A DNA stretch of 37,261 nt, from positions 1 to 37,261 of IMG/VR virus record IMGVR_UViG_3300005096_000123. One strand, given 5' to 3'. Below the pieces are notes generated by a model that saw only the letters and a list, made by a program, of their open reading frames with translations, was not told where the DNA came from and ran no database searches. The stretch is from a virus. Numbering within the stretch: the stretch's first letter is position 1; every line of letters starts with the position of its first letter. Positions 1 to 37,261 of the stretch are shown in pieces. A program made the translations under genes and the position numbers.

Positions 1-57
1 CCAAACCTCCATGAACAAAATCATCCAAACCTCCATGAACAAAATCATCCAAACCTC
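1..57 (-). repeat. 24-bp tandem repeat, 2.4 copies, between terS and terL
   Basis: Units at 1-24 and 25-48 are identical, followed by a 9-base partial copy at 49-57; the same array recurs at 37171-37227. On the minus strand each full unit contains a GGAGG ribosome-binding core and two ATG codons. The period is a multiple of three and encodes the 8-residue repeat MEVWMILF. The array could be a translational control element, a packaging recognition site, or both; it sits where pac sites are often found, which is inference only. Confidence 0.8.
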
Positions 58-91
58 AAAAAAAATCACCACCTGAAAACCAAAGAACAGG
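1..91. repeat. Left copy of 91-bp terminal direct repeat
   Basis: Bases 1-91 are identical to 37171-37261, with no mismatch. The repeat joins the end of the large-terminase gene region to the region after the small-terminase gene, the expected order of a circular or circularly permuted phage map. It could be an assembly overlap of a circular molecule or a short genuine terminal redundancy; the sequence alone cannot tell which. It contains the 24-bp tandem repeat and the ribosome-binding site of terL. Confidence 0.95.
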
Positions 92-169
92 AAATGAAAA
101 TATAGCGGAAAAAGTAACCTAGGGTTAACAGAACAAGAAAATGGTCAAAAAAGTAATAGGGGGCCACCC

Positions 170-643
170 TCATTCACCCGTTATCAGTTTCGGGGGGTGG
201 GGGGTTACATCTATCGTTATTGCTTCCCCTCCCTTCTCCAATACAGGTCTGCCTGGCTTGCGGGCTGGTGTGCCAGCTGGTGCAGGTGCGATCAGGTTGA
301 TAGTGACTGGCCTTAGGCTCCTGTCCCTGTTCGTGTGGTCCATTGTGCTGTGCTCTTTCCATGCGTCCCCGCCGCGTCTGGAGAGCAGGAACGTAGCAGC
401 CGCTACCGATCCACTATCATTGCCCATTGCCTTCTGCTTGAGAGAGCGAGCTACATCGTGCACCAGCGCCGCCTCCCCCACGTCCAACTCCCTGCGATAG
501 TGCTTCCTTAGGATAGCCGCACTCTTGAATCCCATCATGTCGCATATCTGAGGCTGGGTTAGTCCAAACCCCACAAGGTTCATAACCAGCTCCCTATCCC
601 TCTGTGTAGGATCGTGAGGCTTTGGGCCTGTCTTGCGCTTCAT
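170..643 (-). CDS. terS: Terminase small subunit
   Basis: 157 aa. The N-terminal half (about residues 18-55) reads as a helix-turn-helix of the small-terminase type (GLTQPQICDMMGFKSAAILRKHY), followed by a segment with the usual spacing to a conserved VAAATFLLSRR and a GDAWKE motif, then a Pro/Ala-rich tail. Small terminase recognises phage DNA and recruits the large ATPase/nuclease subunit. The ATG is preceded by AGGG at a 6-base spacing. On the circular map the next gene in the same direction is terL, about 170 bp away across the repeat region. The assignment rests on this HTH pattern plus the position next to terL. Confidence 0.8.
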   Translation of the reverse strand: MKRKTGPKPHDPTQRDRELVMNLVGFGLTQPQICDMMGFKSAAILRKHYRRELDVGEAALVHDVARSLKQKAMGNDSGSVAAATFLLSRRGGDAWKEHSTMDHTNRDRSLRPVTINLIAPAPAGTPARKPGRPVLEKGGEAITIDVTPHPPKLITGE

Positions 644-726
644 GTCAGCCCTACTGTCCTATATGAATGAACAAAACGGGTTTGGGGAGAAACAGAAATG
701 TGAAGCTTCTTCTATGGTGATTTAGC

Positions 727-780
727 TGTGTTTTGGTTTGAAACATTCTCGGTGTGTTCTCGGTTGTGTTTTGGTTTGAA
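727..780. repeat. 16-bp direct repeat upstream of terS
   Basis: TGTGTTTTGGTTTGAA occurs at 727-742 and again at 765-780, a spacing of 38 bp, within the 280-bp interval (644-922) between the 71-aa gene and terS. I see no convincing gene in that interval; a 21-codon ORF starting by ATGA overlap at the end of the 71-aa gene is too short to support. The repeat may be a protein-binding site near a terminase promoter; that is inference. Confidence 0.5.
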
Positions 781-922
781 TGGATTGAAGCTCTGTAACC
801 CTGAGGTTTGGCTCACTCTGTTAGATGTGTGTCTTTCCCTATGTTGGGAGATGTCTCTTAATGGGAAGGTTGCGCGGATTTGGTGCTCTTATTGCATGGC
901 GCTGTATTGGTATCTAGTTTTG

Positions 923-1138
923 TCATGCATACCATCTTTCTACCTTTAGAAACTCTTCCACGAACTCCTTATGACCTAGGGCTATAAGCATTTCACACAT
1001 AAGCGCGTCAGCCATGCTATGGTCTTCTTCCGGGTCACCCTGTTCAGGACCTTCCTTGTTGATAGCGCGCATTTCCTCGAGCAACTCAGCAAGTGTTCTT
1101 GGTTCCCTACCCTCAAGCTGTCCATCATATGTCAACAT
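923..1138 (-). CDS. Hypothetical 71-aa acidic protein
   Basis: Small, strongly acidic protein, mostly predicted helix (LAELLEEMRAINKEG, ALMCEMLIALGHKEFVEEFL). I do not recognise a family. The ATG has an AGG core in AAAGGTAAGCA upstream on the minus strand, and the gene has the same direction as terS downstream. No membrane segment or signal peptide. A small soluble accessory or regulatory protein is possible, but nothing shows which. Confidence 0.55.
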   Translation of the reverse strand: MLTYDGQLEGREPRTLAELLEEMRAINKEGPEQGDPEEDHSMADALMCEMLIALGHKEFVEEFLKVERWYA

Positions 1139-1365
1139 TGCTTACCTTTATTGCTGTTATCTGTTTCCAAAGACGCCGCTATTCCCTGCTGCTTTCCTGT
1201 TTCCTGTCCACTTGAACCACCATAGAGCGCTGGAATGAGTAGAGCGTTGATAATGCACAATATTTAATTCACTCGCTCCTATGCGCATTTATTTGACCCT
1301 GTTTGCATTCCTGTCCATACGATCTGCCCAATTACACGGCTCTTTACTCCCTATATTTAGCAGTC

Positions 1366-1389
1366 CCGGCACACGCCGGCAATCTTTTA
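1366..1389 (+). terminator. Short GC hairpin followed by T-rich tail
   Basis: CCGGC-ACAC-GCCGG (1366-1379) forms a perfect 5-bp stem with a 4-base loop and is followed on the plus strand by CAATCTTTTAC. It lies in the 330-bp non-coding interval 1139-1467. It could be a weak terminator or a structured leader element; the stem is short, so confidence is low. Nothing else recognisable is seen in 1139-1365. Confidence 0.3.
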
Positions 1390-1412
1390 CCCGTGTTTTG
1401 GCCTTCAAATAC

Positions 1413-1463
1413 TTACCGTCCTACAACTTTCATGTATACTGACCCTGCTGTAGGCAGATAAAG
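1413..1463 (+). promoter_or_regulatory. Putative promoter and symmetric operator of the plus-strand regulator
   Basis: Upstream of the HTH gene at 1468, a TATACT -10-like box (1435-1440) is enclosed by an inverted repeat, CCTACA (1420-1425) and TGTAGG (1449-1454). A central GTATAC palindrome (1434-1439) has almost the same centre of symmetry. No good -35 is visible, which would suit an activated or autoregulated promoter. A purine-rich AAAGGA (1459-1464) serves as a close ribosome-binding site. Confidence 0.4.
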
Positions 1464-1467
1464 GACC

Positions 1468-1686
1468 ATGCGAGTGACCCCGGAAACATTCAAAGAGTGG
1501 ATCTCCGACATGAAAGCATTGGAACTGGCACGATCAGACGCAGATTGTGCCAGACTGCTTGACATCTCCTTTAACTCTCTCGTCATTATGAAACGTAGGG
1601 GAGCCAATCAACGTACCGACCTAGCCTGTCATGCCATCCTTATGGAAATAGGATCATACACACAAAGCCTGGCGGACGAAATCTAA
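1468..1686 (+). CDS. Cro/CI-like helix-turn-helix regulator
   Basis: 72 aa. Residues about 7-45 form a small HTH (FKEWISDMKAL, then DADCARLLDISFNSLVIMKRRG) followed by a helix (RTDLACHAILMEI), the pattern of compact alphaproteobacterial phage regulators. It is a lone plus-strand gene in a long leftward block. Its stop overlaps the convergent gene's stop by 4 bp (CTAA at 1683-1686), and an inverted repeat overlies its putative promoter, suggesting autoregulation. By position it could control terminase/late transcription or the 1.7-2.9 kb genes; this is inference. A minus-strand ORF over the same region (1413-1607) looks like a shadow. Confidence 0.65.
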   Translation: MRVTPETFKEWISDMKALELARSDADCARLLDISFNSLVIMKRRGANQRTDLACHAILMEIGSYTQSLADEI

Positions 1687-1895
1687 CCGCCATCTTTTAG
1701 ATAGAATATCCCGCACTTCTTACCAGTCGCCTTGGAACTAACTTCCCAACTACGGCCCCGCCCCATATCAACCCACAACGCATCTTTTGCGTCGATCATC
1801 TTTAGGATCTCTTTTGTAGACCCCATAGCCCCTTGCCGCCGCTTTAACACATCGGCGATAGCTTCCTGCTTGGTAATTACACTCTGAACAGTCAT
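1683..1895 (-). CDS. Hypothetical 70-aa basic protein
   Basis: Helical N-terminus (SVITKQEAIADVLKRRQGAMG) followed by a basic C-terminal part (GRGRSWEVSSKATGKKCGIFYLKDGG). I do not recognise it. It ends tail to tail with the plus-strand HTH gene (4-bp overlap of stop codons). The ribosome-binding site is weak (AGG about 10 bases upstream). A small DNA-binding protein is conceivable from charge alone. Confidence 0.5.
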   Translation of the reverse strand: MTVQSVITKQEAIADVLKRRQGAMGSTKEILKMIDAKDALWVDMGRGRSWEVSSKATGKKCGIFYLKDGG

Positions 1896-1913
1896 GTTGT
1901 TTAACCTGCTAAA

Positions 1914-2189
1914 TCAACCCGGCAAAATCTCATACACAACATCGTCCGTATATGCCGTGCAGTTCAACCGTGTGCGCTGGCCTCCGCCCACAACACTGTA
2001 AACACCCGTTGCCGTGAATACGTCACCCGTAGCGATGAAACCACCCGATGTTTCCGAATATTCCTCAAGTTGGACAGTCGCAGTGCCAGCAAAAGCAAGC
2101 TTGATCCGACCCTGGTTTGATACCGCAATGTCATTGCTAACGCCAGTGGCCGCAAATGTGCCTGATACCTTGGTTGATTGATTAGCCAT
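1914..2189 (-). CDS. Probable small virion protein (beta-rich)
   Basis: 91 aa, rich in Thr, Ser, Gly and Val with alternating beta-strand character (SGTFAATGVSNDIAVS, GTATVQLEEYSETSGGF). Such repetitive beta sequences are typical of small phage structural proteins such as decoration or connector-accessory proteins. It follows another virion-like gene (2214-2765) in the same direction, which supports a structural role. It resembles in style the 118-aa beta protein at 27354-27710 of the late operon. Function is inferred from composition and context only. Confidence 0.6.
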   Translation of the reverse strand: MANQSTKVSGTFAATGVSNDIAVSNQGRIKLAFAGTATVQLEEYSETSGGFIATGDVFTATGVYSVVGGGQRTRLNCTAYTDDVVYEILPG

Positions 2190-2213
2190 TCGATAAGCCC
2201 TTGGTTAATTGGT

Positions 2214-2765
2214 TTAGATGAACATGCCCATTGCAAAAACATAAATATCCTGAACAGTCAGGTTTGATGCGTCAGTGCCATTCGCTACCTTTAATTCTAG
2301 CGTGTCATTCGTCGATAGCTGAACATCAGCATGGACAGACATCGCACCAACATCTGCACCTGTAGCGACCTTGCGCCCGACATAGGCAGGCAACGTTGTC
2401 GTTCCGTTCTTATGCCATTGCGCGCGCATAATGACGTTGTTAGAGGCTGCAATAAAGGCCAGATTGGCAACCACATGGAAATGACGGTCCGGCGTCCCTG
2501 TATAGGTCAGAACTCCCCCAGAAGTGTTTACTGTGATTTCAGCCAGCGCCGAACCAGCGGCAAACGTTCCTGCAATATTCTCAAACGTATTGACCGTGTT
2601 GATCGTGGTTTCTGTGGCGTTTGACCCCATGCTTGCGCCACCAAAAGGCATTACCAAGCTTGCGATAAAATCACGCAAGTCCTGTTCGTTTATTGAATTT
2701 GCCGCCTGACCATCCTGGAATAGATTGGTTATCAGGTCAGTGCTTGTGCGTTTAATGTCCGCCAT
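2214..2765 (-). CDS. Probable virion protein with C-terminal jelly-roll-like domain
   Basis: 183 aa. The N-terminus (MADIKRTSTDLITNLFQDG, then INEQDLRDFIASL) is the anchor-like start seen in many phage fibre or head-accessory proteins. The C-terminal about 120 residues (from GTFAAGSALAEITVNTSG onward) look like a C1q/TNF-type beta sandwich, with alternating strands and a hydrophobic final strand IYVFAMGMFI. Such domains trimerise in virion fibres. The start is coupled by TAATG overlap to the 33-aa ORF upstream. It sits apart from the main structural block, upstream of terS. The fold is a prediction by eye. Confidence 0.6.
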   Translation of the reverse strand: MADIKRTSTDLITNLFQDGQAANSINEQDLRDFIASLVMPFGGASMGSNATETTINTVNTFENIAGTFAAGSALAEITVNTSGGVLTYTGTPDRHFHVVANLAFIAASNNVIMRAQWHKNGTTTLPAYVGRKVATGADVGAMSVHADVQLSTNDTLELKVANGTDASNLTVQDIYVFAMGMFI

Positions 2766-2866
2766 TAGACAAATGCCCGGGAGAATGCCGCGACAAAAAT
2801 ATCCCCGCTATGATACTTAACGATTGGGAGCTTGATCTTAATCACAATCGAAGTTGCAACAGACAT
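2765..2866 (-). CDS. 33-aa small protein coupled to virion gene
   Basis: A minus-strand ORF beginning MSVATSIVIKIKLPIVKYHS and ending AFSRAFV. It has an AAGGA core 8 bases upstream of ATG, and its TAA overlaps the ATG of the next gene as TAATG. That junction type recurs in this genome, which supports translation. The protein is short, hydrophobic and beta-like with several lysines. Function unknown; it may act as a leader for the downstream virion gene. Confidence 0.6.
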   Translation of the reverse strand: MSVATSIVIKIKLPIVKYHSGDIFVAAFSRAFV

Positions 2867-2982
2867 TTTTAAACATCCTTGGCGCTAATTTCACGGGGTG
2901 GCTGGTTTCGCGGGGTTTCCCCGACTTTGTAAACCCTGCCCCAATCCGCGGTGAATGTCAATCTGTAGGTTGCTTATGTAGG

Positions 2983-3567
2983 TTAAACTACCCTATCCAA
3001 CCCATAGTGCCTGACCAATGCGTTAAGCACTAAACGTAAATCACCCTCAAGATTGTATATCTGTCGATCTTGAACCACAAACAGATTTAGAGCGCTTAGG
3101 AGGCCCGGTTGCGCACGATACGCACCTTGGGCCTCTTTAATTGCTTTGAGCGCTCCTGTGTGCCTTCTGATAGCGTCCTGTGCCCATTCTGGCGTGACAG
3201 GTGAACCGCCGCCAGTTATCCCATCATAATTAACTGCCTTGATCTGCTTTGGAGCGTCAATGGCAATCTGGTAATCCTTCAGGTTTCGTAAATATTGCTG
3301 AGATGCTTGGTATTGAGGCTCTGAAACCGTACCAGACATTCGCGCCCGGCCTATTGCTGTTCCGCCCCGCTGGTCCCTTGCTGCTTCTCTGGACAATCCA
3401 AACACCCTTTCTCTGGCGTCAACCGCAACCGACATGGTTTGTCTTTGCTCTTGATCAAAAGCCTCTTGGCGCTGTTTGTCTCCAGCCTTACCGCGAATGA
3501 GCCGACCGGATTTGGTGCGCTTACCTGGCTTTGGCTTTGGTCCTGATCTGGTCAACAAAACACCCAC
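2983..3567 (-). CDS. Conserved alphaproteobacterial-phage-type protein of unknown function
   Basis: 194 aa starting at GTG, one base after the upstream stop. The N-terminus (SGPKPKPGKRTKSGRLIRGK) is basic, followed by VDARERVFGLSREAARDQRGGTAIGRARMSG and a Tyr/Gln-rich helical region (SEPQYQASQQYLRNLKDYQIAI). From memory this pattern is common in phages and prophages of Alphaproteobacteria without known function. A nucleic-acid-binding role is plausible from the basic N-terminus. The start is uncertain because the ribosome-binding site is weak. Confidence 0.65.
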   Translation of the reverse strand: MGVLLTRSGPKPKPGKRTKSGRLIRGKAGDKQRQEAFDQEQRQTMSVAVDARERVFGLSREAARDQRGGTAIGRARMSGTVSEPQYQASQQYLRNLKDYQIAIDAPKQIKAVNYDGITGGGSPVTPEWAQDAIRRHTGALKAIKEAQGAYRAQPGLLSALNLFVVQDRQIYNLEGDLRLVLNALVRHYGLDRVV

Positions 3568-3568
3568 G

Positions 3569-4018
3569 CTAAGGTAGATAAACTTGGTTCTTTTTTGAGC
3601 ATTTTAGTATTTCCTCCTCAACCTTTTTTGGAACAGTCCACATGATAACATCTGTGTCAAATGCTGCGCACAAATCCAAGGCATAAGCGGCACGCTTTTT
3701 TGTGGGGATGATGTATGCAAGGCTGAAAAGGATTTCATTAGGAAGGTCTCCAATGCCGTACGATGATACCGGGTTGTTTCTAAACTTAGAAAAACACTCA
3801 AAAAATAAAACCAACTCGATATTGCTTAAGCAGTTAGCGGGGTATCGCTCCCTATCAATTCGTCTTGAAAACGAGACAACTCCAATAGTAGGAGCCACTA
3901 ATCTAAGGCCAATTATGCTTGGCGGTAAGCTTCTTGTGTCACCGGACCAATAACTATCACTTTTATTTTTATTGGAATTAACTTCAGGGTAACATGGATA
4001 TTCCGTACGACTTATCAT
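3569..4018 (-). CDS. Hypothetical 149-aa protein next to the structured RNA
   Basis: The ATG at 4018 is preceded by AGGA; longer versions would run into the hairpin at 4043-4080. The protein has Lys/Ser-rich parts and a hydrophobic centre (LPNEILFSLAYIIPTKKRAAYALDLCAAF). I do not recognise a family. Its DNA is more AT-rich than its neighbours and it lies directly downstream of the putative large RNA, so it may be a later acquisition or a partner of the RNA. Both are inference. Confidence 0.6.
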   Translation of the reverse strand: MISRTEYPCYPEVNSNKNKSDSYWSGDTRSLPPSIIGLRLVAPTIGVVSFSRRIDRERYPANCLSNIELVLFFECFSKFRNNPVSSYGIGDLPNEILFSLAYIIPTKKRAAYALDLCAAFDTDVIMWTVPKKVEEEILKCSKKNQVYLP

Positions 4019-4042
4019 TTTCCTAGTTCTCCGTTGATTAGT

Positions 4043-4080
4043 GAGCCGGGGCAGCAACAGGGAGGAACCCACCCCGGCTC
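4043..4080 (-). terminator. Strong 9-bp hairpin at the 3' side of the structured RNA
   Basis: GAGCCGGGG and CCCCGGCTC pair perfectly over 9 bp with a 20-base loop that itself holds GGG-TTCC-TCCC. No U-run follows on either strand, so it is not a standard intrinsic terminator. It may be a processing or stability element bounding the RNA upstream of the gene starting at 4018. Confidence 0.5.
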
Positions 4081-4341
4081 TAAGCGCAGCCATGAGGGAG
4101 GAAAGGACCCCGGCGCGCTATCTTGTTTAGTTCTGGCGGGCAGGGCGCCAATCCTGCTAGAAACCCGTTTACCCGCGACGGGAAAGGCTCAACCGGCTCT
4201 TTGGCTTCTCGGCTAATCATTATCGGTCTATACCTATGCTTCTCCATTTCAGCATCGCCGCCAGATATGCACTCGCCGGGAAATCCCAGTCTGTGCAATT
4301 GAATTGGTAGGCAGGGCGTTACTCCTGCTTCGGGCCGTCTC

Positions 4342-4460
4342 ACTGAGGCAGGATTTGAACCTGCAAAGCCATCGCGACCACGGCTACGGGCCACCCCCGT
4401 CAATTCGGGAATAAGGCGGTACACCTTCTCCGCCAGCGTTTACCATTCCGCCACTCCGAG
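4342..4460 (-). other. tRNA-Leu-like domain inside the structured RNA
   Basis: Read on the minus strand, TGGCGGAATGGTAAACGC resembles the D-arm of class II (Leu) tRNAs. It is followed by a GGCGG/CCGCC stem (4415-4434) whose 10-base loop contains AAG, a CCCG/CGGG hairpin in the position of a variable arm, and a canonical T-arm GCAGG-TTCAAAT-CCTGC (4348-4364). The outer 7-base ends pair at only 5 of 7 positions, the anticodon loop is 3 bases too long, and about 31 extra bases precede the T-arm. It is therefore unlikely to be a functional tRNA: it is a decayed tRNA or a mimic built into the larger RNA. Confidence 0.45.
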
Positions 4461-4843
4461 ATTTCACATTCATCTCCGCTACCAAACTAATTGAGAAGCG
4501 CCAGGCTTTTGTTACCGCAGCCCAACCCGACCATATAGGTACGGGCTTGTATAACACATCTCAAACTGTATTCAGTGCCGCCGGTACGCTTGCCCTATGA
4601 TAGTTTCCTAAATACGACCCATACCCGGTAGGCCAACCATCATAGACACTGAATTTTGCCTGGCGAGCGATAAAGTTTCATGCGGGCCACCGTTTCAGCT
4701 TAAAAGCATTACCATCCTTATGTTGGTGCTTTGCCTTGCGGTTGATCGTCTCTTTACCGTCGCCAGAGTTGAATTGGGCTTAGGGTCCTGAAGGTCAATC
4801 TTGCCTCATCCGCCCGTTTCCGGTACGGAACCCATACCCAAAC

Positions 4844-4993
4844 TTAATCTTTGAATTTTCTTTCCAGCCTTGCCAATGTCCACCGAGTAAATACTGACGC
4901 TGGATACCAACTATCGAGCAAACGGTATACAAATTCTCCGTTAGGATGCATCACCCGTATGTCAGTATTGCGAACCGTAAAATACTCCATCAT
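4844..4993 (-). CDS. Hypothetical 49-aa protein
   Basis: The ORF starts MMEYFTVRNTDIRVMHPNGE and ends ARLERKFKD. The first ATG overlaps the stop of the upstream gene (ATGATG, with TGA inside), and AGGAG lies just upstream. The sequence looks like a genuine short soluble protein (a beta part, then WYPASVFTRWTLARLERKF helix). I do not recognise it. It is the last gene before the structured RNA, whose first helix begins 2 bases after its stop codon. Confidence 0.65.
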   Translation of the reverse strand: MMEYFTVRNTDIRVMHPNGEFVYRLLDSWYPASVFTRWTLARLERKFKD

Positions 4994-5178
4994 TTCTCCT
5001 CCCACTCAAAGCCGAACTTTTCTGCAATTTCTTTATTTAACTTAGTCACAGCATACCCGCCTACCTTCTCCTCTTTTCCTTTCCATATTTCATAAGCTAT
5101 ATTATCTGCTTCTTCCAGAGTGTCAGCGTCGATTACCTCTGCCTCGTCGGAATTCCAGATACCCAAATATCGTTTCAT
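4990..5178 (-). CDS. Hypothetical 62-aa acidic protein
   Basis: MKRYLGIWNSDEAEVIDADT is followed by a helix (LEEADNIAYEIWKGKEEK) and a Glu-rich C-terminus. This resembles the small alpha/beta proteins often found in phage early regions. The purine-rich GGGGAAAGAG precedes the ATG. The start overlaps the stop of the preceding small ORF (ATGA) and the stop overlaps the next start. Function unknown. Confidence 0.65.
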   Translation of the reverse strand: MKRYLGIWNSDEAEVIDADTLEEADNIAYEIWKGKEEKVGGYAVTKLNKEIAEKFGFEWEEK

Positions 5179-5291
5179 CTCTTTCCCCAGTCAATCCTCA
5201 CCGGCACACTGTTATCCGGTGCGAAAACTATAAGCGAAGTTTGCATGCGAGGCAATGACTTTCTGCCTAATCTCCGCAATATAATTCTCAC
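5175..5291 (-). CDS. Possible 38-aa small protein
   Basis: A GTG-started ORF begins 4 bases after the upstream stop and ends by ATGA overlap with the next gene. The readable end is SLIVFAPDNSVPVRIDWGKR. An internal ATG (5246) would give 23 aa. No good ribosome-binding site is visible; support comes from the perfect fit into a chain of coupled genes and the protein-like C-terminus. Confidence 0.4.
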   Translation of the reverse strand: MRIILRRLGRKSLPRMQTSLIVFAPDNSVPVRIDWGKR

Positions 5292-5295
5292 CCTG

Positions 5296-5613
5296 TCAAG
5301 CACTTGACCCTTCCTCCATTGAGATTAGTGCTGCGATTGCTGCCTGTTCCACGATATGCAGGTCGTCATATTGCGCTCGAAGTGTAGTCACTTGGCCAAT
5401 TGCTAATTGCAGAATAGCGTCTGCATCCGCCTCGGCCTTTTGCTTGATCGCCGTCATTTCCGCCTCAAGAGCCAGCCTTTGTGCCGCTGCTTCGTCCCGC
5501 TCCCTTTCATGCCTGTTTCTGGCAATAGAGGATTTGAGAACGTAAACGTCACCTGCTGGTTTCTTTGGTGCTTTGCGCTTTGGCTTTACCGTCATGGTTT
5601 TGGATTGTGTCAT
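5296..5613 (-). CDS. Hypothetical 105-aa coiled-coil protein
   Basis: Basic N-terminus (VKPKRKAPKKPAG) followed by a long charged helix of coiled-coil character (about residues 30-90, RNRHERERDEAAAQRLALEAEM and onward). The ATG at 5613 has AGGGAAG upstream; an in-frame ATG at 5595 is the alternative. It overlaps the preceding gene by about 65 bp in another frame, unusually long for this compact genome. Unknown function; an oligomeric DNA-binding accessory is possible. Confidence 0.6.
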   Translation of the reverse strand: MTQSKTMTVKPKRKAPKKPAGDVYVLKSSIARNRHERERDEAAAQRLALEAEMTAIKQKAEADADAILQLAIGQVTTLRAQYDDLHIVEQAAIAALISMEEGSSA

Positions 5614-5965
5614 TTTCTTCCCTTTCGATTAGTGCTGACATGAGTGCAATGAGAATGGCGATGGGTAAGGTCGGGCCGAACTCATCGTGCATCGTCATTT
5701 CTGGGCCATCGCCCTTATCAAACATGAAAACAACCTCCCAATACGCGTTTTTAGGAGTATCGCTTTGGAAGATTTGGATGGCGTAATTCGGCAACACCCT
5801 ATTAGCCAAACCTAGGGCAGCATCGGTGCTGGAGGTGTAGGGATACCCAAGCACTCTATGAGAGAAGTCCAACAATTCTCTTATGGCTCTATCAATACTT
5901 AAATCCCCTCCTTCCGCCTTCTCCAGCCGTGCTTTCAGTTTCTTGAGTTTGTCAATATTATCCAT
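5549..5965 (-). CDS. Alphaproteobacterial-phage-type conserved protein, unknown function
   Basis: 138 aa. The layout is an N-terminal helix with a Leu/Glu pattern (IDKLKKLKARLEKAEGGDLSIDRAI), then YPYTSSTDAALGLANRVLPNYAIQI, and a hydrophobic helix near the end (GPTLPIAILIALMSALI) before a polar tail. From memory, small phage proteins with this layout, including the TSSxDAAxxL element, are frequent in rhizobial and rhodobacterial phages. No enzymatic motif is visible. The ATG overlaps the upstream stop by 8 bp with an AGGGAG ribosome-binding site. Confidence 0.65.
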   Translation of the reverse strand: MDNIDKLKKLKARLEKAEGGDLSIDRAIRELLDFSHRVLGYPYTSSTDAALGLANRVLPNYAIQIFQSDTPKNAYWEVVFMFDKGDGPEMTMHDEFGPTLPIAILIALMSALIEREENDTIQNHDGKAKAQSTKETSR

Positions 5966-6287
5966 TTGGCTCCCTACCTTCCTTTATGAACTTAGCATCA
6001 GGAAGGCTTTGCACCCTATTGAACTCAGGACCAAAAGATATAGTACTTCCATCAGTTTTTGAAATAAAGTGCCAAGACTGCCCTTCACTAGGTGGTGAAT
6101 TTAGCCTCTTGTTTGCTCTGGACAAAAGTTCAGTTGCATCAGCGATATATCCCTCATAGTAGCCGCTTATATCATCTTGGTGGTTACGACCTCGTTCGAA
6201 CTCACTAGAGTTCCCGTCCATTGACGCCCATGCCGATGCAAAAGCATCAACTAACATACGGTCTTTGTTGTCAATCTTTGCGGTCAT
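5958..6287 (-). CDS. Hypothetical 109-aa protein
   Basis: Starts by ATGA overlap with the gene upstream and ends by 8-bp overlap with the next. Contains MLVDAFASAWASMDGNSSEFERGRNHQDDISGY-type polar helices and a C-terminal KEGREPNG tail, which is simply the translation of the next gene's ribosome-binding region. I do not recognise a family. Confidence 0.6.
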   Translation of the reverse strand: MTAKIDNKDRMLVDAFASAWASMDGNSSEFERGRNHQDDISGYYEGYIADATELLSRANKRLNSPPSEGQSWHFISKTDGSTISFGPEFNRVQSLPDAKFIKEGREPNG

Positions 6288-6475
6288 TTTGGTTCCCTGC
6301 CTTTCTTTATGATCTCTATAAACACCTGATTGTGTTCTATAGCGTCATTTACAATTTTAGGATTGTCGCGCATCGTTTTCAAAACCGTCTCCTGGAATGA
6401 TAATTCTGGAGGCTTTTCCTTCTTCCAGAAAAACAGTTGCTCTTTAAGAGCGAACAGCGCGGATTTGAATGTCAT
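6284..6475 (-). CDS. Hypothetical 63-aa protein
   Basis: Basic and aromatic N-terminus (FALKEQLFFWKKEKPPELSF) and a helical C-terminus ending KKGREPK. GGAG lies 6 bases upstream of the ATG, directly downstream of ssb. The tail KKGREPK, like KEGREPNG in the next gene, arises because the following ribosome-binding site is embedded in the coding sequence. Function unknown. Confidence 0.6.
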   Translation of the reverse strand: MTFKSALFALKEQLFFWKKEKPPELSFQETVLKTMRDNPKIVNDAIEHNQVFIEIIKKGREPK

Positions 6476-6487
6476 ATCATTCTCCGA

Positions 6488-6961
6488 TCAAAAGGGAATA
6501 GTGTCGTCTGCATTGTCAAAATTAGGTGCAACGCTGGCCTTGCCATAGTCAGCCTTATTGTATGGCGTGGACGCGCCGGGGCTCGCTGGCGTTTGTCCCT
6601 GATCGTTGTCCCTTGGGCTGTCAAGCATCGTAAGCGTGGAATTAAAGCCCTGCAATACAATCTCAGTGCTGTATTTCTTGACGCCATCGGCCTCCCAGCT
6701 TCTCGTCTGCAGCTGACCACGAATATATAAAAGCGACCCTTTTCTCACATATTGCTCAGCAACGCGGCACAACCCTTCATTAAAGATAACAACCCGGTGG
6801 AACTCAGTGCGCTCTTTGCGCTCATTAGTATTTTTGTCACGCCATTTCTCAGAAGTAGCCACCCGTAAGTTTACTATCTTCCTGCCGTCTTGCGTGTTTC
6901 GAATATCTGGGTCAGCGCAAACATTCCCTATAAGCGTTACCTCATTCAAGCTACCTGACAT
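6488..6961 (-). CDS. ssb: Single-stranded DNA-binding protein
   Basis: 157 aa, the usual length for bacterial and phage SSB. The N-terminal OB-fold (residues 1-110) begins SLNEVTLIGNVCADPDIRN and contains the conserved strands VNLRVATSEKW, TEFHRVVIFN, LYIRGQLQTRSW and YSTEIVLQGF. A low-complexity linker leads to the acidic tip DNADDTIPF, the peptide that recruits replication and repair partners. It coats ssDNA at the fork and in recombination. The start overlaps the end of the HNH gene by 11 bp. Clear assignment. Confidence 0.93.
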   Translation of the reverse strand: MSGSLNEVTLIGNVCADPDIRNTQDGRKIVNLRVATSEKWRDKNTNERKERTEFHRVVIFNEGLCRVAEQYVRKGSLLYIRGQLQTRSWEADGVKKYSTEIVLQGFNSTLTMLDSPRDNDQGQTPASPGASTPYNKADYGKASVAPNFDNADDTIPF

Positions 6962-7640
6962 TTTTTCGCCTTCCTAAATTGTTTTTGATCGCATGAAGTC
7001 TTGCGTGATCGCTGTGTGTCATAACCTCCAAATTTCTGGGGTCATTATTTAGCTTATTCCCGTCAATGTGATGAACGACCTCACCTTTTTCTAGTTTCCT
7101 AGATATCTTCCATTCAGCAATTATCTTATGTAGGAACTTGCCAGCGTGTTCACCGTTTCCTGTACTTTGCGTAAAACACAAGTACCCAGTAGTCTGTTTC
7201 GTAATCCCAGACCTCCAGTTATGGTTCTTGCTTCCAACTCTCTCCCGAAGAATATCCTTAACATGCTCAGAACACTTTCTGCCTGTTGAAGATTTCGATA
7301 ATTTAAGTTTTGTCTCTTCTCTGGAATGGCTTATTCGTATCCGTTCAGAAGCGGTCCTTGTAGCGCCATATTTTCTAACTATTCTCGCGGCATGGACAGA
7401 AGATATGCCGACAATTTTCGCTATTTCTGAGCACGACCTTCCGCGTTTATACATAAACAGTATATCTTTATCTGAGGCATCCCGCTTCATCCCTGCGCAT
7501 TTTCTGGTGCAAAACTTCCTTTCCGCCCATTGCGCATTAGATGTGTTTTTAACCTGTTGAAAACCCTTGCCGCATCGGAAGCAAAATTTAGTGTCTGATT
7601 TTATATCCCCTTCCATAGCCTTATTGACTGAGCCACTCAT
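6951..7640 (-). CDS. HNH homing-type endonuclease with zinc ribbon and HTH
   Basis: 229 aa from the ATG at 7640, chosen because it overlaps the previous stop as ATGA. Order: N-terminal Cys pairs (CFRCGKGF, CTRKC), a helix-turn-helix (LFMYKRGRSCSEIAKIVGISSVHAARIV) for DNA recognition, a basic linker, then a C-terminal HNH module with H190-H191, D193-G194-N195 and N203 (VVHHIDGNKLNNDPRNLEVM) and H212/H216. This is the architecture of freestanding homing endonucleases. It lies directly before ssb and overlaps its start by 11 bp, so it probably inserted between replication genes without disturbing ssb expression. Confidence 0.88.
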   Translation of the reverse strand: MSGSVNKAMEGDIKSDTKFCFRCGKGFQQVKNTSNAQWAERKFCTRKCAGMKRDASDKDILFMYKRGRSCSEIAKIVGISSVHAARIVRKYGATRTASERIRISHSREETKLKLSKSSTGRKCSEHVKDILRERVGSKNHNWRSGITKQTTGYLCFTQSTGNGEHAGKFLHKIIAEWKISRKLEKGEVVHHIDGNKLNNDPRNLEVMTHSDHARLHAIKNNLGRRKNVR

Positions 7641-7810
7641 TCTGTTTTCTCCTTCAAAACTTCGTTTGCCCATTTTTCTAGGTGCCGACATAAGCCATCC
7701 ACACCAAAACAATCTGACATATAACTATTATAAAACCATTCTGCCATATCAATACGCTCTTGATAGGTTTGCTCAAGAATAAGCTGCGCGATTTTCTCAT
7801 TTGTCGTCAT
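7637..7810 (-). CDS. Hypothetical 57-aa protein
   Basis: Starts MTTNEKIAQLILEQTYQERI and continues as an amphipathic helical protein containing DMAEWFYNSYMSDCFGVDGL. The ATG at 7810 follows GAGGAG and lies inside the end of the upstream gene (14-bp overlap); the stop overlaps the HNH start. No family recognised. Confidence 0.6.
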   Translation of the reverse strand: MTTNEKIAQLILEQTYQERIDMAEWFYNSYMSDCFGVDGLCRHLEKWANEVLKEKTE

Positions 7811-8030
7811 TGGTGTTCTCCTCATAGTTTTCGATTATTGGAGTGTTAAACCCTTCTGGCGAATACAAAAACCCATCATCGTACGCTCGGGTTGTGATTT
7901 TCATCCCGGTTAAAGAGCTGGTCCAGCTGGCAAGAAGTGTGTAGCGATCTTCAACCCAATCTTTTGTGGCGGTCACAGGATAACGCTTTTGAACTGTCCT
8001 GATCGGCTTCGTTACGTCAATCCTGCACAT
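7797..8030 (-). CDS. Hypothetical 77-aa protein
   Basis: Starts MCRIDVTKPIRTVQKRYPVT, with the preceding in-frame ATG (8033) as alternative; AGGAGG lies at good spacing to 8030. The rest is beta-rich (YTLLASWTSSLTGMKITTRAYDDG), resembling small beta-barrel phage proteins. It begins inside the end of rusA. Function unknown. Confidence 0.6.
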   Translation of the reverse strand: MCRIDVTKPIRTVQKRYPVTATKDWVEDRYTLLASWTSSLTGMKITTRAYDDGFLYSPEGFNTPIIENYEENTNDDK

Positions 8031-8373
8031 CATTTCCCTCCTTTTCAAATTCGATTGTAACACACCCGTCAGGCGGCATAGGGTCGCCCTTAATGATAGT
8101 TGGAATGAACTCACTGTCGTCTATTCCAATTGCGTCTGACACCCCGTCCAAGGCGCTCTTGAGGGATGCGAGCATGTTGTCTATGTCGCGTTTGCGGTTG
8201 TCCGGTGGGTGGAAGGTGATTGTCAGCTTTGGGTTTTTACCAAGGTTCCACCGCTTTGTGGCCGTAAGCCAACTTGCAGTTACTCGCGCTTCCCTCTTTG
8301 CCTTTGCCTTCGGTGCCCAGTGTGCTCTGGAGTTAGGGTTTAGGATTTTGTCAGGCCATGGAAGTTTCAGCAC
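8017..8373 (-). CDS. rusA: RusA-like Holliday junction resolvase
   Basis: 118 aa, typical for RusA. The N-terminal strand (KLPWPDKILNPNSRAHW) and the hallmark RKRDIDNMLASLKSALDGV with acidic residues D63, D65 and D76, followed by IGIDDSEF (D85, D86), match the metal-binding active site. RusA dimers cut Holliday junctions during recombination-dependent replication and before packaging. The start is GTG at 8373, overlapping the previous gene's end. It works with SSB, NinB and the possible annealing protein in the recombination set. Confidence 0.9.
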   Translation of the reverse strand: MLKLPWPDKILNPNSRAHWAPKAKAKREARVTASWLTATKRWNLGKNPKLTITFHPPDNRKRDIDNMLASLKSALDGVSDAIGIDDSEFIPTIIKGDPMPPDGCVTIEFEKEGNDVQD

Positions 8374-8558
8374 TTCTCCACCTCTATGTTTTCAATGCGG
8401 GCAATTCTGTCGCCAATCTCACCGGCATCCTCTATATATAAGTCCTTGCTGTTTTTCAGAATACCAAAGAACCACTTTCCTCCTTCGCTGTCCTTAGTGC
8501 CTCCGTACATAATCTCGTTGTCAATGGTTATCGTAGCCGTTATTTTCACAGTCAGCAT
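8367..8558 (-). CDS. Hypothetical 63-aa beta protein
   Basis: Begins MLTVKITATITIDNEIMYGG and ends IARIENIEVEKC; mostly beta-strand. The GGAGGAAGAATGATG context gives a choice of two adjacent ATGs (8561, 8558). It overlaps the previous gene by about 40 bp in a different frame. The same 15-base start context occurs at the 8521-9042 gene. Function unknown. Confidence 0.55.
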   Translation of the reverse strand: MLTVKITATITIDNEIMYGGTKDSEGGKWFFGILKNSKDLYIEDAGEIGDRIARIENIEVEKC

Positions 8559-9042
8559 CATTCTTCCTCCACTCTGCCTTGTAATATTCTTCCCACTTTT
8601 CAATCAGTTTTGGCCATAAGCCCTCAATCTCAAAACTTACCCAACCTCCTCTTGGCGATCCTCCATAATCAATTAACTCCTTGCCAGCCAGCACATAAAG
8701 CATAAACTCGATGATAAATCCGTGCTCGTCAATCGCTTCAAATGTCTTGTGCTCTTGAACAGCCTTAAGCGTGATAATCATATATTCATCTGACTGCGAA
8801 GAATATGAACCGTAAATTCCGCCAACAATGTCCTCCCAGGGGTCAAAGCTGTACTCGTCTCTATCATCCTGGTTTTTAGCAACTGGCTTATCCATGGCCT
8901 CTATAAGCTTCCTTCTTATTCTGTCGCCAATGCTTTCCGTATGCCTGAGATCAACAGCCTCTAGCGCTGCTGCTGCCCTTCTCAAGAGCGTCTTTGTTGA
9001 CCTGCCAGAACGTAATTCCTGGATTAGCCTCTTATTCATCAT
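8521..9042 (-). CDS. Hypothetical 173-aa protein
   Basis: The N-terminus (MMNKRLIQELRSGRSTKTLL then RRAAAALEAVDLRH) resembles that of the upstream DUF551-type protein (SNKALIERLRDIEQDEVKST, then LARAAADALDAME), a motif common in small phage early proteins. The remainder is acidic with beta segments (GGSPRGGWVSFEIEGLWPKLI). The start overlaps the upstream stop. Possibly a product of domain shuffling around a shared N-terminal helix; function unknown. Confidence 0.6.
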   Translation of the reverse strand: MMNKRLIQELRSGRSTKTLLRRAAAALEAVDLRHTESIGDRIRRKLIEAMDKPVAKNQDDRDEYSFDPWEDIVGGIYGSYSSQSDEYMIITLKAVQEHKTFEAIDEHGFIIEFMLYVLAGKELIDYGGSPRGGWVSFEIEGLWPKLIEKWEEYYKAEWRKNDADCENNGYDNH

Positions 9043-9323
9043 TCTTCCTCCGGTGGTGATGGGAGGGGCATGAAAACTTTAACATCCCATTCAATCGGTC
9101 GCGCATACAAAGGCTCTTCCATGCCGGAATACCACACGTCATCATCTCTCTTCATGGCCAGCCCACCATCTACAATTACAACAGTGTTTTTGAGGGCAAA
9201 CCGCTCTGGTTTCCACTCCATGGCATCAAGCGCGTCTGCCGCTGCTCGGGCAAGGTCAGTCGTGCTTTTAACCTCGTCTTGCTCTATGTCACGGAGGCGC
9301 TCAATCAGTGCCTTGTTACTCAT
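9039..9323 (-). CDS. DUF551-like phage protein
   Basis: 94 aa. An N-terminal helix with the common phage pattern LIERLRDIEQDEVKSTTDLARAA precedes a compact domain, WKPERFALKNTVVIVDGGLA through YSGMEEPLYARP to VKVFMPLPSPPEEE. The closing MPLPSPP after an aromatic or valine is the signature of DUF551, a small family of phage early proteins without known function. The ATG follows AAGGGAAGAG. It is the first gene after the plus-strand structured RNA region. Confidence 0.7.
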   Translation of the reverse strand: MSNKALIERLRDIEQDEVKSTTDLARAAADALDAMEWKPERFALKNTVVIVDGGLAMKRDDDVWYSGMEEPLYARPIEWDVKVFMPLPSPPEEE

Positions 9324-9399
9324 TCTCTTCCCTTTCCTTGGTTATTTCTGTATCTTGAAGGACAGTAGGTGAGAGTATGCCTCTTTAACCACAGCCAAC

Positions 9400-9840
9400 A
9401 TCCGTAATCTCTAAAGTCTGGTTCAGCTTGAACCCGCTATTATCGGCGCATTTTACCACCAGTTTATCTGGGCTTTGGCTGAGAGGATGCTATTCCCCTG
9501 AGTACGCTCTGGAATAGATGGCCAGAACCTCACCATATTCTCCGTTTATCCCACTTTCCTGACTGGTCCGTGGAGGGCCGTCCTACATTGCCCAACGGTC
9601 AAGCTGTTAATGCACTTCATAAACTCTTTGTTAGGGCGAAACCTCAACATTGAACCTATGTCTTCTACGCCTTTGGCACGGGAAAGCGTCAAACCGTGGG
9701 GGAGGTTTTTTATTTCGGGCCTTGCGGCTCTGCGAGTGTTATGTTATTACACTCCCGAAATATGCAGGTGGAAACCTCACCAGAAACCTGCATTATTGGG
9801 CTGAGAGCGTTAGTTGCGTTCTCGGCCCGTTTCTTTTGGT
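9400..9840 (+). ncRNA. Candidate plus-strand structured RNA
   Basis: The 540-bp interval 9324-9866 has no convincing gene but many perfect helices: 9420-9425 with 9429-9434; 9490-9496 with 9511-9517; 9590-9596 with 9630-9637 (one bulge); 9639-9645 with 9702-9708, enclosing 9677-9681 with 9694-9698; 9712-9719 with 9754-9761, enclosing 9721-9725 with 9732-9736; 9763-9769 with 9786-9792; and 9798-9809 with 9817-9828. Two helices (9721-9736, 9798-9828) contain pairs that are G-U on the plus strand but A-C on the minus strand, pointing to plus-strand transcription against all flanking genes. The 5' end is unknown. No known family was recognised. Confidence 0.55.
9798..9839 (+). terminator. Terminator-like hairpin ending the plus-strand RNA
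   Basis: GGGCTGAGAGCG pairs with CGTTCTCGGCCC over 12 bp (two G-U wobbles) around the loop TTAGTTG, followed by GTTTCTTTT. On the minus strand the two wobbles become mismatches and the flank is A-rich, so it reads as a plus-strand intrinsic terminator. Confidence 0.6.
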
Positions 9841-9866
9841 AGCACGCTAGCGACATGGAAGCAAGG

Positions 9867-10406
9867 CTATTCACTATCAACCCCATTTGATGCTTGCTGC
9901 TGTTTCAAGCCGCCGTCACTAGCTGAAACCTGTTTTGCCCTGTCACTAAGCCACTTCAATGCTTCTGCCTTCTGGTGCTCTCCTGAGAGGGTTGCTGACG
10001 ACAATGGTTTGCCAGACATATCAACGCCAAAATCAATCCCTGCAATCATTTCATCAATCTTTCTGGCGCGTTTCTCCTTTTCATCGTCTGTTTTCTCTGG
10101 AATATCCTGTTCTGAAATAGCAAACTGGCGCTCCAAATCCTCTTTCCATTGCTCCTTTCCGATCTGGTCGTACCACAAGCGCCGGGCCTCCTTGGCTATT
10201 TGCGCCGGGCGTGGTGCCCAGTCTCCTGAATATCCATTCACACAACCGCTCAGCAGATTGGTCAAGCCCTGCGTTACGAACTCAAGAGGTATTTGAGACA
10301 GTGCCAGCTTATAGCTTTCAACTATCGCAATGCTTTCCACCTCACTAACTGGTGGCATCCCAGCTAAGGCTAGGCTGATAACCGCTGTTAGTTTGGGGTC
10401 TGTCAT
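9867..10406 (-). CDS. Hypothetical replication-region protein
   Basis: 179 aa, largely helical. The N-terminal part (LTAVISLALAGMPPVSEVES), LEFVTQGLTNLLSG and the APRPAQIAKEARRLW motif resemble small proteins encoded beside phage replication initiators, some thought to load the host helicase; the comparison is from memory. The tail is Gln/Ser-rich. It overlaps the initiator gene by 62 bp in another frame, and an internal ATG at 10358 would reduce this to 14 bp. A helicase-loader role is a guess from position. Confidence 0.55.
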   Translation of the reverse strand: MTDPKLTAVISLALAGMPPVSEVESIAIVESYKLALSQIPLEFVTQGLTNLLSGCVNGYSGDWAPRPAQIAKEARRLWYDQIGKEQWKEDLERQFAISEQDIPEKTDDEKEKRARKIDEMIAGIDFGVDMSGKPLSSATLSGEHQKAEALKWLSDRAKQVSASDGGLKQQQASNGVDSE

Positions 10407-11106
10407 TGTTGTTGGCCTTTCTTATCATTTCGATTGCCATCTCTGCCGGACTGATGCGATTGGGCTTTTGAGGGACAATTGGTTGCGCTGGCTCGTCGTC
10501 CCACCTTCCCTGGTTGAGCCATGTTGTTGGATTGCACCACGCCCTGTCGTCTGTTTTGTTCACATATCGCTCCAGACCTGCCATCATTTCCTCGAATGAA
10601 ACCTTCTTGAGCGCTCGCTTGAATGAAACATCAGCCGCTTCCTTTCCGGTCTTATTTGGATATAGCTTCCAGAACTCCAAAAACTTACCTGAGAAAATCC
10701 GCTTTTTGGATAATACGTTAGTATTATCTTTTACTGACGGTTCTCTTAACGGTTCTCTTAACGGTTCTTCTATAGGGGCGGACACAGTGGCCGGTTGGAT
10801 TGGACACAGTGGCCGGTTGGATTGCGTCCTATGGGCCAATTTGGCCTCTAGGAAATATACGTCACTTGTTCTCGATCCGTTAGCCCTTTGACGGTGCGCT
10901 CTGGAGATAAAACCAGCGTCCTCTAATTCCACCAAACACCTCCTGACGCTCCTGACGCCCAACTCCGCATCTTCGGCTATTGTCTGTTGACCTGGGTAGC
11001 ATCTGCCCTCCTTATCGGCATAGTTCGCCAGCGCTATCAAAACAGACTTGCGCGATGGGGAGCCGGTACGTTGTTCAATAGCCCATGAAATTGCCTGGAT
11101 ACTCAT
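10345..11106 (-). CDS. Replication initiator-like protein with N-terminal winged helix
   Basis: 253 aa. Residues 1-95 form a winged helix of the HTH_36 kind found in phage O-type initiators (SIQAISWAIEQRTGSPSRKS, ALANYADKEGRCYPGQQTIAE, SVRRCLVELEDAGFISR). A variable linker carries EEPLREPLREPS, and the C-terminal domain includes FLEFWKLYPNKTGKEAADVSF and WCNPTTWLNQGRW, a segment shared by many replisome-organiser proteins. Such proteins bind the origin and recruit host helicase. As in lambda O, iteron-like repeats lie within the gene (10737-10823), which suggests the origin is here. Confidence 0.75.
   Translation of the reverse strand: MSIQAISWAIEQRTGSPSRKSVLIALANYADKEGRCYPGQQTIAEDAELGVRSVRRCLVELEDAGFISRAHRQRANGSRTSDVYFLEAKLAHRTQSNRPLCPIQPATVSAPIEEPLREPLREPSVKDNTNVLSKKRIFSGKFLEFWKLYPNKTGKEAADVSFKRALKKVSFEEMMAGLERYVNKTDDRAWCNPTTWLNQGRWDDEPAQPIVPQKPNRISPAEMAIEMIRKANNNDRPQTNSGYQPSLSWDATS
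10737..10772. repeat. 12-bp direct repeats (iteron-like)
   Basis: Three consecutive units of ACGGTTCTCTTA, the last matching 9 of 12 bases. They encode the repeated EPLR of the initiator linker, so protein-level selection cannot be excluded for this set alone. Confidence 0.75.
10780..10823. repeat. 22-bp tandem repeat, 2 exact copies (iteron-like)
   Basis: Two adjacent identical units containing GTGGCCGGTTGGATT. 22 bp is about two helical turns, as in plasmid and phage iterons, and the copies lie in different reading frames of the initiator, arguing for a DNA-level role. Confidence 0.8.
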
Positions 11107-11125
11107 ACTATTCCCCTTTTTGCAT

Positions 11126-11569
11126 TTAACTGGATTTCAAAAGGCTCTTTCGATGCTGTTTTAGAGCGTTGCGAATTGAGTTGCGATCTCGGCCAAACAC
11201 AATGGCAAGCATATAAACCGTTGTCCCGTGTTTTTCCTTCATGCGCCAAATACATGCGGCGCGGACTTGGCAAACTGGATGCGTTCGATTGTCTGAAAAC
11301 ACATCATCAAACGTGACCTTCCCTTTGCCTGTTCTGATCGCAGCCCGCACAATCGAACGGGCTTTCTGATAGGCATCGTATGGCTTGCGAAGCGTTCCCT
11401 CTTTTCGCCACTTATCCATATATTTCTCGTGTGCCGTCATTGTGATTTTTATTGGCTTTGGCTCGATTGAGCGCTTGTGAAGTGTCAGGGCAATTCGTTG
11501 ATAGTGCTTAAGTAGGGTTTGCTCATATGACCCCAATATTGCCGGCACGCCTGTTATTTCAAAACTCAT
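11126..11569 (-). CDS. Small protein with DnaA domain IV-like C-terminus
   Basis: 147 aa from the ATG at 11569, which has GGAGGATGCAGA upstream and overlaps the previous gene by 11 bp. The N-terminal 60 residues are basic and unrecognised. The C-terminal segment HPVCQVRAACIWRMKEKHGT then VYMLAIVFGRDRNSIRNALKQ resembles the DnaA C-terminal DNA-binding helices (the pattern AxxxxLxRxx, xIgxxFgRDhxTVxxA). It may bind DnaA-box-like DNA or act as an initiation cofactor. No ATPase motif is present. The match is by motif pattern, so tentative. Confidence 0.6.
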   Translation of the reverse strand: MSFEITGVPAILGSYEQTLLKHYQRIALTLHKRSIEPKPIKITMTAHEKYMDKWRKEGTLRKPYDAYQKARSIVRAAIRTGKGKVTFDDVFSDNRTHPVCQVRAACIWRMKEKHGTTVYMLAIVFGRDRNSIRNALKQHRKSLLKSS

Positions 11570-11888
11570 TCTGCATCCTCCTTGTTTCGCTTTTAATGCC
11601 GTCCCGGACCGTTGAAGGGTTTCTGTCCACAACGGTTCCGATCATGGCTGCTGACATGCCTGTGAGGGCGCTAAGGTAATAATATAACGCTCTCCTTGCC
11701 TGCCTGGTTTCGTTGTTGCCATCATCTGGTGCCCTGACTACCGAAAGAGGCACGCCAAACTCAGCTTTCCATTTGCTGATAACTTCGTCAATCACTTCCT
11801 GCTCTGGCATTTTCGTAGCATAAACGCAGGGCTTGAGCACCGTTGGCTGGATGCGGATTTTGTCAAAGATCGGTGAGTGAAGGTTCAT
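11559..11888 (-). CDS. Second small protein with DnaA domain IV-like segment
   Basis: 109 aa. After KMPEQEVIDEVISKWKAEFG the C-terminal half reads ETRQARRALYYYLSALTGMS then AAMIGTVVDRNPSTVRDGIK, again the helix pattern of DnaA domain IV. It lies directly upstream of another such protein and of the initiator gene. Its start is coupled by TAATG to the gene upstream. Two adjacent DnaA-IV-like proteins suggest duplication or a cooperative pair acting at the origin. No AAA+ module is present. Confidence 0.6.
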   Translation of the reverse strand: MNLHSPIFDKIRIQPTVLKPCVYATKMPEQEVIDEVISKWKAEFGVPLSVVRAPDDGNNETRQARRALYYYLSALTGMSAAMIGTVVDRNPSTVRDGIKSETRRMQNEF

Positions 11889-12094
11889 TAATCGTTCTCC
11901 AAGGTAATGGTGCCTTCAAAGTCAGTGAAATCATCCATATTACGAACCCCGCTAAATAAATCTCCTGGTGAATCACCTATGGCAATTTCAATTCCACGTC
12001 TGCTTTTATCGAAAAGAACAACATTGCCAGAACCCGAAACCATCAGCTTCGGAAAATGTCTAGGTTTTTTGTTGTCGTTAATTATTACCTTCAT
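11888..12094 (-). CDS. Hypothetical 68-aa beta protein
   Basis: Begins MKVIINDNKKPRHFPKLMVS and continues with beta-like segments (GNVVLFDKSRRGIEIAIG) and an acidic end. The start has GGGAG upstream inside the end of the previous gene; the stop overlaps the next start as TAATG. No family recognised. Confidence 0.6.
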   Translation of the reverse strand: MKVIINDNKKPRHFPKLMVSGSGNVVLFDKSRRGIEIAIGDSPGDLFSGVRNMDDFTDFEGTITLEND

Positions 12095-12245
12095 AGCTTT
12101 TCTCCCAGTTGATTGGCTTTAGACCGGCCTCAGTGCGCAATCTATCACAAACATCATGGACCATCTTGCGCCGGTTGATTGCCTTTCGATTGAACGTCAC
12201 CACCTCAATACGTGGTCTGAATATCCTCTTGAGAATTGATTTCAT
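12078..12245 (-). CDS. Hypothetical 55-aa basic protein
   Basis: Starts MKSILKRIFRPRIEVVTFNR, with GAAAGG upstream of the ATG at 12245. Strongly basic with a central helix (KMVHDVCDRLRTEAGLK). The stop lies inside the next gene (17-bp overlap). A nucleic-acid-binding role is possible from charge only. Confidence 0.55.
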   Translation of the reverse strand: MKSILKRIFRPRIEVVTFNRKAINRRKMVHDVCDRLRTEAGLKPINWEKSYEGNN

Positions 12246-12256
12246 TTCCGTACCTT

Positions 12257-12466
12257 TCAAAAAAGTGCCGGATGCTTTTTACACACCCGGCCAGTTTTCC
12301 TTGGGGAGGAACAGTCAAACAAATCTGGACCAATAGTCTGATGCCAGTTTTGTTTTGCATGCAGATCATTCCACACGCCCCCAGCATATGCCGGGGCGCA
12401 AAGATACCTGATACCCTTGCGTCCCAGCGCATTAGAATGGTGCCCAGAACAAATAGGACATGGCAA
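12257..12466 (-). CDS. Possible small zinc-binding protein
   Basis: A TTG-started frame encoding 69 aa with CPICSGHH near the N-terminus, then a Cys in GIRYLCAP, later FDCSS and RVCKKHPALF, enough Cys/His for a zinc site. It ends 11 bases before the next start. A competing frame from a TAATG at 12432 (75 aa, ending at 12205) overlaps the same DNA; only one is likely real. I prefer the Cys-rich frame for its ordered Cys/His pattern and fit to the next gene, but it lacks a clear ribosome-binding site. Confidence 0.45.
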   Translation of the reverse strand: MPCPICSGHHSNALGRKGIRYLCAPAYAGGVWNDLHAKQNWHQTIGPDLFDCSSPRKTGRVCKKHPALF

Positions 12467-12518
12467 TCACGATAATGATAGCACACCCGGTATAAGCAGC
12501 GCTTTCAAGAAATGTCAT
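12432..12518 (-). CDS. 28-aa single-span membrane peptide
   Basis: The ORF starts MTFLESAAYTGCAIIIVIAM and ends SYLFWAPF. GAGG lies about 9 bases upstream of the ATG, which sits just after the stop of the 132-aa gene. It consists of almost nothing but one hydrophobic span with an acidic residue near the N-terminus, typical of tiny phage membrane effectors. Its stop is followed by TAATG context. Real translation is plausible but unproven. Confidence 0.45.
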   Translation of the reverse strand: MTFLESAAYTGCAIIIVIAMSYLFWAPF

Positions 12519-12522
12519 TTTT

Positions 12523-12921
12523 TCATACCTCGGTAATTGTGACTTTGAAGGTGCGAACGGATAGCTTTTTCTTTGGCTTCTTGAGAGGCTTGTAGGCGGC
12601 GATTTGGTGGTTTACTCCAATTGACAGATTGTCAACGTGTTCAATTTTGCCATTGTTGAGCATTACTTTCTTTGCGTTTGACGGCAGAACACATTCATCT
12701 AATACCACCCACCCCTTTGGAATTAGGGCGATGATGTCGCGGTCAGTTTTTCCAAGCTGCGAGCACCACCTCCCGTTTTTGCGCCATGTTTCGCCCACGA
12801 CAACATCTTCGTATTGGTATCTATATAGAAAATCATCTTCGTCGCGCCCTCGTGCTTTTAGCGCTCCAGTCACCTTGCCATTGCGCATTAATCCTCTGCG
12901 GCCAGCTTTGAGTTTAGTCAT
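12523..12921 (-). CDS. Hypothetical 132-aa basic protein
   Basis: Basic N-terminus (KLKAGRRGLMRNGKVTGALK), a central acidic stretch (GRDEDDFLYRYQYEDVVVGE), a hydrophobic core (DIIALIPKGWVVLDECVL) and a lysine-rich region before a final beta strand. It follows the Cro-like gene by ATGA overlap, so it is the second gene of the leftward early operon. No family recognised. Confidence 0.6.
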   Translation of the reverse strand: MTKLKAGRRGLMRNGKVTGALKARGRDEDDFLYRYQYEDVVVGETWRKNGRWCSQLGKTDRDIIALIPKGWVVLDECVLPSNAKKVMLNNGKIEHVDNLSIGVNHQIAAYKPLKKPKKKLSVRTFKVTITEV

Positions 12922-13112
12922 TTTATCACCTCGAAAAAATCGCCCGGTTTTACCTTACCCTTTGATGCTTCCTGAATGCGTTTCATCGCTCCAAAGCTAG
13001 GCTTGGATTTGCCGTGCTTAATGCGGTTGACTTGTGCGCCAGACAGGTCAGCAGCTTTGCCAAACTCAGTATCGCCCTGCGCGGTGGATTTTAGATAATC
13101 TGAAAGTTTCAT
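12918..13112 (-). CDS. Cro/YdaS-like repressor, first gene of leftward operon
   Basis: 64 aa from the ATG at 13112. HTH: LSDYLKSTAQGDTEFGKAAD then LSGAQVNRIKHGKSKPSFG, followed by a helix MKRIQEASKGKV, the layout of YdaS/Cro-type regulators. It faces the rightward operon across a 96-bp intergenic region carrying a perfect inverted repeat over both -35 boxes, so it probably represses one or both early promoters and itself. Longer upstream starts would cover that region and are rejected. No integrase or CI-sized repressor accompanies it. Confidence 0.8.
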   Translation of the reverse strand: MKLSDYLKSTAQGDTEFGKAADLSGAQVNRIKHGKSKPSFGAMKRIQEASKGKVKPGDFFEVIK

Positions 13113-13119
13113 AAGCCCA

Positions 13120-13184
13120 CTTGTATACGCCGCAAATAATATTGTCAATATGTTGTTGACATTCTTTTGCATAGCGCGTAAACG
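13120..13184. promoter_or_regulatory. Divergent early promoters sharing a palindromic operator
   Basis: TGTCAATATGTTGTTGACA (13143-13161) is a perfect 6-bp inverted repeat with 7-base spacing. Its right arm TTGACA (13156-13161) is a consensus -35 for the rightward operon, with a weak -10 at 13179-13184. Its left arm, read on the minus strand, is TTGACA for the leftward operon, with TATACA (13127-13122) as -10 at 15-base spacing. A dimeric repressor bound here would cover both -35 boxes. Confidence 0.6.
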
Positions 13185-13208
13185 CAATGGGCAACAAAGG
13201 AGAAAGTT

Positions 13209-13415
13209 ATGGACTTCAAAATTGAGAAAATGGAAATTCCAGCCTACGGGGGAAAGCACCCTTTTGCAAAGATGGAAGTCGGTGACGGGTTTGCTGTCTC
13301 TAAAGAACAGTTATCGTCAATCCGCAGCGCCGCATGGGTTTGGGGGAGTAGACACGGGAAGAAATTCACAGGTCGCAAAACGGAGACTGGTGGCGTTATC
13401 ATCAGGGTGGAATGA
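13209..13415 (+). CDS. Small conserved phage protein (unknown function)
   Basis: 68 aa: MDFKIEKMEIPAYGGKHPFA, then KMEVGDGFAVSKEQLSSIRS, a helix, and KKFTGRKTETGGVIIRVE. The plan (PFxxMxVGDSF..., aromatic helix, F..R, ...RV) recurs in early regions of many proteobacterial phages without known role. AAGGAG lies 6 bases upstream. It is the first gene of the rightward operon, immediately downstream of the shared operator. Confidence 0.7.
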   Translation: MDFKIEKMEIPAYGGKHPFAKMEVGDGFAVSKEQLSSIRSAAWVWGSRHGKKFTGRKTETGGVIIRVE

Positions 13416-13828
13416 TGAAAAAATATTGTCCGAATTGCTGGGAAGCTAATACCGAAATACCAGTTCCGTGCCCTGATTGTGATGGCTCTGGAATGAGCAC
13501 GCGCGACCCTGATGCAGTTGACCATACCTGCTATACCTGCATGTCAGAAGGGGTAACGGATGAATACTATTGTAAGGAATGTCTAGAGCCGTTTGAAAAC
13601 TTCATTCCAGAGAACGAACTGGACGAAAGCGACATGGAGCAGATTGCCGAGATTGGTGAAATGGACAAGGCACTTGATAGCATCACCGATATTCTCAACA
13701 AGTTCGACCGCGATATGGCTGAGATTAACGCTCGCCGCCGTCACATCACAAACGCCGCCATCATAAGCACTGCTATCCTTGTTGGATTGGCTGTGGCGCT
13801 GATTGCCTATGTATCATGGGGGATATGA
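13412..13828 (+). CDS. Cys-rich zinc-ribbon protein with C-terminal membrane anchor
   Basis: 138 aa. CPNC, CPDCDGSG, CYTC and CKEC form two DnaJ-like CxxC pairs in the first 55 residues. An acidic coiled-coil-like middle (ESDMEQIAEIGEMDKALDSI) follows, and the C-terminus holds one hydrophobic span (AAIISTAILVGLAVALIAYV). It is therefore probably tail-anchored with the zinc part in the cytoplasm. The ATGATG start overlaps the upstream stop. A membrane-associated early takeover protein is a reasonable idea but not shown. Confidence 0.65.
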   Translation: MMKKYCPNCWEANTEIPVPCPDCDGSGMSTRDPDAVDHTCYTCMSEGVTDEYYCKECLEPFENFIPENELDESDMEQIAEIGEMDKALDSITDILNKFDRDMAEINARRRHITNAAIISTAILVGLAVALIAYVSWGI

Positions 13829-13995
13829 GAATGGGTAACGAGTTGCCGATTTGGCAAGTTGTAGTGTCAGTAATCTTTATGTTGTTACTGCTGGAGATTA
13901 CGGATGCCTATAAAAAGATAGATCAAAGCAAGTGCGCCCAAGCCAACAACGTCTTTCAATGCGAGATGATTGCAGTACCGAAAACAGGAGAATGA
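13825..13995 (+). CDS. 56-aa signal-anchor membrane protein
   Basis: Begins MRMGNELPIWQVVVSVIFML, one hydrophobic span (about residues 9-24), then a polar C-terminus with two Cys (SKCAQANNVFQCEM) that could form a disulphide in the periplasm. It overlaps the upstream stop as ATGA; an ATG two codons later is possible. It is the second consecutive membrane-linked product in the early operon. Confidence 0.6.
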   Translation: MRMGNELPIWQVVVSVIFMLLLLEITDAYKKIDQSKCAQANNVFQCEMIAVPKTGE

Positions 13996-13997
13996 AG

Positions 13998-14258
13998 ATG
14001 TTTGATCGTTATGAAGTCGTTCACTCAGACGCGGTATATAGCGCCGGGAATTACCCTCCGGTGCCATCTGAACTATGGGTAGGGTGGTATGTGTTTGTTG
14101 AAGATGGAGAGCCTATGTGGGGTCCATTCAAAACACGCGAAGAAGCAGAAGATCAACGGCTTGACCTGCTCGGCGTTCCATTGAGTGCGTCCGACAAAGC
14201 CAAGCTTGGTGCCAGGCTCTTGGGCCATCCTGACCACGCACCGGAGGAAGTGAAATGA
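13998..14258 (+). CDS. Hypothetical 86-aa protein
   Basis: The ATG at 13998 has GGAG 7 bases upstream. MFDRYEVVHSDAVYSAGNYP, GWYVFVEDGEPMWGPFKTRE and then EEAEDQRLDLLG resemble small phage proteins in which a WxxxGPF...EEA motif forms a strand-turn-helix. The C-terminus is polar. Function unknown; it is coupled by ATGA to the next gene. Confidence 0.6.
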   Translation: MFDRYEVVHSDAVYSAGNYPPVPSELWVGWYVFVEDGEPMWGPFKTREEAEDQRLDLLGVPLSASDKAKLGARLLGHPDHAPEEVK

Positions 14259-14470
14259 GTGAGGAAACAGACAAGATCACTACTCAAGTGGTTATCGACA
14301 TGCACATTCATCATATCGGATCATCATGCAGCGCCCTACTGCGAATGGCTATAACAAGCGACAAGTCGAAGGAATACATTGCAGCTAACGCTGCTGAGGT
14401 TTTTGTGATTTCCGAGCAATTGTCTGCGTTGGTAGAGCGCATTGGAGAAAAAAATGACGACGAAACTTGA
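14255..14470 (+). CDS. Hypothetical 71-aa helical protein
   Basis: MSEETDKITTQVVIDMHIHH followed by helices containing SALLRMAITSDKSKEYIAAN and VFVISEQLSALVERIG. ATGA overlap with the previous gene and 17-bp overlap with the start of the next. No family recognised. Confidence 0.55.
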   Translation: MSEETDKITTQVVIDMHIHHIGSSCSALLRMAITSDKSKEYIAANAAEVFVISEQLSALVERIGEKNDDET

Positions 14471-15107
14471 ACCACGCATTGAAGTAGTCCGCAAGCAATA
14501 TGGTCTAGCGCGTGATGACTTCTGGCCGATCAAACAAAATGGCCAATGGGTATGCAAACATGCCGCTCTTGAAATTGTCGCCACAAAGGCCGGGATCGTC
14601 TTTGACATGCCTGTTATCATTGAAACTGACGCAGCCAACCTGGTGGTCTCTCTTGTGGTGAAGGGAACAATGGGCGACCGCTCTGAATGGTCAACCGGCG
14701 AAACCAACAAAACCAACTACAAGATTGTCGGAAAAATGTCAGCCTATCCTTGGGCAATGGCTGAAAAACGCGCCAAGGACCGGGTTGTGCTCAAGCTGGC
14801 TGGTATCCATGGGCTTGTGTATTCAGAAGATGAAGGCGACTTCACCAATTCAAAAGCCAACAGCCGGGAAACGTTCTCAGGACTGCAAACCGATCTTAAC
14901 CAAATCCAAACGCTTGCAGAGTTGCAAATGTGGTGGGGAAATGATGACGTTAAAGCCGACCTGCGCTCGATGGATAAATCATTCCAAGACCAGATTATTG
15001 CCTTGAAGGATGAAGCAAAGAAAACGCTTGCCTCTAGCGACAGTCAGTTTCCCGCTGGTCTCCCAGACGAAACCAGGCAGGCAATCGACAACATGAGGGC
15101 GGGATAA
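14454..15107 (+). CDS. Possible Rad52/Sak-type annealing or recombination protein
   Basis: 217 aa from ATG 14454, inside the end of the previous gene. The core WVCKHAALEIVATKAGIVFD, LVVSLVVKGTMGDRSEWSTG and YPWAMAEKRAKDRVVLKLAG, then SEDEGDF, matches a family frequent in phage recombination clusters. Its conserved xxAxxMAEKRAxxRxxLKL helix I associate with Rad52-fold annealing proteins. It precedes ninB closely, supporting a recombination role. The C-terminal 80 residues look like a flexible helical extension. An early DNA-metabolism protein is likely; the annealing activity is inference. Confidence 0.55.
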   Translation: MTTKLEPRIEVVRKQYGLARDDFWPIKQNGQWVCKHAALEIVATKAGIVFDMPVIIETDAANLVVSLVVKGTMGDRSEWSTGETNKTNYKIVGKMSAYPWAMAEKRAKDRVVLKLAGIHGLVYSEDEGDFTNSKANSRETFSGLQTDLNQIQTLAELQMWWGNDDVKADLRSMDKSFQDQIIALKDEAKKTLASSDSQFPAGLPDETRQAIDNMRAG

Positions 15108-15457
15108 TGGGCGAATATGCAGAAATGATGTTGGACGGCACTTGTTGCAGCTCCTGCGGGGAATATCTTGATTGTGATCCAGCCGGGTATGCGCAGCAAT
15201 GCCCCTCGTGTTCTGATTATGATGAACCCAGCACCTCAAGAGTGCCCAAGGGCCCAATGAGGAAAGCCACCAAAAAGCTACTTATGCAGTTTTCTGAGAC
15301 AAAGAACCAGCTAAACTTAGGCGAGGGGCTCGATGATAAATTATACTCGCTGGAGCAGCGTGGCTATGTAGAGAGTGGTCGCAGATATGGGTTTTACAAA
15401 CTTACTGATGCTGGCAGGGAAGCAATAAACCAGCTTATAAAACTAGGGGCGGGCTAA
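15107..15457 (+). CDS. Zinc-ribbon plus winged-helix-like protein
   Basis: 116 aa. CCSSCGEYLDCD and CPSC give a Cys cluster in the first 35 residues. The C-terminal half (LLMQFSETKNQLNLGEGLDD, LYSLEQRGYVESGRRYGFYK, LTDAGREAINQL) has the helix-helix-wing layout of a winged helix. Suggests a nucleic-acid-binding regulator. Both ends are TAATG junctions, so it should be made in step with the possible annealing protein and NinB. Confidence 0.6.
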   Translation: MGEYAEMMLDGTCCSSCGEYLDCDPAGYAQQCPSCSDYDEPSTSRVPKGPMRKATKKLLMQFSETKNQLNLGEGLDDKLYSLEQRGYVESGRRYGFYKLTDAGREAINQLIKLGAG

Positions 15458-15849
15458 TGACCCGTGCAACTGTCACCATATATTCCAATGCAGACCGGGA
15501 TAAAGCCTGTAGGTGGTGCCAGCAGGCCCCTTTGGGAACAAAGGTACGGTTTCAGCAAAAAACCAGAACGCTTGAGCAGTCGGCCCGCATGTGGGCAATG
15601 CTCGGCGAGGCATCAAAGCAAGGAACGCTGGATAACCGCCAGTTCACGCCCAACAAATGGAAGTGCATATTCATGCGAGCAATGGGCAAGGAAATAGAAT
15701 ATCTGCCTGAGTTGGACGGATCGTCACACTTCCCAAGCGGGTTTAGAAGTTCTGATCTGGGTATTAGGGAAATGAGCGACTTAATGGAATTTATGTCGGC
15801 CTGGGGCGCGGAAAATGGCGTGGTATTTAGGGAGAAAAATGATGGCTGA
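15457..15849 (+). CDS. ninB: NinB-like recombination mediator
   Basis: 130 aa, close to the length of lambda NinB (Orf). Features include an N-terminal strand (ATVTIYSNADRDKACRWC), the arginine-rich TRTLEQSARMWAMLGEASKQ helix characteristic of NinB, TPNKWKCIFMRAMGKE, and LGIREMSDLMEFMSAWG. NinB/Orf binds ssDNA and SSB and replaces RecFOR-like loading functions in recombination. Context with SSB, RusA and the upstream possible annealing protein fits. TAATG start. Confidence 0.85.
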   Translation: MTRATVTIYSNADRDKACRWCQQAPLGTKVRFQQKTRTLEQSARMWAMLGEASKQGTLDNRQFTPNKWKCIFMRAMGKEIEYLPELDGSSHFPSGFRSSDLGIREMSDLMEFMSAWGAENGVVFREKNDG

Positions 15850-16465
15850 CAAACCAATTCTATTCAGCGGGCCTATGATACGCGCCCTGCTTGATGGCAG
15901 CAAAACGCAAACGCGGCGTGTGATAAAGCCGCAGCCGAAGAGTATGGGCGGCACCAGTTACGGCGAAGCGTGGTCATGGCAATTTCCGGGTAAAGGTTTT
16001 GCTGGTGTAACGGCTGATCAAATCCGGAAGCATGGTCATAAAAGCCATATGGGAAAATATGCCGTTGGCGACCGGCTTTGGGTGCGAGAAGCATGGAGAA
16101 CTGCACGAGAGTTTGACCATATAAAACCATCACAACTCCCGCAAAAGTTTCCCTTGAAGTTCGAGGCATCCCACGATTGGCATCGCAGCCGCGAATGGAC
16201 CGGTAAACTTAGGCCGTCAATATTCATGCTGCGCAGAAGCTCCCGCCTCACCCTGATTGTAACCGATATTCGGATTGAGCGAGTACAGGATATAAGTGAG
16301 GACGATGCGAGGGAAGAAGGCGCGAGTTTAGGCGCTCGCGAATGGTTTTCAATATTATGGGACAGTATCAATGCCAAGTGTGGCTTCGGTTGGGACGACA
16401 ATCCTTGGGTCGTTGCTTACACCTTCACGGTTCACAAGTGCAATATTGACAAGATGGGGGATTAG
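15842..16465 (+). CDS. PUA/ASCH-like phage protein
   Basis: 207 aa from the second ATG of an ATGATG start (GGGAG at good spacing). PILFSGPMIRALLDGSKTQT then RRVIKP, YAVGDRLWVREAW, SRLTLIVTDIRIERVQDISE, LWDSINAKCGFGWDDNPWV and YTFTV form a well-known phage/prophage family with a PUA/ASCH-like barrel, suspected to bind RNA or modified nucleotides. Length and motif order are typical. No catalytic activity is established to my knowledge. Confidence 0.75.
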   Translation: MADKPILFSGPMIRALLDGSKTQTRRVIKPQPKSMGGTSYGEAWSWQFPGKGFAGVTADQIRKHGHKSHMGKYAVGDRLWVREAWRTAREFDHIKPSQLPQKFPLKFEASHDWHRSREWTGKLRPSIFMLRRSSRLTLIVTDIRIERVQDISEDDAREEGASLGAREWFSILWDSINAKCGFGWDDNPWVVAYTFTVHKCNIDKMGD

Positions 16466-16466
16466 A

Positions 16467-16853
16467 ATGGCACGGTCAGTTCCTAACTGGGTTGGAAAAA
16501 CGCCTGACACAGCCATTCCAAAGCGGGTTATCGTTCGCGTGTTTGAGAAGTTTGGCGGGAGATGCGCAGAATGTGAGCGCAAGATAAACGCAGGCGCTGG
16601 CGACAAGTTCCAGATCGACCATATCCAGGCCATGGTCAACGGAGGGGCCAACAGCGAGGGAAACCTGCAACTGTTGTGCGATTGGTGCCACAAAGGCAAA
16701 ACGCGCTCAGATGTGGCTCAGAAGGCTACCACGGCACGAATAAAGGCCAAGAACATGGGGATTAAAGGCACGGGTCGTAAAATCCAATCCAGAGGCTTTC
16801 CGAAACCAACTCACCGATATTCACGAGCACAAGGAAAGGAAGTGGAACGATGA
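16467..16853 (+). CDS. HNH endonuclease
   Basis: 128 aa. Zinc pair C33xxC36, the catalytic strand QIDHIQAMVNGG (D51-H52), N66 in EGNLQLLC and a second pair C71xxC74-H75 form a complete HNH motif; the C-terminus is basic. The ATG at 16467 comes one base after the previous stop. Compact HNH proteins in recombination operons may act in recombination or as nicking enzymes, and this one lacks the extra DNA-binding domain of the homing type at 6951-7640. The motif is clear, the role is not. Confidence 0.85.
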   Translation: MARSVPNWVGKTPDTAIPKRVIVRVFEKFGGRCAECERKINAGAGDKFQIDHIQAMVNGGANSEGNLQLLCDWCHKGKTRSDVAQKATTARIKAKNMGIKGTGRKIQSRGFPKPTHRYSRAQGKEVER

Positions 16854-17014
16854 CATTGAAGAGACCTGAACACCAGCTTGCAGCCGCAAAATACAGACTA
16901 AGTGCGTGGGAGGACGTGAGGGCTGGAAAACCCGGTTTTGGACCCGATAAGGCATTTGCCCGCATCAAAGGTGAAATCGACTGCGAAGAAGGGGAGGGTC
17001 TGGAGGATGAGTAA
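16850..17014 (+). CDS. Hypothetical 54-aa protein
   Basis: MTLKRPEHQLAAAKYRLSAW, then EDVRAGKPGFGPDKAFARIK and an acidic tail. ATGA overlap at the start and 8-bp overlap (ATGAGTAA) with the next gene. One amphipathic helix; no family recognised. Ribosome-binding and coupling signals support translation. Confidence 0.6.
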   Translation: MTLKRPEHQLAAAKYRLSAWEDVRAGKPGFGPDKAFARIKGEIDCEEGEGLEDE

Positions 17015-17417
17015 TTTTTGGACAAGCGTTTTTGGGAGCAGTTTAACACAAACCTATTACCAGCAGATTGCTGCTGATCGGCAGGGGCGACATAGCCAAC
17101 AGTCAGCTTTTAGGGCAGACAACCAAAAACTCGTCAGCCAGGTTCTCAACGACAAGCCACACCTAACCCGTGAGTATGTCACAGGGGTAATTGATGCAAT
17201 TGAGAATACCAACCAAGGAGCCAGTATGAAAGCGATTGATATTGACGAACTAGCCAAAAAAGTTGATCTGCTAGAGCGGTTCATGGTGGTTCTTATGCAG
17301 ACGCCGATCTTCTATGGAATGAAGAGGCTGCGCCCGCTAATTAAGGAACTTGATGATGAAATATCCGGGCCTATTCTTGAGGCCATCAGGGAAAGTCAAG
17401 AGAGGTGGGATCGTTAG
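17007..17417 (+). CDS. Hypothetical 136-aa helical protein, last rightward gene
   Basis: From the ATG at 17007 (GGGAGGGTCTGGAGG upstream). Polar helical N-terminus (LTQTYYQQIAADRQGRHSQQ), then AIDIDELAKKVDLLERFMVV with a hydrophobic patch and an acidic end. Not a membrane protein by eye. Its stop overlaps the stop of the convergent lysis-region gene by 4 bp, with no terminator between the two operons. Confidence 0.55.
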   Translation: MSNFWTSVFGSSLTQTYYQQIAADRQGRHSQQSAFRADNQKLVSQVLNDKPHLTREYVTGVIDAIENTNQGASMKAIDIDELAKKVDLLERFMVVLMQTPIFYGMKRLRPLIKELDDEISGPILEAIRESQERWDR

Positions 17418-17854
17418 CTATCTTTGTCTATGGTTATTTCGCCAGAGACCCTCACCAGCAAGCCTTGTTCTGTTTTATAGGCCCATACTGCAATTGCCGT
17501 GTCACCGCTCTGTAGAGGCCCGCAATCGCCTTCAAACTGCCCTGCCCAACCATCGGGTGGAAATGATTTAGGCTTTTCGTTCTGGTATGGGGCGGTGCCA
17601 GACGCAAAACATAGCTGCCTGTCTCCCCGGTTGATTTCCGCTGCCCAATTGGCCTCGAGCACCTTGGTTCCGGTAATATAGAACTCCTGCTCAAAGCGTC
17701 CGTCCTCGAACGTCAAGTGTTTCAGGTTCATACTGATTGGCTTTGGAGGGGACGTGATGGATGATTTAATCTCATATCCGCCTATACCGGACAGAAACCC
17801 AAGCGCTGAAACAGCCGCCGCAACTCCAAGAACAATAGCGTGGTCGCCGATCAT
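17414..17854 (-). CDS. Membrane-anchored beta-domain protein, last late gene
   Basis: 146 aa. Residues 3-24 (GDHAIVLGVAAAVSALGFLS) form one membrane span, followed by an outward domain of about 115 residues with two Cys (LCFASG, GDCGPL) and beta-strand character. Start by TAATG overlap. Placed at the end of the lysis cluster, it could be a spanin-like or superinfection-exclusion protein; neither is shown. No lipobox is visible. Confidence 0.6.
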   Translation of the reverse strand: MIGDHAIVLGVAAAVSALGFLSGIGGYEIKSSITSPPKPISMNLKHLTFEDGRFEQEFYITGTKVLEANWAAEINRGDRQLCFASGTAPYQNEKPKSFPPDGWAGQFEGDCGPLQSGDTAIAVWAYKTEQGLLVRVSGEITIDKDS

Positions 17855-18096
17855 TAGATAATCCCTCGTGCTTTTAATACCCAACCGCCAACGATCGCCA
17901 ATCCAGCGAGTATGCCAAGCGGCGTTGCAAATTTAATGGTTACGACTAAAACCCGCAACCCTTTGAAACCGGAAACAATTCCCTCAAGGAACTTCCAGTT
18001 TTTATCAACCTCGTTGAACATATCGCGGTGCTTTGCCGCTTCCTCGCCCTGAAGTATCTTCTCCGAAAACCCGTCACCATCAAAATTGCCTGACAT
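17854..18096 (-). CDS. Small membrane protein, possible holin partner
   Basis: 80 aa. A polar, charged N-terminal half (GEEAAKHRDMFNEVDKNWKF) and one C-terminal hydrophobic span (FATPLGILAGLAIVGGWVL) ending in a short basic tail, an XhlA-like layout. It lies within the lysis cluster downstream of the endolysin. May act with the holin candidates or as an antiholin. Confidence 0.6.
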   Translation of the reverse strand: MSGNFDGDGFSEKILQGEEAAKHRDMFNEVDKNWKFLEGIVSGFKGLRVLVVTIKFATPLGILAGLAIVGGWVLKARGII

Positions 18097-18107
18097 ATTG
18101 CTTTAAC

Positions 18108-18431
18108 CTATCGCTTTTGAAACAGTCGTCCGAACAGTGTTTTTCGTTCCGACCGTGTTTCTTCCGGCGGTTTGGCGTGCTTAACAGGTGGTGCCTTAGA
18201 TCGGCGTCCGGCAAGCCAGAGTAATACTGCGGGAATTCCCATCAAAACCGACTTCGCAAAGCCGAACTTGCCCCACGAATACATAAATGCGAGTGCAACA
18301 AAAATGGCAACCCATGACACGAATGGTAGGGACAACAGCCCCGCCACCCAATCAGGTACTATCCAGGACAAACGCCCGATTGTATTGCTCCAGACACCAT
18401 CCAGAGCGTTTTGAAGCGCGTCCTCAATCAT
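18108..18431 (-). CDS. Two-span membrane protein, holin candidate
   Basis: 107 aa. Hydrophobic segments at about 35-55 (LPFVSWVAIFVALAFMYSWG) and 60-73 (SVLMGIPAVLLWLA), then a strongly basic tail (RRSKAPPVKHAKPPEETRSE) as in class II/III holins. The start overlaps the previous gene's end by 8 bp. The endolysin lacks its own signal sequence, so a pore-forming holin is needed and this or the 77-aa protein is the best candidate. Confidence 0.6.
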   Translation of the reverse strand: MIEDALQNALDGVWSNTIGRLSWIVPDWVAGLLSLPFVSWVAIFVALAFMYSWGKFGFAKSVLMGIPAVLLWLAGRRSKAPPVKHAKPPEETRSERKTLFGRLFQKR

Positions 18432-18657
18432 TGGACTTCGGCTTGGCTACCATGCGCCCATAGAAAGCCAGAAGCAGAAACAAAACCGTAATAATGGCCG
18501 CGCCCTGGTTCGTTAGTCCGAGCGCTGTTGAGAGCGTATTGACTGGCAGGATTTGCGAGATTTGAACCGCAAGGCCAAGAGCGATTGCCAGGTAGGTTTT
18601 GAACCCGTCAAGTTTGTTGACCACCCAGCCGGGTAATCCAAAAATAGCGTTAATCAT
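18424..18657 (-). CDS. Two-span membrane protein, holin candidate
   Basis: 77 aa from the ATG at 18657, one base after the lysozyme stop, with AAGGA upstream. Spans at about 23-40 (TYLAIALGLAVQISQILPV) and 53-70 (QGAAIITVLFLLLAFYG), with a short basic C-terminus. The short length, two spans and position immediately downstream of the lysozyme fit a holin. Function inferred from topology and context. Confidence 0.65.
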   Translation of the reverse strand: MINAIFGLPGWVVNKLDGFKTYLAIALGLAVQISQILPVNTLSTALGLTNQGAAIITVLFLLLAFYGRMVAKPKSND

Positions 18658-18658
18658 G

Positions 18659-19270
18659 TTACGTCCTTCCAATGAATGATTTGAAATAGGCCACCAAGGC
18701 GCTCAGAATGTCCGCTAGGCGCTGTATCCAATGAACAGGCTTGGCAGGGAAGCTATCGTCAACAGGGGGAGGCATGGTGCTATCAGGGAGTGGTTGCGTT
18801 GACTGCTGGGCAGTCATAAATAACTCCCCTTCGGCCTTGCGCCGTTTTGTCAGGCCCGACATTTCTGTCAGAACCCCGTTAATTTTTGCCTTGTTCCAGA
18901 GCAAAAGACGTGAAGGAACCTCGTCAGCTAATCCCTCGTTGACCTTGCGCAAAACAGACGAGTGGTTAAATTTTGTAGGGCCGACATTGTAGGTAAATGA
19001 TACCAATGCGCCAAACTGATTATCAGTCAGATCAACCATGAGTTTTGAGATAACAGCGTCCTCATATTTCACCAGATCACGTTGCAGGATTTCTTCACCC
19101 TGCTGTTTGGTGATTGTCAGGCCCGGGCCGACAGTTGGCAGTCCAGCCGCCGTTGTGTGACCATAGCCGATTGTCCAAGGGGATCCGCCAGAAGCAGGGT
19201 CAGGATAGGCATTGGAGCGCCATCCCTCAAACTTCTTAATCAAGTTAATTGTCGCTTTGTTGACTGTCAT
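18659..19270 (-). CDS. GH24 lysozyme (endolysin)
   Basis: 203 aa. The T4/P22-type muramidase signature is complete: E15 in KKFEGWRSNAY, D24 in YPDPASGG, T33 in PWTIGYGHT, then LTDNQFGALVSFTYNVG and the LLLWNKAKINGVLTEMSGLT region. It hydrolyses the MurNAc-GlcNAc bond of peptidoglycan at lysis. No N-terminal signal or SAR segment, so release needs a holin. A C-terminal extension after about residue 160 ends in an amphipathic helix (HWIQRLADILSALVAYFKSF) that may contact the membrane. TAATG start. Confidence 0.92.
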   Translation of the reverse strand: MTVNKATINLIKKFEGWRSNAYPDPASGGSPWTIGYGHTTAAGLPTVGPGLTITKQQGEEILQRDLVKYEDAVISKLMVDLTDNQFGALVSFTYNVGPTKFNHSSVLRKVNEGLADEVPSRLLLWNKAKINGVLTEMSGLTKRRKAEGELFMTAQQSTQPLPDSTMPPPVDDSFPAKPVHWIQRLADILSALVAYFKSFIGRT

Positions 19271-20664
19271 TATCGTTGCTTTCCTAGTTTCTCAACCTTG
19301 TCCTCGAGCGCCTCAATGCGTTTCATGGCCTCTTGGAGAGCACCAACAGCCTTTAGATATAGTAGGGAATATGTTACACTTTTTACTCCGGTGTCGTCAG
19401 TTTTAACCAACCCAGGAGAGACAGTTTCAGCCTCTTGCGCGGACAGGCCAAGGTGCCTCGGCTTTTCCTCACGCTCTTTGAATACGCCTTCTTCATCAGC
19501 ATACTTATCTAGTGTGTAGTTTACCAGACGAAACGCCTTAATGTCATCCCATTGAGAGTTTGCCGTTTCAATGCCTGATTTCAAGCGCGCGTCGGAAATA
19601 GCTCCATATGCATTATTGGTGTTTTCAAGGTCGCCATCACCTCTAATCAGCATTTCTGTGGTTGATCCCCGCCAGAACTTAAATATTGCATTTCCACCTG
19701 TAACAGTCGAGAGAGCCTGTATTTGCATTGCGACTACAGCGCCAGTATTAAGCGAGACACCCCGTGTCGTTGTGCTCGCTGTATCTATATCACCAACAGT
19801 TGCAACGCCACTTAGATAGAGGTCTTTCCATCTCAACGATGAAGTGCCAATATCGTCACTAGCGTCAATAGACGAATATATCCCCCCATTGAAAACGACA
19901 TCGTTTCCGGAAATATAAAAAACACGAGATAGAGAGCCAGACACCCACCCATAAAATTCAAGTTGCACGTTCTCAGCACCAGAAGTGTCAGAAATAACCT
20001 TTAGTGCAACGCGACCGAGAGTTACCTCGGCACTAGCGGATGGCTTTACGCTAAAGTCCAATGCGCCAGACGGGTAGTTTGTAGACGCTATACCGCTGAA
20101 CTCATGCTTTAATTTCAAGTTTGGTGCATCTGCGCCACTGGTAACAAGTGACGCTATAGTCCCGTCACCAACTATGCTAATGTTTCCGGTGCCTGTAATA
20201 TCATTGGAGTTCAGGTCAAGATCGGCGCTAAGGATAATAGAACCATCTGCTCTCGTGTAATCAGTCACCCTCCAATTACCTGAGCCAAGGGAAACAGCCG
20301 TTGCTGTATCGCCAGCCGCCGTGGTGATATTAGCGGCGCCCGGAACAATCAGGCTTGTAGCATTGTGAGTGAGTGTTAGAGCGCCGGAGAAAATAAGGGT
20401 TTTGGTAGCGCCGGATTTCAGCGTGCCGAGTGCTGTGATTGCAGTAGTCCCGGTAATATTGACCACGGCAGCGTCAGTCGTTGACAGGTCAACAGTCGCG
20501 GCAGACGCAATGGTAGCGTCACCAAGCCAGATCGCGTGCTTGCGCATCATCTCACGAGCTGAATTGTTAACCGTGTCAGGATTTTGGCCATCAAGCCAGT
20601 TTATATCACTGTCTGAATTTCCGTTATTGTTTGCGGTAACTGACCAGCCATAAATTGTGCCCAT
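19270..20664 (-). CDS. Tail fibre/spike protein with S74 intramolecular chaperone
   Basis: 464 aa from the ATG at 20664 (TAATG overlap). The N-terminal part (MGTIYGWSVTANNNGNSDSD, NPDTVNNSAREMMRKHAIWL) is a typical virion-attachment region. The centre is a repetitive Gly/Ser/Thr beta structure, and the C-terminal 108 residues are a peptidase S74 domain: SDARLKSGIE with S357 and K362 as the self-cleavage pair, LGLSAQEAETVSPGLV, SLLYLKAVGALQEAMKRIEA. The chaperone trimerises the fibre and then cuts itself off. Host receptor binding is the likely role. Confidence 0.88.
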   Translation of the reverse strand: MGTIYGWSVTANNNGNSDSDINWLDGQNPDTVNNSAREMMRKHAIWLGDATIASAATVDLSTTDAAVVNITGTTAITALGTLKSGATKTLIFSGALTLTHNATSLIVPGAANITTAAGDTATAVSLGSGNWRVTDYTRADGSIILSADLDLNSNDITGTGNISIVGDGTIASLVTSGADAPNLKLKHEFSGIASTNYPSGALDFSVKPSASAEVTLGRVALKVISDTSGAENVQLEFYGWVSGSLSRVFYISGNDVVFNGGIYSSIDASDDIGTSSLRWKDLYLSGVATVGDIDTASTTTRGVSLNTGAVVAMQIQALSTVTGGNAIFKFWRGSTTEMLIRGDGDLENTNNAYGAISDARLKSGIETANSQWDDIKAFRLVNYTLDKYADEEGVFKEREEKPRHLGLSAQEAETVSPGLVKTDDTGVKSVTYSLLYLKAVGALQEAMKRIEALEDKVEKLGKQR

Positions 20665-22700
20665 TATACATATTCCCAACGTTTAGTTTGGTTGTTGTAA
20701 ACTCGTTTGTTGCCACTTGATCCGGTAGTTCCACCACCGGTAAAGATTTGTTTAAGAGTGCTATCCCCGGCACTTCCTAATACGGTTCCTTGAGGCTGGC
20801 GCGCCCCGTTAATATAACGAATTGGCTGAGATTTTGCCTGTTGAGACAAACCACCACCAAAACTCCCGCCTATGCCTCCAAAGATGCTTTTCATTGCAAT
20901 ATCCAGTTTTTCGGACAGTGGCATGGTTCTAATGGCGTTGTTAATCGCACTGGAAGCGTTGTTCGATACCGCATCCGGGTTTTGAACCGCATCCTTGACC
21001 CCGCGAATTGCTCCACCAGCATAAGCCGTCAAAGCATCACCAAACCCGCCAAATACGCCTCCACCTTGGGGAGGAACAGGAGGCGGATCGCTATTCGGTA
21101 TTGTTTGAGGCGGAACCGGACCAGAGGTCGGTGGAGGGGTGTAAGGTGGCAATGGGCCCATATCACCCGGAAGCGTTGAAAACCCTCCCATGCCCTGCTG
21201 TGGGGCTGGAACAGGTGCTTGTGGAGGAACATTAAACAAGTCCTCGGCGGCAAGCTGGTTTCGGGCTGGTATTAGCGGTGGAGGCGAGGGTGGAGCAGGA
21301 GGCGCGGGTGTCACGCCCGGAACATTTACCGGGGGCACATTAAAACTACCCGGAATGGGTAAGTTCATTGGATTAGGCTCAAAGCTGGGAGGAATAGGCA
21401 GATTGAGAGAGTTGCCATATTCATCGACCGGCTGTTGAAACGCTGCGCCCATTTGGGGGATATTAGGAGCCTGTTGGGGTGGAACGTTCACACCTTGATC
21501 AGCGCGCAATTGGTTCTGTCCACCAAGAGGAGGTGGAGACGCTTGTGGCTGCGGTCCATAGCTACCCGGAATAGGAAGGTCCAGGGAATTGCCAAACTCG
21601 TCAACCGGCTGCTGATATGGATTGGGTGTCGGGGGCTGAGTAGCAGGGAGCAAAGGCAGTCGGCCAAGTGGCGGCGTTGAACTATCGCGCACCATCTGGG
21701 CTGCTGACTGTGGTACTGCATTACCCTGCGTGCCCTTTATTTGAGCAATTTGCTCTTGAAGCTGCCTAATTCTCAAATCTATTGGGTTTGGTGCCGGATT
21801 TGGTGCATCGTATGCGCTAATCGGTGTTTGATTGCCGCCAGCTTCAAAAGATGCTTTCCCGGCGTTAAGCGCGGCCAGCGTTTCCGGGCGCAGAAACCGT
21901 TGCCCGTTTTGGTTGCCGTTATACCCCCACCATGCCTGGTCTCCGCCCCCTGAATGAATATAACCATTGTCGTAATTCATGCCGATACCCGACACACCCT
22001 GTCCAGCAAGGTTCTGCAAAACTCCGTTATAAACGTCCTCATTCCCGGCATATGGTAAAGGTTGCCCGTTTTGGGTGATCTTGAAGTCCGCCGCACCGCC
22101 ATTGTCGTGCCGAACGGTTCCAGTCCTGTCGCCTCCTGAGCCAATTTCTGGTTGGCCTCCAGAAGTCACGTAAACCCCAAGGCTAGGATCAACCTGCTTC
22201 AGAGCATTAGAAATCTGGCTTTGAACGTCTTGAGCAACAGGGAGGTTGCGTATCGCGCCATTTGACGTGAAGTCCAGACCAATGTTATCAATTGCCTGCA
22301 AGGCTGGTGTTTGAGCGCCGCCGGGCTGATCTGGGAGGCTATAGAACATTTGGTTACCGATCTGCGTCTTATTGGCCGCATCGCCCTCACGGAACCCCTG
22401 CCCACCATCGGCCCTGAAAAACTGCGCTCCATTTGTCGGGTCTGGAATAACCCCCTGCTGTGCTGCTTGGAATATCTGCAAAGCCTGATCCCGAGCCTGC
22501 GGATCCTGCAGCAATGGACGCACCGCTGGTCCTGGATTGCTCAACCCATCAAACTGTCCGGGTTGTGATACAACATCTTCTGGAGGAATACCGAGCGCCT
22601 TGGCACGGTTTAGGATTACCCACGCAACAGCACTAAGACCCTGCTGGCCTTCGCCTCCAGCCTCACCCAGAAGCGTATCGATCACTTTATCTAGTGCCAT
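20664..22700 (-). CDS. Virion-associated protein with SleB-like and M15-like wall-hydrolase domains
   Basis: 678 aa. Residues 5-120 match the SleB/Hydrolase_2 pattern (LLGEAGGEGQQGLSAVAWVI, LNR, QPGQF at 46-50, DPTNGAQFF). Residues 170-255 show the M15 peptidase motif HxxGxAxD (H198-D205) and YIHSG (H249). A long Pro/Gln-rich linker (about 320-560) carries near repeats (QQPVDEFGNSLDLPIP and QQPVDEYGNSLNLPIP; NQLRADQGVNVPP and NQLAAEDLFNVPP) before a Gly-rich tail. With ejection-type genes upstream and the fibre downstream, it probably opens peptidoglycan during DNA delivery. Confidence 0.8.
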   Translation of the reverse strand: MALDKVIDTLLGEAGGEGQQGLSAVAWVILNRAKALGIPPEDVVSQPGQFDGLSNPGPAVRPLLQDPQARDQALQIFQAAQQGVIPDPTNGAQFFRADGGQGFREGDAANKTQIGNQMFYSLPDQPGGAQTPALQAIDNIGLDFTSNGAIRNLPVAQDVQSQISNALKQVDPSLGVYVTSGGQPEIGSGGDRTGTVRHDNGGAADFKITQNGQPLPYAGNEDVYNGVLQNLAGQGVSGIGMNYDNGYIHSGGGDQAWWGYNGNQNGQRFLRPETLAALNAGKASFEAGGNQTPISAYDAPNPAPNPIDLRIRQLQEQIAQIKGTQGNAVPQSAAQMVRDSSTPPLGRLPLLPATQPPTPNPYQQPVDEFGNSLDLPIPGSYGPQPQASPPPLGGQNQLRADQGVNVPPQQAPNIPQMGAAFQQPVDEYGNSLNLPIPPSFEPNPMNLPIPGSFNVPPVNVPGVTPAPPAPPSPPPLIPARNQLAAEDLFNVPPQAPVPAPQQGMGGFSTLPGDMGPLPPYTPPPTSGPVPPQTIPNSDPPPVPPQGGGVFGGFGDALTAYAGGAIRGVKDAVQNPDAVSNNASSAINNAIRTMPLSEKLDIAMKSIFGGIGGSFGGGLSQQAKSQPIRYINGARQPQGTVLGSAGDSTLKQIFTGGGTTGSSGNKRVYNNQTKRWEYV

Positions 22701-22714
22701 AATTCATCGTACCT

Positions 22715-22743
22715 TTGACAAGGGGGTAAACGGCCCCCATATT
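22715..22743 (+). promoter_or_regulatory. Promoter of the plus-strand membrane-protein gene
   Basis: A consensus TTGACA (22715-22720), a 17-base spacer and CATATT (22738-22743, 4 of 6 to TATAAT) lie just before the ATG at 22750, placing the expected transcription start at or next to the A of the ATG. No ribosome-binding site precedes that ATG, so a leaderless mRNA is suggested. The spacer contains a GGGGG/CCCCC hairpin (22722-22738). Confidence 0.5.
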
Positions 22744-22749
22744 AACGAC

Positions 22750-23064
22750 ATGCTTAAACATGAAACGAACCAGATCGACCTTGGGCGGAGCAATTACCGC
22801 CAAGTTTCAAACCCAAAATATTCACGCTACAAACGCCTTGATGCTGTAATATCCGGCTTGATATATGCCAGCGGGGTTTGGGCTGCTGTTTCAATTCAAA
22901 TCACCAGAACGGGCTTCGTTGACCATAATATATGGCTTGCGCTGCTGATGGCGTTTGGGCCTTTGGTTTTCCTTGCCCTGTTTCATATCGTTCTTGTTAA
23001 GAATAGCGTCGATACTCATGCTAGCGCCCACCGTTGGCCGCTGCGGCAAGATCGGCTTTGGTAA
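22750..23064 (+). CDS. Plus-strand two-span membrane protein inserted among ejection genes (moron-like)
   Basis: 104 aa starting MLKHETNQIDLGRSNYRQVS. A polar 30-residue N-terminus is followed by two hydrophobic spans, about 31-50 (AVISGLIYASGVWAAVSIQI) and 62-82 (WLALLMAFGPLVFLALFHIV), and a polar, basic tail. It is the only plus-strand gene within the roughly 20-kb late block, fills a 320-bp gap with no minus-strand ORF, has its own promoter and overlaps the end of the ejection gene by 44 bp antisense. This fits a moron, perhaps for superinfection exclusion. The overlap and lack of a ribosome-binding site leave some doubt. Confidence 0.6.
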   Translation: MLKHETNQIDLGRSNYRQVSNPKYSRYKRLDAVISGLIYASGVWAAVSIQITRTGFVDHNIWLALLMAFGPLVFLALFHIVLVKNSVDTHASAHRWPLRQDRLW

Positions 23065-24709
23065 GAACGGTAGTTAGCCAAGGGGACTGAGTTGGCGTTT
23101 GCCACCGTCTAGCGGCTTCTAACACTCTTGGGTTGATAGTTTGAGCCTCAAGGAGTTTTGCCAGTTCTTCGTTTGCACGCTTAATTGCCGGTCCTCTGAT
23201 TTTGTTAATTGCACCATTGAAAGCGCGTGGAATAATATTCAGGATGCTAACGCCTGGGCGCGGAATAGATGGCGGCTGATAAGTACCTGGAGCAATATCA
23301 GCAACTGCAGCACGTCTTGCCTCTGAAAGCGTTGCCCGTGCAATTCCGCTATCTGTAGCGCCGAAAACAATCTCCCTCCCTATTCCGGCCAAAAGATCGT
23401 CAACGGCCTCTTTACCAATTACAAGGGTAAGTTTTGCCCGATTAAACGGCTTTGCGAGAATATTCCGGATCATCGTTTTATCATTTGTGGCGCTACCTAT
23501 AACGTCCTCAACTGCCGTCCGGGCACCATTTATAAGAGCCTCACGCTCGCTGTCGGTCATAGCCTTGACTAATCTGGTAAATGTTGCCGGATCGCTGGAT
23601 TTCTGAAAAATATCAGCCCCAAGGTTCATAGCATCTTGGACTTGTGCGTGCCCTGCGAATACGTTCCTAGCTGTCTTGTAACCATCGACTTGATCATCAA
23701 TAGCACCTCGCAATCTTTTCGATAGGCCGCTAACTATGTCGGCGTAATTCCGGCTTGGAGATGAAAAATGCGATGTAGATGTGACCATGTCATCAAGTGC
23801 TCTCTTCACCAGATCAAGTCCGCCCACCGACATTCTGCCTTGGCTATCTTCAAATATCTGGCCGCGTGCATATGCCATGTCTCGCGCCTTGGTTATCGCC
23901 TCTTTCCCATATTTTGTGCTCAGAACAAAGCGAATGTCAGCGCTTGGGGTGATCATCACCTCACGAACAGCGTCATAAAGTGGCGTTGCTGCTTCTTGCT
24001 GGGCTTTAGCCAGGTCGTTCAGCATAACGGTCTTTGGGTTTCCTGTGCCAAACGCGCCCTGAACATCCTGTTGAATGCGCGGCCCAACATTTGCTGCCCT
24101 TTGCTCTGACATGTTCCGCATGGTGTTCATAGCGTTGCCGGGCTGTCTTGAGACAGCCGCCGCTAATTGCTGCGTGTTCTGCCCAATATCCGCAAGCCTT
24201 GTGTTTGGTCCAATCGCGTTAACACGGTTCTGAACTTGGGATAATGGAACCTGATCCCGAGCGGCAGACTTTGCAAAGGTATTAATTGCCGATCTTTCCG
24301 GTACTGTCATTTGCTGGACAATAGCCTTCGCCGGAGTAATTCCGGTCAATGCCGCAGGATTGGCTACTGCTGACAATCCAAGAAGCCGCTCATAATCCTT
24401 GTCTGGAATATCGCGCACTGACCCACCGGGGTTAAATGTCTGTGTGTTTTGTTGAGCAACGTCTCCGGGTAACGTCATACCGCCAAAAATGCTCTGGAGT
24501 ATCTTAGGAACCGCCGGGCGCACCGATCCCGCCTGATTTGTCTCATATGGCAATAGGGTTCTTGTGTCCCATTGGTTTTGTGGCTGTGCCTGCTGCTGGA
24601 CCGGCCCTTGCCCTTGCATCCGGGTCCACGCACTAATTGCCTGCTGCTGATCTGGAGCAGTAATCGTGTACGTTTCGCCAGTTGGCTTGGTGAAGGTAAA
24701 CTCAGGCAT
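23021..24709 (-). CDS. Probable DNA-ejection (internal virion) protein
   Basis: 562 aa. The N-terminus (FTFTKPTGETYTITAPDQQQ, AISAWTRMQ) matches the start typical of podovirus ejection proteins, with a short beta module followed by a Gln-rich linker. The rest is helical and Ala-rich with long predicted helices (TKARDMAYARGQIFEDSQGR, TLSEARRAAVADI). No enzymatic motif is seen. It lies in the position of the P22 gp7/gp20/gp16 or SU10 ejection set, between nozzle and lysin genes. TAATG start. Confidence 0.65.
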   Translation of the reverse strand: MPEFTFTKPTGETYTITAPDQQQAISAWTRMQGQGPVQQQAQPQNQWDTRTLLPYETNQAGSVRPAVPKILQSIFGGMTLPGDVAQQNTQTFNPGGSVRDIPDKDYERLLGLSAVANPAALTGITPAKAIVQQMTVPERSAINTFAKSAARDQVPLSQVQNRVNAIGPNTRLADIGQNTQQLAAAVSRQPGNAMNTMRNMSEQRAANVGPRIQQDVQGAFGTGNPKTVMLNDLAKAQQEAATPLYDAVREVMITPSADIRFVLSTKYGKEAITKARDMAYARGQIFEDSQGRMSVGGLDLVKRALDDMVTSTSHFSSPSRNYADIVSGLSKRLRGAIDDQVDGYKTARNVFAGHAQVQDAMNLGADIFQKSSDPATFTRLVKAMTDSEREALINGARTAVEDVIGSATNDKTMIRNILAKPFNRAKLTLVIGKEAVDDLLAGIGREIVFGATDSGIARATLSEARRAAVADIAPGTYQPPSIPRPGVSILNIIPRAFNGAINKIRGPAIKRANEELAKLLEAQTINPRVLEAARRWQTPTQSPWLTTVLTKADLAAAANGGR

Positions 24710-25923
24710 TAGTTGTTCCTCGTGATCGTAATACCGCCACCGAGGTCCATGCTCTCACCGACACCAATATCCTGCTGTGGCGCTCCATTTTGCCCTAACG
24801 GGTCGGCCATTCCTTGTTTAAGTGACGACAGAAAGTCCTCCTCTTCTTGGGTGAAGAAAGGAGTAGTATCGACATAGTTCTTTAGCGTATTAGTCCAGCC
24901 GTTAAGCGTGCCGTTTTCAAAAATGAAGTTAGACTTCAATCGCTCAATTGCAGCAACGCGGCGCTGCTTTGCCTCCATAATTGTCAGGATAGCAATGTTA
25001 CCGGCAGGTGTCTTTTCTATTCCAGCAACAGCGTCTTTCAAGAATTTAACGTCTCGGTCAGAGGTGTTACCCGTTAGACCAAACCCACTGTCAGGGTTGC
25101 GTAAACGCAGGGCCATTTGATTTTGCTGTGCTTGCATTGCCTCAAGTACCGGAACATCATCTTGAAGGTTTAACCCAAACGACCTGAACATTTGCTTTAT
25201 TGGCAAGGTCATTGGTGTGAGTGCGCCAGTGTCAGCGCTCCTTGCCATGTCCGCAAAGACCTTAATTTCTCTAACTTGGTTATCTAGCGTATCTGCCCGG
25301 TTGCTGCTTTCGATTGCTGAATTTAATAAGGGGCCGGGAATATCTTCTGGAAGGATATTCGTAGTAACGTTCACACCAGACCCGCCAATCGGGCTGACCT
25401 TGCCATCGGTAATCTGATAGGAATTCGGGTCATCAGGGGATATGCCGTAACTCGCCCTCTGCTCTGGTGTCATTGGAACCGTGCCTGATTGTGCCTGCAC
25501 GTCCGGGAATACCTGCAAACCGCTATCCTGATAGCGCTGTATTCCATTAACGTCCTTCAAGATATTGCGCTCAGGAGCAGGTTGATTTTGCCTCTGCGTG
25601 AATGTGTTGAAGGCATCGCCGGGAGTTAATGCACCCATATTAATGCCTTGCACCAAGTCATTCGCGCCGTTTTCCGTCAGATATTTAACCGTTTGGCTTA
25701 GCTTGTCCTGCTGCGCGATTAGCTGTTGCTGGCGATCTGCGTTGGCCTGGTCCTGCGCCGCCGCCGGATTAAGGTTCTGGCCTAAATTGCGCCCAACGTC
25801 TGTAAAGTCCTTTGCACCAAGAAAAGATTGACCAATGGCCCCAATCTTTGACCTGTTCTGGTTAAAAGCATTGTAGAACGGGTTTTTAGTGATCTTAGGG
25901 TTTAGAAGTTCAAGAATTCCCAT
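24709..25923 (-). CDS. Probable DNA-ejection (internal virion) protein
   Basis: 404 aa from the ATG at 25923 (MGILELLNPKITKNPFYNAF); upstream starts are rejected because this ATG overlaps the previous stop as TAATG. Gln/Asn-rich, helical, with an N-terminal hydrophobic-basic segment and an element often seen in such proteins (TPEQRASYGISPDDPNSYQI). It ends in a Gly-rich strand (GVGESMDLGGGITITRNN). Likely one of the proteins delivered with the DNA. No catalytic motif seen. Confidence 0.6.
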   Translation of the reverse strand: MGILELLNPKITKNPFYNAFNQNRSKIGAIGQSFLGAKDFTDVGRNLGQNLNPAAAQDQANADRQQQLIAQQDKLSQTVKYLTENGANDLVQGINMGALTPGDAFNTFTQRQNQPAPERNILKDVNGIQRYQDSGLQVFPDVQAQSGTVPMTPEQRASYGISPDDPNSYQITDGKVSPIGGSGVNVTTNILPEDIPGPLLNSAIESSNRADTLDNQVREIKVFADMARSADTGALTPMTLPIKQMFRSFGLNLQDDVPVLEAMQAQQNQMALRLRNPDSGFGLTGNTSDRDVKFLKDAVAGIEKTPAGNIAILTIMEAKQRRVAAIERLKSNFIFENGTLNGWTNTLKNYVDTTPFFTQEEEDFLSSLKQGMADPLGQNGAPQQDIGVGESMDLGGGITITRNN

Positions 25924-26942
25924 TAGATAAACGCTCCTGCAATTGATGTGCCAATGCCCAAGGCGTTCATCCACCACGGGGTTGATTGCTCATAACCCTG
26001 GTTAACACCGCCAGTTAGTCCAGAAATCTGCTTCAACCAGTTCAAATCCTGATTAGAGTTTCTGTTGTACTGCTCAAAATCAGCCTGCCGCTTTAAATTG
26101 CGGTTTTGATCGAATACCTGCCCAACCTGCAAATTCGTTCTGCTTGGATCAAGGGTCGCGTCATACAGCCCCTGGTTCATTCCAAGAGCATTGGCAAGAT
26201 TTGCCTGTCCGGTCTGTCTCATGCCAAACTGCTGACCAGCGACCCCTTGCATACCCTGAAGGGCATTGGAGCGATTAGAAACGCCTTGCTGGCGATAGCC
26301 CTCAATCCCCTGTAAAGCCTGCTGTTGGCGATCAAGGGAGTTATTATAGTCACCATAACGCATATTAAGTTCGTTCTGCCCAAGCTGACGTCCAAGCGTT
26401 TGCACCTGAGCACTCGAACCAAACCGGCCAGAGTTGCCAAACTGAGCATTGATATTTGCGCCCATGTTCTCGTTCGTCTGGGAAATCATATCATTCAAGT
26501 ATGGGTTATTATCGCCAAGATTGTCGCCCTGCGCCGTTCCAAGCATGGTCTTTTCGTAAAGAGAAGTTTGTCCGGCATCCTTGTAGGCCCGGTTATACCT
26601 ATTGCTGATCTGGTTTAGTCCGCGAATATCTCCACGCTGGCCATTCGTCAGGCCATTCTGGTTGATCGTTTGCTGGTTTGTCTGATACGCATTATTAAGA
26701 CCAGCCTGCCCCTGTTTAGCCGTTCTTGACATGTCATTGAGCGCGTTCTTGGTTCGCCAGCCCATGCCGGTATAGAGAGACTTGTTGTATGGGTTATCCG
26801 GGCCTTGCTGCTGAACCTTATAGATATTCTGCAAGAACTGGGAATTAAACGCATCCGGGCTATAATTATCAAGCACCTTCCCGCCATTCCACGTTGTACG
26901 CCCATCATTTGGCTGGCTATTCGCGCCCTTATTGTCACCCAT
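25923..26942 (-). CDS. Gln/Asn-rich internal or tail protein
   Basis: 339 aa, extremely rich in Gln, Asn and Gly, with the conserved-looking core NINAQFGNSGRFGSSAQVQT then LGRQLGQNELNMRYGDYNNS, found in proteins of similar phages downstream of the nozzle gene. A hydrophobic C-terminus (WWMNALGIGTSIAGAFI) suggests membrane contact during ejection. Role inferred from composition and position. The start overlaps the previous gene by 8 bp. Confidence 0.6.
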   Translation of the reverse strand: MGDNKGANSQPNDGRTTWNGGKVLDNYSPDAFNSQFLQNIYKVQQQGPDNPYNKSLYTGMGWRTKNALNDMSRTAKQGQAGLNNAYQTNQQTINQNGLTNGQRGDIRGLNQISNRYNRAYKDAGQTSLYEKTMLGTAQGDNLGDNNPYLNDMISQTNENMGANINAQFGNSGRFGSSAQVQTLGRQLGQNELNMRYGDYNNSLDRQQQALQGIEGYRQQGVSNRSNALQGMQGVAGQQFGMRQTGQANLANALGMNQGLYDATLDPSRTNLQVGQVFDQNRNLKRQADFEQYNRNSNQDLNWLKQISGLTGGVNQGYEQSTPWWMNALGIGTSIAGAFI

Positions 26943-27357
26943 CAGTCAAAGCCTTTCTTAAAACACCCACTCCATTAGGGAGCGTTGCCCTCGTGTAGTC
27001 TGGTAAAAATCTGGACCAACCTTTTATTCGGCCCTCTATAATGACTTCTTTAGCTACGTTTTCTCTGGAAACAGCTTCAATTTCGCGCATCATTCTGGCA
27101 ATATTCTTAGTGCCAGGTAGTTTGCCGCCTGCGAATAGTACCCACGCCGCTAAATGGTCCTCACCAACCGGAGTGCCCAAATAAAGAACAATCGACCCTG
27201 TGTCCGCTAGAGCGGCCCGCAGAGCGCCATTAACCAACCCGCTGTATATCTTTGAGGCATCCCACCTGTCAGACTTCACAACGGCCTTGCTAATCCCTGA
27301 CCATATTCTGGGCCATGCAATCGGAACACTCTCCGGGCTAACCATTTCAAGCATCAT
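26935..27357 (-). CDS. Hypothetical protein, possibly GNAT-like fold
   Basis: 140 aa. The pattern GSIVLYLGTPVGEDHLAAWV (strand), KNIARMMREIEAVSRENVAK (helix), EVIIEGRIKGWSRFLPDYTR (strand plus GW-R element) recalls GNAT-fold proteins of podoviruses such as T7 gp13, but the acetyl-CoA pyrophosphate loop is not evident. It lies between nozzle and ejection genes, so a virion assembly or internal role is plausible. The ATGATG start overlaps the upstream stop. Confidence 0.5.
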   Translation of the reverse strand: MMLEMVSPESVPIAWPRIWSGISKAVVKSDRWDASKIYSGLVNGALRAALADTGSIVLYLGTPVGEDHLAAWVLFAGGKLPGTKNIARMMREIEAVSRENVAKEVIIEGRIKGWSRFLPDYTRATLPNGVGVLRKALTDG

Positions 27358-27710
27358 ATCTGCCCAACACTCCTACTGCGGTTGAACACCTCAACTTGAG
27401 CATGGACAACCAGGTCGTTTGCTGCCGAAGCTGTAGCCCTTAATGACCAATTCCTTGGCAAATCAAACTCAAACGTGCTGTCCAAGTAGCTATCCGCCGC
27501 AACCGACTTTGTTGAGATTATAGCATAGGATGTGGTACCATCATACCGTTCAAGCGTAATATCTGCCGCCGATGTTCCATCCACATTAACAATACGGACG
27601 CTAAGCACACGCTGGCCCTGGTTATTGGCAGGAACGATCTCAGTTGCACTGGTTCCTGTTAGAATAACCGAGAATGTTTCCGTTTTTACTGAGATTAAAT
27701 GGTTACTCAC
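27354..27710 (-). CDS. Small beta-rich virion protein
   Basis: 118 aa, GTG start with GGAGG 6 bases upstream inside the nozzle gene's end. Alternating strands (ETFSVILTGTSATEIVPANN, QRVLSVRIVNVDGTSAADIT, LERYDGTTSYAII) predict a beta sandwich. It resembles in style the 91-aa protein at 1914-2189. It may be a tail-tip or decoration protein; no motif decides. Confidence 0.55.
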   Translation of the reverse strand: MSNHLISVKTETFSVILTGTSATEIVPANNQGQRVLSVRIVNVDGTSAADITLERYDGTTSYAIISTKSVAADSYLDSTFEFDLPRNWSLRATASAANDLVVHAQVEVFNRSRSVGQI

Positions 27711-29170
27711 CTAAAACCTCCTTGGGAAACAATCGGAAAATCAATTCTGGTTGCCTCTGTCCATGTTTCACCCGCCGCTATATTCAGCCGTGACGCCATC
27801 ACTTTGCCCCGGCCGCGAACCGGAACCCGGCCACTGGGCTGGATTTGAGCCGCTGTTTTCCATGTAGTTGTGCCGTTAAGCGTGCCTTTGACCCCAAGCT
27901 GAACCGTGACGTTCGCGCTTTGTATCTGGGCATCAGTATCAACGCCCAATGACGTTACCAATTGCGATCTAGGCAGTCTCAGGCAAGGCGTTTCCAGCGT
28001 TGCGGCCTTGTTCGACCCGTCGAAATATGCCAGCTTATAGCTGCTGTCAAATGCCGCAAGTCTTGGCTCCCCACCTCTCCAGAAGTTGCTATCGAGCGAA
28101 TAAGGAAGCGTGTCCAAAGTGCCAAAGCTGTTGATATTATCAAGCGTGTAGCCCGGAGTTGCCAAAGTCGCCAAGGCCGAAGTCTGCTCCGTAATCTTGA
28201 CAAACTCACCAACATCCCAATGGTAAGAAATAAGATCATCAAAGACCGTATTGGAACTAACGATCTTACCCTTATACCGGGCCACAAAGCGCTGTCTAGC
28301 ATCATCAACGGCCACCTCCACGGTACTACCGCCACCCGCAGCCATCATAGAATTTATAAAAGTCTCGTTGACCTTGTTCTGTCCGATCTGTGACAAAGAC
28401 TGCCCGTCGAACAGCCAAAATCCGTCATTGTCAACAAAGAACGCCATGCCCTTGGCGACCTGCATTGCCCGTGGATTAACACACCCGGTTTTCCTCGAAA
28501 GGGTAGATATTGAATACACAGATGCGTCCCCTGATCCGCGCAGTAAATGAACCGCGTTCCTCTGGAAAACAGCCGCACCATATTGGTTAAGAGCCGCGCC
28601 GGCCATTAACTCCCCGCCACCCTCAAACACCTGGTAGCCAGCCGCGCCACCAGCCCAATCTGTATGGTCATTAAAGTCCGAATTCCGCATTAAACGGTTC
28701 TCGCCATCGCAATCCAGAGCAAAAACACAATTAAACGCTTCAAACAACGTTTTGGCCTTGGGGGCACCTGATACAGCCGCAACTGCCCCACCGGAATTTA
28801 TGTTATATTGTAACATCCCGTCAGTAGTGTTTGAAAACAGCATATAGGAGCCGAAATTAAGCATGCCCCACGCATCGCCACCCGGCAGATTATACCCAGT
28901 GCCAATAGTCGTCACCACTCCGTCCGCCGCGACCTCATAAAGCCCTGTGGCAGTGCCCACATAGATTTTATAGCTGCCGCCAGACGTTATTGCCGTCCCA
29001 ACTCCTCTAGGCTGCGCTGGGATAGCGTCCGCACCAGGTAAAGCTACCATAGATGGCAAAGGCGAATAAAACACGCCACCGCTTGCAATAGTATTAGCCA
29101 GCACGTTCAGGATATTACTAGAAGCAACAGTGTCTGGTTGATCCGGGCGATATGGTCCAAAATCTTTCAT
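27707..29170 (-). CDS. Tail nozzle / packaged-DNA stabilisation protein (P22 gp10-like)
   Basis: 487 aa. Beta-propeller-like repeats (SYKIYVGTATGLYEVAADGV, MLNFGSYMLFSNTTDGMLQY, NCVFALDCDGENRL) and the segment FQRNAVHLLRGSGDASVYSI then FVDNDGFWLFDGQSLSQIG are typical of gp10-type nozzles that extend the portal-adaptor channel and close the packaged head. Length and position directly after the adaptor fit. The start overlaps the adaptor stop as ATGA. Confidence 0.8.
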   Translation of the reverse strand: MKDFGPYRPDQPDTVASSNILNVLANTIASGGVFYSPLPSMVALPGADAIPAQPRGVGTAITSGGSYKIYVGTATGLYEVAADGVVTTIGTGYNLPGGDAWGMLNFGSYMLFSNTTDGMLQYNINSGGAVAAVSGAPKAKTLFEAFNCVFALDCDGENRLMRNSDFNDHTDWAGGAAGYQVFEGGGELMAGAALNQYGAAVFQRNAVHLLRGSGDASVYSISTLSRKTGCVNPRAMQVAKGMAFFVDNDGFWLFDGQSLSQIGQNKVNETFINSMMAAGGGSTVEVAVDDARQRFVARYKGKIVSSNTVFDDLISYHWDVGEFVKITEQTSALATLATPGYTLDNINSFGTLDTLPYSLDSNFWRGGEPRLAAFDSSYKLAYFDGSNKAATLETPCLRLPRSQLVTSLGVDTDAQIQSANVTVQLGVKGTLNGTTTWKTAAQIQPSGRVPVRGRGKVMASRLNIAAGETWTEATRIDFPIVSQGGFR

Positions 29171-29790
29171 GGCGTTGGCATATCCAATGAAATCCCTGAG
29201 TAATTAGTGGTCGCTAGATCGCCGATCACTCCGACATCTGCCAAAAGCGCATATGACCGTCCTTCCATTGCGTCCGCTGTTTGGTAGTCCTCATTAAACA
29301 AATGGCCCGCCGCAAGGCACATGACTAGATAGGCGTCTGGAGCAATATCAAGGAGCCAGTTAGTTGGATTAGCGTCTGTCAGGGCAGGAAGGGTTGCAGA
29401 ATAGCTAAGGAGCACACCCCCCTGCTTGATAGGGCCAACCTTCAAGGTAGTCCCGCGAATGGAAAACTTGTTTGGAACACCTGAAATGTTAGCTGGATTG
29501 GCGTACTGCAAGGAACCCCATGTGACGAAATCCATTGGAAGGTCGTTCGATCCATCCCATATTACCGTCTTGTAAGCGAGATAATCGGCGGGAAGGGTAG
29601 TCTCACCGGCACTATCTGTTGAAAGCGTTGAGGAACTATCCATCTGATAATGGTTGATCATCTTGCGGCTGAACTTTGCTTCAGCCATATCAATGAATGT
29701 ATCAACCTCACCGACATATATGGCGTCTGCGCTCCTCTCAACCCATGCTGAGATGGCTGTTTTCAATTCTGCATAGGTTGTTAATGCCAC
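29167..29790 (-). CDS. Head-tail adaptor (P22 gp4 / SU10 adaptor-like)
   Basis: 207 aa, GTG start overlapping the previous TAG by one base. The N-terminal helices (TYAELKTAISAWVERSADAI, TFIDMAEAKFSRKM), a TTLPADYLAYKTV element, a beta insertion (NKFSIRGTTLKVGPIKQGGV) and the C-terminal helix (DIAPDAYLVMCLAAGHLFNE, DYQTADAMEGRSYALL) match the adaptor ring that docks on the portal and receives the nozzle. Family assignment by motif layout. Confidence 0.78.
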   Translation of the reverse strand: MALTTYAELKTAISAWVERSADAIYVGEVDTFIDMAEAKFSRKMINHYQMDSSSTLSTDSAGETTLPADYLAYKTVIWDGSNDLPMDFVTWGSLQYANPANISGVPNKFSIRGTTLKVGPIKQGGVLLSYSATLPALTDANPTNWLLDIAPDAYLVMCLAAGHLFNEDYQTADAMEGRSYALLADVGVIGDLATTNYSGISLDMPTP

Positions 29791-30134
29791 TAGATAGTTC
29801 CCTTCTTGGTCCTGAACTGAGCGTTATCTTCGTGGTTCATCCACCACTTGACATGATCGTCGTCACCAGTCTTGAGATATGGTGCTATGTCACGGTAAAA
29901 CACATTAAGCGGAACCCGGGCCGCTACCTTGCCATCTCCCCACCTTTTACCTTCGTTCTCGTCGCGCTGGGCCTTGTTCATCTCAAGGAGGCTATCGGAA
30001 GCAAGGTATTCAGTTTTAACGATGTACTGCTTTTCATCAATCCACATACGGGATCGACGCATTGTTGGAGTGACCTCAAACACCTGCCAGTTCCCGCCGT
30101 GGAAGTCCCTTACATCAATCAACGGGGATTTCAT
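29790..30134 (-). CDS. Conserved head-region protein of unknown function
   Basis: 114 aa from the ATG at 30134 (GGAG 7 bases upstream); a TTG at 30149 would add five residues. MKSPLIDVRDFHGGNWQVFE, then MRRSRMWIDEKQYIVKTEYL, helix, and YLKTGDDDHVKWWMNHEDNA. Charged and soluble. It sits between decoration-like and adaptor genes, so it may be an assembly factor or minor head protein. Not recognised. Confidence 0.55.
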   Translation of the reverse strand: MKSPLIDVRDFHGGNWQVFEVTPTMRRSRMWIDEKQYIVKTEYLASDSLLEMNKAQRDENEGKRWGDGKVAARVPLNVFYRDIAPYLKTGDDDHVKWWMNHEDNAQFRTKKGTI

Positions 30135-30474
30135 CTGCTCGCTCCGCAAGTGGCATGGAAACCATAGTTTTTACAATGATCTTTTCACCATCATTGTTTC
30201 TCGTATGGTCAAACACCGGGACTTTATTCCCCATTAGTTTCTTTGCCTCTTCAATCGGCAATTCAACAACACTCCCGGCCCAAATCTTTGGCGCACTAAT
30301 CCGGTTCCCTTTGGTGTCAACCTGCGCTTCCTGTCCGACACCGGCGAACGTTCCTTTAGTCGCGTCAAGAATATTGTACCGGATAGAAGCCGGGCGGTAA
30401 TTCTTGAATAGCTTAACCGGAAACATCTTTGCCGGGCGACCGCGTGGTGTTTCTTCTGACATTTCTAAATCCAT
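30115..30474 (-). CDS. Conserved head-region protein of unknown function
   Basis: 119 aa. MSEETPRGRPAKMFPVKLFK, YRPASIRYNILDATKGTF and a beta part ending GSVVELPIEEAKKLMGNKVP, the last resembling a short element (VELPxxEAKxLxxxG) common in small phage head-region proteins. An internal ATG at 30462 is a possible start; the ribosome-binding site is weak. It follows the hairpin at 30501-30516. Function unknown. Confidence 0.55.
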   Translation of the reverse strand: MDLEMSEETPRGRPAKMFPVKLFKNYRPASIRYNILDATKGTFAGVGQEAQVDTKGNRISAPKIWAGSVVELPIEEAKKLMGNKVPVFDHTRNNDGEKIIVKTMVSMPLAERADEIPVD

Positions 30475-30500
30475 AGTTTGTTAAAGGGGGTGGGTGGAAA

Positions 30501-30516
30501 GGGGGCCGTAGCCCCC
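30501..30516 (-). terminator. Stable UNCG-type hairpin after the head-protein genes
   Basis: On the minus strand GGGGGC-TACG-GCCCCC is a perfect 6-bp stem capped by TACG closed by C-G, a member of the very stable UNCG tetraloop class, followed by TTTCC. The plus-strand loop would be an ordinary CGTA. The tail is too poor in U for a strong terminator; it may act as a partial terminator or as a 3' stabiliser for the abundant capsid mRNA. Confidence 0.55.
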
Positions 30517-30528
30517 AATCCTGGTTGT

Positions 30529-30951
30529 TTATACGGCAGCGGACCAAGGTGTACCCTCAGCCCCAGTTGTTGGCAGAAAGCCGACACAGGCGAAAATGCC
30601 AGAACTAACGTCCCGGATTTCGAGATAACCACCACGCAGGCCACCAGTAGTGGACCCATTAAGGGTGATTGTGTCAGAGGTAGCCGCAGCCAGCATGGTA
30701 ACGCCAGCAATATCCGTAGACAAAGCCACCCCGCCCTGAATTACATCAGACGCGCTTGCGACCTGAATTTTGTAACTATTGGACGTGACGGTTGTCAGAA
30801 CGAAAACGCGGTAAACGTCACCAGTCCCGGTTGCAGCCGGAAGGGTAACAGTCAAGCCAGCGGCAGCGCTAAGATTAACGACTGATCCGGCATTGGTCCT
30901 GTCAAGTGTCGCCGAAGCGGTAATCGTGACAGGAGTGTATGAAGCAGGCAT
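30529..30951 (-). CDS. Probable head decoration or fibre-base protein
   Basis: 140 aa, Thr/Ala/Val-rich beta protein (PVTITASATLDRTNAGSVVN, GLTVTLPAATGTGDVYRVFV, VTSNSYKIQVASASDVIQGG) ending GYLEIRDVSSGIFACVGFLP. Such proteins immediately after the capsid gene are commonly decoration or head-fibre subunits. Moderate confidence from composition and position. It is followed by a stable hairpin. Confidence 0.62.
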   Translation of the reverse strand: MPASYTPVTITASATLDRTNAGSVVNLSAAAGLTVTLPAATGTGDVYRVFVLTTVTSNSYKIQVASASDVIQGGVALSTDIAGVTMLAAATSDTITLNGSTTGGLRGGYLEIRDVSSGIFACVGFLPTTGAEGTPWSAAV

Positions 30952-30962
30952 ATCATTAACTC

Positions 30963-31979
30963 CTAAGTTGTTGCCGACAGACCAAAAAGGTCAGCGACTA
31001 CCGCATGGGCGGCTTCATTGTTAACACAAAGTGCATACTCAGTTGTGAGGACGCGCTTTTCTGCATCGCCAGTCTTTGCAGGCTTTTCCAGCATAATGTC
31101 ATCGAAAACTCCAAGAGAGACCATCTTGGGGTCAATCAGGAACATATTTCGAGCAACGTTAGCTGATGCACCGGCGCGGGCCATCTGACGGTTTGGAACC
31201 ATAGAAATGTTCCCAAAGTTTGAGACGTAAATCTCAGCCGAGCCAACCAGGGCGCGTTTTGCACTAGTACTGGTTGCCATACGCAGCGGAACGATGTTCG
31301 CATCATCAAGGAAGGTGGAAAACACCGTCTTGACATATGGAGCCATCATGCCAACTTTTGGCGATCCGCCTGCATTGTAGGCATCAAGGATAGCACTATC
31401 CAGCAAAGCCTTAGTAAAGGCCCGCTGTGTTCCATCCGTGGCAGCATCAACAACGCTTGTGCCCTGGTTAAAACCACCAGAGGCTCCACCGGAACCAAGT
31501 TGGTCGTTAGTCGCAAGCCATGCACGCATACCGGCGCTAACGCGGTTAGTCGCGCCGCCGCCAGAACCAGCAGACGAAGCATTGTTAGAGAGCATGGAAA
31601 CTTCCATGTCAGTACGCAGCGCAACGCCCTTTTTAGCGATTTCATATCGCAGGTCAGACTTCCGGCCCGCTTTGGAGGTTTTATCCTGCGTGCGGGAGAC
31701 AATCAGTGTCTTAGTGGAAATCTGGGAGTAGTTGCCAACGCGCACAGTCGGATTTACAGCGCTGTAAGTCCAATCATCGCCTTCTGGCTGGTTGTTGTCG
31801 ATTGCCGGAGTGTCCAGAGTGTCAGTCTGCCATTCCGGGTGAACAGAAGAAATTGATTTTCGCCCAATAAGTGAAACAAACGGAGTTTCTTCCGCATCAA
31901 TCATATAGATGCGATCCGCCAATTCTTCTCGATTACCTACGGCATCGTAGGTTTCGTATGTGTTTGTTACTTGTGCCAT
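30963..31979 (-). CDS. Major capsid protein, SU10/DUF5309 type
   Basis: 338 aa, HK97-fold capsid of the SU10 family: AQVTNTYETYDAVGNREELA, MIDAEETPFVSLIGRKSISS, HPEWQTDTLD, QISTKTLIVSRTQDKTSKAG, the E-loop/A-domain region and a C-terminus with EKRVLTTEYALCVNNEAAHA. No N-terminal prohead propeptide is apparent, which fits a separate scaffold gene just upstream. It forms the icosahedral shell. Confidence 0.88.
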   Translation of the reverse strand: MAQVTNTYETYDAVGNREELADRIYMIDAEETPFVSLIGRKSISSVHPEWQTDTLDTPAIDNNQPEGDDWTYSAVNPTVRVGNYSQISTKTLIVSRTQDKTSKAGRKSDLRYEIAKKGVALRTDMEVSMLSNNASSAGSGGGATNRVSAGMRAWLATNDQLGSGGASGGFNQGTSVVDAATDGTQRAFTKALLDSAILDAYNAGGSPKVGMMAPYVKTVFSTFLDDANIVPLRMATSTSAKRALVGSAEIYVSNFGNISMVPNRQMARAGASANVARNMFLIDPKMVSLGVFDDIMLEKPAKTGDAEKRVLTTEYALCVNNEAAHAVVADLFGLSATT

Positions 31980-31988
31980 AACATCTTC

Positions 31989-33035
31989 CTAAAGATCAAA
32001 GTCCATGAGGGAGGCAACTCCATCCTCGAAGGTGCCGGTTTTGCGGAGTTGGTTGAGACGTTGTTTAGCACCAGACTTGCCACCGGATATTGTGCCTTTA
32101 CGGCGTCCGGCTTTACTCATGGATGGTTTACCTTTAAGGGCGTCTCTTGCTTGCGGAGCCTTCTTTTGGAGCCTGCGGTACGCAATCGCGTCCTTCAAGA
32201 CCAAAAAAAATCGGTGATCCGAAATGCTGGAGACTTCTTCCTGGCTAAAACCGTATAGGGAACCAGCGCGTTCATTAACGTTTGAAAAGAACTGACTTGC
32301 CGTCTTTTTATCCTTGAATGTCGGGTCAGCTTCCTTAAGCTTCTCGACTTCACTGGCAATATGCTCTTCTGCCATTTCCTGCTGTTGGGCAGCTGCCTTT
32401 TGGTGGCCTTGCTGCATTTGCTGCTGGAAATAAGCGATTGTTTGCTGATGCTTGTTATACGCCTCAGACTTTTGCTGGTGGGCTAGATACCCAACAGGAT
32501 CACCGACCGCATCGCCCTGGAAAAGCCCGGGGTCTGGCGGCATGTAATTCTGCCCATACCATAAGATGTATTCTTGCTGTTGCCTGACTTGCTCATTCAA
32601 CTGATCCACCCTGCCTTTGTCCTCTTCAAGCGCTTTATTATCTTGCTTGAGGGCTTCGGTTTTACGGGTGTAATCGCTCTGGAAAAGGTTGTTCCGTGCA
32701 AGTTCTCCAACGGTGATCACAGTACCATCCTGAAGGGTTACTTTTGCATCGTGAGACGCAAACTTACCTCCTGCATAGTTCTCTGAGCCGTCTTCTTCTT
32801 GCTCTTCGTCCTCTTCATCAGAGACTTCAGACGTGTCATCTTCCTCTTCCTGGGCATCATCATCAGCTTCAGAAGTGGCTTCATCTTCGTCTGTCGCTTC
32901 TACCTCATTCTCGTCAACGGGTTCGCTTTCGCGGTCGTCTTGAGTTTCGGTAACCTCCTCCATATCGTCGAACGCATTGTCGATGGTGAGGGGTTCGTCT
33001 GGGACGGTTTCTTTCGAAAGGTCGTCATCTGACAT
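31989..33035 (-). CDS. Capsid scaffolding protein
   Basis: 348 aa. A very acidic N-terminal third (Asp/Glu-rich, about residues 1-85), a coiled-coil middle (FQSDYTRKTEALKQDNKALE, VRQQQEYILWYGQ, QQQMQQGHQKAAAQQQEMAE) and a short basic C-terminus (SMSKAGRRKGTISGGKSGAK, RLNQLRK), the layout of scaffolds that bind capsid protein through a basic helix-loop-helix end. It lies directly before the capsid gene. Not present in the mature virion in related systems. Confidence 0.85.
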   Translation of the reverse strand: MSDDDLSKETVPDEPLTIDNAFDDMEEVTETQDDRESEPVDENEVEATDEDEATSEADDDAQEEEDDTSEVSDEEDEEQEEDGSENYAGGKFASHDAKVTLQDGTVITVGELARNNLFQSDYTRKTEALKQDNKALEEDKGRVDQLNEQVRQQQEYILWYGQNYMPPDPGLFQGDAVGDPVGYLAHQQKSEAYNKHQQTIAYFQQQMQQGHQKAAAQQQEMAEEHIASEVEKLKEADPTFKDKKTASQFFSNVNERAGSLYGFSQEEVSSISDHRFFLVLKDAIAYRRLQKKAPQARDALKGKPSMSKAGRRKGTISGGKSGAKQRLNQLRKTGTFEDGVASLMDFDL

Positions 33036-33100
33036 TAAAAAAATCCTTCAAGAGGGAATACGGCGCTTCTCAGCGGCGGTTGATTAAACCGGGGTCGAAC

Positions 33101-33361
33101 TTAGTGTTCGGTCGGCGCGTTGGCATCAAAGCCGCCATCACGGTCACCATGACTAATGATAGCAGCTTGAAGCAATAAAACGACTTCCTCTATGCAATTT
33201 CCGATAGATTGAAGTCGGTTGATTTCACTTGTATTGGATGCGTCTGTTCCTAAAAGCGCCTCCATGGCGTTCCTGCGGACTGTGGCAAATGCCTCATCTA
33301 ACACTTCGTTGGCCAGAATGTCTTTTGCAAGGCGGGCACGGCGGTCACTGTCCATCGTCAT
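33101..33361 (-). CDS. Hypothetical helical protein between portal and scaffold
   Basis: About 86 aa from the ATG at 33361 (AGGAAGG upstream; ATG 33355 also possible). Helical: LAKDILANEVLDEAFATVRR, NAMEALLGTDASNTSEINRL and GNCIEEVVLLLQAA. The spacing of helices resembles small proteins coded between portal and scaffold in podoviruses, whose role is unknown. It overlaps the end of the portal gene. Confidence 0.6.
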   Translation of the reverse strand: MTMDSDRRARLAKDILANEVLDEAFATVRRNAMEALLGTDASNTSEINRLQSIGNCIEEVVLLLQAAIISHGDRDGGFDANAPTEH

Positions 33362-35678
33362 TTCCTTCCTGTTCACCCATATCATCCTCCTCTTTCATCA
33401 TATCGGCCTCATTTTTCATCATGTCCGTATGGGTTTTGGCCATTTGGCTTTCAGCTTTTGAAGCGTTCGTTTGAGCGTTAGTCATGTCTCTGACGTGCTG
33501 GTTATCATCCTGATTGTTTTTCAGCTCAGCGTTTATGCTTAGTTCTGTATATTTGAATTCCAGCTTATCCCGTTCAATCCTTTCATTTGAAGCAATGCGC
33601 TGTTGCTCGACAGTAAGGCTATTATCACGTTCTGCGGCCCTGACGGCAAGGTCAGCCTCCATTTGCGCCTGTTCTTTATTAACCTGCGCCTGTCCCTTGG
33701 CGTTCTCAAGCTGCATTTTAGCCTCAAACTCAGCTTTTCTCATTTCCATCTCTGGATCGGGCTTGTTTGCCTGTTCCTGAGCCTGTTGCATCATTGCAGC
33801 GGCTTCCTCCTCACTCATATCAGGGAAGTATTGCTCTGGATTGCTTAATCCTGACGCCTCAGCCAGCTTCTTGGCCGTGTTAATGATTTTAGGCAGTATC
33901 GCTATGGATTGAGAAGAAAAGCCTCTGTTGGCCATCTCTGAGGCCATTTCACGTTGCAGGCCAATGATGTTGGTAAGCATTGCCATATCGCGCTCTTTGG
34001 AGCCAGTACCAAGTCCAACGTTAATTGACGCCTTCATTTCAGTATTCCATGGTCTTGGATCAAGAAGTTTGAATTCCTTGCCAATCTTGACCTCTCGCAT
34101 GGCATCCGGGTGTTTGACGATAAGCTTTAAAACCTGGGAAAATACTCGTTTCCAGCCGCCATACATCGCCATATTTCGGGCGACCTGCACTACCTGGCTA
34201 TAGGCAGCATCCTTCATATTGTTTGATGCTGTTGCCGTTTGATTTGTCAGTGCGTCCGGGTCCAGCGCCATAGTGGCTCTTGATACACCAGTGCGTTTTT
34301 CAACGATTTCGTCCATATATTGCAGCATTGGGAACGATTTATCGGCAGTAAACGGTATGGAAGATGCCATAAGCGGGTTTGCGCCACGTTTCTTCCAGAT
34401 AATACCTCCAAACTTGGGGTTTGCCAGAATATCAGGGTTAAGAACCGAGCCTTCCTCTACTTCCCTCATGGGCATATTTGAAGCATAGATATTATCAAGG
34501 GTTTGGCGCAAAAGGGTCGTTTTAACCCTTTGAACGTCCATAGTCTTATCGGCGACACTCTCGGCATCATACCTATGGGGGACAGGATAGCACTTGATAG
34601 TGGTATATGGGCATTCATCCTCCCAAACATTCCATTCAAGCACTTTTCCGGCTCCGGCGTCACCTGCATACCAGACCTGAAGCGTTTCTGCGATACCATC
34701 GCCATCCACATCGACCTTTACATAGACATCATACAGGTCAACAATCTGCATTGAGCGCTGGGTGGCATCAGAAGAGCCTCCAATTGTATATCCACTACGC
34801 GCCAGCGCTTCGTCGCTGTCAATTTGCACTGTATCAGCAGCCAAGTCGTCCACAACTTCCCTATCGAAGCCCATTTCAAGCAAATCTGAGCGGGTTTTGT
34901 TCTCATGGCGGTAAGCAATGAACCTGGCATCTCTTTCAGACGTTGCCGCCTCGTCAATCAACAGGTTTTCCGGCCTTCCGCTTTCAATAACGATCTTGCC
35001 GGGCCGAATTGTCCTTTTGATTTTCACATCATAGGTTTCAACCGTTTGTTGTGTTGGTTGCGCCTCGCCTCCCTGAGGGTCTTGTGCCATCACATCAATA
35101 GTTTCAGTCTGGGTTTCCTGCGTTAAAATCTCGACATTATCGTCCTCGAGCAGGAACATAAGGGCCTCTGCCGTTAGACCGGTATGCACCGAGACAGCAA
35201 TATCAGGGGTTGCATCATAATAGTGTCTTACAACCCCATATCCGGTCAGCATGGCATCGTGCGTTACGTCATAGACCGTTTCATAGCCCTCATTGAAGTC
35301 AAAGAAGATAGCGTTGCCGTAAATATTTGCCTCACCAACATATTCTTCATCAAAACTGGATTGAGGTGTATATTCAACAATGTTCTCAGAGGCGGTAAAC
35401 ACCCCAACAACTCCGGGAAGCATCCAGGCAATAGTGTCCGCAACATCGAGCGTTGTAACCTTGGAACCACCCGGTCTTGGCGGCACATCGTGCATTTCAC
35501 CACGAGAATACTCAATAGCCCGAACCCGGCTTTCCCTTAATTCCTCGTCATCATAGCGCCTTGCCGTTCTGATCTCATTGGCAACAAGAGCCGAAAGGTC
35601 ACTTTCCTCAAACAACCGTTCACCACTATCATCCATATCCGTTTCCTGCATATCAGTCTCTTGAAGAGGTTCAGCCAT
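33345..35678 (-). CDS. Portal protein, SU10/P22 type
   Basis: 777 aa, the large size of podovirus portals. The N-terminal ALVANEIRTARRYDDEELRE, VTTLDVADTIAWMLPGVVGV, NAIFFDFNEGYETVYDVTHD, MLTGYGVVRHYYD, the wing region and VQRVKTTLLRQTLDNIYASN, then TGVSRATMALDPDALTNQTA, form the portal core. A long C-terminal coiled coil (about 620-770) corresponds to the barrel that projects into the head. The dodecamer is the DNA entry channel and binds TerL. The start overlaps the previous gene by 8 bp. Confidence 0.9.
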   Translation of the reverse strand: MAEPLQETDMQETDMDDSGERLFEESDLSALVANEIRTARRYDDEELRESRVRAIEYSRGEMHDVPPRPGGSKVTTLDVADTIAWMLPGVVGVFTASENIVEYTPQSSFDEEYVGEANIYGNAIFFDFNEGYETVYDVTHDAMLTGYGVVRHYYDATPDIAVSVHTGLTAEALMFLLEDDNVEILTQETQTETIDVMAQDPQGGEAQPTQQTVETYDVKIKRTIRPGKIVIESGRPENLLIDEAATSERDARFIAYRHENKTRSDLLEMGFDREVVDDLAADTVQIDSDEALARSGYTIGGSSDATQRSMQIVDLYDVYVKVDVDGDGIAETLQVWYAGDAGAGKVLEWNVWEDECPYTTIKCYPVPHRYDAESVADKTMDVQRVKTTLLRQTLDNIYASNMPMREVEEGSVLNPDILANPKFGGIIWKKRGANPLMASSIPFTADKSFPMLQYMDEIVEKRTGVSRATMALDPDALTNQTATASNNMKDAAYSQVVQVARNMAMYGGWKRVFSQVLKLIVKHPDAMREVKIGKEFKLLDPRPWNTEMKASINVGLGTGSKERDMAMLTNIIGLQREMASEMANRGFSSQSIAILPKIINTAKKLAEASGLSNPEQYFPDMSEEEAAAMMQQAQEQANKPDPEMEMRKAEFEAKMQLENAKGQAQVNKEQAQMEADLAVRAAERDNSLTVEQQRIASNERIERDKLEFKYTELSINAELKNNQDDNQHVRDMTNAQTNASKAESQMAKTHTDMMKNEADMMKEEDDMGEQEGNDDGQ

Positions 35679-35862
35679 GTTTATCCTGCTTTTTTGCTTT
35701 CTTCTTCAAGCCTTTGCCCAAAAACTTCCTAAGAAGGGAGGGCTTTTGTGTCAATAATGGAATATCTATTCTATCATGCACCTTGCCAACCGGCAAGCCA
35801 TCGACAAACAGCGTCTCGCCACTATCGACAATCATTTCATTTCTATACGGAAACTGTTTCAT
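35671..35862 (-). CDS. Hypothetical 63-aa protein between terL and portal
   Basis: From the ATG at 35862 (ATGA overlap with the terL stop): MKQFPYRNEMIVDSGETLFV, then DGLPVGKVHDRIDIPLLTQK, and a very basic end (KFLGKGLKKKAKKQDKHG). A compact beta module followed by a cationic tail. Small genes in this place are common in SU10-like phages; role unknown. The stop overlaps the portal start. Confidence 0.6.
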   Translation of the reverse strand: MKQFPYRNEMIVDSGETLFVDGLPVGKVHDRIDIPLLTQKPSLLRKFLGKGLKKKAKKQDKHG

Positions 35863-37169
35863 ACCGGCTCCCATTCAACCTGGGGCATATCCACCACAAC
35901 CCGGGTTTCCTCATGGCAAATGCACATCAAGCCAAAAGCATCCGCAGCGTGAGAAGTAAAATCATGGTCAGGTCCCAATCCAATGCCTCGATCTTCATCA
36001 ATCTTCTCATGATAAAGCCCCAAAGCACTCCTCCCCCCGTCCGTACCCTCCTCATTAAACCACATCGAAGGAAACAACCTTCTAACCGCATCAATACGGT
36101 TCATGGCAGCGCCACGGCCCTGATTAGGCACCACCTCAACATCATAGCCAACATCCCTCAAAGCACTGGAATAAGTAGCGTCAATCGTTTTCTCATGGTG
36201 GTCGCCATCATGGGGCAACCAAACGTCCGTAGTCTCAGGGCCATACCCATTTCTTTGCATCCAACTAACATGCGTCGAAGCAGTCTGCCCCACAGCCTCA
36301 TAATAGTCCAAAACCCTAATCTCATTGCCAATAAACTGACAAATCCAAATCGCCGTCGCATCAGCCTTTCTACCAGTTCCCCCAATATCCCAAAACGATC
36401 TGATCCGCATCAAAGGGTCTAAACCAACCCGACCTATCCGGCCACTCTCCTTGGCCACAGCCAAAGCCTTGGCAAAATACGCACCCTCAACATACGTAAT
36501 ATATCCACCACCCCAAATATGATCATAAGAATGTGGCCGCTTTTCCAAATCATCCTGACGCCTTCTATCCAGAACATCAGGAAACCACGGATTATCCTCG
36601 TAATTCATCTCCTGAACACGACTATTCGTCGGCGGGTCAAGCCGAAACCGCTTGTTAGTCGCAGAATTCTCCCTCTCAGGGTTCCACGTCACCCAAACCT
36701 CACTGTCCGCCACACGAACCGTAGGTAACAACTTCAGCCACGCACTCTCAGAAACACGATCCGCCTCGTCAACCCAGCACAACAAAATCTTGCTCTTGCT
36801 CTTGATACTATCCAAATTCCGGCTCAAACCAATAAACTTGTACTCAATCCGACCATCCTTCGTCCGTATATACTTCTCCCCCATATCAAAATAATTAGCC
36901 AACCAAGGCTCGCTCAAAATCGCCGTCTTAACCTCACTCATCGAACTCTCGTCCAACGAATTCATATACTCCCGGCCACACAAGATAATCCCATCCCTGC
37001 CAGCCTCAGCATACTTATACGCCCTCACAGCAGTCATCTTCGCAAACGTCCGCGTTTTCGCACTCCCACGGCCACCATAGCTAATCCGATAATCCGCCTC
37101 CCCCTCAAACACATGTATCAGCTTAGGAGGCAAAACCAAATTAACCTCAGCCCTCTTCCGTCTAGCCAA
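35859..37169 (-). CDS. terL: Terminase large subunit (PBSX/XtmB type)
   Basis: 436 aa. ATPase: Walker A GGRGSAKT (32-39), Walker B ILLCWVDEAD (D134, E135), then VWVTWNPERE as coupling motif. C-terminal RNase H-like nuclease: FWDIGGTGRKADATAIWICQ and DHDFTSHAADAFGL supply the acidic metal ligands. It pumps DNA through the portal and cuts concatemers. The start must be TTG at 37169: it has GGAGG 6 bases upstream within the tandem repeat, an in-frame stop lies just upstream, and the first internal Met comes after Walker A. Codon third positions strongly avoid C, unlike neighbouring genes. Confidence 0.93.
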   Translation of the reverse strand: MARRKRAEVNLVLPPKLIHVFEGEADYRISYGGRGSAKTRTFAKMTAVRAYKYAEAGRDGIILCGREYMNSLDESSMSEVKTAILSEPWLANYFDMGEKYIRTKDGRIEYKFIGLSRNLDSIKSKSKILLCWVDEADRVSESAWLKLLPTVRVADSEVWVTWNPERENSATNKRFRLDPPTNSRVQEMNYEDNPWFPDVLDRRRQDDLEKRPHSYDHIWGGGYITYVEGAYFAKALAVAKESGRIGRVGLDPLMRIRSFWDIGGTGRKADATAIWICQFIGNEIRVLDYYEAVGQTASTHVSWMQRNGYGPETTDVWLPHDGDHHEKTIDATYSSALRDVGYDVEVVPNQGRGAAMNRIDAVRRLFPSMWFNEEGTDGGRSALGLYHEKIDEDRGIGLGPDHDFTSHAADAFGLMCICHEETRVVVDMPQVEWEPV

Positions 37170-37218
37170 ACCAAACCTCCATGAACAAAATCATCCAAAC
37201 CTCCATGAACAAAATCAT
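37162..37218 (-). CDS. Possible 18-aa leader peptide overlapping terL
   Basis: A minus-strand ORF inside the tandem repeat encodes MILFMEVWMILFMEVWFG. It has a GAGG core 5 bases before its ATG, and its TAG lies inside the first codons of terL (terL begins TTG at 37169, the leader stop is 37164-37162). This is the arrangement expected for termination-reinitiation onto a weak start codon. No homology is known to me and it may be only a by-product of the repeat. Confidence 0.35.
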   Translation of the reverse strand: MILFMEVWMILFMEVWFG

Positions 37219-37261
37219 CCAAACCTCAAAAAAAATCACCACCTGAAAACCAAAGAACAGG
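37171..37261. repeat. Right copy of 91-bp terminal direct repeat
   Basis: Exact copy of bases 1-91. Removing one copy gives a 37,170-bp circle in which terS (ending at 170) lies upstream of terL (starting at 37169), both read on the minus strand. Confidence 0.95.

Follow-up and report, generated by a model that had tools for sequence, protein, structure and literature searches.

GOLLD and ROOL are large structured phage RNAs that are often found near tRNAs, and GOLLD can carry tRNAs in its linker (PMC12286853). Two small phage RNAs, RNA C and RNA D of T4 (species 1 and 2 RNA), also come from a tRNA region, and their role is not known (PMC3014915). Near its 3' end, RNA C carries a canonical T-arm (CCGGGTTCGAATCCCGG), whereas a D-arm like the one described below was not seen in it. 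The c4-type RNAs of phages P1 and P4 act as antisense RNAs that pair with a target in their own transcript. In this work we analyzed a virus record of 37,261 bases ("the window" means this whole stretch of DNA), whose terminase is 58-64% identical to those of phages of Sulfitobacter, Paracoccus, Rhizobium and a Microcystis culture. One gene-free region of it contains a c4-2-like domain and two tandem copies of a structured module. A cmscan search of the whole window at the gathering threshold found neither GOLLD, ROOL nor any other Rfam family, in agreement with the original prediction, which could not place the RNA in these families. GOLLD and ROOL also gave no match in the region up to an E-value of 10. 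The module differs from these two large RNAs in that it is about 100-230 nt long and recurs alone. We concluded that the window RNA is neither of the two and not a tRNA, and that it is a putative composite RNA of the broad kind that includes GOLLD and ROOL.

The gene-free stretch and its 5' domain

The original prediction had proposed an ornate non-coding RNA of about 800 nt on the minus strand. The stretch is indeed gene-free, running from a stop codon at 4844-4846 to the next gene, which probably starts with an ATG near 4017. Perfect helices were found as described at 4658-4665/4499-4506, 4647-4654/4570-4577, 4639-4645/4595-4601 and 4774-4778/4837-4841; a fifth, 4783-4788/4827-4833, forms five of six pairs in the predicted register and is not perfect. 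The density of helices in the stretch is weak evidence of structure: it has six perfect 8-bp helices vs. 2.1 in shuffled sequences (p ~0.05), but 7% of the other genome windows equal this number. Sliding folding z-scores average -0.25 in the region and do not differ from those elsewhere in the genome, and folding energy was dropped as structural evidence because it is unremarkable. Unusually stable folds are predicted at two other places in the window, 3001-3150 and 12301-12450, with z of about -4.4 to -5.3, and are stronger than any fold in the region studied here. The nested 8+8+7-bp helices of the middle domain (Table 1) had no homologue in our searches, and BLAST of the whole region against phages gave no match. 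Support for a structured RNA on the minus strand came through two modules at 4133-4485 that were absent from the original list of helices; the compensatory changes among homologues that the prediction had named as its test support these modules rather than the helices it listed.

The GAAA hairpin that had been noticed in the 5' domain belongs to an element resembling c4-2 RNA (RF02944, c4 clan). This was the only match from a permissive Rfam search and scores 35.6 bits, below the gathering cut-off of 41, with an E-value of 1.4e-5 against all Rfam in 1.1 kb and a single-family E-value of 1.2e-7 in the genome. The match is full-length (model positions 1-79 of 79), the consensus structure and the conserved bases are present, and the flagged non-standard pairs are all located in the outer closing helix. 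We read the 80-nt 5' domain as a divergent c4-2-like element and not as a proven c4-2 member. The match differs in extent from the RNA studied here, covering its first tenth only and being silent on the modules. Clear c4-2 members from a pattern search of genomes (57-79 bits) are mostly Bacteroidales, with one Desulfobacteraceae genome and one other bacterium. In IMG/VR, the first two c4-2 patterns gave no match or coding-type DNA only, and a looser third pattern gave chance-type matches only. A possible pairing of the c4-like domain with the T-arm nested in module 1 (11/12) was within chance and was rejected.

The promoter-like site of Table 1 ends 9 bases ahead of the 5' domain and would place the start of the RNA close to it. 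Promoter matches in the window are weak only and no clear terminator was found; the G+C-rich hairpin behind module 2 is not called as an intrinsic terminator.

Two tandem modules and their likeness to tRNA

The modules were first located through direct and inverted repeats of the stretch. A tandem duplication of a whole 171-nt unit was considered and rejected, as the alignment backs a shared hairpin-helix element only. The common plan consists of a closing helix of at least 7 bp, the bases CG, a 5-bp hairpin with a GAA... loop (GAAAGCAGA-type), a variable insert and, directly against the closing helix, another 5-bp hairpin whose 8-nt loop is of the RGUAGCGY type. Both window modules follow the full plan of the family defined by covariance model R1 (see below). 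A Watson-Crick-only descriptor, with 0.017 matches expected per strand in the shuffled genome, finds modules 1 and 2 in the window; a third, weaker match elsewhere in the window has a 4-bp first hairpin and a longer span. A relaxed descriptor allowing G-U pairs was discarded for its many chance matches.

Table 1. Features of the gene-free stretch, in window coordinates. E-values of model R1 are rough, owing to a short calibration.
Feature	Position	Strand	Details	Basis
Promoter-like site	4855..4882	-	TGGACA-16-GAAAAT	Consensus 9/12; weak, position suggestive only
c4-2-like 5' domain	4767..4846	-	Conserved UAUGG, GUA.CGGAAACG, CCUAA	RF02944 match
Middle domain	4499..4665	-	Nested 8+8+7-bp helices of the original prediction	Helices perfect
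Module 1 (T1o)	4304..4485	-		R1 31.9 bits, E 1.2e-5; covariation
Module 1, closing helix	4485-4479/4310-4304	-	Followed by CG	
Module 1, first hairpin	4476-4458	-	Loop GAAUGUGAA	
Module 1, second hairpin	4328-4311	-	Loop AGUAACGC	
tRNA-like element nested in module 1	4340..4460	-		Sequence
Module 2 (T2)	4133..4264	-		R1 39.5 bits, E 2.3e-7; covariation
Module 2, closing helix	4264-4258/4139-4133	-	Followed by CG	
Module 2, first hairpin	4255-4236	-	Loop GAAAUGGAGA	
Module 2, second hairpin	4157-4140	-	Loop AUUGGCGC	
G+C-rich hairpin after module 2	4043..4080	-	GAGCCGGGG...CCCCGGCUC; no U run	Sequence

The arm order of the module is that of the top half of a tRNA (RF00005): a 7-bp helix, two bases, a D-arm-like hairpin, and a 5-bp hairpin against the helix. 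It differs from a tRNA in having no anticodon arm, in the 8-nt RGUAGCGY loop that replaces the T-loop, in the variable length of the closing helix, and in being unmatched by the tRNA model. The link to tRNAs suggested in the original prediction is borne out, though not in the form expected: no tRNA gene is called in the window (ARAGORN gives two low candidates, with relaxed settings only), but a tRNA-like D-arm/T-arm pair does lie inside the stretch, nested in module 1. Its D-arm at 4451-4436 (GCG GAAUGGUAAA CGC) is followed by a 71-nt insert and a T-arm at 4364-4348 (GCAGG UUCAAAU CCUGC), and its acceptor CUCGGAG/CUCAGUG forms five of seven pairs. Neither ARAGORN nor the Rfam tRNA model calls this element, and the variable inserts of the modules and of the nested element have no anticodon arm in common. 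In Pseudanabaena phage Pan3, a tRNA match scoring 34.9 bits lies within a module of 30.8 bits, an arrangement like that of the tRNA-like arms in module 1. The nested element of the window also resembles the tRNAs in the GOLLD linker. The nested tRNA-like elements of the window and Pan3, compared with the tRNAs in the GOLLD linker, may hint at a shared logic of large phage RNAs.

Relatives of the module and covariation

The same Watson-Crick-only descriptor, drawn from the window, was run over 1.8 Mb of related loci; on contig L003 it gave a third copy, which adjoins the SSB gene. Because chance matches are expected and were seen over 1.8 Mb, this copy alone is a lead only. BLAST with it gave short exact matches in Synechococcus and Pseudomonas phages, which proved to be the two hairpins of full modules, and further BLAST added Ochrobactrum phage POI1126 and Pseudomonas phages phiAH14a, Persinger, PotUPM1, D14H and relatives. 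A divergent copy (23.7 bits) is present in Sulfitobacter phages NYA-2014a, pCB2047-A and pCB2047-C, which belong to the closest relatives by terminase. On the alphaproteobacterial plasmid NZ_CP025065.1 of Roseomonas mucosa (L225, 1916-2027), a module of 29.1 bits adjoins a HicB-family antitoxin gene, and two further R. mucosa records carry the same module hairpin. The members thus come from phages of Pseudomonas, Ochrobactrum, Sulfitobacter and cyanobacteria, and from one alphaproteobacterial plasmid. Two candidates of 18.7 bits (L010) and 16.7 bits (L211) were rejected as members, and a 17-nt match in L008 was judged to be due to chance. Model R1 gave no match in the T4 locus (L158). It also found nothing in 148 genomes from the phylum to which a Desulfobacteraceae genome belongs, a negative that, for want of a positive, carries no information.

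Since the relatives were found via short shared stretches, mostly hairpins, pairing in the closing helices was for the most part not a selection criterion. Seven-base closing helices of differing sequence pair in phages of different hosts. Model R1 was built from seven relatives outside the window, with the window excluded, and in a full-sensitivity search of the window the next match behind the two modules reached 12.5 bits. Among these seven members, 99.2% of the pair cells are standard pairs and 25 are double-change cells; the covariation is 0.627, compared with 0.165 for shuffled alignments and at most 0.15 for slid ones. With 13 members, 98.6% of the pair cells pair, 52 double-change cells are distributed over all three helices, and the covariation is 0.706 (0.163 shuffled, at most 0.11 slid); the seven-member figure is the cleaner one because the 13-member alignment was fitted to the model. 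A residual circularity is that L003 was picked by the window-derived descriptor, while the other six of the seven members were not. The covariation is strong with and without the window members. We concluded with very high confidence that the two modules are a conserved structured RNA, the fold of which has been kept by evolution via pair-preserving changes. No Rfam family matches the modules, their fold is absent from the Rfam 15 library, and our searches of the open-access literature gave no description of it. A fold of this kind, kept by compensatory change across several phage groups, offers a new handle on phage non-coding RNA.

The double changes keep the pairs regardless of frame, which argues against a small protein being encoded here with incidental pairs. 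A 114-codon open frame (4080-4424, minus strand) overlaps the modules, and in phage Orimi01 the module lies inside an annotated hypothetical protein. However, the 114-codon frame matches nothing in Pfam or PHROG, phage records contain no relative of it, and most other members are annotated as intergenic; we consider a coding region extremely unlikely. The Orimi01 annotation that overlaps the module (XAI70718.1; L202, 2298-2771) is probably spurious, at the 5' end of the gene if not throughout.

The modules could also be decayed, functionless tRNA genes left from a tRNA array, given that their arm order is tRNA-like, that one element keeps canonical D- and T-loops, and that the module of POI1126 is placed between two tRNAs. 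The three helices are kept by double changes in 13 members, however, and the loops are conserved but not tRNA-like, which indicates selection and not decay. The Rfam tRNA model misses the modules, and R1 is silent on 606 kb of contigs that had been picked for their tRNA-like elements and many of which have tRNA arrays. Such remnants are a very improbable source of the modules.

Genomic context and possible function

The genomic context of the module varies among phages. The Sulfitobacter phage copies sit in a gene-free gap upstream of the terminase, and the window copies are located about 4-5 kb upstream of the terminase if the record is read as circular, which is an assumption. A repressor or control gene neighbours the module in Orimi01, PotUPM1 and the D14H/AUS531phi group, and an intrinsic terminator lies directly behind it in Persinger, D14H and OQ658365. 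In some members the closing helix continues well past 7 bp, by a further 13 in D14H. The GAAAGCAGA-type loop of the first hairpin is broken by an inserted small hairpin in three Pseudomonas aeruginosa phages (L213-L215); the loop therefore tolerates extension. Just upstream of the Orimi01 module, and near a repressor-like gene, we observed a long hairpin-closed tRNA-like element (L202, 2100-2250) with GGGTTCGAATCCC and GATTTGG/CCAAATC.

In the window, the stretch follows the gene direction, right after one gene and just before the next, with no terminator between it and the latter. Together with the likeness of the 5' domain to c4-2, this would fit a cis-acting leader in the mRNA of the downstream genes, controlling how these are transcribed or translated in the manner of a c4-like attenuator that has its targets downstream. 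Against a leader, the relatives precede unrelated genes, the terminator comes directly after the module in the three phages named above, and the c4-like domain, at its best match, is no more complementary to the downstream RNA than shuffles are (p 0.12). We regard cis control as rather unlikely.

The explanation that in our judgment best accounts for the locus as a whole, and that we put forward with some hesitation, is that the two tandem modules on the minus strand act as a trans-acting, tRNA-shaped scaffold RNA. Transcription of the minus strand, which may begin near 4850, would yield a stable non-coding RNA from this stretch, and the two conserved loops would probably dock like D- and T-loops. 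The candidate docking bases are GC and GC in most members but GU and AC in module 1, and the fit is imperfect in module 2; because they are nearly invariant, only module 1 has a compensating docking change. The module may form a rigid scaffold in the shape of a tRNA, shielding the variable insert and presenting it. As the closing helix can far exceed 7 bp, the module resembles the top of a tRNA and not a free acceptor end. The most likely action of the RNA would be in trans, as a regulator or a decoy, in the course of infection or lysogeny; this is suggested by the position of relatives in phage control regions and by the terminators just behind the module in several of them. A function in trans is itself a possibility to which we attach low confidence. 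With similar reserve, the module may lie at the heart of a widespread and so far unrecognised class of phage non-coding RNAs. In this reading, unrelated phages would use the scaffold in infection as a trans-acting tool, with a loop-docking code of its own and with cargo that is hypervariable or consists of nested tRNA-like elements.

A decoy or counter-defence RNA, with tRNA-shaped modules that soak up host anti-phage nucleases or tRNA processing enzymes, would be in line with the tRNA-like shape and with the nested tRNA-like elements in the window and Pan3. The anticodon arm is not conserved, however, the helix end is not a free acceptor, and the members have no link to defence systems, and this role appears improbable. 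Members of the module family occur in phages of cultured hosts, namely Orimi01 and Orisa01-03 (Pseudomonas syringae 7C) and Persinger and others (Pseudomonas aeruginosa), so that transcription, processing and deletion are directly testable.

A different set of tRNA-like elements was observed in at least 119 viral contigs (IMG/VR loci L039-L157; examples are L059 1521-1607, L075 2869-3853 and L109 10181-10506). They combine a D-arm of the tRNA-Leu type with a canonical T-arm and an acceptor of 7 bp, in most cases AGTCAGG/CCTGACT, and a hypervariable insert of 50-80 nt replaces the anticodon arm. All seven acceptor pairs are present in 110 of 124 elements, and ARAGORN calls three of 126, among the matches listed. 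These elements are possibly a further family of anticodon-less phage tRNA-like RNAs. Contig L109 also contains a GOLLD RNA at 1293-1710 (262 bits), together with tRNAs and two anticodon-less tRNA-like elements.
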